This document shows positions 1 to 64,000 of a DNA stretch of 64,000 nucleotides, piece by piece (the first letter of the stretch is position 1; every line of letters starts with the position of its first letter). Origin of the DNA: Rhizobium favelukesii. GTDB taxonomy: Bacteria > Pseudomonadota > Alphaproteobacteria > Rhizobiales > Rhizobiaceae. The position numbers and the translations under genes are program-made. The notes beneath the pieces were generated by a model that had not been told where the DNA came from, did not search any database, and saw only the letters and a list, made by a program, of their open reading frames with translations. Location: NCBI RefSeq assembly GCF_000577275.2, contig NZ_HG916855.1, positions 62,001 to 126,000 on the forward strand, given 5' to 3'.

Positions 1-1167
1 CATCAACTCCTCAACCGAGCCCGCTGGAACCCTCGCACGTTGGCGGCCCGTCTGCTGTCCATCATTGTTGCCCGGCTCGTGCCCGAGGGCCCTGTCGTGA
101 TTGGCATGGATGATACAATCGAACGGCGTTGGGGCCAACGCATCGCCGCGCGTGGAATTTATCGTGACCCGGTGCGCTCCAGCCATGGCCACTTTGTCAA
201 GGCCAGCGGCTTGAGATGGTTGAGCTTCATGGTTCTTTCACCTGTCCCATGGGCAAAATGTATTAAAGCCCTGCCGGTGCTGACGATCCTGTGTCCCTCT
301 GAGCGCCATGATCAGAAGAAGGGCCGAAAGCACAAGCTGCTGACTGATTGGGCAAGGCAAGGCGTCTTGCAGCTTTGCCGCTGGCTGCCGGGCCGCGAAA
401 TCATCTTTGTCGGCGATAGCAGCTTTGCCGTTCATACACTGGCTGCGGCTCTTCCCGACACGGCCACTCTCATCACGCGGTTGCGTCTGGATGCCAGTCT
501 CTTTGCTCCACCAGATCAACGGCACGAACATACGCTCGGGCGACCGGCGCAAAAAGGCAGGCCATTGCCGAAACTGAAAACGCTCCTCAAAGACGCAAAG
601 ACCGAGTGGCAGCGCATCGTCGCATCGTCCTGGTACGGCAAGCAAACCGACAAAACCCTTGATGTCACATCAGGAACCGGCCTCTGGTATCGGCGTGGAA
701 CGCCCCCAAGACCAATTCGCTGGGTTCTCGTTCGCGATCCATCAGGCCGTCGTGAACCCCAGGCGTTCATGAGCACCAACGTCAACCTTGAGCCCGCTCA
801 GATCATTGCCTATTTCGTTCGGCGCTGGCAGATCGAGGTCACCTTCGCCGAAACGCGAGCGCATCTTGGCGTGGAAACCCAACGGCAGTGGAACGACAAA
901 GCCATCATGCGCACGACCCCGTCGCTGCTGGCGCTCTACAGCCTCGTCACACTCTGGGCATGCGATCTGCTCGGTCATGGCGTCCTTCCCTATGCCGCCG
1001 CCTGGTACAAGAAAACAGAGTTCACCTTCTCCGATGCCATCGGTGCGGTTCGCATGATCCTGTGGGATCAGGATATTTATCGACAGCACCCGCCAGACCC
1101 GGACATTCCTGAAACTCAACCAAGCCGCCTCAAGCGGATGACACAAGCACTTTGCTTCGCTGCATAA
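1..1167 (+). CDS. DDE transposase, C-terminal 388 residues (partial at window edge)
   Basis: The reading frame is already open at base 1 and matches the 460-residue transposase of copy 2 from about residue 73 onward. The expected acidic residues are visible: MDDTIERR (first Asp), FVGDSSFAV (second Asp) and [13 protein letters not shown] (Glu). This is the usual layout of an IS4/IS701-like DDE transposase that cuts and joins the element ends. The family name is tentative. The coding part present is undamaged, so the element may be active. Confidence 0.85.
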   Translation, partial: HQLLNRARWNPRTLAARLLSIIVARLVPEGPVVIGMDDTIERRWGQRIAARGIYRDPVRSSHGHFVKASGLRWLSFMVLSPVPWAKCIKALPVLTILCPSERHDQKKGRKHKLLTDWARQGVLQLCRWLPGREIIFVGDSSFAVHTLAAALPDTATLITRLRLDASLFAPPDQRHEHTLGRPAQKGRPLPKLKTLLKDAKTEWQRIVASSWYGKQTDKTLDVTSGTGLWYRRGTPPRPIRWVLVRDPSGRREPQAFMSTNVNLEPAQIIAYFVRRWQIEVTFAETRAHLGVETQRQWNDKAIMRTTPSLLALYSLVTLWACDLLGHGVLPYAAAWYKKTEFTFSDAIGAVRMILWDQDIYRQHPPDPDIPETQPSRLKRMTQALCFAA

Positions 1168-1181
1168 TGTACAAAGTCGAG
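1..1181 (+). mobile_element. Insertion sequence, copy 1 (left part outside window)
   Basis: This is the right-hand 1181 bp of an element whose full copy lies at 16076-17589. The two copies align with a constant offset of 16408 bases, and I found one base difference (position 201 g, versus a at 16609), which is silent. The right inverted repeat reads TGTACAAAGTCGAG and ends at 1181. It is followed by CTCAG (1182-1186), which matches the CTNAG pattern of the duplication around copy 2. The left end is outside the window, so the target duplication of this copy cannot be confirmed. Confidence 0.9.
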
Positions 1182-1392
1182 CTCAGATCAGCGACGACCA
1201 TGTAGTTGACCGTTATGCCGGCCGTTGCAACGCAAACGCTGCTGCCGACGATAGGGAAAATCAGACGATTCGGTTCCTGCAAAATATGATGGTAAGTGTC
1301 AGCGGGTGCAGCCCCCGCGCGGCGTCTCTCGGGTTTCGCCGCCGCCAAGGAGAGCAAAGCCATTGCCAAAGCGCGCCTCAAATGGGATGGCA

Positions 1393-1412
1393 TTCCAGAC
1401 TGGCACCTGGAA
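1393..1412. promoter_or_regulatory. Inverted repeat upstream of sbp (candidate operator)
   Basis: TTCCAG and CTGGAA form perfect 6-bp arms around an 8-base spacer. The repeat lies 70 bases upstream of the sbp start, in the gap between the IS end and the sulfate operon. Its position fits a repressor or activator site for the operon. No regulator gene for sulfur assimilation lies next to it, so which protein binds is unknown. Confidence 0.35.
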
Positions 1413-1481
1413 CAGAAACATTCTTCGTTTCATTATACGACCAACTTGGTAGAGTTTCGGCCATCAACGAAGGAGGTTTCC

Positions 1482-2507
1482 ATGCAGTCGATAAGGATCA
1501 CACGGCTTCTCGCGGCTGTGGCGCTGGCAGGTAGCGTCGCAATCGGGGCCGTCGCTCCCGCATACGCGGACCAGACGCTTCTCAACGTATCCTACGATCC
1601 GACGCGAGAACTCTATAAGGATTTCAATGCCGCTTTCGCTGCGAAGTGGCAGAAGGACACCGGTGAGGCGGTGACCATCAAGGCTTCGCACGGTGGGTCT
1701 GGCGCACAGGCGCGCTCGGTGATCGATGGGCTTGATGCCGATGTCGTGACCCTTGCTCTCGAGGGTGACATCGACGCGATTGCCGCCAAGACCGGCAAGA
1801 TCCCGGCAGATTGGAAAACAAAGTTCCCGAACAATTCGACGCCTTATACGTCAACGATTGTATTCCTTGTTCGCAAGGGCAATCCGAAGGGCATCAAGGA
1901 CTGGGCCGATCTGGTGAAGGACGACGTCCAGGTCATCACTCCCAATCCGAAGACGTCAGGCGGCGCCCGCTGGAATTTCCTGGCGGCCTGGGCATGGGCC
2001 AAGCAGGCCAATGGCGGCGATGACACCAAGGCTCAGGACTATGTGACGAAGCTCCTGCAGCATGTTCCGGTTCTCGACACCGGCGCGCGCGGCGCAACGA
2101 CGACCTTCGTCCAGCGCGGCCTCGGCGACGTTCTTCTTGCCTGGGAAAACGAAGCCTATCTCTCACTGGAAGAGCTTGGGCCCGATCAGTTCGAGATCGT
2201 CACGCCGACGTTCTCGATCCGCGCTGACCCGCCGGTCGCCGTCGTTGACGGCAACGTCGACAAGAAGGGAACCCGCAAGGTCGCGGAGGCCTACCTGAAC
2301 TATCTTTATTCGGACGAGGGTCAGAAGATTGCGGCCAAGCACTTCTACCGTCCGACCAAGCCCGAAGCGGCCGACAAGGCAGACATCGCGCGCTTTCCAA
2401 ACCTGAAGCTCGCGACGATCGACGATTTCGGCGGCTGGAAGCAAGCACAGCCGAAATTCTTCGGCGATGGCGGCGTATTTGACCAAATCTACAAGCCGGC
2501 ACAATAA
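1482..2507 (+). CDS. sbp: Sulfate-binding periplasmic protein of the sulfate ABC transporter
   Basis: The 341-residue protein binds sulfate in the periplasm and delivers it to the CysTWA importer. A signal peptide covers residues 1-29, with cleavage expected after APAYA. The mature start [13 protein letters not shown], the loop [10 protein letters not shown] and the segment [14 protein letters not shown] are hallmarks of the Sbp/CysP family and resemble Sbp more closely. I chose the ATG at 1482 because a perfect AGGAGG lies at 1471-1476 and the signal peptide follows directly; the frame is open further upstream to 1296, but that part has no signal-peptide character. It is the first gene of a four-gene operon. 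Confidence 0.92.
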
Positions 2508-2515
2508 TACGTCGC

Positions 2516-3370
2516 ATGAGAGCACATAACCCCACGCGGTGGCGGTTCAGACGGCCGAGCGTCATTCCAGGTTTTGGAATGGCGCTCGGCCTTACCTTGA
2601 CCTGGCTCACCCTTTTGATCCTCATTCCGATTTCGGGCCTTGCCTGGCGGTCAAGCGAGCTTGGCTGGGCAAAGTTCCTGGCCATTGCCTTCGATCCTCG
2701 CACCGCAAGCGCCTTGCGCATCAGCTTTGGCGCCGCTTTTGCGGCGGCCTGCATCAATGCTGCCTTCGGCGTCGTGTTGGCCTGGGTGCTGGTGCGCTAC
2801 CGGTTTCCAGGCAAACGCGTCATCGACGCCATGGTGGACCTGCCCTTTGCGCTGCCGACCGCCGTTGCCGGTATCGCGCTCGCGACCCTTTATGCACCGA
2901 ACGGCTGGATCGGCCAGTTTCTCACGCCGCTCGGCATCAAGATCGCCTTCACGCCGCTCGGTATCGTTATCGCCCTCGTCTTCGTCGGCCTGCCTTTCGT
3001 GGTTCGCACGGTGCAGCCGGTGATGGAAGAGATCGACAAGGAAGTCGAGGAGGCTGCCGCAACGCTCGGCGCTACCCGTCTCCAGACGATCTTCCGTGTG
3101 CTGTTGCCGGGCTTGGCGCCGCCTGTTCTGACAGGCTTTGCGCTCGCTTTTGCCCGTGGCGTCGGCGAATATGGCTCGGTGATCTTCATTGCCGGCAATC
3201 TTCCCTTCCGGTCGGAGATCGCACCGCTGCTGATCGTCATCAAGCTCGAGGAATACAACTATGCCGCTGCGACGGCCATCGCTGCAGTGATGCTAGTTCT
3301 CTCGTTCGTCATGCTGCTGATCATCAACCTCATCCAGAGCTGGAGCAGACGGAGGTACTATGGCGCTTGA
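2516..3370 (+). CDS. cysT: Sulfate ABC transporter permease CysT (CysU)
   Basis: This 284-residue inner-membrane permease has about six hydrophobic segments and the family's cytoplasmic EAA loop ([21 protein letters not shown]) that contacts the ATPase. It follows sbp by 8 bases and overlaps cysW by 11 bases, so translation is probably coupled. Together with CysW it forms the sulfate (and probably thiosulfate) channel. No internal defects are visible. Confidence 0.93.
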
Positions 3371-4232
3371 CACCAGTGTTCAGCCGACAAAAGTGCGCTC
3401 CGCCGTTACCGAGCACCGGTTCGCGCGTTGGACGCTGATCCTTGCCTCGCTGATCTTCCTGACGCTGATCCTGCTTCTACCCTTGGCGGCAGTCTTCGTG
3501 GAAGCGTTCCGCAAGGGTGCCGGGGCGTTCCTCGAGGCATTGCAGGACGAGGAGACCTTTTCGGCCATTCGTCTGACCCTCATCGTCGCGGGCGTCAGCG
3601 TGCCTCTCAACCTGATCTTTGGCGTGGCGGCTGCATGGGCGATTGCCAAGTTCGAGTTCAAGGGCAAGGCCTTCCTGACGACGTTGATCGACTTGCCCTT
3701 CTCAGTCTCGCCTGTCATTTCGGGTCTGGTGTTCGTGCTACTGCTTGGCGCCAACACTCATCTCGGCCACTGGTTGAGCGCCCACGACATCAAGATCCTG
3801 TTTGCCGTTCCGGGACTGATCCTCGCCACCATGTTCGTCACCTTCCCCTTCGTGGCGCGCGAACTGATCCCGCTGATGCAGGAGCAGGGAACGGGCGACG
3901 AAGAGGCCGCACTTTCGCTCGGCGCCAGCGGCTGGCAAACCTTCTGGTACGTGACTGTGCCCAACATCAAATGGGGTCTGCTCTACGGCGTATTGCTCTG
4001 CAACGCGCGCGCCATGGGCGAGTTCGGTGCCGTATCGGTGGTCTCAGGCCATATTCGCGGACAGACGAACACCATGCCGCTGCAGGTGGAAATTCTCTAT
4101 AATGAGTACAATTTCACCGGCGCGTTCGCCGTTGCCACCCTGCTTGCATTGCTTGCGCTCGTGACCCTTGTTTTGAAGACGCTGCTCGAGATGCGATACA
4201 GCGAAGAAATAGCCGCCAGCCGACGGCACTGA
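3360..4232 (+). CDS. cysW: Sulfate ABC transporter permease CysW
   Basis: The 290-residue partner permease of CysT has six predicted membrane spans and an EAA loop ([22 protein letters not shown]). The segment [20 protein letters not shown] is characteristic of CysW proteins. The ATG lies inside the end of cysT in another frame. It is followed after 10 bases by cysA, consistent with one transcript for all four genes. Confidence 0.93.
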
Positions 4233-4242
4233 AGGAATTAGA

Positions 4243-5289
4243 ATGGAAGTTCGCGTTCAAAACTTGCGCAAGGAATTCGACCGGTTTCCGGCGTTGCACG
4301 ACGTCTCGCTCGACATCCGCTCCGGAGAGCTGATTGCGCTGCTCGGGCCGTCCGGCTCCGGCAAGACGACCTTGCTGCGCCTCATCGCCGGTCTGGAGAG
4401 CCCGACGGAAGGGCTGATCTACTTCGGCGACGAGGACGCGTCGAAGAAGACCGTCCAGCAGCGCAACATCGGCTTTGTCTTCCAGCACTATGCCCTTTTT
4501 CGGCATATGACCGTGCTTGATAACGTCTCCTTCGGTCTGAAAGTGCGCGACGGTGCGAGACGCCCTCCGAGGGCGGAAATCCGTAGGCGCGCACTGGAGC
4601 TTCTGGATCTTGTCCAGCTCTCGGGGCTGGAGAAGCGCTATCCGGCCCAGCTTTCCGGCGGCCAGCGTCAGCGCGTCGCGCTTGCGCGCGCCATGGCGGT
4701 CGAACCAACCGTACTTCTTCTCGATGAGCCTTTCGGCGCACTCGACGCCCAGGTGCGCAAGGACCTGCGCAAATGGCTGCGCGAGATCCATGACCACACC
4801 GGCCACACGACTGTTTTCGTCACGCACGATCAGGACGAGGCGATGGAGCTTGCCGACCGCGTCGTCGTGATGAGCCAGGGTGCGATTGAACAGATCGGAA
4901 CACCTGATGAAGTGTATGACAACCCGAACTCCCCCTTCGTCTTCGGCTTTGTCGGACAGTCAAACTGTCTCGACGTGCGGGTGAACGGCGGAGAAGTCTG
5001 GTTCGAGGACCGGCCCCTCGGCCTCAAGGTCGAAAACGAGGCGGATGGGGATGCCCAACTCTACTTCCGGCCACATGACATCGAATTGCGAGATGGTTGC
5101 GGTGGCTGCATCGCCGGCTTGCTGACGACCAGCCGGCGCGTCGCCGGCACGCGCCACATCGAGGTCGACATCGGCAAGGGGCTTCCACCGATCGAACTGG
5201 AACTGTCGCCATCGCAGGCCGGGAGCCTCGATCGCAGCCGGATTGCCTTCCGACCGAAGCGGTGGAAATTGTTCCGGGCAACGCCATAG
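4243..5289 (+). CDS. cysA: Sulfate/thiosulfate ABC transporter ATPase CysA
   Basis: The 348-residue ATPase energises sulfate import. It shows Walker A GPSGSGKTT (residues 35-43), the Q-loop VFQHYALF, signature LSGGQRQR, Walker B VLLLDEPFGALDA and the switch histidine in FVTHDQDEAMELADR. A C-terminal TOBE-type regulatory region follows (about residue 235 on). It is the last gene of the sulfate operon; I saw no convincing hairpin in the 270 bases after it. Confidence 0.94.
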   Translation: MEVRVQNLRKEFDRFPALHDVSLDIRSGELIALLGPSGSGKTTLLRLIAGLESPTEGLIYFGDEDASKKTVQQRNIGFVFQHYALFRHMTVLDNVSFGLKVRDGARRPPRAEIRRRALELLDLVQLSGLEKRYPAQLSGGQRQRVALARAMAVEPTVLLLDEPFGALDAQVRKDLRKWLREIHDHTGHTTVFVTHDQDEAMELADRVVVMSQGAIEQIGTPDEVYDNPNSPFVFGFVGQSNCLDVRVNGGEVWFEDRPLGLKVENEADGDAQLYFRPHDIELRDGCGGCIAGLLTTSRRVAGTRHIEVDIGKGLPPIELELSPSQAGSLDRSRIAFRPKRWKLFRATP

Positions 5290-5559
5290 AGGTAGAAACC
5301 GCGCTGACGTGGTTGGAATACGCTCCGAATCAGTTCCTGATAGGATGGTGATTTCGACCATTGCGGACGTGACCTGCGATGGCGACTATCATCGTTTTCA
5401 GTGCGTTATGCGATCGCGAATCAGCCTGCCCAGCAGGCAAAACGCGGCCAAATCAAATTGTGATACTAATTGGATTTGAAATTTACCCGAAACGCGGATA
5501 CAAAAGCGGCCACTTAATCGAGAAGGGCTTTACTACTCCAAATAGGGGGGCACCTGCTG

Positions 5560-6387
5560 TTGAGGGCGCATCTAGCGTTGGGAAAATCTCTTGCCGGGAT
5601 TCTGTTGGCAGGCTTTGCGGCTGCGAGCTGCACGACTGCGCAGCAGCCGGCTACAAAGGCGGTCAGCCAGGCCGTGACGCCCAGGAGCGCGGGGCAATCC
5701 GCGCAGGCAACAAAAGTCACCTTCAATTATACTGCCAAGGATCGCGATTGCCTGAAGCGGGCAATGTACTTCGAGTCCGAGCATTCGGACCGCGACGGCT
5801 ATATGGCAGTCGGAACCGTGGTCATGAACCGGCTGACGTCGGGAGCCTATCCCGAGTCGATCTGCGGCGTCGTTGCCCAGCAGAGGCAGTTTGCGCCCGG
5901 TGTTATGACGCGGGAAGTCGAGCCCGCCGCGGAGATCGAGCTGACGGATGCGGCTGACGCAATTCTGCGTGGCGAACGGCATCCTGGCGTCAAGGACGCG
6001 ATGTTCTTCCACACAGACGGCCTGACGTTCCCGTACCGCAACATGCATTACGTAACGATCGCCGGCGGAAATGCGTTCTACGAAAAGCGTGGCCGGGATG
6101 GCGAGCTGCAGACGCCGGCGCCCCTGCCCTCATATGAAGTTGCTATGAACTATTTGCCCGGTCAGAGACTGATGCCCGCGCAGTTCGAGGCGCTTGTTCC
6201 AACCACCGTCCCGGTGCCGATTCCAATGCCGGGGTCGGCAGCGACACTGGCTACAGAGCCGGCAGCGCGGGCACCGAGCGAAGCGGCGATGCCAGTCGCC
6301 ACCGAAGCGGTCATGCCGGTCGCCATTCCGACGCCGAGACCAGCCTATAACGATGCCGTGTTGCGCGGCAGCCTCGCCCACGGCTAA
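5560..6387 (+). CDS. SleB-family cell wall hydrolase, predicted lipoprotein
   Basis: This 275-residue protein has a lipoprotein-like leader (LLAGFAAASC; the Cys would be acylated) and then a SleB/Hydrolase_2 domain, roughly residues 55-185. The motif RDCLKRAMYFESE carries the family's Glu residues and MNRLTSGAYPESICGVV is typical. The family cleaves peptidoglycan. The tail after residue 190 is Pro/Ala-rich with repeats such as EAAMPVATEAVMPVA, probably a linker. The start is a TTG preceded by AGGGGGG, the only start giving the full leader. It is convergent with the sugar transporter operon, with 13 bases between. Confidence 0.82.
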   Translation: MRAHLALGKSLAGILLAGFAAASCTTAQQPATKAVSQAVTPRSAGQSAQATKVTFNYTAKDRDCLKRAMYFESEHSDRDGYMAVGTVVMNRLTSGAYPESICGVVAQQRQFAPGVMTREVEPAAEIELTDAADAILRGERHPGVKDAMFFHTDGLTFPYRNMHYVTIAGGNAFYEKRGRDGELQTPAPLPSYEVAMNYLPGQRLMPAQFEALVPTTVPVPIPMPGSAATLATEPAARAPSEAAMPVATEAVMPVAIPTPRPAYNDAVLRGSLAHG

Positions 6388-6400
6388 CGTCTCGCGTTGC

Positions 6401-7456
6401 CTACCTCGCTCTGTTTCCATCCGCGTCGAAGACGTGCAGGTATTGCGCGGGAAAGGATACGCTGACCTTCGGGCCGGCCGTCAGCGCTTCGCGATCAAGC
6501 GTGAAGATCTTGAACGGCAGGCCGTGCAGCGACAGGTGCAGAATGATGCCGAAGCCTGTGGGCTCGACCAACTCGACGTCCGCACCCATGCCGCTCTGGT
6601 CGGCAACGACGACGTGCTCGGGGCGGATCCCCAACGTGACCTTGGTGCCGTTTGCGAGCGAAAGCGGCGCAGCCAGCGGCACGATCGTTCCATCCTTCAG
6701 GCGGACGCTGCCATCGGCATAGGTGGCGTCGAGGAAGTTCATCCCCGGCGAGCCGATGAAGCCGGCGACGAAGAGGTTGGCCGGCCGGTCGTATAGTTCA
6801 AGCGGGCTGCCGACCTGCTGAACGACGCCGCCATGCATGGCAACGATCCTGTCGGCCAGCGTCATCGCCTCGATCTGGTCGTGAGTGACGTAGATTGACG
6901 TGGCCTTCAGGTCGCCATGCAGCTTCTTGATTTCCGCGCGCATCTGCTCGCGCAGGCGCGCGTCAAGGTTCGACAGCGGCTCGTCGAAGAGGAAGGCCTT
7001 CGGTTGGCGCACGATCGCGCGGCCCATGGCGACGCGTTGGCGTTGGCCTCCGGACAGCGCCTTCGGCCGCCGTTCGAGCAGCGGGTCCAGACCAAGCTTG
7101 GAGGCAGCACCTGAAACTGCGCTGGCGATCTTTTCCTTGGCCGTCTTCCTGAGCTTCAGACTGTAGCTCATGTTGCCGGCGACATTCATGTGCGGATAGA
7201 GCGCGTAGGACTGGAACACCATGGCGATGTCGCGGTCCTTCGGATGCAACTCGTTAACGCGCTTCCCGGCGATGCGGATCTCGCCCCCGGTCACGTCCTC
7301 CAGCCCTGCGATCATGCGCAGCAGGGTGGACTTGCCGCAGCCCGACGGGCCGACGAGCACGACAAACTCGCCGTCCTTGATCCTGAGGTCGACGTCGTGC
7401 AGCACCTGCACTGGGCCATAGGCCTTCTTGACGTTCTGGATATCGATCGATGCCAT
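6401..7456 (-). CDS. Sugar-type ABC transporter ATPase (UgpC/MalK family)
   Basis: The 351-residue ATPase has Walker A GPSGCGKST near residue 37, Q-loop VFQSYALYPHM, signature [14 protein letters not shown], Walker B FLFDEPLSNLDARLR and the VTHDQIEAMTLADR switch, followed by a TOBE domain ending in PAQYLHVFD. This layout is that of the CUT1 carbohydrate importers. The frame is open upstream into the permease gene, but the ATG at 7456, 5 bases after the permease stop, gives the normal MASIDIQNVKKAYG start. It is the last gene of a six-gene operon. The transported substrate cannot be read from this subunit. Confidence 0.9.
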   Translation of the reverse strand: MASIDIQNVKKAYGPVQVLHDVDLRIKDGEFVVLVGPSGCGKSTLLRMIAGLEDVTGGEIRIAGKRVNELHPKDRDIAMVFQSYALYPHMNVAGNMSYSLKLRKTAKEKIASAVSGAASKLGLDPLLERRPKALSGGQRQRVAMGRAIVRQPKAFLFDEPLSNLDARLREQMRAEIKKLHGDLKATSIYVTHDQIEAMTLADRIVAMHGGVVQQVGSPLELYDRPANLFVAGFIGSPGMNFLDATYADGSVRLKDGTIVPLAAPLSLANGTKVTLGIRPEHVVVADQSGMGADVELVEPTGFGIILHLSLHGLPFKIFTLDREALTAGPKVSVSFPAQYLHVFDADGNRAR

Positions 7457-7461
7457 TTTGA

Positions 7462-8292
7462 TTAACCCTTGACCGCGCCGGCCGTCAGGCCCTGGACGAG
7501 ATAACGCTGGATGAGCAGGAAGAAGAGACCGGCCGGGATGAGCGCGAGCACGCCCGCTGCCATCATCTGCCCGAAGTCCACTGAGAATTTGGAGACGAAG
7601 GTGAGAAGCCCGACAGGGAAGGTCGCCGCATCGTTGCCGTTGATCAGCATGAGTGCAAAGAGAAGTTCGCTCCATGCCGCGGTGAACACGAAGCCGAGCG
7701 TTGCGGCAATGCCGGGCAGCGTCAGCGGCAGGATGATCTGCCGGAAGGCGGTAAACTGCGTTGCACCGTCAATCATCGCCGCCTCCTCGAGGTCTTTCGG
7801 GATACCGTCGAAGAAAGACTGCATCAGGAAGGTCGCGAAGGGTACGTTGAAGGCGGTGTAGACCACGATGAGGCCGGTGAGACTGTTCGTCAGGTGCAGC
7901 GGCGACAGGATCTTGAAGATCGGGGCGACCAGCATGACGAGAGGGAACATCTGCGTCAGAAGCATCAGAGCGACGATCCAGTACTTGGCCCGGAAATTGA
8001 ACCGCGACAGTGCGTAGCCGGAGAGCGAAGCGCAGATCGTGACGACGACCGCGGTCGAGGCTGACACGATCAGGCTGTTCTTGAAGAAGGTCGGGAAGGC
8101 ACTGTGCTGGATCACGAAGGCATAATGATCCCAGGTCGTGCGGGACGGCCACATCCGCACACCCTCGGAATAGAGCAGATCGTTCGGAGTGACTGATACC
8201 TTGAGCAACCAGAAGAGCGGAAACAGCGCGAAGGCGACGTAACACAGGACGGCCACGCGATGCGCGACGGTTGGCAGGATGGATCTTTTCAT
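7462..8292 (-). CDS. Carbohydrate ABC transporter permease (MalG-like)
   Basis: The 276-residue inner-membrane protein has six predicted spans and the EAA loop EEAAMIDGATQFTAFRQIILP used to dock with the ATPase. It belongs to the second permease type of CUT1 sugar importers. Its start lies 4 bases after the stop of the partner permease, and the ATPase gene follows at once. Intact. Confidence 0.9.
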   Translation of the reverse strand: MKRSILPTVAHRVAVLCYVAFALFPLFWLLKVSVTPNDLLYSEGVRMWPSRTTWDHYAFVIQHSAFPTFFKNSLIVSASTAVVVTICASLSGYALSRFNFRAKYWIVALMLLTQMFPLVMLVAPIFKILSPLHLTNSLTGLIVVYTAFNVPFATFLMQSFFDGIPKDLEEAAMIDGATQFTAFRQIILPLTLPGIAATLGFVFTAAWSELLFALMLINGNDAATFPVGLLTFVSKFSVDFGQMMAAGVLALIPAGLFFLLIQRYLVQGLTAGAVKG

Positions 8293-8296
8293 GGCC

Positions 8297-9232
8297 TCAG
8301 TCCTTGTTCAGCAGGGTCTGCCTGAGCAGGATGATCAACATCGAATAGGCAAGCAGCAACACGAGCAGCACCAGCGCGATTGCCGAGGCATAGCCGAAGT
8401 CGAGCCGCCTGAAGGCCTGCGTGAAAATGTAGCTGGCGACGATCTGCGTGCGGTCGGCCGGACCGCCGCTCGTCATGACGACAATCAGGTCGGCAAAGTT
8501 GGAGACCCAGACGGTGCGCAGCAGCACGGTGATGGCGATCGTCGGCGCGAGGAAGGGCAGGGTGATCGAGCGGAAGCGCTGCAACCAGCCGGCGCCGTCG
8601 ATGGAGGCTGCCTCATAGAGATCGCGCGGGATCGCCTGCAGGGCGGCCAGCAGCGTGATCGCAAAGAACGGAATGCCCCACCAGACGTTGGCGACGATCG
8701 GCCCCCACATCGCATATCGCGGGTCGGAGAGGATGTTGCCTGGCTCGCTCATCAGGCCGAGTGCGTAAAGCCAATGCGGGATCGGCCCGATCACCGGATT
8801 AAACAGCCATGCCCAGTTGAGACCGGCGAGGAATGAGGGAACGGCCCAGGGCAGGAAAACCAGCGCCTGCACGACGCCCCTGCCCCAGAACGGCTTGTCG
8901 AGCAGCAGCGCGAGAATGAGGCCGAAGATGAACTGCAAAAGAACGGAGGCGCCCGTCCACCAGAGCGTGTTCTTCAGCGCGCCATAGAAGGCGGCATCCT
9001 TCGCGAGTGCACGGAAATGGTCGAGCCCGATGAAACCGCCGGAGAACGGGTTGAGCAGCTGGATGTCGCGGAACGCGTAGGAGACGCCGATCGCCAGAGG
9101 CACCAGCATCACGGCGATGATGAGGATCAGCGAGGGGGCGCTATAGAGATAGGGTTCCGAGGCATCGGCGACGCGCTTCAGCCACGGCCTGCGGTCGCGG
9201 CGACTGTCGAGCGTATCGGCGGTCATTGTCAT
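8297..9232 (-). CDS. Carbohydrate ABC transporter permease (MalF/UgpA-like)
   Basis: The 311-residue permease has six predicted membrane segments after a charged cytoplasmic N-terminus and an EAA loop (LYEAASIDGAGWLQRFRSITLP). It is the first permease type of CUT1 importers and pairs with the 7462-8292 product. A methionine two residues in is an alternative start. It is separated from the upstream binding-protein gene by 100 bases that contain a strong hairpin. Confidence 0.9.
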   Translation of the reverse strand: MTMTADTLDSRRDRRPWLKRVADASEPYLYSAPSLILIIAVMLVPLAIGVSYAFRDIQLLNPFSGGFIGLDHFRALAKDAAFYGALKNTLWWTGASVLLQFIFGLILALLLDKPFWGRGVVQALVFLPWAVPSFLAGLNWAWLFNPVIGPIPHWLYALGLMSEPGNILSDPRYAMWGPIVANVWWGIPFFAITLLAALQAIPRDLYEAASIDGAGWLQRFRSITLPFLAPTIAITVLLRTVWVSNFADLIVVMTSGGPADRTQIVASYIFTQAFRRLDFGYASAIALVLLVLLLAYSMLIILLRQTLLNKD

Positions 9233-9291
9233 CAGGCAAGCTTCCGTTGTGCGGCCTCAAGGGCGCGCCATCTATGTCGTTCAGGGCGTTG

Positions 9292-9320
9292 GCGGCAGCC
9301 CTCTTTGCCAGGGCTGCCGC
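9292..9320. terminator. Intercistronic hairpin behind the sugar-binding-protein gene
   Basis: GCGGCAGCCCT and AGGGCTGCCGC form a perfect 11-bp stem with a 7-base loop, directly 3' of the binding-protein stop on the minus strand. No T-run follows, so partial termination or protection of the upstream message is more likely than full termination. Such hairpins commonly let binding proteins be made in excess over their permeases. Confidence 0.6.
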
Positions 9321-9332
9321 TTGACGTGGTAC

Positions 9333-10592
9333 CTACTTCTTGGCCAGGAACTTCTGCTGTGCCTTGGTGAGGTAGTCCGCCCACTGGTCCGCCAGGTCCT
9401 TGGCCGAAATATCCCCGAGGAGCGCCTGCTGCGAGGTCTTGATTGCCAGCGAGTCCTTGAAGAAGGCGAATTCTTCGAGGTAGGTCGGCATCACCGTCGG
9501 GACGGTGTTCGGATCGGCCAGTTCCTCGAACCAGCCCTTGAACTGGTCACCCGCATAGAAGGGATCTTTCTCGGCGGTCGTATAGGCAGGAAGCGCGCCG
9601 ATGCGCTTGTTCCATTCGAGGTTGCCTTCCGGGCCTTCGAGCGTCGCGATCAGCTTCCAAGACAGGTCCTTGTTCTGGCTCGTAGTGAACATCGACCAGC
9701 CACCATAGCCGATCGTCGGGAAGGACTTGCCGTCCGGGCCCTTCGGGAGCGGCATCACGCCGAAGTCGTCCTTTTTCATGCGCTCGGCGATCGCAATCAG
9801 GGCGTCCGGATCCTGATCGAGGAAGGCGCAGGTGCCGGAATAGAAGCCGGCGACGACTTCATTGAAGCCCCAGTTGACGCTGTCCTTCGGCGCATAGCCC
9901 TTCTTGTAGAGATCGACCATCCACTCGATGCCCTTCGCCCAGCCGGGGCTGTTCATCGTCGAGGTGCCGTCTTCGTTGAAGTACTTGTTCGAGCCTGCCA
10001 TCGAGGCTGCGAAGATCATCCAGCCGTTAAGGCCACCTGGGCCGCCGCGCATGCAGTAGCCGTATTTGCCGGGAAGCTTGGAGACTTTCTCCGAAGCCGC
10101 CGTGAACTCTTCCAGCGTCTTCGGTGGTTCGGAAACGCCGGCTTCCTTGAGCAGTTTCTTGTTGTAGAACATGGCGCGCAGATAGAACCCGTAAGGCAGC
10201 ATATAGGCCGTGTTCTTCACGTCGCGACCGAGTTCGAGGGCGCGCGGCGTCAGTTCCTTTGTGTGATCCCACTTTTCGAGATAGGGCTCGAGGCTTTCGA
10301 GCATGCCGTTATTGCCGTAGAGCGACAGCCAGGTATCTGGCATTTCCATGACGTCAGGCGTGTCGCCGGCCGAAACCATTGTCGCGAACTTCTGGAAGGC
10401 TTCGTTCCAGGGCAGCGAGATGATGTCGACCTTGGTGCCGGGGTTCGCAGCCTCGAATTTGCCGACGATCGACTTCAGCGTTTCGGTGCGTTCGGGGCTG
10501 GTGATGACCTCGACCAGCTTCAGCGTGGTATCGGCGAGTGCGGTGCCGGCCATCATCGTGGCGAGTAGAGTGGCGGTGATCAGTCTTTTCAT
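9333..10592 (-). CDS. Extracellular solute-binding protein, family 1 (sugar type)
   Basis: This 419-residue periplasmic protein has a clear signal peptide (MKRLITATLLATMMAGTALA) and the family-1 fold signs: IVGKFEAANPGTKVDI, the segment PDVMEMPDTW and the hinge region MLPYGFYLRAMFYNKKLLKEAG. It captures the substrate for the two permeases and ATPase downstream. An AGGGGGAG-like ribosome site precedes the ATG. The neighbouring trans-sulfuration-type enzyme suggests the ligand may carry sulfur or an amino acid, but that is only inferred from context. Confidence 0.9.
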   Translation of the reverse strand: MKRLITATLLATMMAGTALADTTLKLVEVITSPERTETLKSIVGKFEAANPGTKVDIISLPWNEAFQKFATMVSAGDTPDVMEMPDTWLSLYGNNGMLESLEPYLEKWDHTKELTPRALELGRDVKNTAYMLPYGFYLRAMFYNKKLLKEAGVSEPPKTLEEFTAASEKVSKLPGKYGYCMRGGPGGLNGWMIFAASMAGSNKYFNEDGTSTMNSPGWAKGIEWMVDLYKKGYAPKDSVNWGFNEVVAGFYSGTCAFLDQDPDALIAIAERMKKDDFGVMPLPKGPDGKSFPTIGYGGWSMFTTSQNKDLSWKLIATLEGPEGNLEWNKRIGALPAYTTAEKDPFYAGDQFKGWFEELADPNTVPTVMPTYLEEFAFFKDSLAIKTSQQALLGDISAKDLADQWADYLTKAQQKFLAKK

Positions 10593-10631
10593 GCTTGCTC
10601 CCCCTTTTCAGGTTTTTGAGGTTTTGAACGC

Positions 10632-11798
10632 TTAAGAGGCGACCGCCAGTGCCGCCTCAATGTCCTTCCACAAGGCCTCGGTTCCTTCGAGGCCGACGTG
10701 GAGGCGTACGGACCGCGCATGGATCCCGAAGGCATGCGCGGAATTCGGTTGCGCCTTCTGCTGAAGGACGACCTCGCCTGGTACGATCAGGCTTTCATGC
10801 CCACCCCAGCTCACTCCCAGTTTGAAGAGCTTGAGGTGATCGGCGAAGGCGCGGATATCGACGCCCTCGCGGAATATGAAGGAAAACAGCCCCGACGTGC
10901 CGTTGAGGCCGGCAGGCAGGCGGTTGGCGAGACCTGGATGGCAGACCGCCTCCACCACGTCGAGCTCCTGCAGGCGTTTTGCGATTGTCATCGCGGCGGC
11001 TTCGTGGGCCCGCATGCGGATCGGCAGCGTGCGCAGGCCGCGAATGAGAAGCCAGGCATCGAAGGGCGAGAGCTTGCCGCCGAGATAGGGATAGGCTTCC
11101 GCCTTGATGCGGGCGATCATCTCCTTCGACCCGACGACAACCCCAGCGACGACATCGCTGTGGCCGCCGAGATATTTCGAGGCCGAATGGATGACGATAT
11201 CGACGCCTAGCGAGATCGGCTGCTGGAAGTAGGGGCTTGCCCAGCTGTTGTCGATCATCGTGATGATACCATGCGTCTTGGCGAGCGCGGCGAGCGCGCC
11301 GACGTCATGAGCGTCCATCACCCAGCTGGTCGGGCTTTCCATGTAGAAGAGTTTAGCGCCGGGCAGCGCCTTTGCCACCGCCTCCTCATCGCGGCCATCG
11401 ACATAGGTGACTTCGACCTTCATGCGCTTCAGGATCGTGCCGAAAAGGCGGAACGCGTCGGGATAGACGTGCTTGACCGCGACGATCCGGTCGCCCGGTT
11501 CGACGAAGGACAGCACCGCCGAAGAGATCGCCGCCATGCCGCTCGCAAAGCCGAGCGCGTCGTCGGCTCCCTCAAGCTTCGCCAGCATTTCCTCAAACAT
11601 GCGAACCGTTGGGTTGAGGCCGCGCGTATAGATCGGCCGCACCTTCTCGCCGCGATAGGAGGAGATCATGTCGTCATAATTGGAAAAGGTGAAAAGTGAC
11701 GTCTGGAAAATCGGCGGCACGACGGCTTCGGCGAAGTTTCCTTCGTCGTGTGCGGTGATGAGCGAGGCAAGATCGAACGCGTCTGCGCCGTTATTCAT
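10632..11798 (-). CDS. Cys/Met-metabolism PLP-dependent enzyme (cystathionine lyase/synthase family)
   Basis: The 388-residue enzyme belongs to the trans-sulfuration family (cystathionine gamma-lyase, beta-lyase, gamma-synthase). Visible signs are YTRGLNPTVRMFEEMLAKLEGA, the cofactor Asp in TMIDNSWASPYFQQP and the Schiff-base Lys in HSASKYLGGHSD. I chose the ATG at 11798 because it overlaps the GntR stop in an ATGA arrangement, gives the normal family length, and leaves out an upstream stretch that only mirrors the regulator gene in another frame. It sits between a GntR regulator and a sugar-type importer, so it probably acts on the imported compound. The exact reaction is not readable. Confidence 0.85.
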   Translation of the reverse strand: MNNGADAFDLASLITAHDEGNFAEAVVPPIFQTSLFTFSNYDDMISSYRGEKVRPIYTRGLNPTVRMFEEMLAKLEGADDALGFASGMAAISSAVLSFVEPGDRIVAVKHVYPDAFRLFGTILKRMKVEVTYVDGRDEEAVAKALPGAKLFYMESPTSWVMDAHDVGALAALAKTHGIITMIDNSWASPYFQQPISLGVDIVIHSASKYLGGHSDVVAGVVVGSKEMIARIKAEAYPYLGGKLSPFDAWLLIRGLRTLPIRMRAHEAAAMTIAKRLQELDVVEAVCHPGLANRLPAGLNGTSGLFSFIFREGVDIRAFADHLKLFKLGVSWGGHESLIVPGEVVLQQKAQPNSAHAFGIHARSVRLHVGLEGTEALWKDIEAALAVAS

Positions 11799-12517
11799 TT
11801 CGACATTTCCTTGATATCGTCCTCGACAACCTCGAGGATTTTCAGTGTCTCTTCCCGCGCGGCCTCGGCATCCCGGGCGGCGATCGCGTTGTAGAGCGTG
11901 CGATGAAAGGGAAAGGAGCGGCGTGCGAAATCCTCGCGCTCGAAAGGGTGCTCCCAGAACTGCCAGAATGTCTCGCGCATCTGCTCGAGAAGCTGGCGAA
12001 AAAGCGGATTGTGGGTGGCATCGTAGATGGCAAGGTGGAAGGCCAGATCCTCCGGACCGGACGTGCCCTTCGATATGTGGACGCGTTCCATCGCGTCGAG
12101 GTTCTGCTCGATCAGGATGAGATCCTTGTCGGTCCGCTTTCTCGCTGCGACCATGCAGGCCTCGCATTCGATCCCGCGGCGCACCTCAAGGGTCTGCAGC
12201 AGCACGTCGCGCAGATGGCCAGTGTCCAGCGATAGCGGCATATGGATCGTCGCCTTCGAAACCGGTTTCAGTAGGTAGGTGCCGCTGCCTTTACGGGTTT
12301 CGATGACGCCAAGTGCCTGGAAGTGACGGATCGCCTCGCGGATCGTCGAGCGGCCGACCATCAGCGCTGACATCAGCTCGCGCTCTGCCGGCAGCCGATC
12401 GCCCGCCTTCAGCTGCGCGCTTTGAACATAATCGGCTAGCGCGTCGGTTACCTGACGCGCTCGGTCGATCGCCGGAAGCGGCCGGATAATCGGCCTGTCG
12501 CTGCTTGGTGCCTTCAT
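11795..12517 (-). CDS. GntR-family transcriptional regulator, FadR/FCD type
   Basis: The 240-residue regulator has an N-terminal winged helix-turn-helix (about residues 20-85; LPAERELMSALMVGRSTIREAIRHFQALGVIETRKGSGTYL) and a C-terminal all-helical FCD effector domain with metal-ligand-like residues in DLAFHLAIYDATHN and FPFHRTLYNAI. FCD regulators usually sense an organic acid or sugar acid. It is the first gene of the operon that runs into the PLP enzyme (4-base overlap) and the importer, so it most likely represses its own operon. Confidence 0.9.
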   Translation of the reverse strand: MKAPSSDRPIIRPLPAIDRARQVTDALADYVQSAQLKAGDRLPAERELMSALMVGRSTIREAIRHFQALGVIETRKGSGTYLLKPVSKATIHMPLSLDTGHLRDVLLQTLEVRRGIECEACMVAARKRTDKDLILIEQNLDAMERVHISKGTSGPEDLAFHLAIYDATHNPLFRQLLEQMRETFWQFWEHPFEREDFARRSFPFHRTLYNAIAARDAEAAREETLKILEVVEDDIKEMSK

Positions 12518-12871
12518 GGTTCCCCAAATTCTTTAGGCAGGCGACCTTTGAATTGGTCTGACATCTTAGCATTTCGCAAAGTTTAGGAGGCGTCAAGGTC
12601 GCTCTCCATAAATAGCAGCGACGCCCCTACAGCCTCCCCGGTCGCCGGTGACTGAGCCAAATGCTCCGTTAGCGTAAGTCATACGTGGGTCTTCACGCAA
12701 AAAGGCGGCCTGACCGATAAAGAGCGCGAGCGGAGCCCCGATGATTTTTTTGGCAGGTTCTCTCAAAGCGTGGGATCGCCCAGGAAGGTGCCGGTGCAAA
12801 GGCAGTGACGATTGCTGGACCAGCCCAGCAAAAGCTCCTAGCCTTCGCGTTGCACGCAAAGGGAGATCGAC
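12518..12871. promoter_or_regulatory. Promoter region of the GntR operon; otherwise no gene seen
   Basis: This 354-base gap separates the minus-strand GntR operon from the plus-strand SDR gene and must hold both promoters. TTGGTCTGACA at 12553-12563 resembles one half of the TTGGT-centred sites bound by FadR/VanR-type GntR proteins and lies about 40 bases upstream of the regulator start. A minus-strand frame across 12593-12859 has no recognisable content and I do not count it as a gene. Confidence 0.35.
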
Positions 12872-13600
12872 ATGGGAAGTGAACTAGACGGCAAAGTCGC
12901 AGCCGTGACAGGCGCGGCATCGGGCATCGGATTGGCGAGCTCGGAGGCCATGCTGGCGGCGGGTGCCATGGTTGTTTTGATCGACCGGGATGAAGGTGCG
13001 TTGAAGGCGCTTTGTGAAAAGCATAGCGACCGCGCTATGCCGTTGGTCATCGACCTGTTGGATCCGTCGGAATGCGCAACTTTGGTGCCGAAGGTTTTAG
13101 CGAGCGCAGGGCGGCTCGACATTTTTCACGCCAACGCCGGGACTTACATTGGTGGCGATCTAGTCGAGGCGGATACGAGCGCGATTGACCGGATGCTGAA
13201 CCTGAACGTCAACGTGGTCATGAAAAACGTCCACGACGTTCTGCCTCATATGATCGAACGCGGCTCCGGTGATGTCATTGTAACCAGCTCGCTCGCGGCT
13301 CATTTCCCGACTCCGTGGGAGCCGGTCTACGCGTCGTCAAAATGGGCTATTAATTGCTTCGTCCAAACTGTGCGGCGGCAAGTCTTCAAGCACGGGATCC
13401 GGGTTGGATCTATCTCCCCTGGCCCGGTCATCACGTCGCTACTTGCCGACTGGCCGCCAGAAAAACTCGAAGAGGCCAAGGTCTCGGGAAGCTTGCTGCA
13501 AGCCAGCGAGGTCGCCGAAGTGGTGATCTTCATGCTGACCCGCCCTCGCGGCATGACGATCCGAGACGTGATCATGATGCCGACGAATTTTGACCTGTAA
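12872..13600 (+). CDS. Short-chain dehydrogenase, probably ribitol 2-dehydrogenase type
   Basis: The 242-residue enzyme has the NAD-binding motif TGAASGIG, the NAG motif (HANAGTY) and the catalytic set Ser (VTSSLAAH), Tyr and Lys (YASSKWA). The C-terminal ending TIRDVIMMPTNFDL and the segment FPTPWEPVYASSKWA resemble proteins annotated as ribitol 2-dehydrogenases in rhizobia. That would oxidise ribitol to ribulose, but the substrate is inferred by resemblance. The ATG has GGGAGA upstream. No other polyol genes are adjacent. Confidence 0.8.
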   Translation: MGSELDGKVAAVTGAASGIGLASSEAMLAAGAMVVLIDRDEGALKALCEKHSDRAMPLVIDLLDPSECATLVPKVLASAGRLDIFHANAGTYIGGDLVEADTSAIDRMLNLNVNVVMKNVHDVLPHMIERGSGDVIVTSSLAAHFPTPWEPVYASSKWAINCFVQTVRRQVFKHGIRVGSISPGPVITSLLADWPPEKLEEAKVSGSLLQASEVAEVVIFMLTRPRGMTIRDVIMMPTNFDL

Positions 13601-13752
13601 CTGCGCCAGGAGTTGAGAGCATCCGAGCATGGTGGCGGGCTTGGCGCTGCCTGACCAGAAGCCATCCGACGTCAACAATGGCACCGAGAACAGCATTTCC
13701 GGCATCCGATGTTGTGGCACTTGCTAGTTCCGCAGTTTTGCCGCAGCCCTAT

Positions 13753-14319
13753 TTATTGCTGTAGCGCGCTCACCGTGAGTATCGCTGAGAAAACCAGTAA
13801 GACGCCCGATCCGAACCGCCGCGCAATCAATGGCATTTGGTTGCTGCTTCCGAGAACCGTTCTGCCGACCAACAGCCAGATGGTTGATGTCAGAACGGCG
13901 ACAGCCGAGAAGCTCCCGACGGCAGCGATCGGAAGCCGGTCCTGGTCCGGTGCAATCATCGTGAGCGCGATGATGAGTGCCTTAGGATTGAGCAGTGTCG
14001 TCACAACGACATGCCGCACGCCGATGACGAGGACCGAGGCCCGTGCATCCACAACCCACAGCTTCAGCGCGAGGTAGAGCACCCACGTAGCGGAGATGAG
14101 CTTTACGGCTTCAGAAACGGCGGGATGCACCTTCAGAAAGGTGCCTGCAAGCCCAGCGACGGGGAGAACAACCGTCAAATAGGATAGAACGACCGCTACA
14201 ACAAGCACGACGGCACGCGTAAAACTAATCCCTTGCGACGCCATGGCCAGAACGGCATTGGTCGGACCTGGCAGGATAAGCAGCGCGAAGACGCTTAGAG
14301 CGAATGAAAGGTAAGACAT
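13753..14319 (-). CDS. LysE/RhtB-family amino-acid exporter
   Basis: The 188-residue inner-membrane protein has about six hydrophobic segments and the N-terminal family motif ILPGPTNAVLAMAS. The family exports amino acids or similar small metabolites. A second ATG 18 bases upstream (14337) is possible; I prefer MSYLSFALS because GGGA lies about 10 bases ahead. It stands alone, between an SDR gene read toward it and a small plus-strand gene read away from it. The substrate is unknown. Confidence 0.78.
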   Translation of the reverse strand: MSYLSFALSVFALLILPGPTNAVLAMASQGISFTRAVVLVVAVVLSYLTVVLPVAGLAGTFLKVHPAVSEAVKLISATWVLYLALKLWVVDARASVLVIGVRHVVVTTLLNPKALIIALTMIAPDQDRLPIAAVGSFSAVAVLTSTIWLLVGRTVLGSSNQMPLIARRFGSGVLLVFSAILTVSALQQ

Positions 14320-14445
14320 AACAGAGGGTCCCAGCATCTCTGATGCCTTTTACATGGCCGCACAGATCCGTCTTTGACAAAGATCATCTCGACGCGAAAC
14401 CTTTTCAGAATCCGGGCGTTAAGGCGGAATCAACGGGGTGCCGCC

Positions 14446-14664
14446 ATGCCTGGCTTGATTTTCTTCATTCTCACTCGACTCTCGATTGGGTTTGCGATCG
14501 GATGCGCCGCCGGAATTGCGATCTGGAGGAGTCGTTTCTCCGATATGGGCGCGGGTTTAGGGTCTCTCGAACATCTCGTTATCGAAGGTCTGTTTATATA
14601 CCTTTTCGCAAGTGCAATCGGGATCGGCTATTTGGCCACGGCGCTTCTATTTGATGAGGGATGA
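14446..14664 (+). CDS. Small membrane protein of unknown function
   Basis: The 72-residue product starts MPGLIFFILTRLSIGFAIGCAAG and has two hydrophobic segments (about residues 3-25 and 45-68) around a short charged stretch. I do not recognise a family. The frame is open from 14374, but the part before the internal ATG is hydrophilic and lacks a ribosome site. The two-helix layout and alphaproteobacterial codon use make it a plausible gene. Confidence 0.5.
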   Translation: MPGLIFFILTRLSIGFAIGCAAGIAIWRSRFSDMGAGLGSLEHLVIEGLFIYLFASAIGIGYLATALLFDEG

Positions 14665-14821
14665 CGGGATCCCGATCCACGGTTGCGGCAGATGATCACC
14701 GTCGAGCGCCTTTCATCGCTCTTCGGGCGCTTTCTCGAACGGTGGACCCAATGACGCCTCGAGATGAGAACGTTGATCTTCCTTACCAAGCGGTCGCCGA
14801 CGGGCCGACCGCGCGCCGGAG

Positions 14822-15278
14822 TTAGTCCGGCACCACCATTCGTCCAGAGATGTCCTTCAACACAATGCCGAAGAAGACGTGTGGAGAGGCGTTTTGCACG
14901 GGCATTTCATGGGGCTTCAGTGCGCCTATCTCCCACCAGTCCGAAAATCTCTGAAGAAGCGACCATGCGTGCAGACGTTCTTGCTTCCACTGCTCCGTGT
15001 CGGGGAATTCCTCGTACCGTCCTTGCGCCACTACGCTCGTCCAGCTGCTATCGGAAGAGTGCTTTTCGACTTGAAAGGCACACCTTGTCATTTCCTCGCA
15101 TCCAATCGATTTTTTGGCCAGGCATGGCAAAGCTGTACGCTATGCCGCCCTCGTACGCGAAATAGATGGGCACGACATAGGGTTGATTGTCTTTACTGCA
15201 GGCCAGGTGGCCGAAACGGGATTGCTCAAAGACTTCAAAGCACTCTAGTTGACTCAACTCCCTCAGGGCAAACGTCAT
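14822..15278 (-). pseudogene. Frameshifted pyridoxamine-phosphate-oxidase-like flavin-binding protein
   Basis: Two overlapping frames together spell one protein of about 150 residues. The first gives MTFALRELSQLECFEVFEQS to GNDKVC, and the second continues with FQVEKHSSDSSWTSVVAQGRYEEFPD and on to PHVFFGIVLKDISGRMV. This is the split-barrel PNPOx-like family that binds FMN or heme. The frame changes near 15070-15085, where one extra C in a short run would explain it; deleting it restores DKVCFQVEK. It lies just before the decayed exporter gene, in a stretch of broken genes. Confidence 0.75.
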
Positions 15279-16075
15279 CGTAGTGTCCTCCCATTGCTCG
15301 GTCGACAAATTGAGTGTTGGCAGTTTGATGTCTTTCCACATGGTACGCTTTGATTTCTGTCAAATGCCCGAAAGTAGGGGATCTGCGGTCCAGAATCTGC
15401 GTCGCCTGCCACAAAGCCACCTGAACGCCTGCCGCTCTCGCGTGCACCGGTCCGATGTGGCCACTGGCGCGCTCGCACCTCTTCAGCCTGTCCACGGCAA
15501 GCGTGCTGCCGCTGGCTCCTATCCTCAAAGGCTCAAAAGGCCAATCAACGCGCGGATGAGCGTGCATTTTAGGCCGCGTTCACCTCGCCTGTATCGATCT
15601 TCTCACCAAACTGAAGAGCCGCCAGCCGAGCGTAGGTTCCGCCTTTGCTCAATAGAGAGGAATGCGTTCCCTCCTCGACCACTCTTCCTTCGTCCACCAC
15701 CAATATGCGATCCGCCTTCAAAACAGTCGCAAGACGATGCGCGATAACGAGTGTCGTTTTGCCACGCATCAGGCTCTCAAGAGCGTCCTTTACTGCTGCC
15801 TCGTTCTCGGCGTCCAGGGCCGAGGTTGCCTTGTGAAGCAGTAGTATCGTGGCATCTCGCAGGATCGCCCTTGCAATCGCAATTCTCTGCCTTTGGCCAC
15901 CTGAAAGGGTCATGCCTCTCTCACCACGACCGTATCGTATTTTTTTCGAGTTTGGAAATAAAGTCATGGGCTTGCGCTTTCACGGCCGCAGCAATCACTG
16001 CCTCGCGTGTCGCGTCAGGCCGGCCGAACGCGATATTGTCGAAAATCGACGCTGCAAAGATTGTCACATCCTGAG

Positions 16076-17589
16076 CTCGACTTTGTACAAAATCGGTGGT
16101 GATTTCGGGGGCATCTGAGCAGCCCTGGGTGAATCAATTCGCCGCAGGGTCCCGGCCTTGCGCCATTCGTTTGATCGGATTCGAACGAATGGATGAGCGA
16201 ACAACATGATTGTAGCCGTGAGCCGGGAGACGCGGTCCCCCACATCCTTCGCAAATGGCTGTCGCCGTTTCGTTTCTGGTTTACCGCGCCAAGCTGGGAG
16301 CATCTGCTGGTCCTGGTGATGGGTGCGCTCCTTTCGCCTGGCAAGCGAACGGTGACGGCCTGCCTGCGCATCACCGGACGCGCGGAGGTAAGTAATTTTG
16401 CCGCCTATCATCAACTCCTCAACCGAGCCCGCTGGAACCCTCGCACGTTGGCGGCCCGTCTGCTGTCCATCATTGTTGCCCGGCTCGTGCCCGAGGGCCC
16501 TGTCGTGATTGGCATGGATGATACAATCGAACGGCGTTGGGGCCAACGCATCGCCGCGCGTGGAATTTATCGTGACCCGGTGCGCTCCAGCCATGGCCAC
16601 TTTGTCAAAGCCAGCGGCTTGAGATGGTTGAGCTTCATGGTTCTTTCACCTGTCCCATGGGCAAAATGTATTAAAGCCCTGCCGGTGCTGACGATCCTGT
16701 GTCCCTCTGAGCGCCATGATCAGAAGAAGGGCCGAAAGCACAAGCTGCTGACTGATTGGGCAAGGCAAGGCGTCTTGCAGCTTTGCCGCTGGCTGCCGGG
16801 CCGCGAAATCATCTTTGTCGGCGATAGCAGCTTTGCCGTTCATACACTGGCTGCGGCTCTTCCCGACACGGCCACTCTCATCACGCGGTTGCGTCTGGAT
16901 GCCAGTCTCTTTGCTCCACCAGATCAACGGCACGAACATACGCTCGGGCGACCGGCGCAAAAAGGCAGGCCATTGCCGAAACTGAAAACGCTCCTCAAAG
17001 ACGCAAAGACCGAGTGGCAGCGCATCGTCGCATCGTCCTGGTACGGCAAGCAAACCGACAAAACCCTTGATGTCACATCAGGAACCGGCCTCTGGTATCG
17101 GCGTGGAACGCCCCCAAGACCAATTCGCTGGGTTCTCGTTCGCGATCCATCAGGCCGTCGTGAACCCCAGGCGTTCATGAGCACCAACGTCAACCTTGAG
17201 CCCGCTCAGATCATTGCCTATTTCGTTCGGCGCTGGCAGATCGAGGTCACCTTCGCCGAAACGCGAGCGCATCTTGGCGTGGAAACCCAACGGCAGTGGA
17301 ACGACAAAGCCATCATGCGCACGACCCCGTCGCTGCTGGCGCTCTACAGCCTCGTCACACTCTGGGCATGCGATCTGCTCGGTCATGGCGTCCTTCCCTA
17401 TGCCGCCGCCTGGTACAAGAAAACAGAGTTCACCTTCTCCGATGCCATCGGTGCGGTTCGCATGATCCTGTGGGATCAGGATATTTATCGACAGCACCCG
17501 CCAGACCCGGACATTCCTGAAACTCAACCAAGCCGCCTCAAGCGGATGACACAAGCACTTTGCTTCGCTGCATAATGTACAAAGTCGAG
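16076..17589 (+). mobile_element. Insertion sequence, copy 2 (complete, 1514 bp)
   Basis: The ends are CTCGACTTTGTACA (16076-16089) and its complement TGTACAAAGTCGAG (17576-17589). The five bases CTGAG occur on both sides (16071-16075 and 17590-17594). Removing the element plus one CTGAG restores an uninterrupted exporter reading (...IAVVPQ-DVTIF...), which fixes both ends. It carries one transposase gene. Copy 1 is followed by CTCAG, so the target pattern appears to be CTNAG. Confidence 0.95.
16193..17575 (+). CDS. DDE transposase of the IS (IS4/IS701-like)
   Basis: The 460-residue transposase fills the element. The N-terminal part (about residues 1-95; [23 protein letters not shown]) should bind the ends. 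The catalytic core shows [22 protein letters not shown] and [15 protein letters not shown], matching a D-D-E triad. The stop falls just before the right inverted repeat. I chose the ATG at 16193, about 115 bases inside the left end, as the first start of the open frame. Nothing suggests inactivation; the family assignment is by motif only. Confidence 0.88.
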
Positions 17590-18692
17590 CTGAGGAACGA
17601 CTGCAATTTCCTTCCTGACATCCTCCGCTGACAGCGAAGACAGCTGGCGGCCATCGAACAAGATCGAGCCCCCGCCCGGTTCGTAGAATTTCAGCAAAAG
17701 CAAGATGGTACTTTTCCCGCCGCCGGAGGGTCCGACGACAGCTACGGTTTCGCCGGCTTTCACTTGCAGGGACAGACGATTTAGAACCGAGGCTTCGGGA
17801 GCACCGGGATATGCGAAGCGAACATCGTTCACCTCGAGAGTGCCCTTCGCTGGGCGTGGCAAATGAAAAGTCGGCGTTGCGGCTACTTTCAGCCGTGGGC
17901 TCGTCGAGCAACTCAAAGAGACGCTCGGCTGCGCCCGCTGCCTGGGCCAACTCACCCCAGACTTCGGAAAGCGAACCAAGAGAACCGGCAGCGATTACGG
18001 AATACAACAGAAATTGGCTCAGCGCTCCGGGTGTCAGCGTACCGGCCAGCACATCGTGAGCGCCGACCCATAGAACTCCCACCACGCTACTAAAGATCAG
18101 CGTTATGGCGAAGCGTGAGCAAGGAGCGCGCACGGATGGCAGCGGCAGCGCTCTCGTACGCGAGTTCTACGTCAGCGGAGTATTTCCTTTGAGCTGCATC
18201 TTCACCGTTGAAAGCCTGCACTGTGCGACTTGCAGCAATCGTTTCACTGGCGAACGCGGATGCCTGGGCGATCTTTGATCGCGATCAAGAAACGGAGAGA
18301 CCTTGCTAACAATCACAATCGTTCCTGGAGCCGGCACCACTTGCGGACACGGCCGTAGGGCGCACTGAAGCCACCGCCCAGAATGCGTGCGATGTCCGAA
18401 TAGTCTGGGTGGTCAGAGCGTCAATCGTCAAAAACACCCGGGCAACGCTCGACAGCTAAGAAAATTGAGAAAAATAAAGAATAGATTCTATCAGTCCTTA
18501 CGCTCACCATTAGTATTTTGGAGTCTTGCGCCAAATTAACCAATATTAAACCATGTAAAGACTATCGTTAATCGGACCATCCATACAAGTCTACTTCAGA
18601 TTGCGGAAAAACCGCGTCACAAACTTACTGCAAGCAGAAATTGTTGTGGATGACGAAGCGATACTATTCCAGCAACAACTTCAGGAGGGGCA

Positions 18693-20480
18693 ATGAGTTT
18701 CCTGTTCGGAAAAGGGTCGGATGCTGCACTTGTATTGGCAGCAATGGACAAATCCCAGGCTGTTATCGAGTTCGCTCTCGACGGCAAGATTCTGACCGCA
18801 AACGACAATTTCTGCCGCTCGCTTGGCTACGATTTGAGCGAAATCGTGGGCCAACATCACAGGATGTTTGTCGATCCCGATGAAGCCCGGTCGGCTGAAT
18901 ACCGCGATTTTTGGACAAGACTAGGCCGAGGCGAGTTCGATCGCCGTCAATACCGCAGGATTGGCAAGGCTGGCAAACAGATCTGGATCGAAGCATCGTA
19001 CAACCCGGTGGTGCGCGCCGGCAAACCATACAAGGTCGTCAAATTCGCAACAGATATAACGGCGCAGAAGCTCAAGAGTGCGGAAGACGCCGGCAAGCTT
19101 GACGCTCTATCTCGGGCCCAGGCGGTTATCGAGTTCAGCCCGAACGGCGATATCATCACAGCCAACGAGAACTTCCTGGCGGCGCTTGGCTATCGACTCG
19201 GCGAAATTGAAGGCCGACATCACTCCATGTTCTGTGATCCGGGTTATGCGCAAAGCGGCGAGTACGAAAAGTTTTGGGAGCGCCTTCGCGGCGGTGAGTA
19301 TGCTGCCGAGGAATTCCTGCGGTTCGGCAAGGGAGGCAAGCGCGTTTGGGTGCAAGCGTCCTACAACCCGATTTTCGACATGAACGGCAGTGTGTTCAAG
19401 ATCGTCAAGTTCGCCACAGATATCACCGGACGCGTCGAGAACGTCGAAACGCTCGCGCAGTCGCTCGGCATGCTTGCGGAAGGGGATCTGACCCTCGCCC
19501 TCGAAAAGACGTTCATCCCCTCGCTGGAGCGGCTTCGCACCGACTTCAACCAAGCTGTCGCAAGACTCCGCATGGCGATGGAAGATGTCGGCCACAATGC
19601 ACGGGCAATCGCGGCCGGATCCACCCAAATCCGCGCCGCCGCGGATGACCTGTCGAAACGAACGGAACAGCAGGCCGCCTCGGTGGAGGAAACGGCGGCA
19701 GCGCTCGAGGAAATTACCACGACAGTTGCCGATTCCAGCCGGCGTGCAGAGGAAGCGGGCGACCTCGTTGCCGTGACGCGCGACAATGCCGAGAAGTCCG
19801 GGGATATCGTTCGCAAGGCCATCGCCGCGATGGGCCAAATCGAGAGTTCCTCCAATGAGATCTCGAACATCATCGGCGTCATCGATGATATCGCCTTTCA
19901 AACGAACCTCCTGGCGCTTAATGCGGGGGTCGAGGCGGCGCGTGCCGGCGAAGCGGGAAAAGGCTTCGCTGTCGTGGCGCAGGAGGTGCGCGAATTGGCC
20001 CAGCGGTCCGCGACCGCGGCAAAGGAGATCAAGGGTCTGATCAATGCGTCGGGAGAGCAGGTCAAGAGCGGCGTCAGCCTAGTCAATCAAACCGGCGAGG
20101 TCCTGGAAAAGATCGTTCAGCAAGTGCAGCAGATCAATGTGAATGTTGCCGCGATCGTCGAGGCATCAAAAGAACAGACGACTGGCCTGAAGGAAATAAA
20201 CAGCGCCGTGAATACGATGGACCAAGGAACCCAGCAGAACGCAGCGATGGTCGAGGAGTCGACCGCGGCCAGCCACAGTCTGGCAAAGGAGGCTCACGCA
20301 TTGTTCCAGTTGGTTGGCCAATTCAGGGTCAGCGACCGATTGTCGGCTATGACAACCGAGCAAACAAATCCAAAGCATCACACCATATCCTCGCCGGCAC
20401 ATCGAGTGGCCGCGCAAGTCGCAAGGGCATTCGGCGGCAGAGCATCTGGCGTAGCCGACGATCAGTGGAGTTCGTTCTGA
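18693..20480 (+). CDS. Cytoplasmic methyl-accepting chemotaxis protein with two PAS domains
   Basis: The 595-residue receptor has no membrane span. PAS domain 1 (about residues 15-120, [14 protein letters not shown]...) and PAS domain 2 (about 137-245, [14 protein letters not shown]...) are near repeats of each other. Then come a HAMP-like stretch and a signalling domain with the conserved hairpin tip [22 protein letters not shown]. The last five residues, QWSSF, fit the xWxxF tether used by CheR/CheB. In arrangement it resembles the soluble S. meliloti receptor McpY. AGGAGG lies 5 bases before the ATG. The PAS pair may sense redox state or an internal metabolite. Confidence 0.92.
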
Positions 20481-20506
20481 CCCCTGGTTTGTCGTTGTGC
20501 GCAGAA

Positions 20507-20536
20507 CCAGACAGCATCCGGCAGGATGCTGTCTGG
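20507..20536. terminator. Strong hairpin after the chemoreceptor gene
   Basis: CCAGACAGCATCC and GGATGCTGTCTGG form a perfect 13-bp stem with a 4-base loop, 27 bases past the mcp stop. There is no T-run on the plus strand. It probably ends or protects the mcp transcript, and could also serve the convergent hemA remnant. Confidence 0.65.
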
Positions 20537-20833
20537 CAATCCGATGCAAATAGTGACACAGCCAGAGGCAATGTTCGTACGCCTGGTTGTATCTATTCAA
20601 CACCTTGAAGCTTCCGCGGTTTCGTGTCTTGGTCCCGCTACGCAACGTGCCGGGCGAGCGCGCAGCGCGACCACAGCGCATGCAGCGCGTCCACGAGATG
20701 CTCGATGTTCGCATCGCTGTGGAGCGGCGTCGGGGCGATGCGCAGGCGCTCGGTCTTCTTCGGCACCGTCGGGTAGTTGATCGGCTGCACATAGACACCG
20801 CAATTGTCGAGCAGCAGGTCGCAGATCCATGCC

Positions 20834-20902
20834 GATTCCGATGAAGCCGCCCCTTTGTTCCGAGATGATTGCGCCCCCGGTTTCCGGGATGATCTCGCCC
20901 CC
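20834..20902. repeat. Left-end transposase-binding repeats of the IS21 element
   Basis: Three related copies of a motif like TTCCGAGATGATnnCGCCCC follow one another (starting near 20835, 20857 and 20881), spaced about 23 bases apart. IS21 ends usually carry such multiple IstA-binding repeats. Their complement recurs at the other end. Confidence 0.7.
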
Positions 20903-20955
20903 TGTTTAGTGGGGTCTGCAGGCGATGATTGTTGTCAGTTCATTCAAGTAATGTG

Positions 20956-21693
20956 TCAAGCTTTGCGCGACAGATTTCGGCGCAGACTATCTCCGCTTAG
21001 TTCGATGCGATGGGCATTGTGGACCAACCTGTCGAGTATGGCATCGGCATAGGTTGGATCACCGATGACGCCGTGCCAGGCGGATACGGGGAGTTGGCTG
21101 GTAATGATCGTTGATCGACGGCCGTAGCGGTCTTCGAGGATTTCGAGCAGGTCATGACGGGCCTGTTCGTTGAGCGGTTCGAGGCCCCAATCGTCCAGTA
21201 TCAAAAGCTGAACATGGCCCAAGGTCCGTTGCAGCCGGGCATACCTGCCGTCACCACGCGCGAGCGCAAGCTGGGAGAACAATCGTGGGACACGTTGATA
21301 GAGAACTGATCGATCGTCTCGGCAAGCCTTATGGCCGAGAGCGCACGCCAACCAACTCTTTCCGACGCCCGAGGGCCCGCAGATTGCCAGATTGTCATGC
21401 GCGTTGATCCAGTCGCCACCGAGCAGCTTCATGAAGAGAGCGCGGTCAAGGCCGCGCTCGCTGCGATAATCGACATCTTCCGGAGTGGCTTGGTGGCGCA
21501 GCTTGGCAAACCTGAGACGTGCTGCAAGCTTGCGATCGTAACGGGAACTCCACTCCCGTTCGAGCAGCAATCCGAGCCATTCGGCGTGTGAGAGATGTTC
21601 GGTTTCGCCGTTGGCAACGAGTTCGTTAAAGGCCTTTGCCATGCCGGTCAGGCCCATGGCGTTCAATTTATCCAGAGTTGGATGAGCAAGCAT
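20956..21693 (-). CDS. istB: IS21-family helper ATPase IstB
   Basis: The 245-residue AAA+ ATPase assists the IstA transposase in target choice. Walker A is CGPSGVGKSW (about residues 105-114) and Walker B is LLILDDWGLEPL. It has the family's N-terminal helical part (LAHPTLDKLNAMGLTGMAKAF) and full length. It starts 12 bases after the istA stop, the usual IS21 order. The gene is intact, but the element cannot move on its own because istA is broken. Confidence 0.93.
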   Translation of the reverse strand: MLAHPTLDKLNAMGLTGMAKAFNELVANGETEHLSHAEWLGLLLEREWSSRYDRKLAARLRFAKLRHQATPEDVDYRSERGLDRALFMKLLGGDWINAHDNLAICGPSGVGKSWLACALGHKACRDDRSVLYQRVPRLFSQLALARGDGRYARLQRTLGHVQLLILDDWGLEPLNEQARHDLLEILEDRYGRRSTIITSQLPVSAWHGVIGDPTYADAILDRLVHNAHRIELSGDSLRRNLSRKA

Positions 21694-22535
21694 CTTTCGT
21701 TCTCCTTAGTGGTAATAGCGGGGTCCGCGGATGTTGGCGTGGTGGATCGGTTCATGCGACGTCGCTCCATTTGAGGCAGCCGTTCGGTCGAGGTGATTGT
21801 CGAGGATGGAGCGCACCGAGCCACAGGTCCGGGCCCCGATCTCCAGCGCACGGCCGCAAGCGGCATTGACCCTGTCGCGGCCAAAGCTCTTGTTGAGGCG
21901 GATGATCCCGAGGCAGGCTCGAAAGCCCTGCTCGGGATGCGGTCTATCTGCAAGGATGCGCTCGCACAGCAGCGCAACATCCGGCCCCATGGCAGAGGCT
22001 TCGCGTTGAATGCGTTCGATCGTCCAGTCAGCAAAGCGGCGATGCGCCGAGGGCATATGATCGGGGATCGTCGTGTGCTTGCCGTTGCCGCTGGAGCGGC
22101 GATGCGCGGCAATGCGCTCGCCCTTGTGGAAGATCTCGATCGTATTGGCGGTGATACGAGCCTCGACCTGCTCGCGGGCGAAGCGATAAGGAACGGAATA
22201 GTAGTGCCGCTCGATCTCGACGTGATAATCCAGCCCGGCACGCCGGATGCGCCATTCAGCAAAGACATAGCGTTCGACAGGCAGTGGTCGCAAAGCCGGA
22301 CGATCAAGGTCTTCGAACAGTTGGCGGCGCGTGACGCCGACGCGACGCAGGACCCGTTTGTCGTTGAGGTCATGAAGCAATTCGCCGATCGCCGCATTGA
22401 CCTCAGCCAGGCTGTAGAAGGTGCGGTGGCGCAGGCGGCCCAATAGCCAGCGTTCGACGATGCGAACCGCGGCTTCCACTTTCGCCTTCTTTCAAGTCCA
22501 GGACTGCAGCTCGTGCAACTAGCCAAGCGCGCATA

Positions 22536-22796
22536 GAGTTTGAAGTAACGCACCCCTTTCATCCCTGGCGTGGCCAGCGTTTCGTTCTGGCGACGCGCAA
22601 GCAGAATTGGGGCGAAGACCGCGTCATGTTCTATGACGTTCAAGGACGACTGCGTTCGCTGCCGGCCTCGTGGACGGATGTCGATGAGATCGACGCATTC
22701 CGCCAGATAGCCGCAGGTCGGTCCTTCTCGCGCCCAGACGATCTGTCGGCGCTGGCGTCATTGATTGCTCACATCAAGGACCACCATGGAGATTGA
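22536..22796 (+). CDS. DUF5372-family small protein (start unclear)
   Basis: The frame reads EFEVTHPFHPWRGQRF, then NWGEDRVMFYDVQGRLRSLP and SWTDV, ending IAHIKDHHGD, a match to the DUF5372 proteins that accompany recombinase elements. No ATG, GTG or TTG exists in frame between the element edge (22489) and the conserved region, so it starts at a rare codon, has lost its start, or was read from outside the element before insertion. Function is unknown; the family may assist or regulate the recombinase. Confidence 0.6.
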   Translation, partial: EFEVTHPFHPWRGQRFVLATRKQNWGEDRVMFYDVQGRLRSLPASWTDVDEIDAFRQIAAGRSFSRPDDLSALASLIAHIKDHHGD

Positions 22797-22978
22797 AGAT
22801 GCGTCAAGTAAATTACGCCGCAAATGTCAAGGTAATTATGCCGCGACTACGATGTTTGCGACGGCTTCCTTATGTGAAGTATCATTATAATGCAAGCGCT
22901 TTGGCTAATGGCTCGATATAATTCAATTGACACTAAAGTCGGCAGCGGCATATTTTACGTTACATGCAGGAGGCGCCT

Positions 22979-23428
22979 ATGACCAAAGAAAGCAAGCCCG
23001 ATCGCCTGCGCCAGATGGGCGCTCTCAACCCCAGACCCGAGGGCGTCCACGCGTCCTGGTTCCGGGAAGCAGGTTTCTTTGATCCGCTCGATCTCGTGCA
23101 AGTGAAGTACGAGATGCTTCGTCACGCCCGCCAAGACGGCACTAACAAAGCCGATGCGGCCGCGCTTTTCGGGCTGTCCCGGCAGACCTATTATCAAGCG
23201 GAGGCCGCGTTCGAGCGCGATGGCATTGCCGGCCTCTTGCCGCGCACCCGCGGGCCGAAGTCAGCCCACAAGCTTACTGGCGAGGTCATGCGTCTCGTCG
23301 AGGAGCATCTCGATGCGAACGGCCAACTGCAGGCCCGTTCGCTGGCGGAACTGGTGCATTCGAGACTGGGCATCAGCGTCCATCCTCGCAGTATCGAACG
23401 CGCGGTGGCGCGTAAAAAAAAACGATGA
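22979..23428 (+). CDS. Helix-turn-helix protein of the recombinase element
   Basis: The 149-residue protein starts MTKESKPDRLRQMGALNPRP behind a good CAGGAGG (22967-22973). The middle part carries an IS630/Hin-like helix-turn-helix (NKADAAALFGLSRQTYYQAEAAFERDGIAGLLP), and a second winged-helix-like part ends SVHPRSIERAVARKKKR. It resembles the DNA-binding half of a transposase without a catalytic domain. It probably binds the element ends or its promoter. A run of nine A residues near the end is a potential slippage site. Confidence 0.75.
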   Translation: MTKESKPDRLRQMGALNPRPEGVHASWFREAGFFDPLDLVQVKYEMLRHARQDGTNKADAAALFGLSRQTYYQAEAAFERDGIAGLLPRTRGPKSAHKLTGEVMRLVEEHLDANGQLQARSLAELVHSRLGISVHPRSIERAVARKKKR

Positions 23429-23450
23429 CGGGCGGACGCACGCAATCACC

Positions 23451-23720
23451 ATGCCGGCGAACGGCAAGGAGATTTACGAAGCGCTCCGCGCCGATGTTGT
23501 TTGCGGCACGGCTTGCGCAAGGCGGATGGGCGCCATCGTCTTTCACGGACTATGGCGCGGCCTGGCCGTGCTGATCACGCCAGAGCAGTCCACGATAGCG
23601 CGACAGCAGTCGGCGCCTCGGTCCACGACAACTTCAGTGGTCGCGCACGATCGCCAGCTCGTGCACATGCTCGCCAATATGGTGCTGGCAGCAGAGACAG
23701 GAGGAAGCCATGTCTACTGA
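23451..23720 (+). CDS. Small protein of unknown function in the recombinase element
   Basis: The 89-residue product starts MPANGKEIYEALRADVVCGT and ends MLANMVLAAETGGSHVY. It lies between the helix-turn-helix gene and the recombinase and overlaps the recombinase start by 11 bases, suggesting coupled translation. I do not recognise a domain. The position and overlap argue for a real gene that belongs to the module. Confidence 0.55.
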   Translation: MPANGKEIYEALRADVVCGTACARRMGAIVFHGLWRGLAVLITPEQSTIARQQSAPRSTTTSVVAHDRQLVHMLANMVLAAETGGSHVY

Positions 23721-25794
23721 TAACGCCATGAAGATTAGTGCCGATCACCTGCGGCGCGATGCATTTCTCTACGTCCGCCAGTCCTCCCTTCGTCAGGTGT
23801 TCGAGAACACCGAGAGCACGAAGCGACAATATGCATTGCGGGACAGGGCGGTGGCGCTGGGTTGGCCGATTGAGCGCGTCCACGTCATCGACAACGACCT
23901 CGGCCTTTCCGGTGCACAGTCGCAGGACCGCGACGGATTTCAGCGCTTGGTGAGCGAGGTCGCGATGGGGCACGCAGGGATCGTGCTGGGACTGGAAGTA
24001 TCTCGCCTGGCTCGCAACAATGCTGACTGGCATCGCCTTCTTGAGTTGGCCGCCATGTCGCGCACGCTCATCATGGATGAAGATGGCGTCTACGACGCGG
24101 CGTCCTTCAACGATCGTATGTTGCTCGGATTGAAGGGCACGATGAGTGAGGCCGAACTGCACATCCTGAAGTCTCGACTGCAAGGTGGCATTCTTAATAA
24201 GGCGCGTCGTGGGGAGCTCGAGTTACCGTTGCCGATCGGATTCGTTTACACGCCTGATACGCGCGTGGTGCTCGATCCGGATCGCCAGATCCAGGACACG
24301 GTGCGCATGCTGTTCGATACCTTCCGGGAGGCGGGCTCAGCTTGTGCGGTCGTGCGCCGCCTGCGTAGCGAGAAGATCCTGTATCCTCGGGCGCATTCGG
24401 CGCGGTCTCGGCAAGGGTGATGTCCTTTGGAGCGAGATAGACCACTCCCGTCTGCTTCAGATTTGCACAATCCCCGATACGCTGGCGCTTTCGCGTACGG
24501 ACGCACACGCACTGTCTACAATGCCAAGCTGAAGTCCGTACAGCAGAAGATGCCGAGGTCCGACTGGCAGGTGCTCATCCCTCAGGCCCACGAAGGCTAT
24601 ATCTCATGGGATGAGTTCGAGCGTAATCAATCAAGCCTGGAACAAAATGCAGTCGGTTTTTCTCCGGGCCTGCGGGGTCGTATGCCTCGCCAGGGCAGCG
24701 GCTTGTTGCAAGGTCGAGTTTTGTGCGGTCGATGCGGCGCCCGCATGCGGGTCCATTATGAACAGTTCGAGGACAAGCTTCGTCCCTATTACGTCTGCAA
24801 CGAGGCCGTCGTTCGTCACGCTGGAAAGACCTGCCAATGGGCAAGAGGACCTGCGATCGATGAAGCGGTCAGCGCGTTGCTGCTTGAAGCAATGGCACCG
24901 ACGGCGATAGAAGTCGCGCTGGCGGTACAGCAGGAGATCTCACAACGTGTCGAGCAAGCCGCCTCGCTGCGCGACAAGCAGCTACAGCGCGCCCGGTATG
25001 AGGCTGAACTCGCACGTCGCCGCTATCTGAAGGTCGATCCCGACAACCGCTTGGTTGTCGACGCACTCGAAGCGGACTGGAATGGCAAACTACGCGACCT
25101 CGATGCGCTTCAGCGCGAACATGAGCGTCAAAACGAGACAGACCAGTTATTGTTGAATGGCCCTACGCAGGAACGGATTCGGGCGCTGGCCGCCGATTTT
25201 CCTCGCATCTGGAACCACGAACATACAAGCGCTGTCGAGCGCAAACGCATGCTTGGTCTCCTCATCGAAGACGTGACGCTGCTGGTCGACGAGCAGATCA
25301 ACATGCACATACGCTGGCGCGGAGGGCGCACGCAAAGCCTGGCAGTCGCTCGTCCCCGGCCCATGGCAGTGATCCGCAAGACCCCGGAAGCGGTCGTAGC
25401 GTTGATCAACGAACTGCTGGAGACCGACAACGACCAGCAGATTGCCAGTCGTCTCAATACGCTCGGGCATCGTAACTGGCGCGGTGAGCCTTTTACGCTG
25501 AAGAAGGTCATGCTCGTTCGTCGAGCCTATGGGCTGAAGACCCGGTTCGAACGGTTGCGCGAGAGCGGCATGCTTACCGGCGAGGAAGTCGCCCGCCAGC
25601 TTGGCGTCAGCACCACAACCGTCCACCAACTCGGACGCGATGGCGTTCTCAAGCGCCACCGCTACGCTACCAACCATCGTTACCTGTATGAGCCTCCAGG
25701 CAACGTCAGACTCGCAAAAGGCGTCGGCGGTCGCTATGGTAGCCGCCAACCCCGGTTGATTGGCGCTCAACAAATCCAACAAGGTGCATCGTGA
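23710..25794 (+). pseudogene. Large serine recombinase with two compensating frameshifts
   Basis: The N-terminal catalytic domain is complete: the nucleophile Ser in AFLYVRQSS, DNDLGLSGAQSQDRDGFQRL, and the arginine motif VSRLARNNADW. A recombinase domain and a zinc-ribbon-like segment (CGRCGARMRVHYE, then YVCNEAV and CQWARG) follow, then coiled-coil and C-terminal helix-turn-helix parts (TGEEVARQLGVSTTTVHQL). An extra G in GGG at 24389-24391 and a missing T in TTT at 24462-24464 shift the frame out and back. The residues between can be read in a third frame (RIRRGLGKGDVLWSEIDHSRLLQI). As given, the protein is broken; sequencing error is possible. Confidence 0.85.
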
Positions 25795-26648
25795 TGTCCG
25801 CTCCTTGTCGCGCGGGCGGCGCGGTCGTGCCGGAAGAACAGCGCTTCCGTAATGAGCCGCCATCCCGGCATAGGTGCGATTGACCTGCGGATCAAAATGG
25901 CAGGCCTTGATGACGGCGACCTTGGCGTTGTCGGGAACCAGCAACGCCGGTGCGCCACCGAACGCCTCAAGCGCAAGCAGGTGACATTCGATCCAGTCGG
26001 GCAACGTTTCGCTCCAGCGAGCATGTGCAAATGAAAGGCTCGATGCTCCCAGAACAGCCACGAACAGGTGCGCCTGCCGTGTCTTGCCGGACAGCCGATC
26101 CACGATCACTGTGACCGTGTCGCCGGCATAATCGACGAACAGCTTGTCGCCGGCCGCATGATCCTGTCGCATCGTCACAGGCAGCTTCATCGCCCAGCCG
26201 CGGTAAAGGTCACAGTACCGGCTATAGCGATAACCCTCTGGATAACGGCTGATGTATTCGTCCCAAAGGATTTGCAGCGTCATGTGCTTGCGCTTCAGCT
26301 CCCGGTGGACCTGCGCCCAGTCCGGCTCGGGGCTACGACGGTGACCGGTCTTCGTCCCGGCCGCCTTGTAAAGCGCCGCTTCCAGGACTGCATCGCTGAC
26401 CTCGTCACTCAACGGCCAGGAAAGTTCCGCAATCGCCGCACGCCGCAACGTCTCGCGCACCGTCGATGGCGCAGCGCCAACGCGGACCGCAATCGACTTG
26501 TGGCCAAGTCCTTGCTCGAAGCGATATCTCAATATCTCGCGGACACGCCGCATCTCCAGTCTCTCCGCAGGCATCCCGTTCCTTCCTCATCAAAGTCGAA
26601 GGAAGAAACTTCACACCAGCAGAACACCCACGCCAGATGCCGTCCAAC

Positions 26649-26745
26649 GGGGGCGCATCATCTCGGAATCAGGGGGCGACTATTTCTCGGAATTGGGGGG
26701 CGAGATCATTTCGGAATCAGGGGGCGGATTGCCTCGGAATTTGCA
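26649..26745. repeat. Right-end transposase-binding repeats of the IS21 element
   Basis: Four copies of GGGGGCGnnnnnnnnTCGGAAT, about 23-24 bases apart, run up to the element end, in the opposite orientation to the left-end repeats. They lie upstream of istA, so they may also overlap its promoter. Confidence 0.7.
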
Positions 26746-27143
26746 CGCAGATCCACTTGCACTTGGCCGCATCGCCAACCATGACCAGGACGATATGGCT
26801 CGGGTTCAGCATGTGCGGGATGCCGCGCTGATCGAGCAGCGCCCGCAGCTTGCGGACACGATCCTGGTGACGTGCACGCTCGAAGGGACTGACCTTCAGA
26901 TGCTCTGGATCGAGGCGACCGCACCGGCCGCCAGTGTCGGCGGCAGCGCCGTCGTGAAGATGAAGCCCGATGCGAAGGAACGAATGAAAACGCAAAGCGC
27001 CGTCGAGGCAGCGATGTAGCCGCCCATGACGCCGAAGGCCTTGCCGAGCGTGCCTTCGATCACCGTCAGACGATCCATCAGGCCTTCGCGCTCGGCAATG
27101 CCGCCGCCGCGCGGTCCGTACATGCCAACGGCATGCACTTCGA

Positions 27144-27390
27144 ATTGGTTATGAAGAGCGCGTTGACTACACTGCGATCGGCCATGTCGTGAACCTAGCG
27201 TCGCGATTGTGTTCATCTGCCGATGATCTGCAGATCCTCGTCGACCATGCCGTGGTCCGTGCGTGGCAAAATTTCAATGGTTGCTCTCGGTAGGCGGCAG
27301 CTCAAAGGTTTCGATGAGCAAATATCTGCTTACGAGGTCGGAACGAGAAGCGGAAGGCCGAATGCCGTGCACGAGCCGAAGCGAGGTTGA
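27144..27390 (+). pseudogene. C-terminal remnant of an adenylate/guanylate cyclase
   Basis: The plus strand reads [20 protein letters not shown], then [14 protein letters not shown]; after a frame change near 27280 it continues LGRRQLKGFDEQISAYEVGT and stops at 27390. This is the tail of a class III cyclase catalytic domain and its usual KGF...YEV ending. The rest of the gene is missing and its upstream edge touches the hemA remnant, which is on the other strand. A past deletion or rearrangement between two genes is the simplest explanation. Confidence 0.75.
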
Positions 27391-27638
27391 AGGGCAAGGT
27401 TTTGAATGGTTATGGAGCAAATGCCACAAAGTCGAGCCTGAGCGCCAAGGCTACTCATCTCGCGGCGTGAAGAGAGCTTTTTCTTTCTATTTTCTGCAAC
27501 GATTGCAGCGTTGATCTGGTTGAAGAAATCCTCCGGAATGAACGCGTCGTCAACGCGACTGGGGTCATCGGGTCGTGGAGGCAAATCATAGCCAGCCCCC
27601 TTGATCTCCGGAACCGTGTCGATTTCAACTTTGGGCAT
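27330..27638 (-). CDS. Short open frame of unknown status, divergent from the C45 hydrolase
   Basis: Up to 102 residues starting MPKVEIDTVPEIKGAGY. The first 17 residues recall the start of a group of small cupin proteins, but the similarity stops there. The first 55 residues are acidic and hydrophilic, then the sequence becomes unlike a protein and overlaps the cyclase remnant. It may be a truncated gene. I cannot assign a function. Confidence 0.25.
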   Translation of the reverse strand: MPKVEIDTVPEIKGAGYDLPPRPDDPSRVDDAFIPEDFFNQINAAIVAENRKKKLSSRREMSSLGAQARLCGICSITIQNLALQPRFGSCTAFGLPLLVPTS

Positions 27639-27801
27639 CGGTTCCTCCGTTGCTCAATCTCAAACGACAAGCCCCCCGGCTTGCTGTCGGCTGCTGCATG
27701 GCTGGAACTTCGCATGCCGCGCGAGTGACCGCGACAGGTGCAATGAGACAACAAGGCTCGCCTTGCCACTCGAAGGGTTCAATTCTTATACTCCTGTCGC
27801 T

Positions 27802-28755
27802 ATGGACAAGACATTCGTGACAGCGCGGGAAGATCGGCCCGGGGAAGCTTGGCTATCCCGATTTATCGCTGGGCGAGCAGAGGCCGAGAGATGGTATTTT
27901 GGCCAAGCTGCGTCACCGACCCCAACCGCCAAAGACTGTCGCGCTGCCTTGCTGCAGCACATGCCCGAGTTAGTGCCTTACTATGAGCACGCATGCGCCC
28001 TCGTTGGAGATGATGAGGTGGCGCATCGGATGCTGAGCCACTACCGGCCCGCGCCGGAACGCTACGGCTGCAGTCAGGCTGTCTGGCTGGGCAAAGAAGG
28101 ACCAGCACTGGTCCGCAACTTCGACTATCCGCCCGACATCGTTTCGGATCGCTTCGAGATGACCGCATGGTCGGGATTGAGGGTAATCTCCAAGGCGCAG
28201 CGACCATGGGGAGGTTGTGTCGACGGGATGAACGAGGACGGACTGGTCGCCAGTGTGACTCTCGCCGGAAGCCGCACTCAGGGCGTCGGTTTCTCGATAA
28301 TCCTCATGATCCGTTACATCCTGGAGACCTGTCATCACGTGAACCAGGCAATTGAGGCGCTGTGCCGAATACCCGTGGCGCTTTCGCAGAACGTGACCGT
28401 CCTCGACCGCTCAGGCCGCTACGCCGCCCTATTCCTCGGCCCTCACCAGCGGCCGATCATTTCGCGCCTGAAAGCATGCACGAACCATCAGCGAACCGCT
28501 AGACCCTCATCGTCCTCAATGGCGCGCCAGCTCATAGCTCAGCAAGCGCTGGAAGACCCGTCCATGTCGCTTTCGCGGCTGACCGACCTATTCCTTCTGC
28601 CACCACTTTACTCCAGGCGTGGTTCGTACCCAACTCTCTACACGGCTGTTTACCGACCTGTGGAAGGGCGAGTGGATTATGTCTGGCCGGGTAAACGCTG
28701 GTCCCAACGGTTCGAGGACTTCCGAGAAGGCGAGTATACGCACACCTATGGCTAG
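27802..28755 (+). CDS. C45-family Ntn hydrolase (acyl-CoA:6-APA acyltransferase-like)
   Basis: The 317-residue protein matches the peptidase C45 family, N-terminal-nucleophile enzymes that cleave themselves before a Cys and then hydrolyse or transfer amide-linked acyl groups. The likely nucleophile is Cys90 in ERYGCSQAVW, followed by LVRNFDYPPDIV and GGCVDGMNEDGLVASVTLAG, with NVTVLDRSGRYA further on. I took the ATG at 27802 as start; the frame is open upstream but that part is not protein-like. No operon partner is evident. The true substrate is unknown; a role in acyl-homoserine-lactone or beta-lactam turnover is only a possibility. Confidence 0.78.
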   Translation: MDKTFVTAREDRPGEAWLSRFIAGRAEAERWYFGQAASPTPTAKDCRAALLQHMPELVPYYEHACALVGDDEVAHRMLSHYRPAPERYGCSQAVWLGKEGPALVRNFDYPPDIVSDRFEMTAWSGLRVISKAQRPWGGCVDGMNEDGLVASVTLAGSRTQGVGFSIILMIRYILETCHHVNQAIEALCRIPVALSQNVTVLDRSGRYAALFLGPHQRPIISRLKACTNHQRTARPSSSSMARQLIAQQALEDPSMSLSRLTDLFLLPPLYSRRGSYPTLYTAVYRPVEGRVDYVWPGKRWSQRFEDFREGEYTHTYG

Positions 28756-28921
28756 CCTTCCAGGCGGGTTTAATCCCTGTCTCCGTCGTGCAGAGATAAA
28801 TCCCCGGTGGAAACTGACTACGGGGTGGGACCTACGGGTGCCGGCCCACCTTTATTCAGGAACTTCCCTCCTCCTCGCAAATTTCGTTCGCAGGCCGGTC
28901 GGCTGCTGAAGGAGACGTGCG

Positions 28922-29443
28922 GTGTCAACGGATCTGCAGGAAGCAAGAACGAAGTGGTTCCGGTCGCTGGAGCCTGTCCCGTTGGACGACATGATCGGCC
29001 TATGGCGCGGCGTCGGCATACCGTCTGGACATCCTCTTGATGGCGTGCTCGAAAACCTGGACTGGTTCGGCAAGCGTATCCGTCCTGACCTGCGGGCCGA
29101 CGCCCTGCTCTTCCGGTGGAGTGGTGGCCGCCTGGTTGCGATCGAGCCGGCGTTCTTCCCGATCAGGCAGGCGATCAGGTTCGCCTCGTTGGGGCGCACA
29201 TCCATCGCTCGCAACTGGTTCTCGTATCTGCACAGGGCGTTCCGCGCTCGAGGCACCACGGCGTCCTTGGAACTCCGGACGCTGGACGGCGTCGAGACGG
29301 CAGCGATGGTCTACGACAGGCAACCGATCGTCGACTACCTCCGACTGATCGCTGATGAGGAAGTTGGCGGGATGATGTGCGTGGAAGGCGAAGCACGCAG
29401 GTATTTCTTCCGACTCCGGAGGGTCGAGCCTTCGGCGCCGTGA
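28922..29443 (+). CDS. DUF4334 (GXWXG) domain protein
   Basis: The 173-residue protein has an N-terminal GXWXG-type region (DDMIGLWRGVGIPSGHPLDG, about residues 23-43) and a C-terminal DUF4334 region (LRTLDGVETAAMVYDRQPI to RRYFFRLRRV). The start is GTG with AGGAGA about 7 bases ahead. The biochemical role of this family is unknown to me. It is downstream of the C45 hydrolase in the same direction, 166 bases apart. Confidence 0.8.
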   Translation: MSTDLQEARTKWFRSLEPVPLDDMIGLWRGVGIPSGHPLDGVLENLDWFGKRIRPDLRADALLFRWSGGRLVAIEPAFFPIRQAIRFASLGRTSIARNWFSYLHRAFRARGTTASLELRTLDGVETAAMVYDRQPIVDYLRLIADEEVGGMMCVEGEARRYFFRLRRVEPSAP

Positions 29444-29530
29444 CCCATAAGGCGTGGGCGTTGAGCTGTCCGGTAGCAGATGCCACCAGTTAAGGGCTCG
29501 TCGGCTGCTTTGCGCCGCCAAAGAACATGC

Positions 29531-30511
29531 CTATCCGAGAGCGCTTTGCTCGGCGCAAATCCTATCGACCAGAGCATCGAGTTCACCCCTTGGCGGACGG
29601 CTCTTTGCCAGGCGCTGCTTGAGGTGCATGATCGGCTCAGCCAGGATTTCATCCAAGCTTTCCGCGCAGGTGAAGTCACCCGCCACGTGCTTGACCTTCG
29701 AATTGTCGAAGATCGCAGTCCAGACCTTGTCGCCGATTAGCGGGCCTACCCAATCCGGATTGTACCTGATCAGGGTGTCCGTCGCCACGTGGACGATCCT
29801 GGCCTCTACGCCCAGCAATCTGGCAATCGTCTTTTGAATATCGTCCCAGATGTGCGCGCGATCCGAGGTGATGTGGAAAATCTCGCTTCGCGCCGCCGGC
29901 TTGCCGAAAAGCCCAACGAAAGGCACTGCAAAATCGACCGAGCGGGTCAGTGTCCAGGGCGTGTGGCCATCGCCCGCTACGATCGTGGGCTCGCCATCCA
30001 GCATGCGTCTCGCCATGACGTCGCTGTCGCCCATCATGATCGGCAGGCCCGTGCGCACGGTGTGGCTGGGGCGGACGATCGTCCAGGCCCGATTCTTGGA
30101 CTTCTTGAGCAATTCCTCGCAGGCAATCTTGGCCTGGCTGTAGGGCCAGTAGGGATTGATCGCCGGTGTCTTCTCAGTAATTACATAGTGACGCGCCGGC
30201 TTCTCATAGACCGAGGCCGAAGAGATGAAAATGTACTGACCGCAATTGCCCGCAAATACGTCGATGTCTCGCCCGACCTGATCGGGCGTGAAGGCGATGA
30301 ACTGACATACGACGTCATAATTGGCCTTGGCGAGATCCGCGTAGGCCGTCGATCCAAGTTCGCCGACGATCGAGGTGACCCCCGCAGGCAGCGGGTCGCT
30401 TCTCAAACCGCGGTTGTAGATGCTGACATGATGACCCTGGGTAACGGCGCGCTCGACGCATGGATATGAGATTTGGCCGGTGCCGCCAATGAAAAGGACT
30501 TTCAAAGCCAT
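29531..30511 (-). CDS. NAD-dependent epimerase/dehydratase (extended SDR)
   Basis: The 326-residue enzyme has the nucleotide-binding motif FIGGTGQIS at its N-terminus, Ser in FISSASVYEK and the YxxxK pair in YWPYSQAKIACEE. The substrate half (RPSHTVRTGLPIMMGD, VAGDGHTPWTLTRSVDFA) resembles sugar-nucleotide or isoflavone-reductase-like SDRs. The ATG at 30511 is favoured because it places the Rossmann motif at residues 6-14; the frame extends upstream without domain content. It stands alone and the substrate is unknown. Confidence 0.82.
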   Translation of the reverse strand: MALKVLFIGGTGQISYPCVERAVTQGHHVSIYNRGLRSDPLPAGVTSIVGELGSTAYADLAKANYDVVCQFIAFTPDQVGRDIDVFAGNCGQYIFISSASVYEKPARHYVITEKTPAINPYWPYSQAKIACEELLKKSKNRAWTIVRPSHTVRTGLPIMMGDSDVMARRMLDGEPTIVAGDGHTPWTLTRSVDFAVPFVGLFGKPAARSEIFHITSDRAHIWDDIQKTIARLLGVEARIVHVATDTLIRYNPDWVGPLIGDKVWTAIFDNSKVKHVAGDFTCAESLDEILAEPIMHLKQRLAKSRPPRGELDALVDRICAEQSALG

Positions 30512-30744
30512 GTGAAGGACCTCAGTGTCTGACGCGCATGATCTATGATCGCTCTTCATAGCGCGAAAGAACTTGAGCGTCTCCCGCAAATCTCGTGCAC
30601 CCCTGATCGCGCAGCGAGCGTGGGAGTGTCCGCTTTGGGGCGTAGCTGCCGCTGGTGGCATTACCGAATACCGCTTAATCAAACTCGCCGGCTGACGGCT
30701 GACGATCTCGCGGGGAATGTTGCGCTAGAGGTTGATCCAGTCCG

Positions 30745-31032
30745 TTAGCATCTTGAACGAACGTGCTTTTTCGAGGCCCAAAGCTGCTCCTCACCGAGAA
30801 CCCGCAAATCTGGGCCGACAACGGCCCGCCACGTTCGATTTCCCAACCGAACTGAAAGGCGGGATTTGCCATCATCCAAACCGCTGCCCTTTTCGACAAC
30901 ACTGACGACCGCTCCACGTTTCAGATAATGCCGCATGGCGTCAGGCGAGATTCCAAATCGGGAAGCGATCGCTTCCGCGTCCAGAATAAAATCGCCGTTT
31001 GAATCCGTCTCAATCTTCAAAGCATGCTCCAT
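30745..31032 (-). CDS. DUF6522-family protein
   Basis: The 95-residue protein (MEHALKIETDSNGDFILDAE...) has a helix-turn-helix-like part, ASRFGISPDAMRHYLKRGAV, followed by RLSVRLGNRTWRAVVGPDLR, the pattern of DUF6522 proteins. A GTG eight codons upstream is a possible alternative start. It follows the 31076-31363 gene in the same direction by 43 bases, so the two are probably co-transcribed. Function unknown. Confidence 0.65.
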   Translation of the reverse strand: MEHALKIETDSNGDFILDAEAIASRFGISPDAMRHYLKRGAVVSVVEKGSGLDDGKSRLSVRLGNRTWRAVVGPDLRVLGEEQLWASKKHVRSRC

Positions 31033-31075
31033 CAACCTGCACTGTAGCGATTTCACACGCGGGACTGCGTGAAGT

Positions 31076-31363
31076 CTAATGTAGGTTGGGTACCGTGAGC
31101 TTCCAGGCCATTACGTCATCTTCTGATATTCGAATGCGTTCGAACGGACCACTCTTGCGCTGCCGCAATTTCACCGCGGCGATTTCGCAAATCGCAGGCA
31201 CGCTGTCCTGTAGCCGGGTCTCATCTGCACGAGGCGGAGACGCGAACATCAATAGGGCTTGTCGATCGATCATAACGGTTCGTTGCGCGCCGTCATTCTC
31301 AAAAAGCACGACTCCTCCGTCACCGGAAGATTTAAGAAATGCGGTGAGAAATCTGAACGACAT
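31076..31363 (-). CDS. Small protein of unknown function, partner of the DUF6522 gene
   Basis: The 95-residue product starts MSFRFLTAFLKSSGDGGVVL and contains ICEIAAVKLRQR and RIRISEDDV near its end. A strong GGAGAGGAG ribosome site precedes the chosen ATG, so I did not use the longer frame that begins at 31459. The layout (beta-rich start, helical middle, short acidic end) recalls DUF1488 proteins, but I am not sure of the family. Confidence 0.55.
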   Translation of the reverse strand: MSFRFLTAFLKSSGDGGVVLFENDGAQRTVMIDRQALLMFASPPRADETRLQDSVPAICEIAAVKLRQRKSGPFERIRISEDDVMAWKLTVPNLH

Positions 31364-31459
31364 GCTCGGCACTCCTCTCCTTGATGTTGGCCCACCCTTC
31401 CTGCCAGGCGGGCCAAGCATTCTTGTCCATTCGGGAACGGGTTGGACCCGACTTTTCAC

Positions 31460-32081
31460 ACCTTAGCACCGCCCCATCGCTCGTCTTTGCGCAAGATCAA
31501 AGAACGTTGGTGAGCGGTCGGTCTGCCGCCGTGGATGTCACCATCGTTTGAATACCGACCAGGGCGCTCGGGCACCAAAATTCTCCCTTCCTACGAAGGT
31601 CGCCGGGTCGGGGCGCGTCGGAAATAGGGTTCTCGGTTTCGCCGTCTGAGCTTGGAAAAGTTCGCGCGAGCTGCCGGCGCAAAGCTAATCAGCTAGGGCT
31701 CGCGAATGCGGGTAGCACCGGGCAGTGACCCAGCCACTAAGTGGAACGGGGAGAGGCAGCGGCAGCTGGCATCCTGCCGCCGACCACGCGAATGTTCTCT
31801 TGATACTCACCTCGGCGATGTCAAGGTGGGCACCCTTGCACAGCCAAACGAAGTCGGATAAGTTGCGTCAGTCCACAGCAACAATCGAAGGAGGCGTGTA
31901 ATGACGGTCATTTTCATCTCGCACGCCACTTTGGCCTAAGGTTCCTGTAGCGCACTCCACTCCGCATCCGAGATCTTCTCAAGCAGCAACCTGCCACAGA
32001 TCGGCGTCTACACGCTGCTCGTTCGTGCGCTCAAGCGTACGCCATGGGCCCGGCAACTTGCTATTAGAAGGCTCGGCGCCC
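31460..32081. other. 622-base gap; one micro-frame with a strong ribosome site
   Basis: No gene of normal size was recognised. At 31901-31939 a 12-codon frame, MTVIFISHATLA, follows a perfect AAGGAGG (31889-31895). The residues FISHAT resemble the very beginning of TIR domains, so this could be the stub of a deleted gene or a leader peptide. A minus-strand frame at 31497-31682 shows nothing recognisable. Confidence 0.3.
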
Positions 32082-32282
32082 ATGCCGAGAACACTCATGA
32101 AAAAACAAAGAGCCGCTGTCGACAATCTGGCAGCCTCCATTGAAGAACTCTGTGCTCGTTCTGGTGTTGGCGCGACCGTTTTCGCGCTTCTTGTCGCAGC
32201 TTGGAGATATCGCCGTGCACCGAACACCGTCGCAACGCTGTCCGACTGGATGCGCCGCGACCTTGCGTTGGGCGAAGATTAA
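32082..32282 (+). CDS. Small protein of unknown function
   Basis: The 66-residue product (MPRTLMKKQRAAVDNLAASI to WMRRDLALGED) is basic with a predicted helical middle containing ARSGVGATVFALLVAAWRYR. A clear hairpin lies 30 bases past the stop, which supports a real transcription unit. There is no strong ribosome site and no recognisable domain. Confidence 0.4.
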   Translation: MPRTLMKKQRAAVDNLAASIEELCARSGVGATVFALLVAAWRYRRAPNTVATLSDWMRRDLALGED

Positions 32283-32312
32283 AGGGCTCGCTCTAACCTG
32301 TTCGAATCGAAG

Positions 32313-32336
32313 AGATCGCGGCAGCATCCGCGATCT
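32313..32336. terminator. Hairpin terminator between convergent genes
   Basis: AGATCGCGG and CCGCGATCT form a perfect 9-bp stem with a 6-base loop, followed by TCTT. It lies between the small plus-strand gene and the convergent esterase gene and could serve both. Confidence 0.6.
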
Positions 32337-32431
32337 TCTTGACCAGTAAGCATCCTTTGCCAACCGATCACGGGTTTCGTGCTATGAGACAACACGGACG
32401 CGGTGGCATTTTCCCCGCTGACGGTTGGAAG

Positions 32432-33439
32432 CTACTGCTGCGGTTTGTCGGCGAAATGTTTTATCGCGTACTCGGCAACGTGCTGGTTCGACTGCCTTGC
32501 ATCATCCAGCCAGAACGGGAAGAGCTGCCACTGATGGACCATGCCTGCCCAGATCTCCGTTTGGACATCAACGCCGGCCCTTCGAGCCTTGTCGGCCAGC
32601 CGCAGGGTGTCGTCGAGAAGCGCTTCGCCCGCACCGACCTGCATCAGCAGTGGGGGAAATCCGGTCAGGTCGGCATAAAGGGGTGACACCATAGGATCGG
32701 CCGGCGAGCGTGTTCCCAGATAGGCTTTGCGCATGAGATCGAGCTCGGCGGAGTCGATCAGCGGATCGGTACTGGCGTTCGTCGTCAAAGAAGCGCCTGT
32801 GGCAGCCAGATCGGTGATCGGGCTCACTGCGACGACGGCCGCGGGCAGTGATCCTTTCACTCGCATCTGCCGCAGCGTGGCTTCGATCGCCAGATTCCCG
32901 CCGACGGAGTCGCCGGCAACGACGATGTTGTTGCTCTCATAGCCGGAATCGAGCAGCCACCGATAAGCTGTCAGCGCATCGTCGACCTGAGCCGGATACG
33001 GATAGTCCGGTGCGAGCCTGTAGTCGATGAGGAGGACGTCGGCCGACGCCGCCTTGGCCAGCGAGCCGGCCACGGCCCGATGCGTCCGCAGCGAACCGCT
33101 GTAGAAGCCGCCGCCATGAATATAGAGGATAGCCCGGCGGCCAAGGGGATGATGCAGTCTTGCCGGCCAGATGAGCTGTGCATCGACGCCGCCGGCGTCG
33201 ACCTGCCTGATTTGGACGCGTGTCGGCTCGGGGGTCGATGCCATCAGGGCCTCGAAGGCGTCGCGCCGGTCGCGCAGGCTGTCGGCTTTCGCGTAGTGCT
33301 GCTCCCACGTCGCGATGAGTTTGCGGACCTGTTCCTTCGAGGCTTGTGTCTGGGGCGTAGTATCGCCGGCCCGGGCCGGTAGCGCCAAAGGCGCCAAGGC
33401 GATGCCAGCGGCCAACCACGCGATAGTCCACCTTGTCAT
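32432..33439 (-). CDS. Exported alpha/beta hydrolase of the hormone-sensitive-lipase family
   Basis: The 335-residue enzyme has a signal peptide (MTRWTIAWLAAGIALAPLALPARA) and the HSL-type oxyanion motif YIHGGGF, the nucleophile elbow GDSVGGN, an Asp in DPMVSPLYADL and a His in GMVHQWQLFP. It should hydrolyse short- or medium-chain esters in the periplasm. The frame continues upstream to 33577, but starting at 33439 puts the signal peptide at the N-terminus. It stands alone. Confidence 0.83.
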   Translation of the reverse strand: MTRWTIAWLAAGIALAPLALPARAGDTTPQTQASKEQVRKLIATWEQHYAKADSLRDRRDAFEALMASTPEPTRVQIRQVDAGGVDAQLIWPARLHHPLGRRAILYIHGGGFYSGSLRTHRAVAGSLAKAASADVLLIDYRLAPDYPYPAQVDDALTAYRWLLDSGYESNNIVVAGDSVGGNLAIEATLRQMRVKGSLPAAVVAVSPITDLAATGASLTTNASTDPLIDSAELDLMRKAYLGTRSPADPMVSPLYADLTGFPPLLMQVGAGEALLDDTLRLADKARRAGVDVQTEIWAGMVHQWQLFPFWLDDARQSNQHVAEYAIKHFADKPQQ

Positions 33440-33663
33440 CAAGCCGCCGTTCAACCATGCAAACCCGCGCAACACGGCCATCTGTCGCAAAGCTCCGGCC
33501 CCAAGCACCACGAAACCTCCCAATCCAAGATATCTGTCGAGATCAACTGAACCTGCCATGACCGCAAGCCGTGTCAAGGCTTTGTGACCGCGACGATGCC
33601 TTGTCGTGTGCGACGTGCAGGTGCCTGCGACAGGAAAGGCCGCCCTTACATGAGCTGGAGAGG

Positions 33664-34566
33664 CTAGCTCTTCGTGCTCAGCTCCTCCACCCGCTTGAGA
33701 TTGACCACTGCTTTGACTGGCAAGTGATCCGACGCGACGCGGGCAAGCGGCGTATCGTGGGCCTCGACTGCTGTCACGACGCCCTTGCGGTTCGCCATGA
33801 TGCGATCAAGAGCGAGGACGGGAAGTCGTGCGGGAAAGCTCGGCACGGCCAACGGCTGCGGGCCGAAAACGGATTGGAACGTGTGCAGCGACGAGCGGTC
33901 GCCGAGCCGCCATTCATTGAGATCGCCGAGCAGGATGGTCGGGACCTCTCGCTTGTCTGCCATCAGTTCGACCAACATTTTGGCCTGCTGCGCGCGCGAG
34001 TGGCGAAGCAGGCCAAAATGGGCGGCGATGATGCGTAAGGCCCCGCCGCGTTCCAGATCGAGTTCGGCGACAAGCGCACCGCGAGGCTCGAGCCCGGGAA
34101 GATTGATCTGGTGCACGTCACGCACCAAGCCTCTCTTGAAGAGCACGACATTGCCATGCCAGCCATGAGCCTTGGCCATGCCGTTCACCGGCACCGGGAT
34201 CAGTCCGGTTTCCCGCTCCAGCCGACCAAGGTCGAGGATGCCGGTGCGCTCGCCAAAGCGGGTGTCGGCCTCCTGCAGTGCGATGACGTCAGCGCCGATT
34301 TCATGAATGACGCGACTGGTTCGCTCCGGGTCGAAGCGCCGGTCGTTGCCGACGCATTTGTGGACGTTGTAGGAGGCGATCAGAGTGCCATCTAAGCGCG
34401 GCTTTTGCTCCGAATGTGCCGCATCCAGCCGCTTTCTTCGACTGCGGATCGACGCTAGGATGTTGGCGGGCAGGCTGTCCTTTTTGGCATGCATCGGAGT
34501 TTGCTGGCGTTCCGTTGGTCGTCGAGGTTTTGTTTGGAGTATAGGCCGGGTATTCAAACTTGCCAT
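33664..34566 (-). CDS. Endonuclease/exonuclease/phosphatase-family protein
   Basis: The 300-residue protein has the family's metal and catalytic residues: Asn in ASYNVHKCVG, Glu in IALQEADTRFG, the GDLNEWR motif and the terminal ASDHLPV. The fold serves nucleases, phosphodiesterases and phospholipases. It starts 22 bases after the phospholipase D gene stop, so the pair forms an operon and may act together on phospholipids. An internal Met (MHAKKD, at 34495) is an alternative start, as neither has a good ribosome site. Confidence 0.8.
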   Translation of the reverse strand: MASLNTRPILQTKPRRPTERQQTPMHAKKDSLPANILASIRSRRKRLDAAHSEQKPRLDGTLIASYNVHKCVGNDRRFDPERTSRVIHEIGADVIALQEADTRFGERTGILDLGRLERETGLIPVPVNGMAKAHGWHGNVVLFKRGLVRDVHQINLPGLEPRGALVAELDLERGGALRIIAAHFGLLRHSRAQQAKMLVELMADKREVPTILLGDLNEWRLGDRSSLHTFQSVFGPQPLAVPSFPARLPVLALDRIMANRKGVVTAVEAHDTPLARVASDHLPVKAVVNLKRVEELSTKS

Positions 34567-34588
34567 GCTTTTAGGCCGAAGAAATCTC

Positions 34589-36052
34589 TTATAAGTAGGG
34601 CGATCCGAGCCAAAGGACCTTCTCGAGCAACCGGACGGCGAAGGGGCGCGCGCGCAAGCCTTGGAGCGTGACCGGCGAAGCCAACTTGATGGCCTCGTCG
34701 ATATGGTCGTCGATCTCGCTGGCAAAGCCTTCATTCAGCACCTCCAGGTCGATCTCGAAATTCAGCCGCAGCGACCTCGGGTCGAGGTTGGACGATCCGA
34801 CATAGGACCAGACGCCATCGATCGACAGGAGCTTGGAGTGGCTGAAAGCACCACTGGAGCGCCAGATGCGGCAGTAGTTGGTGAGGATCTGGTCGAATTG
34901 CGCGGTCATGGCGCGGTCGACGAGAACGAGATTATTGACAGCCGGAACGACGATATCGACCTCCACGCCGCGTCTTGCCGCCGTCGCCAGTGCACTGATG
35001 AGCTCGCGGTCCGGCAGGAAATAGGGCGACATGATACGGATCGATTGGCGCGCAATGGAGAAGGCCCCCATCAGCATTTTGTGGTTCGTCTCGATGCTTC
35101 TGTCAGGCCCCGATGCCACGACACGCATGAAGACGGGATCCCCCGGCTGCCGCTCGGGCAGCGCGGTTCGCCACGCCTCTCCTTGCAGGATTTCGCCGGT
35201 GGTAAAGCGCCAGTCCTCAGCCGCGACGTTGAAGAGATCGGCGACAACCGGCCCGGTGACGCTGAAATGGGTGTCGCGGGCGAAGTTTTCTCCCGCCATC
35301 TCGCGTGTGAATCCGGCCCGAATGTTCATGCCGCCTGTCAGCGCAATGCGGCCGTCGACGATGAAGATCTTGCGGTGGGTGCGCAAGTTCGCATATGGCA
35401 AACGCAACCCGATGATGACGTTTCCATTGAAGACCGAGACGGTAACGCCGCCCTCGGCAAGGTATCCGAGAATGCTCGGCACGGAATAGCGGGCGCCGAC
35501 GGCATCGATCAGCACGCGCACCTCGACGCCACGCTTTACGGCGGCTATGAGGCAATCTGCGATCCTCAGTCCGAGCGGGTCGCGGTCAAAAATGTAGGTT
35601 TCCAGCAGGACGCTGCGCTCAGCGCCATCGATCGCCGTCTTCATCGCGGCGTAACAGTCGTCGCCCGTCTCCAGCATGTCGATCGTATTGCCGGTTGCCA
35701 GCGGATTGCGGGCGACGCGGTCGCCGAGTGTCTGCAGGGCCGCGAAACGACGGCCGAAGCCAGTGATGACGATTTCGCTGTCGGCGTCGAAGCTTTCGAG
35801 CTCGTCAAGGTCCGCGTCGGGCATCAGCGCATCACGCCGAAGGCTCAGCGAGGCGCGCCGGATACGGTTGATGCCGGCAATCGCATAAAGCACGGCCCCG
35901 ATGATTGGCGAGAGAATGATGACGCCGACCCAGCCGATCGCGGCGCGAACCTCTTCCTTGGTCATGGCTGCGTGGATCGCTGCTGCGGCGCCCATGGCGA
36001 GCGAAACAACGAATAGAATATGTGGCCAATAGGTCGATATGAGATAAAACAT
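34589..36052 (-). CDS. cls: Phospholipase D-family cardiolipin synthase
   Basis: The 487-residue membrane protein has two N-terminal transmembrane segments (about residues 5-27 and 38-60) and two HKD motifs, HRKIFIVDGRIALTGGMN and HSKLLSIDGVWSYVGSSN. These make cardiolipin from two phosphatidylglycerols. The length and the PLDc_N-like start match bacterial Cls. It is the first gene of the pair with the EEP-family protein. Function could also be a related transphosphatidylase; the call is strong at family level. Confidence 0.87.
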   Translation of the reverse strand: MFYLISTYWPHILFVVSLAMGAAAAIHAAMTKEEVRAAIGWVGVIILSPIIGAVLYAIAGINRIRRASLSLRRDALMPDADLDELESFDADSEIVITGFGRRFAALQTLGDRVARNPLATGNTIDMLETGDDCYAAMKTAIDGAERSVLLETYIFDRDPLGLRIADCLIAAVKRGVEVRVLIDAVGARYSVPSILGYLAEGGVTVSVFNGNVIIGLRLPYANLRTHRKIFIVDGRIALTGGMNIRAGFTREMAGENFARDTHFSVTGPVVADLFNVAAEDWRFTTGEILQGEAWRTALPERQPGDPVFMRVVASGPDRSIETNHKMLMGAFSIARQSIRIMSPYFLPDRELISALATAARRGVEVDIVVPAVNNLVLVDRAMTAQFDQILTNYCRIWRSSGAFSHSKLLSIDGVWSYVGSSNLDPRSLRLNFEIDLEVLNEGFASEIDDHIDEAIKLASPVTLQGLRARPFAVRLLEKVLWLGSPYL

Positions 36053-36300
36053 TGCGTTGAACTATAACGACAAAGCTGCGTCGTTCAATTGTGCACGCAA
36101 GAGCGCGACGTTGCCCGACTTTCTCTGCTCCAAAATCACTCGCCCGGAGAAAAATTGCCGTGCCGCTGAAGAGTTCCTTGTTGCGATGCGGAATTTCTTT
36201 TTGCGGTGTGTCAAAAATTGCTTGAAACAGCGTGTTTCCTCTGGAACTCTAGCGCCAGTATCGCGTTAGACCACGGGCATCATCTGACTGGAGATCGGCG

Positions 36301-36552
36301 ATGACAGAGACTCACGAAGAGTGGATCAAGAAGCGTGCCTATGCGCTGTGGGAAGAGGAAGGGCGTCCACCGGGACGAGATTTCCTACATTGGGAACAAG
36401 CCCGGGCCGAGCGCGAAGCGCTTGAAGGGTCCGCCGCGTCTGTGGATGGCAAGGAGGTAAAGACGCGCAAGCGCACGGCCGCCCCTCCAAAGGCAAATGG
36501 CGTGATGAAGGCGGCCGCTCCAAAGAAAGCAGCCAGCGGCAAATCAGCGTGA
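36301..36552 (+). CDS. DUF2934-family protein
   Basis: The 83-residue protein begins with the DUF2934 core (EEWIKKRAYALWEEEGRPPG, then WEQARAE) and ends in a Lys/Ala-rich tail (APPKANGVMKAAAPKKAA). Such proteins are frequent in rhizobia and of unknown function; the tail suggests nucleic-acid or membrane-surface contact. A hairpin terminator follows. Confidence 0.78.
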   Translation: MTETHEEWIKKRAYALWEEEGRPPGRDFLHWEQARAEREALEGSAASVDGKEVKTRKRTAAPPKANGVMKAAAPKKAASGKSA

Positions 36553-36571
36553 CCCTCACGTCATTGTTGCA

Positions 36572-36594
36572 AAGGGCGTCCTTGTGACGCCCTT
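36572..36594 (+). terminator. Hairpin terminator after the DUF2934 gene
   Basis: AAGGGCGTC and GACGCCCTT form a perfect 9-bp stem with a 5-base loop, 19 bases after the stop codon. The rest of the gap up to 36858 (about 260 bases) shows no recognisable gene. Confidence 0.7.
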
Positions 36595-36858
36595 CGTCAC
36601 ACGAATGCATTGCTGTTGCTCTATTGATTTCCAAAGGGTGCGCGAAGGGCGCTTCGGGAAAAACACAGATGACGGTGCATAGCTCCTACCTCGCAGTAAA
36701 AATGCTGCCGCGGCAATCGGCGATGGAACCAAAATCGCACTCGGATGTTCATCGCGGCAGTGGGAGCGTGGCCATGAACAGAAGCGACTTCGATGCTATT
36801 CCGGTTTTGGTGATCGTAGCGGCTTGCTACCACGTCGTTGCGCCAGTGTGAGGTCAGA

Positions 36859-37032
36859 ATGACTGTTCTCGTTGTCGCCGCGATCGCCTATCTGACCCTC
36901 GCCCTAATCCTTGTCTATGCGATCGACAATCTCGTTGCACTGTTCTTCCCCGATGCACATTCTGCTATGCCGCTGAATTTCCCCACCTTGGAAAAGATGA
37001 TGGCGGCTTCGCGCAAGTATTATCGCAAATAG
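36859..37032 (+). CDS. Small single-span membrane protein
   Basis: The 57-residue protein has one hydrophobic segment (MTVLVVAAIAYLTLALILVYAID) and a short basic tail ending MMAASRKYYRK. GAGG lies ahead of the ATG. No family recognised. Confidence 0.45.
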   Translation: MTVLVVAAIAYLTLALILVYAIDNLVALFFPDAHSAMPLNFPTLEKMMAASRKYYRK

Positions 37033-37165
37033 GTCGACCTCGTGCCACCAGCGCGGGATCAGCGCTTAGGCCGAAGCTGCCACCGCCCGCATTGTAATCA
37101 CCGTCATCTCGCTGCTTTTGCCTCCGCGAGCGCGTAGAGCGGAAACCGCGAAGTGATCTCGATCG

Positions 37166-38425
37166 TCATGTCGCCGGTCTCCTGTCGTTCAAGATCCGAT
37201 CAAGCTCGGTTGTACGGGATTTGGACAGCCCCGCCTTCTCAGCAAACTGTGGCCAGCGGCCAATCGACGTTCGAACCTGTTCGATGACATCCTTCGCGTC
37301 CCGATCGGGAATCGATGCTTCCCTGGAGATGGTCAACAGGTGTTGCATGCCTGGGTTTCTCCCTTCGCCCGCGACATCCGCACTGTGCTCTCCTCCTGGC
37401 CCGGAGGAAAAGGTAAGGTCGTAAGCAGGAGAGAGAGTCCATCGTCCGTCTCCATTCATGAGGAAGGCATGGTTCTTAGCGTGGTCGTCTCGGTTCCGCG
37501 CATACACGTTGAAGACCATGTGTCGAAACATCCGCAGGACTTCGGAACTGTCGCGGGTCATCATGAGCGTCAGCTTGTGGAGCTGTCCGTAGTTCAGCGA
37601 CGCCTCGCGATGGTTGGCGTTCAGGATGCCACTGGCGGTATGCATGTGCAGTCGGCCGGCAGGCGTTCGGTCAAATCGTTTCGTGGCGAAGAGGCGGTTG
37701 CCCTTGTCTGTGTCGAATATTCGCGTCTCGGCCATTTCCAGCCCTGCGGCGCGCGCCATCAAAGCATACGCCTTCTCCTCGACGCCCATCTCGGCCGGGT
37801 CGGCAGCGCCGCGTCCCTTCACCATCCATCGTTCGAAACCGTGTTCCATGTCCTGTCCGTAATCCAGAACGAATATATTTTTGGCTTTGTTGAAACCAAT
37901 CATCATTTTCGGACGCGCACCCGCTGAGCCGCCCTGTGCGCCCTGCAGAGTGTCGATGTCGGCAGTATCCATCTCAGCTTGGACGAGGTCGACCTGCTCG
38001 ACGAACCAATCCAAATCGATGTCCTCGGCAGGCTTCTTATCGTCGTCGGGTCGTTCTGGGATATACGCTAGCGCTCCCATTCCCGTTCTTCCGACCGCAG
38101 AGAGGCGATCCAGTGGGGTTAGCAGGTGATGGTCGATACCGGCCCTTTGAAGACGGCGATCAAGCAGGAGTCGTCCCCATCCGTCGGGCAGACTGTCGTT
38201 AAACAAACCATGGACCCCGTCGAAGGGATCGCGCGGTGCCGCAATCAAGCCCGGACTTGTCTTCACGTGGAAAGGGGATACCGGCAAAGACGCAGTGAGG
38301 AATTCTGCCGAGTACTCGAAATAGGCCCTGCGTTCGCTCCCACTCCATGCAAGGGTTCCCAGACTTCTCTGACTCCCCTCGAGATCGAGGACGACGCTGA
38401 TTTTTCGGATCGGCTTGAACTTCAT
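37166..38425 (-). CDS. hipA: HipA-family serine/threonine kinase toxin
   Basis: The 419-residue protein is a HipA-type kinase. It has the N-terminal subdomain (residues 1-110), the glycine-rich loop with the regulatory serine (QGAQGGSAGARPKMMIG), the catalytic loop RNRDDHAKNHAF and the metal-binding segment SPAYDLTFS. E. coli HipA phosphorylates glutamyl-tRNA synthetase and causes dormancy; the target here is unknown. It overlaps hipB by 4 bases (ATGA). All key residues are present, so it should be active. Confidence 0.88.
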   Translation of the reverse strand: MKFKPIRKISVVLDLEGSQRSLGTLAWSGSERRAYFEYSAEFLTASLPVSPFHVKTSPGLIAAPRDPFDGVHGLFNDSLPDGWGRLLLDRRLQRAGIDHHLLTPLDRLSAVGRTGMGALAYIPERPDDDKKPAEDIDLDWFVEQVDLVQAEMDTADIDTLQGAQGGSAGARPKMMIGFNKAKNIFVLDYGQDMEHGFERWMVKGRGAADPAEMGVEEKAYALMARAAGLEMAETRIFDTDKGNRLFATKRFDRTPAGRLHMHTASGILNANHREASLNYGQLHKLTLMMTRDSSEVLRMFRHMVFNVYARNRDDHAKNHAFLMNGDGRWTLSPAYDLTFSSGPGGEHSADVAGEGRNPGMQHLLTISREASIPDRDAKDVIEQVRTSIGRWPQFAEKAGLSKSRTTELDRILNDRRPAT

Positions 38426-38721
38426 TTCCGACGCACCCTCTGCCTGACGGGGCGGTCAACGACATCGTCGATTGTCTTCGGCGGCCGAGGCGGAAACAAG
38501 TGCTCGAACTCAGCTTCGCCTTCTAGGACAAACGCAACCCTCACAAGGGCTCCGAGCGAAATCTTTCCTGTCTCCTCGAACAGTCTTATAGAGCCATAGG
38601 AGACGCCCGCCCTTGCAGCTAGATCCTTCTGCGTGAGGCCGCCATCAATCCGCCGACGCTTCATCCTTTGCGAGAGGCCCCTGATCACCTCCGCGGGAGA
38701 TGTCATACTAAATGCGAACAT
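38422..38721 (-). CDS. hipB: HipB-type antitoxin/repressor
   Basis: The 99-residue protein carries an XRE-type helix-turn-helix (TQKDLAARAGVSYGSIRLFEE) and a basic C-terminal tail (RPVRQRVRRK). It should neutralise HipA and repress the operon from the palindrome at 38747-38776. Starts at 38721 (MFAFSM) or 38706 (MTSPAEV) are both possible. The frame is open for another 600 bases upstream, but that stretch is not protein-like and the operator lies within it. Confidence 0.82.
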   Translation of the reverse strand: MFAFSMTSPAEVIRGLSQRMKRRRIDGGLTQKDLAARAGVSYGSIRLFEETGKISLGALVRVAFVLEGEAEFEHLFPPRPPKTIDDVVDRPVRQRVRRK

Positions 38722-38746
38722 ATTAACACTTATTTCCTTTATCGAG

Positions 38747-38776
38747 ATATAATTGCCAATATAATAGCAATTATAT
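38747..38776. promoter_or_regulatory. hipBA operator palindrome
   Basis: ATATAATTGC and GCAATTATAT form perfect 10-bp arms around a 10-base spacer (38747-38756 and 38767-38776), 26 bases upstream of the hipB start. The AT-rich sequence stands out in this GC-rich DNA. It is the expected site for HipB autorepression and probably overlaps the promoter. Confidence 0.75.
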
Positions 38777-39269
38777 TGAAATTCAACGGTGCGCCAACAA
38801 TTGCGCGGATTTCCCGATCGACTTCCGCCGGAGACCCTTGTGCGGTCCGCGTCGGCGCAGGGCACCGGTTCTCCCAGGTTGCGACGCTTTGCGCGTATTT
38901 GCGCGGCGGTGGAACTTTTCGCGTCCCGGCCGGTTGGCCCCTTTCTAGTGGGAAAGCAGGCAGGCATGCCAAGAGGCGATGAATCCGCATATACCAAGGT
39001 CACGCAGCGCCTGGCGTCTCGGCCAAATGGCGGACCGGGATCGGCGAACTGGGAAAGCGGTGATAGTGAACAAATGACCCGGTCGGGTAGATGGATCCTC
39101 ACCGAGGCGTTCCAAACAGGCGCAAGGCGCCGCCATGGCGCGTCCAGCGGCTGAGGGCCCGACCTTCGCGAAGAAGGCCGCGGCGGCCCAGCAAGCACTA
39201 CGAGCAGCACACGCATCACCAAAGTGATGCGATGCGTTAAATTGATGCGAGCCCCCAGGAGCGGCATTC
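38777..39269. other. 493-base gap without a recognisable gene
   Basis: Both strands have long open frames here, a by-product of high G+C, but none shows a domain, a ribosome site or protein-like composition. The right end must hold the promoter of the glutathione S-transferase gene. Confidence 0.4.
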
Positions 39270-40001
39270 GTGGCATATGAACTGTATTATTGGGATGGAA
39301 TTCAGGGCCGCGGCGAGTTTGTGCGTCTGGCACTGGAAGAAGCGCGGGCAGACTATGTCGACGTTGCCAGACAGTCCGGACGTGGGTTGGGCGCCGGCGT
39401 CATGCTGGAGTTGATGCACAGCAGGCTCGAAGCCCACATTCCATTCGCGCCGCCATTTCTCAAAGATGGCGAGCTGATTGTCTCTCACGTCGCCAACATC
39501 CTCTTCTATCTCGGCCCGAAGCTTGGACTTGCGCCTAAGGTCGAAAAGCTCCGCTACGTCGCCAACGGCCTGCAGCTGACGATCACCGATCTGGTAGCGG
39601 AGGTGCACGACACGCATCACCCGATCGCGACATCACGTTACTACGAGGAGCAGAAGCAGGAGGCGAAAGCCCGTTCCGCCGCTTTTATCAGCGAGCGCAT
39701 TCCGAAGTTCTGCGGCTACTTCGAGCAGGTGCTGCAACAAAATCCCAAGGGATCAAGCCACATCGTTGGCGACACGCTTAGCTACGTCGACCTGTCCCTG
39801 TTCCAGGTGATCGACGGCCTGCGATATGCCTTTCCAAATGCGATGAAGGCTTATGCGACGGCCTATCCAGCTTTGGCAGCGTTGCACGATACTGTCTCAA
39901 AGCGCCCCAACCTCGCCGCCTACCTACGCTCGGAGCGACGCCTCGCCTTCAACGAGGAAGGCATCTTTCGGCACTACCCTGAACTCGATGTTGCGACGTA
40001 G
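39270..40001 (+). CDS. Glutathione S-transferase family protein
   Basis: The 243-residue protein has an N-terminal thioredoxin-like domain (residues 1-85; YELYYWDGIQGRGEFVRLALEEA, with the cis-Pro segment around FAPPFLKDGELIVSHVANI) and a C-terminal helical domain with YVDLSLFQVIDGL. The conserved Tyr near the N-terminus suggests a sigma-like class. The family conjugates glutathione to electrophiles. CAGGAG lies ahead of the start. It is followed by an SDR gene 89 bases on; a detoxification pair is possible. Confidence 0.83.
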   Translation: MAYELYYWDGIQGRGEFVRLALEEARADYVDVARQSGRGLGAGVMLELMHSRLEAHIPFAPPFLKDGELIVSHVANILFYLGPKLGLAPKVEKLRYVANGLQLTITDLVAEVHDTHHPIATSRYYEEQKQEAKARSAAFISERIPKFCGYFEQVLQQNPKGSSHIVGDTLSYVDLSLFQVIDGLRYAFPNAMKAYATAYPALAALHDTVSKRPNLAAYLRSERRLAFNEEGIFRHYPELDVAT

Positions 40002-40090
40002 CGATATTGCATTGCCCCGGGTCGAGAGAGGCTGATAAGCTCCCCCCTCGCCCCTATCCGTCCCATCATACTGCGGAGGCTGTCGCTGCC

Positions 40091-40885
40091 ATGGCAAATC
40101 TTGCACAATTGCTTGCATCCATGAAGATTCCGGACCTTGCCGGCAAGGCGGTGCTGATCACCGGCGCTTCGACGGGAATCGGTGCTGCCTTGGCGCGCGC
40201 TTTTGCCGCCCAGGAGGTGAAGCTCGGCATTCACTATAATGCCAGCCGGGAGCCGGCCGAAGCGCTTGCCGAAGAAATCCGGGCGGCAGGCGGCACGGCG
40301 CATCTCGTGCATGGCGACGTGTCACGGGAAGGCGAGAGCGAACGCGTCGTCGAGGAGACGGCCAGAACCTTCGGGCATCTTGACGGGTTGATAAACAATG
40401 CCGGCGGCATGCTCGGGCGCAAGCCAACCGCTGAATATACCGACGAGCACTATATGAAGGTCATGGATCTGAACGCTCGCTCGGTGCTCGCCGCCACACG
40501 CGCGGCCCATCCGTGGCTGAAGAAGCAAGGCGGGTTCATCATCAACACGACCTCGATTGCGGCCCGCAACGGCGGCGGCAACGGCGCCGTGCTTTATGCG
40601 GCGTCAAAGGGTTTTGTTTCGACCATCACCCGCGGCCACGCCAAGGAGTTCGTTCCCGACCGCATCCGGGTCAACGCTGTGGCCCCTGGCGTCATCGCCA
40701 CACCGTTTCATGAGCGCTATACGAACGACGAGCAGATGGAGATGCAGCGCAAATCCATCCCGATGGGTTTTGTCGGGACACCGGAAGATTGCGTCGGCGC
40801 CTACCTGTTCCTCGCATCTCCAACGCTTTCCGGTTATGTCACCGGCCAGATCATCGAGGTCAACGGCGGCCAGCTGATGCCCTAA
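40091..40885 (+). CDS. Short-chain dehydrogenase/reductase
   Basis: The 264-residue enzyme has the NAD(P) motif TGASTGIG, LINNAGGM, and the Ser/Tyr/Lys catalytic set (TTSIAARNGGGNGAVLYAASK), with RVNAVAPGVIATPFHERY and the C-terminal VTGQIIEVNGGQLMP. It is of the FabG/3-ketoacyl-reductase-like classical type. The start at 40091 is favoured over an upstream open frame that lacks domain content. It converges on pcaF, but there is no evidence that it is part of the aromatic pathway. Confidence 0.82.
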   Translation: MANLAQLLASMKIPDLAGKAVLITGASTGIGAALARAFAAQEVKLGIHYNASREPAEALAEEIRAAGGTAHLVHGDVSREGESERVVEETARTFGHLDGLINNAGGMLGRKPTAEYTDEHYMKVMDLNARSVLAATRAAHPWLKKQGGFIINTTSIAARNGGGNGAVLYAASKGFVSTITRGHAKEFVPDRIRVNAVAPGVIATPFHERYTNDEQMEMQRKSIPMGFVGTPEDCVGAYLFLASPTLSGYVTGQIIEVNGGQLMP

Positions 40886-40950
40886 GCGACACCGCGCAAA
40901 TGGACATCGGCGCAACGGTCCTGCCGCGTCGCTTTCTTTTGTCGCGCGTG

Positions 40951-42156
<1,206 letters not shown>

Positions 42157-42939
42157 TTACGCGGCCTCCTTGTCGCCCTGATGGGCCTTTTTCGTGCGCG
42201 CATTGATGTCGCGCAGTGTCATGAGTTCGGTGTCGCTCGGGACCGGGGTCTCGATGACTTGGTCGGCAAACTTGATCGACCAGCCGCAATTCTCGATGAT
42301 CTGCTGTCGGCTGACGCCGCGATGGATTGAGACGACCGTAAGCTCCTTCGTCGCCGGATCCGGTTCGAGAATGCAGAGATCGGTGATGACGCGGGTCGGC
42401 CCCTTGGTCGTCATGCCGAGACGCTCGCGGTGATTGCCGCCTTCGCCGTGGCCCATGGAGGTGATGAAGTGGAGTTTCTCGACGAAGCCGCGCTTGGAAA
42501 GCGCCATGGTGATGAAGATCTGACCGCAATTGCTGGCGATCTCGGGCGCCCCACCACCACCTGGCAGGCGTACTTTCGGATGATTATAAGGGCCGACCAC
42601 CGTCGTGTTCAGATTGGCGAACTTGTCGATCTGGGCGCCGCCGAGAAAGCCCGTGGTGATACGGCCGCCTTGCAGCCAGTAGCGGAACATTTCCGGCACC
42701 GATACGGTGAAAAGCGCAGTGTCGCACAGTTCGCCATCGCCGATCGACAGAGGCAGCACGTCCGGTTTGGTGCCAACCGTGCCGCTCTCGTAGATCAGCG
42801 TGATATCAGGTGCGTGCGTCAGCCGCGCAACGTTGCAGGCGGCCGAGGGTGCGCCGATGCCGACGAAGCAGACGTCGTCGTTGGTCAGCGCGCGGGCTGC
42901 GGCAATGGTCATCATTTCGGTAGGGGTAAAGTCGTTCAT
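42157..42939 (-). CDS. pcaJ: 3-oxoadipate CoA-transferase, beta subunit
   Basis: The 260-residue subunit B of the CoA-transferase moves CoA from succinyl-CoA to beta-ketoadipate. The catalytic Glu lies in LIYESGTVG, and LPGGGGAPEIASNCGQIFIT is family-typical. GAGGAGGAAAG precedes the ATG at 42939, so the frame further upstream is not used. It forms a heteromer with PcaI, encoded 10 bases upstream. Confidence 0.92.
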   Translation of the reverse strand: MNDFTPTEMMTIAAARALTNDDVCFVGIGAPSAACNVARLTHAPDITLIYESGTVGTKPDVLPLSIGDGELCDTALFTVSVPEMFRYWLQGGRITTGFLGGAQIDKFANLNTTVVGPYNHPKVRLPGGGGAPEIASNCGQIFITMALSKRGFVEKLHFITSMGHGEGGNHRERLGMTTKGPTRVITDLCILEPDPATKELTVVSIHRGVSRQQIIENCGWSIKFADQVIETPVPSDTELMTLRDINARTKKAHQGDKEAA

Positions 42940-42949
42940 TCTTTCCTCC

Positions 42950-43798
42950 TCACGCAATCTTCCTTGCATGCTTGGCAAAGTCTTCGGGGCTCGCCTGCAT
43001 GACGTTCTCGTCGATCCATGTCTGGAAGGTATCGCGATCGCGGGCGATCTCGTCCCAGGCGATGTAAAAGGCGTTCGAGCGCGGATAGTAGCCCTGCGCA
43101 TAGGATGGGAATGCGCCGCCCGGCACGTTCGCCACCGCGCTCACGGCCCAGGTCGGCAACACGACCGAGTTTGGCGATGGCGGGTCGAGCTCATCGACGA
43201 TCTCCTCGACCGTCACGATCGAGCGCTTGGCGGCAAGCACGGCTTCCTTCTGCACGCCGACGATGCCTTCGAGCAGGACGTTGCCCTTGCGGTCGGCACG
43301 CAGCGCGTGAATGATCGTGACATCGGGGCGAATGGCCGGAACGGCGGCCAGAACCTCGCCGGTGAAGGGGCAGGTGACGGACTTGATGTTCGCATTGACC
43401 TTGGGAAGATCGGCGCCGATATAGCCGCGCAATGCGGCAAACGGCAGATTGGCCGCCCCCGCCTCGTAGGCATTGGCCATGGCCGCGTGGCTGTGCTCTT
43501 CGATTTCCAGCGGCCGTGGCCACTGGTTCTCCACCGCATCGCGGAAGCGATGCAGTGAGCCGACGCCCGGATTGCCGCCCCAGGAGAACTTCATGCCGCG
43601 CGCGGCCCCAACCCCGATCAGCTGGTCGTAGAGAATGTCTGGGGTCATGCGAACCAGATAGAGATCCTTCTTGCCCTGGCGGATCACCTCGTGGCCGGCG
43701 GCATAGGGGATGAGATGGGTGAAGCCCTCCATGGCAACGGTGTCGCCATCCCTGACGTTTTCAGCGACGGCTTCCTTCAACGATACGATCTTCGCCAT
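42950..43798 (-). CDS. pcaI: 3-oxoadipate CoA-transferase, alpha subunit
   Basis: The 282-residue subunit A of the transferase has the Rossmann-like CoA part with GDTVAMEGFTHLIPYAAGHE and the glycine-rich GMKFSWGGNPGVGSLHRFRD. It is the first gene of pcaIJF and is divergent from the IclR-type regulator pcaR, with an operator-like palindrome in the 128-base gap. All three genes look intact. Confidence 0.92.
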   Translation of the reverse strand: MAKIVSLKEAVAENVRDGDTVAMEGFTHLIPYAAGHEVIRQGKKDLYLVRMTPDILYDQLIGVGAARGMKFSWGGNPGVGSLHRFRDAVENQWPRPLEIEEHSHAAMANAYEAGAANLPFAALRGYIGADLPKVNANIKSVTCPFTGEVLAAVPAIRPDVTIIHALRADRKGNVLLEGIVGVQKEAVLAAKRSIVTVEEIVDELDPPSPNSVVLPTWAVSAVANVPGGAFPSYAQGYYPRSNAFYIAWDEIARDRDTFQTWIDENVMQASPEDFAKHARKIA

Positions 43799-43863
43799 GT
43801 GGCCTCCCGCAATCCTGCTGTCGAATGCGGGCCAATAAGCGCTTCTGCAAAACCGGCGTCAAA

Positions 43864-43908
43864 TATTTTGTGCGTTATTTGACATTTGTTCGTATATCGC
43901 ACAAAATA
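43864..43908. promoter_or_regulatory. PcaR operator candidate between pcaI and pcaR
   Basis: TATTTTGTGCG (43864-43874) and CGCACAAAATA (43898-43908) are perfect 11-bp inverted repeats with a 23-base centre. They lie 65 bases from the pcaI start and 18 from the pcaR start, where an IclR-type protein would control both. The exact recognition half-sites are not fixed by this alone. Confidence 0.7.
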
Positions 43909-43926
43909 ACGGCGAGGAGAACGGTG

Positions 43927-44682
43927 ATGCGTGAAACAGATTTTGTCAGCGGCTTTGCCCGAGGTCTCAAGGTCATCGAAGCATTCGAGGAGACGCGCCA
44001 GCGCCTTTCGATTGCCGAAGCCGCGAGGCTGACCGGGCTCGACCGCGCCACGGTGCGGCGCTCGTTGCTGACGCTCGCCGAACTTGGCTATGCCGATTAT
44101 GACGGCAAGTTCTTTGCCCTGACGCCGAAGATCCTGCGGCTCGGACACGCCTATCTCTCTGCAACGCCCCTGCCTGTTCTTATCCAGCCCCATCTCGATC
44201 AGTTGTCGGAGAAGGCTGGGCAGAGCGCGTCAGCCTCGGTGCTCGACGGCACCGAGATCGTCTATATCGCCCGCGCCTCGCAGCGCCGCGTCATGTCGAT
44301 CAACCTGACACCCGGCAGCCGCCTTCCGGCCTACTGCGCCTCGATGGGTCGGGTGCTGCTTGCGGCGCTCACGGAGGCCGAAGCCAGATCAATCCTCGCC
44401 CGCACCGACCTCAAGCCCAACACGCTAAATACCAAGACAGATGTGGAAGAACTGGTGCGGGAGTTCGGGCGCGTGCGCGAACAGGGCTATGCGGTGATCG
44501 ACCAGGAGTTGGAAATCGGCCTTTGCTCGATTGCCGTGCCCGTCGAGAACGACCGCGGACAGACGGTGGCGGCCATCAATATTGGCGCACCGGCCGCCCA
44601 CGCGCCGGCCGCCGATATGCCGGTCCGCTATCTGCCTCTGCTCAAAGAAACACAGAAGGCTCTGCGCCTGGTGTTGCGCTAG
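43927..44682 (+). CDS. pcaR: IclR-family regulator of pcaIJF
   Basis: The 251-residue regulator has an N-terminal winged helix (FARGLKVIEAFEETRQRLSIAEAARLTGLDRATVRRSLLTL) and a C-terminal GAF-like IclR effector domain (SVLDGTEIVYIARA, LGRVLLAAL-like region, YAVIDQELEIGLCSIAVPV). Divergent placement from pcaIJF and resemblance to known PcaR proteins indicate beta-ketoadipate-responsive control. The ATG at 43927 gives the usual MRETDFVSGFARG start. Confidence 0.9.
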   Translation: MRETDFVSGFARGLKVIEAFEETRQRLSIAEAARLTGLDRATVRRSLLTLAELGYADYDGKFFALTPKILRLGHAYLSATPLPVLIQPHLDQLSEKAGQSASASVLDGTEIVYIARASQRRVMSINLTPGSRLPAYCASMGRVLLAALTEAEARSILARTDLKPNTLNTKTDVEELVREFGRVREQGYAVIDQELEIGLCSIAVPVENDRGQTVAAINIGAPAAHAPAADMPVRYLPLLKETQKALRLVLR

Positions 44683-45549
44683 ACGCCACGTTTGGCCCGT
44701 TCTGCTACGCGCCATGCGCGCGGTGTCTGGCCGGCCTGTTTGAGGAAGAAGCGCGAGAAATAGGCAGGATCCGAAAACCCAAGCCGGTAGGCGATTTCCT
44801 GGACGCTGCCGAAGGTGAAGACCAGCTCGCGCTTTGCCTCGTCGAGGAGTTTGCGGGCGATCAGCTCATGCGCTCCGTGGCCGGTCGTCGCGCGCACGAT
44901 CCGATTGAGGTGCGTCGGCGAAATGCCGAGCGCCTTGGCATAGAAGGCAGCCGGCTCATGCGACTTGAAATGCCGCTGGATCAACCCGTGCAGCAGCTCC
45001 ATCGGCAGCCCCCTGATCTTCCTGCTTTTCGGAAGACAGCCGCGCTGCGATGAGCAGGGCCGATGTCAGATAGGACTCCAACAGGTCGTTGCGCCCGGCC
45101 CGCTGCTGCGCGAATTCGTGCCCCAGTCGCTGAAGGCAAGCCGCGACATAGCGGCCGTCCTCATCGTCCATGTCGAGTTTCGTCAGGTGCGGCGATGCCA
45201 TCCATTCTCCGAGCCGACTGCGGTCGCCGGGAAAGGCCTTCAAATGCGAACTCAGTACCGTGATGACGAAGCCGCCAACATCCCTGGAGAAGCGAAATCC
45301 GTGATCGAGGCTTGGAGGAACAGTGATCACCGACTGCGGTTCGATCGGGTGCCAGACGTTTGAAAACATCGCCTCCCCAGAGCCGCTATCTATGTACAAT
45401 ATCTGAAAAAAACTGTCATGGCGGTGCGGCCGGATCTCCCAATGATGCAGGCTGCTCCTCGATGGAATCGTTTCGCAATGCAGCCAGAAATCCGGCTTTC
45501 CTCCGGTTTTCTCCCCGTAGAGCTCATATGTCGGAACGATCCTCGCCAC
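44679..45549 (-). pseudogene. Frameshifted AraC-family regulator divergent from pobA
   Basis: The N-terminal sensor half (MARIVPTYELYGE, then WEIRPHRHDSFFQILYIDSG, a cupin-like fold) and the C-terminal AraC DNA-binding half (ALGISPTHLNRIVRATTG, YRLGFSDPAYFSRFFLKQAG) are in different frames. The break is at a run of five G on the minus strand (about 45008-45013); four G would join them as EDQGLPMELLHGLIQ. Its position next to pobA fits a PobR-like activator responding to 4-hydroxybenzoate. As read, it is split; it could be a phase-variable or sequencing-error site. Confidence 0.82.
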
Positions 45550-45581
45550 CGTCGCCTCCTCTCTGTCCTATGTTCGATTAG

Positions 45582-46838
<1,257 letters not shown>

Positions 46839-46841
46839 CTC

Positions 46842-46864
46842 CCCTTCCGCCATCCACGGAAGGG
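46842..46864 (+). terminator. Hairpin terminator of pobA
   Basis: CCCTTCCG and CGGAAGGG form a perfect 8-bp stem with a 7-base loop, 3 bases after the pobA stop. Confidence 0.7.
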
Positions 46865-46925
46865 CGCATGGAGAGCGGCGGTGGTTGATGCGTCCCCACC
46901 GCTGCTCGCCCGCTCTGGCAAGGCA

Positions 46926-48518
46926 TCAAGAGGCGCTTGGCGCCTGGGCATCGATCGCAGCCATTGCTTCGGCGAGCGCAGCGCGCACGCGTGCGCGCTC
47001 ATCCGGGTCAAGTTGCGCCACATCGAGATGAAGGTCGAGGCCCGCAAAGTGCTCACTCAGCACGCGCAGATTTTGATCGGCGCCCAACAGTCCGTTGACG
47101 GCATAAGGCACCACCTGGCGGTGAATGCCCTTCATGGTGATCGGCGGCAGGGGCGTCGCATCGACGATGTCCTTCACGAGTGCGTAGGTTTCGTAGCTGA
47201 TGACGATCTTCCCACCCTCGGCAATGGATTGCAGGCGCGCGGCCAGATTGGCTTCGGCGCCGATGATCGTGTAATCCATGCGATCGCTGCTGCCGAAATT
47301 GCCGACATTGCAATAGCCTGAGTTGATCCCCATTCGCACCATGAACGGTTCCTCCGTGCCGTCGAGACGCCATTTCTCCTTCAGTTCGCCAAGGCGGCGT
47401 TGCATATCGACGGCCATCCGCAGGCAGGCTTTTGCGTCTTCGACAGCGCCATTCGTTTCCGGATCGCCGAAGAATACCAATACCGCGTCGCCAATGAACT
47501 TATCGAGCGTGCCGCCATGCTTGAGTGCAATGGCAGACATCTCGGTCAGGTATTCGTTCAGCATTTGCGTCAGCGCTTCCGGCTGCAGCCGCTCGGTGGT
47601 GGCGGTGAAATCCTTGATGTCTGAAAAGAAGATAGTCAGTCGCTTGCGCTCGGTCTGTACGACGACATCCCTCTGGCCGCTGAAAATGCTCTTGTAGACC
47701 TGAGGAGACAGATAGCGCGAGATCTTCATGGAGATGCTTGCCAGAAACTCGTTGGCCGATTCCAGTTCGCGGTTGACGCCCTGAATGAGGGCGGTCTGGC
47801 GCTGCTGGAAAACGATGAAGCCGATACCAAGCCCTGCCATAAACAAGAAATAGAGCAGCAGGTATTTGAAGGCGAATACGGTGTGGGCAAAGGGTTGCTT
47901 GATGATCACTTCCTGAATGCCGCGCACATCGCCGACTTTCCAGTCCGTCTTCGGGCTCTCCGGATGGGCGTTGTGGCAGGCGACACATGCCTCAGCCATG
48001 ATGACCGGCGTCACAAGTCGAAATGTATTCGTAAAGCCGCTGCGGTTGATCTTGGTCGGCGTCTGCTTGGGATCGGCACGCAGCGCAGCCAGAGCATTCG
48101 TTTCAAAAGCATCGAGCGGATGCGGCGCGCGCCGCTTGAACGGCAGATCGGAAAGGAAACGATAAGTAATATTGGCTTGCTGCTGCCGGATGACATCACC
48201 CAGTTCGAGCGAGAGCGTTGCCGGGATCGGAATCGCGCCGGGTATGTTGGCATAATCGTGTGTCACGACCGTTGCGATGTCGCTACCGGCCGCATGTGCT
48301 GCAAGAATGCGGCCGACGACGTTGCTGGCATAGTAGGAGCGGATGCTGGTGATCAGCGAGCTCATATCCTCCGCCTGACGTTTCACGGAGCTTTGCGAGA
48401 GCGTGCTGACGTCCATCCAAACGGCAATCGGCAAGCCCGCCAGCAAAGCCAGGATCAATAGGCTGATGAAATATCCGGTGTTTCGTGCGGCCCGGCCACG
48501 ATCGGTCTTACGGGTCAC
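46926..48518 (-). CDS. Adenylate cyclase with periplasmic c-type heme (Tll0287-like) sensor
   Basis: The 530-residue protein has a transmembrane segment (about residues 15-36), a periplasmic DUF3365/Tll0287-like sensor domain with the heme-c attachment motif CVACH (178-182) in MAEACVACHNAHPE, a second span (about 217-237) and a class III cyclase domain from about residue 290 (RLTIFFSDIKDFTATTER, KFIGDAVLVFFGDPE, MDYTIIGAEANLAARLQ). The metal Asp residues and the GDAVL motif are present. It should make cAMP in response to redox state, oxygen or a small gas. It is inserted between pobA and pcaQ but has its own orientation; cysteine ligation requires a cytochrome c maturation system. Confidence 0.87.
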   Translation of the reverse strand: MTRKTDRGRAARNTGYFISLLILALLAGLPIAVWMDVSTLSQSSVKRQAEDMSSLITSIRSYYASNVVGRILAAHAAGSDIATVVTHDYANIPGAIPIPATLSLELGDVIRQQQANITYRFLSDLPFKRRAPHPLDAFETNALAALRADPKQTPTKINRSGFTNTFRLVTPVIMAEACVACHNAHPESPKTDWKVGDVRGIQEVIIKQPFAHTVFAFKYLLLYFLFMAGLGIGFIVFQQRQTALIQGVNRELESANEFLASISMKISRYLSPQVYKSIFSGQRDVVVQTERKRLTIFFSDIKDFTATTERLQPEALTQMLNEYLTEMSAIALKHGGTLDKFIGDAVLVFFGDPETNGAVEDAKACLRMAVDMQRRLGELKEKWRLDGTEEPFMVRMGINSGYCNVGNFGSSDRMDYTIIGAEANLAARLQSIAEGGKIVISYETYALVKDIVDATPLPPITMKGIHRQVVPYAVNGLLGADQNLRVLSEHFAGLDLHLDVAQLDPDERARVRAALAEAMAAIDAQAPSAS

Positions 48519-48750
48519 GGCAGGCTCCGACGAATATCAACCCGCGTTCGCGCGAAGTCGGTTTGCGCAAGCGGCGTCGCCACCCGTTTGTTCATGCAGT
48601 GGCTTGGGTCGAAAATCCTGCCAATCATCTTGGAAACTGGGTCCTCTTCGCAGATTGCCATTTCGGAAGGAGGAGCACGCGTCCATCCATGCCGTCAACT
48701 GCTCGCTGCCGGCCAAAGTTGGAGGCATAGAGGGATGCCCGCCCGCCCTC

Positions 48751-49179
48751 TCAGATCTTCCGGAACTCGAGCTCGTATATGACTTCGTCGCCGGTCGTCG
48801 GATCCACGCCCGGCGCGCCGCTGATGACCAACCGCTTGCCGTCGATGGAGAATGGCCTGATCAGGTCGCTGACGCCCCAGGCCGGATTCCAGCTGGCATC
48901 GACATGGTGGATAACGCGGCCGTTATCGAACGTGTAGCTGCCGGCATAGGCGAGCATGCTATCGAAGAGCGCGACTTTTTCTGAATCTGTCGGCATTTTG
49001 CCGTTGGCTCTTGGCCGTTCGCTGCTGACGACCAATGCCATCATTCTACCGTCCGGTTGATAGGATAGGAAACCAACGGGATCCGGGCCCATCGCGTCGG
49101 AAACGGCGCCGGACGAAACCATCTTGCGTTTCCACGACACCATTCGCCAAGTTCCATGTAAAGCGGCTGCACTTCCCAT
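48751..49179 (-). CDS. Lipocalin-like domain protein
   Basis: The 142-residue protein begins GSAAALHGTWRMVSWKRK and has PVGFLSYQPDGRMMALVVSS, FDSMLAYAGSYTF and a C-terminal EVIYELEFRKI, the pattern of lipocalin_5-type proteins, which bind small hydrophobic molecules. I chose the ATG at 49179, which has GGGGGAG about 5 bases ahead; two earlier Met codons are possible. It lies downstream of pcaQ in the same direction and might be co-transcribed, so a link to aromatic metabolism is possible but unproven. Confidence 0.72.
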   Translation of the reverse strand: MGSAAALHGTWRMVSWKRKMVSSGAVSDAMGPDPVGFLSYQPDGRMMALVVSSERPRANGKMPTDSEKVALFDSMLAYAGSYTFDNGRVIHHVDASWNPAWGVSDLIRPFSIDGKRLVISGAPGVDPTTGDEVIYELEFRKI

Positions 49180-49240
49180 AGGCTCCCCCATGCGCCGTTG
49201 CATTCGCGGAGCATATCATGGGGCCAGCACATGGAACAGG

Positions 49241-50164
49241 CTATGGCTTTGCCACGTCTGCAGCCGCTTCCCGCAACGTCTGCATGAGGATCGATAGCGG
49301 CAGCGAGGGGATGGCATCCGTCCGCATCGTCAGGCCGACCGGTCCCTTCGTCTCGCTCGTGTCGATTGGCAGGACCTTCAACAGGCCGTCGGCGATGTCG
49401 GTGGCGACGACGCCCGTGGAAATGATCCAGATGGCGTTACTGGTGCGCACAAAGGCGCGGCCAAAGGAGTCCGAAACTGTTTCGATCTGGTTTGGCAGGC
49501 TGGCGACGCCGTTGGCGATCAGGAAGCTTTCCACAAACGGCCGGATGATCGAAGCCCGGGTGGGCATCAGGACGGTGTATTCGCCGAGGCTGGCAAAGAG
49601 CGATTGCTTGCTCTTGAGCAAGGGGTGGTCGGCACGAACCGCAAAGACGACCTGCTCGGAATAGAGATGTTCAAAGGAGAAGCCTGCCATCTTCTCCGCG
49701 CCGGCAAGGCGCCCCACAACGAGATCGAGATCCCCGACCCGCAACTGCTCCAAAAGCACTGCGTTCTCCCCCGTGACGATCTTGATGCGGCTCCAGGTGT
49801 TCTCCTTGAGGAAGAGTTCCATGGCGCGTGGCATGATGCGGGTCGACACCGTTGGCAGTGCGCCGATTCGGATCGGCGGCGCCTCGCCGAAACGCTCCTG
49901 CGAGACCGAGTCGAGCCCCTGGCGCAGCGCCGTCAGTGCCGCCCCCGCGTGGCGGAGAAAGACGTCGCCATAGCGGGTGATCTTGATGCCGCGTCCATCG
50001 CGCTCGAAGACCGCGACGCCCAGCACGTCTTCCAGCTCGCGGATCGTCTTTGTCACCGCCGGCTGGCTGACATTGAGCAGTTCGGCAGCCTTCATCACGC
50101 TTTTCTGACGCGCGACCTCGACAAACGTCTGCAGATGACGAAACTTTACGCGACTGTCGACCAC
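49241..50164 (-). CDS. pcaQ: LysR-family activator of protocatechuate genes
   Basis: The 307-residue regulator has an N-terminal helix-turn-helix (VARQKSVMKAAELLNVSQPAVTKTIRELEDVLGVAVFERDGRGI) and a C-terminal LysR effector domain. It is divergent from pcaDCHGB with a matching binding site at 50170-50185, as known for PcaQ in Agrobacterium and Sinorhizobium, where it activates with beta-carboxy-cis,cis-muconate or a related lactone. It probably also controls the gene at 54145. Confidence 0.93.
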   Translation of the reverse strand: MVDSRVKFRHLQTFVEVARQKSVMKAAELLNVSQPAVTKTIRELEDVLGVAVFERDGRGIKITRYGDVFLRHAGAALTALRQGLDSVSQERFGEAPPIRIGALPTVSTRIMPRAMELFLKENTWSRIKIVTGENAVLLEQLRVGDLDLVVGRLAGAEKMAGFSFEHLYSEQVVFAVRADHPLLKSKQSLFASLGEYTVLMPTRASIIRPFVESFLIANGVASLPNQIETVSDSFGRAFVRTSNAIWIISTGVVATDIADGLLKVLPIDTSETKGPVGLTMRTDAIPSLPLSILMQTLREAAADVAKP

Positions 50165-50169
50165 GTTTC

Positions 50170-50185
50170 ATAACTCCCGAGTTAT
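50170..50185. promoter_or_regulatory. PcaQ-binding box upstream of pcaD
   Basis: ATAACT-CCCG-AGTTAT is a perfect 6+4+6 palindrome, close to the published PcaQ pattern ATAACC-N4-GGTTAA. It lies 5 bases upstream of the pcaQ start and about 125 bases from the pcaD start, so it can serve activation of pcaDCHGB and autorepression of pcaQ. A second half-site-like CTAACC occurs near 50214. Confidence 0.8.
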
Positions 50186-50308
50186 CGAAATGCCACGAAA
50201 TATCATTTTACCTAACCAGATTAAACATTCAATTTGAACCTGGGTCTGCGCAGGATCTTTCATCAGTCGACCGCGACGTGTTGGATGTGCGCGGAGAGGA
50301 GATTGGCC

Positions 50309-51118
50309 GTGCAATTTGCCCGCATCAACGACATTGCGATCCACTATCAGCTGATTGGAGGTCCCCCCGACAAGCCAGTCATCGTCTTTGCCAACTCACT
50401 CGGGACGGACTTCCGCATCTGGCGTGACGTCATCGTCCGGCTGGCCGGGGACTATGCGATCGTTGTCTACGACAAGCGCGGCCACGGGCTTTCCGATGTC
50501 GGCCAGGTCCCCTATTCGATCGAGGACCATGCCTCAGACCTTGCCGGTCTGCTCGATCTTCTGGCGGTGAAGCGGGCTTTCATGTGCGGGCTTTCCGTGG
50601 GCGGGCTGATCGCGCAGGCGCTCTATAGGGCGCGTCCAGACATGGTGCAGGGGCTGATCCTGTGCGACACCGCCCACAAGATCGGCACGGCCGAGAGCTG
50701 GAATGCCCGGATTGCCACCGTCGCCAGCAAGGGGATCGGCAGTATCGTCGATGGCGTCATGGAGCTCTGGTTCACGCCGGCCTTCCGGCGACCGGAGAAC
50801 ACGGCCTATCACGGCTATCGCAATATGCTCGTGCGCCAGCCGGTGGAAGGTTATCTCGCCACCTGCGAGGCGATCCGCGATGCCGACTATACGGAGGCGG
50901 CTGCCAAGATCAGTGTTCCGACGATCTGCATTGTCGGAGACCAGGATGGCTCCACGCCGCCTGACCTCGTGAAGTCGACCGCCAAGCTCATTCCCAATGC
51001 CTCCTTCGAGATTATCCGCGACGCCGGCCATATCCCTTGCGTGGAGCAGCCGGACGTGCTGACCGCAATCATCAGGGCATTCATCGGACCCGCATTGCAT
51101 GGAGAAAACAACCCATGA
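50309..51118 (+). CDS. pcaD: 3-oxoadipate enol-lactonase
   Basis: The 269-residue alpha/beta hydrolase opens beta-ketoadipate enol-lactone to beta-ketoadipate. It has FANSLGTDFRIWRDV, the nucleophile elbow CGLSVGGLIAQAL, and the terminal Asp/His set (CIVGDQDGSTPP, DAGHIPCVEQP). The start is the GTG at 50309 behind GGAGAGGAG, giving the usual MQFARINDIAIHYQ. It is the first gene of pcaDCHGB and overlaps pcaC by 4 bases. Confidence 0.93.
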   Translation: MQFARINDIAIHYQLIGGPPDKPVIVFANSLGTDFRIWRDVIVRLAGDYAIVVYDKRGHGLSDVGQVPYSIEDHASDLAGLLDLLAVKRAFMCGLSVGGLIAQALYRARPDMVQGLILCDTAHKIGTAESWNARIATVASKGIGSIVDGVMELWFTPAFRRPENTAYHGYRNMLVRQPVEGYLATCEAIRDADYTEAAAKISVPTICIVGDQDGSTPPDLVKSTAKLIPNASFEIIRDAGHIPCVEQPDVLTAIIRAFIGPALHGENNP

Positions 51119-51516
51119 GTGAACTCCCGTCATCGGAGCGCTTTGAGCAAGGGATGGCCACGCGCCGTGCCGTGCTCGGCGACGCCCATGTCGACCGCGC
51201 CGTGGCAAGCTCGACGCCGTTCGACAAGCCGTTTCAAGACCTGATCACGGAAGCCGCCTGGGGACACGTCTGGTCGCGTCCGACGCTAACGCGCCGCGAG
51301 CGATCGATCGTGACCATCGCTGTCTTAGCCGCGCTCGGCCAGGACGACGAGGTGGCGATGCACGTTCGCGCCACCGCCAACACCGGCGCCTCTCGTGACG
51401 ACATCTGCGAAGCGCTGCTGCATGTGGCGATTTATGCCGGCGTTCCCGCTGCCAATCACGCCATCAAGATCGCCAAGCATGTTTTCGAACAGATGGACGC
51501 CGGCAAGGCGGCCTGA
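51115..51516 (+). CDS. pcaC: 4-carboxymuconolactone decarboxylase
   Basis: The 133-residue protein decarboxylates gamma-carboxymuconolactone to the enol-lactone. It has the AhpD/CMD fold signs [39 protein letters not shown] and [20 protein letters not shown]. It overlaps the pcaD stop (ATGA) and is followed by pcaH after 10 bases. Confidence 0.94.
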
Positions 51517-51526
51517 AAGGCATAGG

Positions 51527-52276
51527 ATGTCCGACCTCCCTAACCGCATGCCCGAAACCGGCGCCTTCTTTGCACGTGACCGAGAATGGCACGCGCCCGC
51601 CTTCACCCCCGGCTACAAGACGTCGGTCCTGCGCTCGCCGCAGCGCGCCCTGCTTTCGCTCGACGGCACGATCTCGGAGATCACCGGTCCTGTCTTTGGC
51701 CATTCGATGATCGGCGAACTCGACAATGACCTGATCCACAACTTCGCCAAGCCAGGCGAGAGCGCCATCGGCGAGCGCATCGTGGTTCATGGCCGCGTGC
51801 TTGACGAACGCGGCCGGGCGGTGCCCGGTGCGCTTGTTGAATTCTGGCAGGCCAATGCCGGCGGCCGCTACCGCCACAAGAAGGAAACCTATCTTGCCGC
51901 CATCGATCCGAACTTCGGCGGCTGTGGGCGCTCCATCACCGATGAAGACGGTCAATATGCGTTCCGTACCGTTCGTCCGGGCGCCTATCCCTGGCCGAAC
52001 GGTGTCAATGACTGGCGACCGGCCCATATCCACTTCTCGATCTTCGGCCACGGCTTTGCCCAGCGCCTGATCACACAAATGTATTTCGAGGGGGATCCGA
52101 TGATCTGGAAGTGTCCAATCGTCGGCACGATCCCCGACAAGCGCGCCATCGAGCAATTGATTGCGCCGCTCGACTGGGGCAACACAATTCCAATGGATGC
52201 ACGCGCCTATAAATTCGACATCGTGCTGCGCGGTCGCCGCTCGACGATGTTCGAAAACCGGCCGGAGGGGAACTGA
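51527..52276 (+). CDS. pcaH: Protocatechuate 3,4-dioxygenase, beta subunit
   Basis: The 249-residue iron-binding subunit cleaves protocatechuate to beta-carboxy-cis,cis-muconate. The four non-heme Fe(III) ligands can be placed at Tyr115 (GGRYRHKK), Tyr154 (PGAYPWPN), His167 and His169 (PAHIHFS); their spacing of 39, 13 and 2 equals that of the Pseudomonas enzyme. AGGAT-type ribosome site. The stop shares one base with the pcaG start. Confidence 0.95.
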
Positions 52277-52890
52277 TGGTACAGCAACTCGGCTACCTGA
52301 AGGAAACGCCTTCGCAGACGGCGGGTCCCTATGTCCATATTGGTCTGACCCCGAACGTGTGCGATATCAACGGCGTCTACGAGGCCGACCTTGGCACGGT
52401 GATGGTCAACGACAAAACGCTTGGCGAGCGCATCAGCGTCAGCGGCCGCGTCTTTGATGGTGCCGGCGCGTTGGTACGCGATGCAGTTATCGAAATCTGG
52501 CAGGCAGACAGCGCCGGCCTCTACAATAGCCCCTCTGACATGCGTGGTACGACCGATCCGAACTTCTCCGGCTGGGGGCGTTGTGCGACACGCGCCGACG
52601 ACGGCGTCTTCGTTTTCGACACGATCAAGCCCGGCCGCGTCCCTTTCAAGGACGGCCGCGAGATGGCGCCGCACATCACTTTCTGGATCGTCGCGCGCGG
52701 CATCAACATCGGCCTGCATACGCGCATGTATTTCCCCGAAGAGACCGAGGCAAACAAGACAGATCCGCTCCTCATGCGCATCGAGCAGAAAGAGCGCGTC
52801 GATACGCTGATCGCCACGCGTGAAGGATCGACCTACACCTTCGACATCCGGCTCCAGGGAGACAGGGAGACGGTGTTCCTGGATATCTGA
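52276..52890 (+). CDS. pcaG: Protocatechuate 3,4-dioxygenase, alpha subunit
   Basis: The 204-residue structural partner of PcaH has KETPSQTAGPYVHIGLTP at the N-terminus and APHITFWIVARGINIGLHTR and MYFPE further on. It lacks the iron ligands, as expected for the alpha subunit, and helps form the active-site wall. It is translationally coupled to pcaH. Confidence 0.94.
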   Translation: MVQQLGYLKETPSQTAGPYVHIGLTPNVCDINGVYEADLGTVMVNDKTLGERISVSGRVFDGAGALVRDAVIEIWQADSAGLYNSPSDMRGTTDPNFSGWGRCATRADDGVFVFDTIKPGRVPFKDGREMAPHITFWIVARGINIGLHTRMYFPEETEANKTDPLLMRIEQKERVDTLIATREGSTYTFDIRLQGDRETVFLDI

Positions 52891-52965
52891 CCCGCAAGCT
52901 GGTGCGGGACCTAGTAAACGCGACGATTCCCGGCGCAGTTATCGGTCCTTGCAAGAAAGACGCCG

Positions 52966-54018
52966 ATGACCATCTCACCTTTCGATCACCCCTTCCTCTG
53001 CGGCCTGCTCGGCGATGGCGAAACGGCGTCGTATTTCTCTGCTGATGCGGATATTCGCGCCATGCTTGCTTTTGAGGCCGCCCTCGCCAAGGCCGAGGCG
53101 GTCCATGGTCTGATTTCGCCTGATGCGGCTCGCCGGATCGGTGTCGTTTGCGCCACATTTGAACCGGATCTTTCCCAGCTCAGAGCCGCCACGGCCTGCG
53201 ATGGCGTTGTCGTTGCCGATCTCGTCAAACAGCTTCGCAAAGCCGTGGGCAGCCCGTTTTCGGATTGTGTTCACCTCGGCGCCACCAGCCAGGATGTCAT
53301 CGACACCAGCCTGATGGTTCGGCTGAAGGCCGTCGCGTTCCTGTTTTCGAACCGCCTTTCAAAGATCGCACAAGCATTCGACGACCTCGACGCGAGGTTT
53401 GGCAAGGCCCGCCTGATGGGGCGCACACGCATGCAGGCGGCCATTGCCATCACCGTGTCCGATCGTCTCCGGGCCTGGCGCGCGCCGCTCGAGGGCTATC
53501 GCGACAGGCTGACCGAACAGCGGTTTCTTGTGCAGTTCGGCGGCGCCGCCGGAACGCTTGAGACGCTTAAGGACAAGGCGCCGCCCATACGGGCCGCTCT
53601 TGCTCAGGAGCTCGGGCTTGGCGACGAGCCGCAGTGGCAAAGCCAGCGCGGGTTAATAGCAGATCTCGCCAGTCTGCTTTCCCTCATCAGCGGAAGTCTT
53701 GGCAAGTTTGGCCAGGATATTGCGCTTCTGGCGCAGGCCGGCGATGAGATCGGGCTTGCCGGTGGCGGTGGTTCGTCCGCCATGTTCCACAAGCAGAACC
53801 CAGTCGCGGCCGAAACTCTGGTTGCCCTTGCGCGTTTCAACGCAACCCAGCTTTCCGGTATTCATCAGTCGCTCGTGCACGAGCAGGAGCGCTCCGGTGC
53901 GGCCTGGACGCTGGAATGGCTCATTCTGCCGCAAATGGTTATGGCTACGGCCGCTTCGCTGCGTCTGGCATTCGAGCTGACGGGCAATATACGGCGAATT
54001 GGCGCCGCAAAATCATAA
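52966..54018 (+). CDS. pcaB: 3-carboxy-cis,cis-muconate cycloisomerase
   Basis: The 350-residue fumarase/aspartase-superfamily enzyme converts carboxymuconate to gamma-carboxymuconolactone. It has SDCVHLGATSQDVIDTS, MGRTRMQAA and the signature loop GGGGSSAMFHKQNPV. It is shorter than the roughly 450-residue Pseudomonas enzyme, which is usual for the alphaproteobacterial form. It ends the pcaDCHGB operon; its stop overlaps a second PcaQ-like box. Confidence 0.92.
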   Translation: MTISPFDHPFLCGLLGDGETASYFSADADIRAMLAFEAALAKAEAVHGLISPDAARRIGVVCATFEPDLSQLRAATACDGVVVADLVKQLRKAVGSPFSDCVHLGATSQDVIDTSLMVRLKAVAFLFSNRLSKIAQAFDDLDARFGKARLMGRTRMQAAIAITVSDRLRAWRAPLEGYRDRLTEQRFLVQFGGAAGTLETLKDKAPPIRAALAQELGLGDEPQWQSQRGLIADLASLLSLISGSLGKFGQDIALLAQAGDEIGLAGGGGSSAMFHKQNPVAAETLVALARFNATQLSGIHQSLVHEQERSGAAWTLEWLILPQMVMATAASLRLAFELTGNIRRIGAAKS

Positions 54019-54030
54019 CCCCTGAACTAT
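54015..54030. promoter_or_regulatory. Second PcaQ-like box, overlapping the pcaB stop
   Basis: ATAACC-CCTG-AACTAT fits the ATAACC-N4-GGTTAA-like PcaQ pattern in its left half and closely in its right half. It lies about 115 bases upstream of the transporter-derived gene at 54145. In S. meliloti PcaQ controls the pcaM transporter genes, so this is the expected place for such a site. Confidence 0.65.
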
Positions 54031-54144
54031 GAGTTTCGCCTTTTATTTCATTTTACATTACCGTTTTGAATGAGACACTATCGCCAAAGTTTTAGCTCTG
54101 GGCTAATCCGGCGTAGGAGTGCGCCATCGTCAATGGGAGGATTT

Positions 54145-55395
54145 ATGAAACGGTTTGTCCTGGCCGCCGTTGCGGCAATCGTCATGAGCACAGCGGCCTA
54201 TGCCGATACCATAAAGGTCGGTGTCGTCGGGCCGTTCTCGGGTCCATTCGCCCTGCAGGGCAAGAACTTCAAGGCCGGCATCGACGCTTACATGACGATC
54301 AACGGCAACAAGATCGGCGACAATACCGTGGAGGTGATCTATCGCGACCTTCCCGCCGCCGATCCGGCGCAATCCAAGGCCTTGGCGCAGGAACTGGTCG
54401 TCAAGGAAAAGGTGCAGTATCTCGCCGGCTTCTATTTCACGCCTGACGCCATGGCTGTGACGCCGATCCTCAAGCAGGCGAATACGCCGCTCGTCATCAT
54501 GAACGCCGCCACATCGGCGATTGTCACAAAGAGCCCGCTGGTGGTGCGCACCTCCTTCACGACCTGGCAGACCTCCACCCCGATCGCCAAGGTTGCCCAT
54601 GATGCCGGCGTCGCCAAGGTGATCTCTGTCGTCAGCGACTACGGCCCCGGTGTCGATGCCGAGAATGCCTTTAAGGCGGCGTTCGAGAAGGAAGGCGGGC
54701 AGGTGGTCGAGGCAATCCGCATGCCGCTGTCGACCAACGACTTCAGCCCGATCATGCAGCGCATCAAGGATTCCGGTGCGAAAGGGGTCTTCGCCTTCCT
54801 GCCGTCCGGTCCGACCACCCTCGGCTTCGTCAAGGCCTACAACGAAAATGGCCTCAAGGATGCCGGCATCAAGTTCTTCGCGCCGGGCGACCTGACGCAA
54901 GAGTCCGATCTTCACAAGGGATTGGGCTATGTGCCGCAGGCGCGCTGCGTCTTCCCTACATTGACAGTGGAGGAAAACCTCTTCGTCGGCCTGAAAGGCC
55001 GCGCCAAGACCGCCCTGGAAGAAGCCTACGACATGTTTCCGCGTTTGAAGGAGCGACGCCGAAACCTCGGCAACCAGCTTTCGGGCGGCGAACAGCAGAT
55101 GCTGTCCACGGCGCGCACGATCCTCGGCCGCCCGTCGGTACTTCTGCTGGACGAGCCACTCGAGGGGCTGGCGCCCGTCATTTGCGAGGAACTGATGGCG
55201 GCCTTCGCCGAACTTGCAAAGACCGGTGATATGACCATTCTTCTTGTGGAGCAGCGCATCCAAAGCGCGCTCGACTTTGCCGATCATGTGATCGTGCTTG
55301 AGCGCGGGCGGCTTGCCTGGGCTGGCACGCCGAAGACGCTGTCGGACGACCAGGATGCCGTCGAGCGTCTGCTGGGCGTGGGCGGTTTGCACTAA
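54145..55395 (+). CDS. Chimeric gene: Pca-type binding protein fused to the back half of a LivF-type ATPase
   Basis: The 416-residue frame has a signal peptide (MKRFVLAAVA, cleavage near residue 20) and a branched-chain-amino-acid-type binding protein up to about residue 256 (VGPFSGPFALQGK, FAPGDLTQESDL). It then turns into the second half of a LivF ATPase: GLGYVPQARCVFPTLTVEEN, LSGGEQQMLSTAR, VLLLDEPLEGLAP, ILLVEQ. Walker A is missing. The likely history is one in-frame deletion removing the end of pcaM, the two permeases, the first ATPase and the start of pcaX. The product would be exported and cannot work as an importer. GGGAGG precedes the ATG. Confidence 0.88.
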   Translation: MKRFVLAAVAAIVMSTAAYADTIKVGVVGPFSGPFALQGKNFKAGIDAYMTINGNKIGDNTVEVIYRDLPAADPAQSKALAQELVVKEKVQYLAGFYFTPDAMAVTPILKQANTPLVIMNAATSAIVTKSPLVVRTSFTTWQTSTPIAKVAHDAGVAKVISVVSDYGPGVDAENAFKAAFEKEGGQVVEAIRMPLSTNDFSPIMQRIKDSGAKGVFAFLPSGPTTLGFVKAYNENGLKDAGIKFFAPGDLTQESDLHKGLGYVPQARCVFPTLTVEENLFVGLKGRAKTALEEAYDMFPRLKERRRNLGNQLSGGEQQMLSTARTILGRPSVLLLDEPLEGLAPVICEELMAAFAELAKTGDMTILLVEQRIQSALDFADHVIVLERGRLAWAGTPKTLSDDQDAVERLLGVGGLH

Positions 55396-55755
55396 CTCGC
55401 GACCACGTCGCGTTGCGGTTCCAACAGAAGCGTCCTGCCCGCGCCTGGCGTTCTCATACTATCGACGCAGGAGCCGACAATTGTATTCGCGCAGTTGAGA
55501 AACCATTTAATAGACAAGAAATGCGGAACGTGCCGCTTTTGTCTTGCCAGGCGTCATCCTCCGTTCACCAAAAACAAACCATAAGCAGTTGCGTTCTGAC
55601 GTGAAAACCGATTGCTTAGGAATATCTACCATTCTGCTGGCAGCTGGTAGAAACGGTATGAAGGATACAGGGCAGCCTATGGAAATCAGCGCTTCGCTTG
55701 TTCATCAAAGTATGATTACGATGGCGTTGTGGGGTCGGCCCATTTTGAAGACGCG
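55396..55755. other. 360-base gap before the MBL-fold gene
   Basis: No gene was recognised on either strand. The region is relatively AT-rich in its middle (about 55490-55640), which fits a promoter region for the following gene. No clear hairpin follows the chimeric transporter gene. Confidence 0.35.
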
Positions 55756-56586
55756 ATGAGTAAAGATCTGTTTCAGGTAAAGTTTTGGGGCGTTCGCGGC
55801 AGCATCCCGGTCTCGGGCCCCGAATTCGATCGCTACGGCGGCAACACCTCGTGCATCGAAATTCGCTGCGGTGAACACCGGATGATCTTCGACGCCGGAT
55901 CAGGCGTACGCGAAGCCGGGCTTGCCATGCTGAATGAGGACGTCCGGAATGTCGACCTGTTTTTCAGTCACTGTCACTACGACCACATCATCGGCCTGCC
56001 GTTCTTCAAGGCGATTTACTATCCCACCATCGACCTGACGATCTGGTCCGGCCATCTTGACGGAAAGATGAGCACCCGCGAGATGATCGAGCAGTTCATC
56101 AGCCCGCCATGGTTCCCTGTCAAAACCGACATCTGCCAGGCGACGATGAGCTTTCGCGACTTTCATGCGGGTCAGACGCTGGAGCCACGGCCCGGCATCA
56201 AGATCAAGACCTTCATGCTGAACCATCCCGGCGGGGCGATCGGGTACCGTGTGGAATGGAAGGGACGCTCCGTGGCGCTGATCTACGACATCGAGCATAT
56301 TCCCGGCGTCTATGATCCGGTTGCGCTGGAGATGATGAAAGACGTCGATCTTGCCGTTTACGACTGCACCTACAACGAAGACGAGATGCAGCGCTTCAAG
56401 GGCTTCGGCCATTCCACATGGCAGCATGGTGTCGAACTCGCCAAGATGGCCGGCACCAAGCAGTTTGCCCTGTTCCACCATGCACCCTCGCGAACAGATA
56501 CCCAGCTGGAGCGGATGGAACACGAGGCACAGGCTTCGTTCCGAGGAGCTTTCGCCGCAAGGGACAATCAGGTCCTCGAAATCTAG
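55756..56586 (+). CDS. MBL-fold metallo-hydrolase
   Basis: The 276-residue protein has the metallo-beta-lactamase motif HCHYDH (residues 72-77) after a WGVRGSIPVSGPEFDRYGGNTSC start typical of the PhnP/cAMP-phosphodiesterase-like branch. Further metal ligands are His in LNHPGGAIGY, Asp in ALIYDIEH and His in LFHHAPSRTD. It may be a phosphodiesterase; a role in cyclic-nucleotide turnover would fit the cyclase-rich neighbourhood but is inferred. The ATG at 55756 is preferred over an upstream GTG/ATG frame. It overlaps the convergent deacetylase gene by 4 bases. Confidence 0.82.
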   Translation: MSKDLFQVKFWGVRGSIPVSGPEFDRYGGNTSCIEIRCGEHRMIFDAGSGVREAGLAMLNEDVRNVDLFFSHCHYDHIIGLPFFKAIYYPTIDLTIWSGHLDGKMSTREMIEQFISPPWFPVKTDICQATMSFRDFHAGQTLEPRPGIKIKTFMLNHPGGAIGYRVEWKGRSVALIYDIEHIPGVYDPVALEMMKDVDLAVYDCTYNEDEMQRFKGFGHSTWQHGVELAKMAGTKQFALFHHAPSRTDTQLERMEHEAQASFRGAFAARDNQVLEI

Positions 56587-57332
56587 CCAAGCAGATCGCG
56601 CGCCGACATCCAGGCGGCGCCCGGATGATGCCCGGTCTCTTGGAAGAGACGGGTCAGGAACTCCCATTCCGACGCGCCATGCACCAGATGGTGGGTGAGT
56701 ATGCCGACCGGCTCATCGTCCTTTGCAAAGCGAGCCTGCAATTGCGCGACCAGGTCTGCGACCAGATCGCCATGCGGCCGGTTCCCGCGCTGTTTGCGGC
56801 TGTTGACAACGTCGACATGCGTGTTCAACAGGCGGATCGGACCGCCGGCCTCAGCCCTGCCGAATATCGACAGAGCTTTGAAGTCCCGCGCGCCAAGTTG
56901 GGGGACCAGTGCCTCGCTTATTCTGTTCCAGGGCGGCACCAGCATCGGGACCAGCCTTGGGCCGTAAAGGCCTTGAAGGGCGACAAGTCCATCGTGCAAT
57001 TGCCCGAGCACGACGTCGGCCGACCGGTGGCGGCCGAGTTCCTGTTTCTTTTCGTCTGGGCCGGCATGGTTTGCATGCGACCAGCCGTGCACGGCCACAA
57101 GGATGTGGCCTTCTCCAGACAGACGTGTCGCCAGGGCTTCTCCGGTAGAGGCCGGAATGACCGCAATTGTTAGCGGGAGGCAAGCCCGGCGAGTGACCTC
57201 CAGCAGGGTTTCGAGTGCGTCAGTCGGCTCGGTGGCATCGTCGTCGCGCAACCAAAATCGTGCCTGGCAACCTGCTGCCCGCCAGCGGTCCAGCTCCTGT
57301 CGCAGTGGGGTCCAGATCTGATCGTCGGTCAT
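56583..57332 (-). CDS. Polysaccharide-deacetylase-like protein
   Basis: The 249-residue protein has FWLRDDDATEPTDALETLLE, with the paired Asp seen in carbohydrate esterase family 4-like folds, then VHGWSHANHAG (His-His metal site) and PPWNRIS. These fit a deacetylase or a DUF2334-type relative acting on a glycan. It overlaps the upstream glycosyltransferase gene by 4 bases (ATGA), so both act in one pathway. Confidence 0.75.
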   Translation of the reverse strand: MTDDQIWTPLRQELDRWRAAGCQARFWLRDDDATEPTDALETLLEVTRRACLPLTIAVIPASTGEALATRLSGEGHILVAVHGWSHANHAGPDEKKQELGRHRSADVVLGQLHDGLVALQGLYGPRLVPMLVPPWNRISEALVPQLGARDFKALSIFGRAEAGGPIRLLNTHVDVVNSRKQRGNRPHGDLVADLVAQLQARFAKDDEPVGILTHHLVHGASEWEFLTRLFQETGHHPGAAWMSARDLLG

Positions 57333-58417
57333 GCTTCTTGTCTCACGTAAGTCCGCAAAATGGTGTCGAGCGCTGTCGCCGCGACCTTGATAGAGCGCTC
57401 TTTCAGAACGAAGTGACGCGCACGTGTCCCCATTGTCGAGCGCCTGACGGGATCGTCAAGCAAAGCCGCGATTGCCGCTGCGAAGGCCGGCACATCTGCC
57501 TGGGGTGTCAGATCGCCGGTGATGCCGTCGATAACCACCTCCGGAACGCCAGCGGTCCTCTGGGCGACCACCGGCAACCCCGCCGCCTGGGCTTCCAGGT
57601 AAGCAAGTCCGTAGGCTTCTCCGCAACCCGGCCACACATAGATGCCGGAGTGGCTGAGCTCATCAGCGATCTCGCCGGCGCTCAGCTCTTTGAGCCATTC
57701 GATGCGATCCGGTTCGAACACGCCAAGCAACCGCTCCACGTCGGCCCGCATCGGCCCATCCCCGGCGATTGCCAGTGTCCAGGGACGATCCCGAAGGAGC
57801 CCCAGCGCCTCGGCGAGCATCGTGTAGCTCTGCATCTTGTCGCCGCCGCGCATCATCGCGACGGCGATCAGGCGTTGTGGCTTAGCCTGAGGCAAGGCGG
57901 TCTCGAAAAGCGCAGTGTCGATGAAAGGCTTAAGCGCGGCGAATGAACCTGTTGGCAGGGCCTTAATCAGACCCGCCCTGTCACGCTCCGTCAAAACGAT
58001 GTTGACGGCGGCGTCGCGGGCGCCATCCACCACCAGCCGCTGCAGCGGCGCCCATTCGCTTGCATCTCGCTTGGCCGAATAGGATGCCTCGGCTGTGACG
58101 TAGGGAATGGCGAATTCCCGGCACAGTGTCGGTCCGAAGGGATCGGGCGATTTGTAGTATGGATGGTAGCAGAACCACAGATCTGGCCGCTGCTGACTGG
58201 ACCAGTCGTTGCGCAGGCGCTGCAGTTCCACGTGTGCGGCTGACAGTCGCCGGGTCGCCTCTTCGGGCGTCGCGGCAAAGCTGCGGAATGCCGAGACGAT
58301 CTCGACGGAATGCCCGGCAAGCTCCAGGGCCCGCATGAGCAGGCGCGCCATCAAACGGTCGCCGGACGGAACAGGGTGGTCCGGCGATTTCAACGGTGCG
58401 AAGAACGCAACCCGCAT
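57329..58417 (-). CDS. Glycosyltransferase, family 4 type
   Basis: The 362-residue enzyme has a GT-B fold: MRVAFFAPLKSPDHPVPSGD at the start, VAMMRGGDKMQSYTMLAEAL and LAIAGDGPMRADVERLLG in the donor half, and the EX7E-like segment GCGEAYGLAYLEAQAAGLPVV. It transfers a sugar from a nucleotide donor onto a glycan or lipid carrier. The ATG at 58417 is used; an earlier start 24 bases upstream is less likely. It is the first gene of a two-gene operon with the deacetylase. Confidence 0.87.
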   Translation of the reverse strand: MRVAFFAPLKSPDHPVPSGDRLMARLLMRALELAGHSVEIVSAFRSFAATPEEATRRLSAAHVELQRLRNDWSSQQRPDLWFCYHPYYKSPDPFGPTLCREFAIPYVTAEASYSAKRDASEWAPLQRLVVDGARDAAVNIVLTERDRAGLIKALPTGSFAALKPFIDTALFETALPQAKPQRLIAVAMMRGGDKMQSYTMLAEALGLLRDRPWTLAIAGDGPMRADVERLLGVFEPDRIEWLKELSAGEIADELSHSGIYVWPGCGEAYGLAYLEAQAAGLPVVAQRTAGVPEVVIDGITGDLTPQADVPAFAAAIAALLDDPVRRSTMGTRARHFVLKERSIKVAATALDTILRTYVRQEA

Positions 58418-58609
58418 TGTCCTACCTCCGCCGACACACACTGTTTACAATCGATGTCTGGGCTTGCCACGAGAAATTCCGCTATTGTCAGCTCCCTTGA
58501 GTTTTGCTGATAACATGTGAAAGGCGATCGCAATCGCAGTGGCGGCAATTCCACCTCAATTCCGTCATCTCTATTGCATTTGTCATTTGATATTCAAGAA
58601 CGGGAATGA

Positions 58610-60331
58610 ATGGCGACGATCGCTGCCACCAGTATTTTTTCAGAGCGCTCGATCAGACGAGCTCGGCTCGGCTCCGGGCTCGTTATGTTTTTCTTCGTGC
58701 TGCTGCATCTGTCCAACCATGCGCTGGGTCTTATTTCCGTCTCGGCCGCCGACGATGGGCGAAGGCTTTTTCTGGCGGTCTGGCGCAACCCTTTGGGAAC
58801 GACGGTGTTTTACGGGGCCGTCCTCGTTCACATCACGCTGGTTCTGCGCGCTGTCTATATGCGTCGCAGCCTGGTGATGCCGGCCGGCGAGATGGCTCAG
58901 ATCGTGCTTGGGATCTCCATCCCCTTGCTGTTGATGGACCATGTCATCGGCACCCGCATCGCCCATACGCTCTTCCACTACCGGGACGACTACGAGACAA
59001 TCGTTCGTCTCTTGTGGATCACGGCGCCGGCGAGCGGATGGCGCCAGGTCGCCGCACTGCTCGCCGTCTGGATCCACGGCTGCATCGGTCTGCATTTTTG
59101 GCTGCGCTATAGGCCCTGGTATGGCAGCATCGCCGCCCTTTTCCTTGCCGTTGCGATCCTGCTGCCCGTTCTTGCCATCCTCGGCTTCATCGAAATGGGC
59201 CGGACGATCGCAGAACCCGCTTATGAGGGAATGGTCAACACCGATCGCTACCGCGACAATCTCAACACCCGCCACTACTCGGACCCGGAAGCGCAGCGTC
59301 AACTCGCCATGGTCCGCGCGGGACTTTACGGGTCCTTTTCCGGCGCGCTGCTGATCGTCGTCGGTGCCCGCTCCTGGCGACGTTGGCGCGAGCGGGTCAA
59401 TCAAGTCACGGTGCGCTATCCGGGCGGTGAGGCCATCAGCGTGCCGCGTGGCTTTACCGTTCTCGAGGCAAGCCGGCTCGGCGGCCTGCCGCACTATTCT
59501 GTCTGCGGCGGAAAAGGGCAATGCTCGACCTGCCGGGTCCAGATTCTGAGCCGGTTTGACGACCTGCCGCCGCCTGACAAGCTGGAGCAATCGACGCTCA
59601 AACGGATCAAAGCCGCCGCCGACGTACGGCTTGCCTGCCAACTGCGACCGACGCACGACGTGACAGTCGCGCCGCTGCTCATTGCGGCGACGGAAACGAC
59701 ATTGCCGCCAAACACCCAGGAGACGAGCCCTGGACGCGAGCGCGAGATCACCGTTCTGTTCTGCGACATCCGCCATTTCACCTCATTGACGGAAACGCGC
59801 CTGCCCTTCGACATCGTGTTTCTGCTCAACCGCTATTTTGCGTTGGTCGGCAACGCCGTAGAGAAGTCCGGCGGGCGCATAGACAAGTTCATCGGGGACG
59901 GCGCCATGGCACTCTTCGGCATCGGTAGCTCGCCGCAAGAGGCGTGTCGCCAGGCGCTTGCCGCGGCGGCGGCCATCGTGCGCGACATCGAAAAGCTCGG
60001 CGCCGAACTTTCGGACGAACTTTCCATGCCGCTTCACATCGCCATCGGCATTCATACGGGCCCGGCCGTCGTCGGAACGCTCGGCTATGGCCGGGTGCGC
60101 AGCCTCACCGCAATCGGCGATACGGTGAATGTGGCAAGCCGGCTGGAGACTGCGGCCAAGGAATTCGATGCGGCCATCGTCATTTCCGAAACGGTCGCAA
60201 ACCTTTCCGGAGCGGATACGGCCGGTGTGGAAAGCCGTGAAATCAGTGTGCGCGGTCGCGCCCTGCCCTTGAAAGTCTATGTCATTCCGAGTGACAAAGC
60301 CGCCGAACTGGTCGAAGGAAAAGATGCATGA
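58610..60331 (+). CDS. cyaC: Redox-sensing adenylate cyclase with diheme-b-type membrane anchor and ferredoxin domain
   Basis: The 573-residue protein has six membrane spans (residues about 20-255) rich in histidines suited to heme b (His33, His37, His74, His111, His119, His123, His156, His162), resembling the SdhC/FrdC-like anchor. A [2Fe-2S] ferredoxin domain follows (Cys299, 305, 308 and 343; VCGGKGQCSTCRV). The class III cyclase domain starts near residue 380 (ITVLFCDIRHFTSL, KFIGDGAMALFG, LTAIGDTVNVASRLE). It matches the S. meliloti quinone/redox-responsive cyclase CyaC in layout. It overlaps the FkbM gene by 4 bases. Confidence 0.88.
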   Translation: MATIAATSIFSERSIRRARLGSGLVMFFFVLLHLSNHALGLISVSAADDGRRLFLAVWRNPLGTTVFYGAVLVHITLVLRAVYMRRSLVMPAGEMAQIVLGISIPLLLMDHVIGTRIAHTLFHYRDDYETIVRLLWITAPASGWRQVAALLAVWIHGCIGLHFWLRYRPWYGSIAALFLAVAILLPVLAILGFIEMGRTIAEPAYEGMVNTDRYRDNLNTRHYSDPEAQRQLAMVRAGLYGSFSGALLIVVGARSWRRWRERVNQVTVRYPGGEAISVPRGFTVLEASRLGGLPHYSVCGGKGQCSTCRVQILSRFDDLPPPDKLEQSTLKRIKAAADVRLACQLRPTHDVTVAPLLIAATETTLPPNTQETSPGREREITVLFCDIRHFTSLTETRLPFDIVFLLNRYFALVGNAVEKSGGRIDKFIGDGAMALFGIGSSPQEACRQALAAAAAIVRDIEKLGAELSDELSMPLHIAIGIHTGPAVVGTLGYGRVRSLTAIGDTVNVASRLETAAKEFDAAIVISETVANLSGADTAGVESREISVRGRALPLKVYVIPSDKAAELVEGKDA

Positions 60332-61206
60332 CGAGCCGCGACTGGTTCAGGGCCAAATTCTGGAAGAAGCGCCTGCGTAGGGCGCGCAATGCAATTGCCA
60401 AAAGGTTCTTCAATACCCGCACCGGGCGGCGGTTGCTGATCGAAAATCTCGGGCCACGCGTCGTTGCAATGACGGTCGATGCGGGCGATCACCTGATGAC
60501 CTTTTCGCCGTCGGACTACATCGGGCGCAAGGTTTTTCGAAAGGGACACTTTGAGCGCGAGCATGTCGACCGTTTGATCACCGTGCTGCGCGAGCGCGGC
60601 TTGATGCACAAACATGGCTGTCTTCTGGAGATCGGCGGCAACATCGGCACGCAGACCGTCTACTTCGCGCTGAGCGGCGCCTATGCGCGCATCGTCAGCG
60701 TCGAGCCCGACCCGCGCAACTTCCCGCTGTTGCAGACCAATATCCGCCAGAACAAGCTCGAGGGAATGGTAACGCTGGTCCACTGCGCCGCCGGGGCGAC
60801 AGCGGGCGAGATCGACTTCTACATGAACGCCAACAATCATGGAAAAAGCAGCGCGTTTCGAAAGAGCGCCACAGACCGGAAGACGAGCGTCCCGGTCAAG
60901 CCGGTGATGCAGATCCTGGACGAGCTTTGCATCGATCCTGCCGATATTGGCCTCGTCTGGATGGACATCGAGGGCTATGAACCGATTGCCTGCCGCTCGA
61001 TGACGCCGCTCCTGTCACGCCGCGTGCCGCTCTACATGGAGTTCACGCCGCTTTTTTACGGTCCGGAACAGACACGCGAGTTCATCAAGACGCTTTCCGC
61101 CTTCTACGAGAATTGCCTGGTCTTCTTCGAGGAGGACGAGCAGGAGATGAAAGTCATCGACCTGCCGGGCAGCATCGAGCAGTATGACGTGCTCTTTCTT
61201 GCCTGA
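60328..61206 (+). CDS. FkbM-family methyltransferase
   Basis: The 292-residue enzyme has the SAM-binding motif LLEIGGNIGTQTVYFAL, the acidic SVEPDPRNFPLLQTNI and MDIEGYEP near the C-terminus, all typical of FkbM O-methyltransferases. These methylate sugars, antibiotics or glycans. It is translationally coupled to cyaC (4-base overlap). It ends exactly where the convergent methyltransferase gene ends. Confidence 0.87.
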   Translation: MTSRDWFRAKFWKKRLRRARNAIAKRFFNTRTGRRLLIENLGPRVVAMTVDAGDHLMTFSPSDYIGRKVFRKGHFEREHVDRLITVLRERGLMHKHGCLLEIGGNIGTQTVYFALSGAYARIVSVEPDPRNFPLLQTNIRQNKLEGMVTLVHCAAGATAGEIDFYMNANNHGKSSAFRKSATDRKTSVPVKPVMQILDELCIDPADIGLVWMDIEGYEPIACRSMTPLLSRRVPLYMEFTPLFYGPEQTREFIKTLSAFYENCLVFFEEDEQEMKVIDLPGSIEQYDVLFLA

Positions 61207-61686
61207 TCACGTCCGCCGATAGAGAAAGTAGCGGCCTTCCTTGACGCCGGCGGGCAAGGGCAGTGGCTCGAGTTCCGGGCGCTCCAGCGGCAGGCCGCTG
61301 ACCGCGATACCATCCCTGGCAAGCACACCGACCATGAGTTGCGGCAGCCACGTCAGCGTGATGGCGTCGATCTCGTCGTGCCCGGTGCCGATATCGGCAT
61401 GCGCGAGTGCTGCCCCGATACCAACGAAAGCCTGGCCGGATTTGCGGATATCGCCGGTCACCATGTTCTCCGCCGGCGGCGTCGAAGACGAATAGGAGCG
61501 GACCTCGCGATCGAAGGCAATGATGCGACGATCCGGAAAATGCTCGCGCAGATGATCATAGGTGCGGCCATTGCCGAGGCCAAATTCCAGAACCGGACCT
61601 TCGGTGCCGTTCACGAGGGCGACGATTGCATTCAATATGTCGCGCTGAGCCGTTAAGCGGCGGATAAAGCTGTCCAGGCGGCTCAT
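61207..61686 (-). CDS. Class I SAM-dependent methyltransferase
   Basis: The 159-residue protein has the glycine-rich SAM motif PVLEFGLGNGRTYDHLREHF and the acidic end IIAFDREV. It is short for the family and lacks an obvious substrate domain. The genes 61206/61207 abut tail to tail with no spacer. Substrate unknown. Confidence 0.78.
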   Translation of the reverse strand: MSRLDSFIRRLTAQRDILNAIVALVNGTEGPVLEFGLGNGRTYDHLREHFPDRRIIAFDREVRSYSSSTPPAENMVTGDIRKSGQAFVGIGAALAHADIGTGHDEIDAITLTWLPQLMVGVLARDGIAVSGLPLERPELEPLPLPAGVKEGRYFLYRRT

Positions 61687-61810
61687 CTATGTCCTTGTCC
61701 ATTCACTAATTTTCGACATCGGTGCTAACACATGAAACCGTATGAAGTCGATTGCCGTAGATGCAAAATGGCGTTGCAGTCGCAGCATAGGTCTGTGCTA
61801 GGCTTCTCAC

Positions 61811-62989
61811 ATGAACGACGTATCAAATGAAAGATTCTTTGCCGACGTGCCGGTTTTCACCGACTTCGAGCGCGTCACCGATACCAGCAACTATCACCCG
61901 CTCCCCGACGGCTGGTTCCTGGCGCTCGCCGACATCGTCGGTTCGACGCAGGCGATCGCGGCCGGCCGCTACAAGGACGTGAACATGGCCGGCGTCAGCG
62001 TCATTTCGGCGGTGCTGAATGCGGTTGACAAGGGCGACTACCCGTTCGTGTTCGGCGGCGATGGCGCCGTGGTCGCATTGCCGGGAGGACTGGAGGGTTT
62101 AGCGCGTGGCGCATTGGCGGCGGCGCAGCGATGGGTTGAGGAGGAAATGGGCCTGACGCTGCGCATTGCGGTCGTGCCTCTCACCGATATTCGCAAGGAA
62201 GGCCTGGACGTTCGCGTCGCGCGTCATGCTGCCAGCCCGTTCGTCACCTATGCGATGTTTGCCGGCGGTGGAGCCAGTTGGGCCGAACGCCAGATGAAGA
62301 GCGGACGCTATGGTGTTGACGCCTCACCGCCCGGCACACGGCCGGATCTGACCGGTCTGTCGTGCCGATGGAGCCCAATCGCGGCACACAACGGCGAGAT
62401 TGTCTCCATTATCGCCGTACCGGCCGAGGGCGGTCGCCCCAGCGCGGCGTTCCGCAAGCTCGTGATGGAGGTGGTGGCCATCTCTGCAGAGCAGGGCCGC
62501 GGCGGCCACCCGGTTCCTCCGGACGGCCCCGAATTTGCCTTTTCGATGAGGGGCGTCGATCGAGAGGCGCGGGCAACAGCAATGCCGGGAAAGCGGTTGA
62601 AGCAGAAGCTGTTCATCATGCTTCAAATCGTTCTCGTGGTCGTCTTGCACAGGCTGGGCGCCAAGTTCTTCGGCTTCGATGCCCGGCGTTACACGCAGGA
62701 CGTTTCCGGAAACTCTGACTTTCGCAAGTTCGACGATGGCCTGAAGATGACGATCGATGTCGACGCGCAACATCTCGGCCGCATTGAGGCGCTCCTCGAA
62801 GAGGCGAAAGCGAAGGGCATTGCTCGTTTTGGTCTTCACCGGCAGGCTTCAGCGCTGATGACCTGTTTTGTTCCCACGCCGCTTTCGCGCGATCACGTGC
62901 ACTTCATCGATGGCGCCAGCGGCGGCTACGCCGTCGCCGCGAGCCAGATCACAGGCAAGAAGCTGTCTGCGGTCAACATCACGCCTTGA
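61811..62989 (+). CDS. DUF3095 protein with a cyclase-like N-terminal domain
   Basis: The 392-residue protein starts with a nucleotide-cyclase-like fold (FLALADIVGSTQAIAAGRYK, PFVFGGDGAVVALP; about residues 30-190), where the first Asp and the GDG resemble class III cyclases. The rest is the DUF3095 region (YHPLPDGWF, FSMRGVDREARA, DDGLKMTIDVD). A hydrophobic segment (FIMLQIVLVVVLHRLG, about 270-285) may contact the membrane. Enzymatic activity is not certain. It overlaps the convergent dehydrogenase gene by 11 bases. Confidence 0.8.
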   Translation: MNDVSNERFFADVPVFTDFERVTDTSNYHPLPDGWFLALADIVGSTQAIAAGRYKDVNMAGVSVISAVLNAVDKGDYPFVFGGDGAVVALPGGLEGLARGALAAAQRWVEEEMGLTLRIAVVPLTDIRKEGLDVRVARHAASPFVTYAMFAGGGASWAERQMKSGRYGVDASPPGTRPDLTGLSCRWSPIAAHNGEIVSIIAVPAEGGRPSAAFRKLVMEVVAISAEQGRGGHPVPPDGPEFAFSMRGVDREARATAMPGKRLKQKLFIMLQIVLVVVLHRLGAKFFGFDARRYTQDVSGNSDFRKFDDGLKMTIDVDAQHLGRIEALLEEAKAKGIARFGLHRQASALMTCFVPTPLSRDHVHFIDGASGGYAVAASQITGKKLSAVNITP

Positions 62990-64000
62990 CGATGTGATCG
63001 GCGCGCAGCCCGAGACGCGCGAAAACGTTGCGCGTGTCGATGATCAGCGCGGCACTGCTTGCGATGACCGCATAGTCGAGCTGATCATGGTCGGTTGCCA
63101 CGAGAACGGCGTCGTAGGTTTCCAAAGTCTCCCGCGTCAGGGTCATTGACGTCCGGCCCTTCAGATGCTGGTATTCGCGTGTCGACGGAATCTCGGCGAC
63201 ATGGGGATCGTGATAATCGGCCTTGCCGCCGCGCTCTTCGATGAGCTCCATCAGGCGTAGCGAAGGGCTCTCGCGAATGTCGGCGACGTTCTTCTTGTAG
63301 GCAAGGCCGAGAACCAGGACCCGTGAGCGGCTAAGGGCCTTGCCGGCGCGGATGTCGAGTGCTTCGGCAAGCTTGCCGACGACGTAACGCGGCATGGCCG
63401 AATTGATCTCACCGGCGAGTTCGATGAAGCGCGTCGGCAACTCGTATTCGCGGGATTTCCAGGTGAGGTAGAAGGGATCGATCGGGATGCAGTGGCCGCC
63501 GAGGCCGGGGCCGGGATAGAAGGGCATGTAGCCGAATGGCTTGGTCTTTGCAGCGTCGATCACTTCCCAGACATCGATCCCCATGGCGGCGTAGACGGTC
63601 TTCAGCTCGTTAACGAGCGCGATGTTGACCGACCGGAAGATGTTTTCCGTCAGCTTGACGGCCTCTGCGGTTGCGTTGGAAGACACCGGAACGACGGTTT
63701 TGACCGCCGCGCCGTAAAAGCTCGTCATCAGCGCCAGCGCCTGTGCACCGTCGCCGGCGACGACCTTTGGAATGGTCGCCGTGTGATAGTGCTGATTGCC
63801 CGGGTCCTCACGTTCGGGCGAAAAGCCGACGAAGAAGTCGCTGCCCGATTTCAGACCGGTCTTCTCAAGGATGACCTTGACGATGTCGTCCGTGGTGCCC
63901 GGATAAGTCGTCGATTCCAGCACCACAAGCTGGCCGGCTCGCAGATGCTCGGCAATCGAGCGGGACGTTTCCTCGACAAAGGAAAGATCAGGGTCGCGGT
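62979..64000 (-). CDS. UDP-N-acetylglucosamine/mannosamine 6-dehydrogenase-type enzyme (partial, continues past window)
   Basis: The visible 340 residues are the middle and C-terminal part of a nucleotide-sugar dehydrogenase: VLESTTYPGTTDDIVKVILE, FSPEREDPGNQ, the Lys-Asn motif region KLTENIFRSVNIALVNEL and the catalytic Cys in GLGGHCIPIDPFYLTWK, then GLAYKKNVADIRESPS. It resembles WbpA/WecC enzymes that oxidise UDP-HexNAc to the uronic acid for surface polysaccharides. The frame is still open at base 64000, so the N-terminal NAD-binding part lies beyond the window. Confidence 0.88.
   Translation of the reverse strand, partial: RDPDLSFVEETSRSIAEHLRAGQLVVLESTTYPGTTDDIVKVILEKTGLKSGSDFFVGFSPEREDPGNQHYHTATIPKVVAGDGAQALALMTSFYGAAVKTVVPVSSNATAEAVKLTENIFRSVNIALVNELKTVYAAMGIDVWEVIDAAKTKPFGYMPFYPGPGLGGHCIPIDPFYLTWKSREYELPTRFIELAGEINSAMPRYVVGKLAEALDIRAGKALSRSRVLVLGLAYKKNVADIRESPSLRLMELIEERGGKADYHDPHVAEIPSTREYQHLKGRTSMTLTRETLETYDAVLVATDHDQLDYAVIASSAALIIDTRNVFARLGLRADHIVKA

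Follow-up and report, generated by a model that had tools for sequence, protein, structure and literature searches.

How does a single open reading frame come to begin as a periplasmic binding protein and to end as an ATPase, and is the outcome a new protein or the remains of old ones? The question is raised by an ORF at 54145-55395 of a 64,000-nucleotide stretch (the window) that starts from base 62,001 of plasmid pLPU83d of the root-nodule bacterium Rhizobium favelukesii LPU83. In both the ORF list and the sequence, the frame is open from the ATG at 54145 to the TAA at 55395 and comprises 416 codons and a stop. A first-pass annotation, made from the sequence alone, had proposed that this ORF was created by an in-frame deletion within a transporter of the PcaQ type (pcaMNVWX), that its N-terminal 256 residues are a periplasmic binding protein and its rear the back half of a LivF-type ATPase without Walker A, and that both permeases and the other ATPase have been lost. 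Each of these claims withstands comparison with other strains and species, as detailed below, and we conclude, with a probability of roughly 0.93, that a loss-of-function deletion left this ORF as its scar.

The 416-aa chimera consists of residues 1-256 of PcaM fused in frame to residues 81-240, that is, the last 160, of PcaX (Table 1), and a chimera split after residue 256 is likewise present in R. favelukesii T136, as found by tblastn against the loci of relatives. The Pfam profile Peripla_BP_6 matches chimera residues 22-258 over profile positions 1-234 of 343, and ABC_tran matches residues 251-339 over positions 52-136 of 137; because these matches cover the profiles only partly, both domains of the chimera are incomplete. 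Inspection by eye identifies a signal peptide, MKRFVLAAVAAIVMSTAAYA, at the start of the PcaM part and, in the PcaX part, the motifs YVPQ, LSGGEQ and LLLDEP, which we take to be the Q-loop, signature and Walker B of ABC ATPases, whereas Walker A is lost. A PcaMNVWX transporter, which imports the plant aromatic protocatechuate, is composed of a complete type I substrate-binding protein (PcaM, 390 aa), two permeases (PcaN and PcaV) and two ATPases with Walker A (PcaW and PcaX). Here, only residues 1-256 of PcaM are left, PcaN and PcaV are absent at the locus in LPU83 and in T136, and, in T136 alike, PcaW is absent and PcaX is reduced to residues 81-240. Since only halves of a binding protein and of an ATPase are left, the latter without Walker A, and the permeases are missing, the gene content strongly argues that the transporter cannot work.

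The provenance of the ORF becomes apparent from the comparison with strain T1473, which is 99.7% identical to the window up to 54913 and resumes from 54912, with 3,310 extra bases in between. This alignment puts the join, which the first-pass annotation had located in frame near 54913, after codon 256 (54910-54912). In the five-gene allele, the left flank runs on as CTTC|CCGCG and the right flank enters as GCTC|ACAAGG, so that only TC is common to the two (54912-54913, the BLAST overlap), and what has been removed is the rest of PcaM, PcaN, PcaV, PcaW and the Walker A half of PcaX. Strain T1470 is identical to T1473 over the 20,014 bases compared, and both strains hold all five genes, with 99.7% identity to the window on either side of the join and 3,310 additional bases there; being identical here, the two count as one observation. 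Set against a five-gene allele that is nearly identical, the locus thus displays one clean join, as expected of a deletion-fusion pseudogene.

The polarity of the change follows from the outgroups. The first-pass annotation had suggested a comparison with relatives that carry the full transporter, and such relatives exist: Rhizobium sp. CF122 (G029), R. mesoamericanum STM3625 (G001) and R. cauense (G008) are collinear with the window on both sides and carry pcaM-N-V-W-X in between, and R. tibeticum is also collinear and carries the missing genes. Because the outgroups have these genes, the event was a deletion. Among 307 stretches that encode a PcaM relative, the best 80 were kept as named loci, and all five genes are found in 77 of these 80 when tblastn matches to the Rhizobium sp. 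CF122 proteins are required to start within 16 residues, to cover 92% and to contain no stop. Of the remaining three, L101 and L125 differ only in the first 17 residues of PcaV, and the contig of L138, 3,304 bases long, stops within pcaV. In 15 relatives, PcaM, PcaN, PcaV and PcaW are all present and the end of pcaX aligns at least ~3.3 kb 3' of the pcaM part. Across 37 genomes of the genus (our own included), PcaM is found at 82% identity or more in 33, in open frames of at least 391 codons; G027 and G028 have only 40-44% matches, and G022 and G030 have none at E <= 1e-40, so the absence of this importer is not itself unique.

Table 1. Features of the pca region, in window coordinates, with the evidence for each (scores in bits, followed by the cut-off of the family model)
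Feature	Position	Strand	Evidence
deletion join	54911-54913		comparisons with T1473/T1470, Rhizobium sp. CF122, R. mesoamericanum STM3625, R. cauense and R. tibeticum
pcaM'	54145-54912	+	first 256 of the 390 codons for the substrate-binding protein PcaM; differs from T1473 PcaM by two nonsynonymous codons (254/256 residues identical)
'pcaX	54913-55395	+	codons 81-240 and the stop of PcaX, a LivF-type ATPase of 240 codons; Pfam, alignment to five-gene alleles
PcaQ-like box ATAACCCCTGAACTAT (ATA-n10-TAT)	54015-54030	+	pattern and conservation; overlaps pcaB stop codon
pcaB, complete	52966-54018	+	NF004631, 571.2 (371)
pcaG, complete	52276-52890	+	TIGR02423, 253 (126.25)
pcaH, complete	51581-52276	+	TIGR02422, 363.9 (296.4)
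pcaC, complete	51091-51516	+	TIGR02425, 201.6 (155.7)
pcaD, complete	50234-51118	+	TIGR02427, 354.4 (255.85); true start probably 3' of the listed TTG
perfect palindromic PcaQ-like box ATAACTCCCGAGTTAT	50170-50185	+	pattern; between pcaQ and pcaD
pcaQ regulator, complete	49241-50164	-	TIGR02424, 431.4 (303.8)
pobA, 4-hydroxybenzoate 3-monooxygenase	45591-46838	+	TIGR02360, 682 (538.7); match C62:107666-108835, window 45666-46835
pcaF thiolase, complete	40951-42156	-	TIGR02430, 686.9 (597)

So could the five genes be present in the organism and have been lost from the draft by assembly collapse? Over the 17,801 bp compared, the join included, plasmid pT136a of strain T136 (NZ_CP088009.1) does not differ from the window, and it is the sole record among 214 matching plasmid records in which one place covers at least 80% of window 52900-56700; the LPU83 assembly presumably comes from another laboratory than that of T136. 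The LPU83 genome is indeed a draft, with 62 contigs in the version used here and 63 in Table 1 of PMC12981098, which is the one point that speaks for collapse; against it, the assembly details given in the same paper describe T136 as a Flye assembly of PacBio reads (2,176x), and the join there is the same at 100% identity. Furthermore, the window lies inside a single 1.93-Mb contig (C62, plasmid pLPU83d), and the flanks of the breakpoint share only 2 nt, so that no repeat is available to collapse. The same join in LPU83 and T136, together with the lack of a breakpoint repeat and of any long match to the lost DNA in the genome, leads us to regard collapse as effectively excluded, since it would require both assemblies to have made the same error. 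The first-pass annotation had named long reads that reveal the missing genes as the finding that would refute the chimera; the PacBio-assembled strain instead has the identical join. A second copy of the missing genes elsewhere in the LPU83 genome is also rejected, given that the removed DNA, in its Rhizobium sp. CF122 version, finds only 73- and 31-base matches in a search with this relative's DNA that a diverged copy could escape, and that, among the 150 places scored in the search with the chimera protein, no other match to the PcaM half exceeds 29% identity.

Given that T136 and LPU83 are identical here, they represent one event rather than two. The FastANI values relative to LPU83, 99.88% for T136 and 99.17-99.18% for T1470 and T1473 in the data from PMC12981098, fit one deletion in the branch that leads to LPU83 and T136. 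The protein search with the chimera listed 120 of the 8000 candidates scored, such that a rarer relative could escape, and among these 120 a single one, P0001, spans 97% of the chimera, the coverage of the remaining 119 being 58-69%. P0001 comes from one contig, and the longest contig given for it, at 128,943 bases, has the plasmid length of neither LPU83 nor T136, so that a further assembly may carry the chimera.

These comparisons show that, in the ancestor of LPU83 and T136, ~3.3 kb was removed from inside pcaM to inside pcaX, probably by illegitimate recombination at the 2-nt match. By luck the join is in frame, so that a 416-codon ORF still follows the original start, signal peptide and PcaQ-like box; one join in three falls in frame by chance, and the open frame is hence no evidence of selection in itself. 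If PcaQ still induces this ORF, the product would be a non-functional protein that is probably exported and degraded; both its export and its induction are predictions, the former from a signal peptide recognized by eye and the latter from a box located by pattern.

An alternative is that the chimera is a new functional protein, such as a periplasmic aromatic binder or a decoy, that is maintained by selection. The open frame, the near identity of the upstream region and box to those of T1473, and the conservation of almost all PcaM residues that are left (Table 1) are compatible with this possibility. However, the chimera differs from T1473 by only 2 synonymous and 3 nonsynonymous codons (1 + 2 in the pcaM part, 1 + 1 in the pcaX part), a pattern that does not appear to differ clearly from that of the neighbouring genes (synonymous + nonsynonymous: pcaB 4 + 2, pcaG 1 + 3, pcaH 1 + 1, pcaQ 1 + 0). 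The open ORF, with 5 differences that are too few to demonstrate decay, also counts against the reading as a dead remnant; yet the deletion is too young to show either decay or constraint, and youth alone accounts for the intact frame. Moreover, the chimera is devoid of PcaM residues 257-390, whereas the solved relatives 4EVS and 4F06 match PcaM over residues 20-387, and its second half is a piece of a cytoplasmic-type ATPase without Walker A that would go to the periplasm. We consider a new function highly improbable. The scar at 54145-55395 is an ordinary loss of function by short-homology deletion, possibly under relaxed selection.

The putative control region outlived the transporter. The first-pass claim that a PcaQ-like box is retained upstream stands, for a predicted site defined by pattern and conservation (Table 1): T1473 has the same box, and 1 of the 126 bases between pcaB and the ATG differs (54134). 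The form ATA-n10-TAT is the element cited for PcaQ in PMC5002191. The centre of the box is 122.5 bp upstream of the chimera ATG, compared to 65.5 bp in S. meliloti (PMC5002191), so the promoter layout is not identical to that of S. meliloti, and the box departs at two positions from ATAAC-n6-GTTAT, a stricter palindrome. An element of the form ATA-n10-TAT occurs at -140..-105 of pcaM in 50 of the 80 named loci (best 80 of 307), against 2.6 expected from base shuffles; in another set of relatives, an element of the same form is found upstream of pcaM in 16 of 29 loci, the other 13 being without the exact form. Just 3' of the PcaQ-like box, at 54037-54065, a separate block, TTTATTTCATTTTACATYACC, is shared without change by 38 of the 80 named loci (best 80 of 307) and may be part of the promoter. 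A perfect ATAAC-n6-GTTAT is present at 48911-48926, within an ORF at 48751-49203 (minus strand) that adjoins pcaQ; the only other perfect copy in the window is the box between pcaQ and pcaD.

What, then, keeps the ring-cleavage genes, which are complete (Table 1), in place? In the presence of pobA and the pca catabolic genes, PobA would make protocatechuate inside the cell, where it is probably used without PcaMNVWX. Thus, the ring-cleavage genes would have been kept most likely because 4-hydroxybenzoate (through PobA), and perhaps hydroxycinnamates, give internal protocatechuate. By position, the two CoA-transferase genes at 42157-43798 are pcaIJ, but TIGR02429, the model of the pcaI type, reaches only 24.8 bits there and has its one match over the cut-off on another contig (C10). 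The same plasmid carries a second pcaF over the family cut-off (C62:293271-294467), besides that at window 40957-42150.

Might another importer have taken over? In the LPU83 genome, the aromatic acid/H+ symporter model TIGR00895 matched 50 places, none over its cut-off, and this model also matches in 14 of 14 control genomes, which makes it unspecific here; the PcaK model NF053517, applied to the three best TIGR00895 proteins, has a cut-off of 770 bits and gave them scores of 154.6, 87.2 and 56.1. Judged by its surroundings, the best candidate for an aromatic importer is an MhpT-like MFS protein in C59:1851000-1857000 (NF008586, 417.2 bits, cut-off 410), which adjoins a p-hydroxycinnamoyl-CoA hydratase/lyase (458 bits, cut-off 276) and perhaps takes up hydroxycinnamates or phenylpropanoids. 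Beside these two genes, there is an acyl-CoA ligase in two overlapping frames of 256 and 367 codons (positions 3518-4961 of this segment, L072, minus strand); its matches in only 7 genomes among 30 relatives, at 51-53% identity, are single frames of 540-606 codons, and the ligase may thus be broken. Another HAAT operon on C62, at ~48.3-51.0 kb and outside the window, has a binding protein that is 26% like PcaM; it was not accepted as a replacement, its urea-binding-family scores being sub-threshold. The first-pass statement that uptake must depend on another system thus goes further than the evidence, and it may be that LPU83 is simply poor at scavenging external protocatechuate.

The five-gene allele carries a change of its own. 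In pcaW of T1473 and T1470 (L057/L058, locus positions 13408-14109), codons 5-25 have been lost through an in-frame deletion of 63 bp, as seen against R. tibeticum, Rhizobium sp. CF122, R. mesoamericanum STM3625 and R. cauense; this deletion is new here, and is found in none of the 79 named related loci that reach pcaW (best 80 of 307). In an alignment of 84 PcaW rows, namely the 80 named loci (best 80 of 307) plus T1470, T1473, T136 and R. grahamii BG7, 79 rows extend over residues 1-254 and one over 1-253, those of T1470 and T1473 begin from 24, and T136 and L138 have none. An alignment of the complete PcaW with 1G9X/1G6H, a solved LivG-type ATPase, begins at residue 6 of PcaW and residue 9 of the solved protein, and the stretch missing from the short PcaW matches the start of that ATPase; codons 5-25 presumably encode the first strand together with the loop in which ABC ATPases have the aromatic residue that stacks on adenine. 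T1470 and T1473 were assembled with different programs, as stated in the assembly information of PMC12981098, and the agreement between them indicates that the 63-bp gap is probably real. Thus, the LPU83/T136 and T1470/T1473 lineages each carry a change in this importer.

This second change raises the possibility that the ancestor of R. favelukesii already had a failing importer, owing for instance to the pcaW deletion, and that the 3.3-kb loss hit a dead operon. The lack of codons 5-25 in T1470 and T1473 is in line with such a sequence of events; nevertheless, pcaW is complete in R. tibeticum, the Pfam domain is nearly as strong in the short PcaW as in the complete one (98.8 vs 103.2 bits), and the ancestral state of pcaW is unreadable because LPU83 and T136 have lost the region. 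Furthermore, relative to R. tibeticum, synonymous changes outnumber nonsynonymous ones in the codons that remain of pcaM, N, W and X, which implies that constraint acted on the importer during most of that time. A dead ancestral operon accordingly seems to us unlikely, though worth keeping in mind, and the preferred reading remains the loss of function by the 3.3-kb deletion itself. We also tentatively entertain a broader and rather speculative view, in which R. favelukesii is a species that is losing this importer by separate events, the 3.3-kb deletion in LPU83/T136 and the 63-bp pcaW deletion in T1470/T1473, and keeps ring cleavage for internal protocatechuate, in a shift away from the scavenging of external aromatics in alfalfa and sweet-clover soils.

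The interest of the locus lies in this within-species polymorphism together with the second change, in pcaW. According to the mutant data quoted from PMC4495286, a pcaM mutant of Rhizobium leguminosarum grows more weakly on protocatechuate, with no such defect on 4-hydroxybenzoate, and competes less well for nodule infection although it nodulates normally alone. The LPU83 locus thus records how a species has recently lost, in part of its strains, an importer whose binding protein, in R. leguminosarum, contributes to this competitiveness, as judged from the mutant. LPU83 and T136 versus T1470 and T1473 are named strains in which the role of external protocatechuate uptake in alfalfa rhizospheres can be approached. 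If the short PcaW is inactive, neither sequenced R. favelukesii lineage would have a functional importer, and the five-gene strains would not be clean positive controls. For annotators, the message is that ORF 54145-55395 should not be called an ABC transporter protein. In the literature library searched, the one entry that joins favelukesii with protocatechuate is PMC9069715, on Bradyrhizobium; the whole words 'protocatechuate' and 'pca' are absent from the OR191 genome paper (PMC9048898), and, among the papers listed on fused ABC proteins (10 of 17), no title or abstract opening describes a fusion of this kind.

How does the locus compare with known systems? PcaMNVWX is represented by RL3906-RL3910 in R. 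leguminosarum and by the pcaMNVWX operon of Sinorhizobium meliloti, which is described, along with its PcaQ box, in the relevant sections of PMC4495286 and PMC5002191. The likeness extends to the 5' half of PcaM, the 3' half of PcaX, the PcaQ-like box upstream and the adjacent pca genes; in contrast to these systems, the locus lacks the two permeases and the LivG-type ATPase, while PcaM has lost its end and PcaX its Walker A half, which leaves a remnant and not a transporter. The other counterpart is more general. Deletion-fusion pseudogenes of bacterial operons are a general kind, and the LPU83 locus resembles them in that two distant genes of an operon have been joined by a short-homology deletion, with the loss of the intervening genes; the sole difference is that, here, the reading frame is still open.
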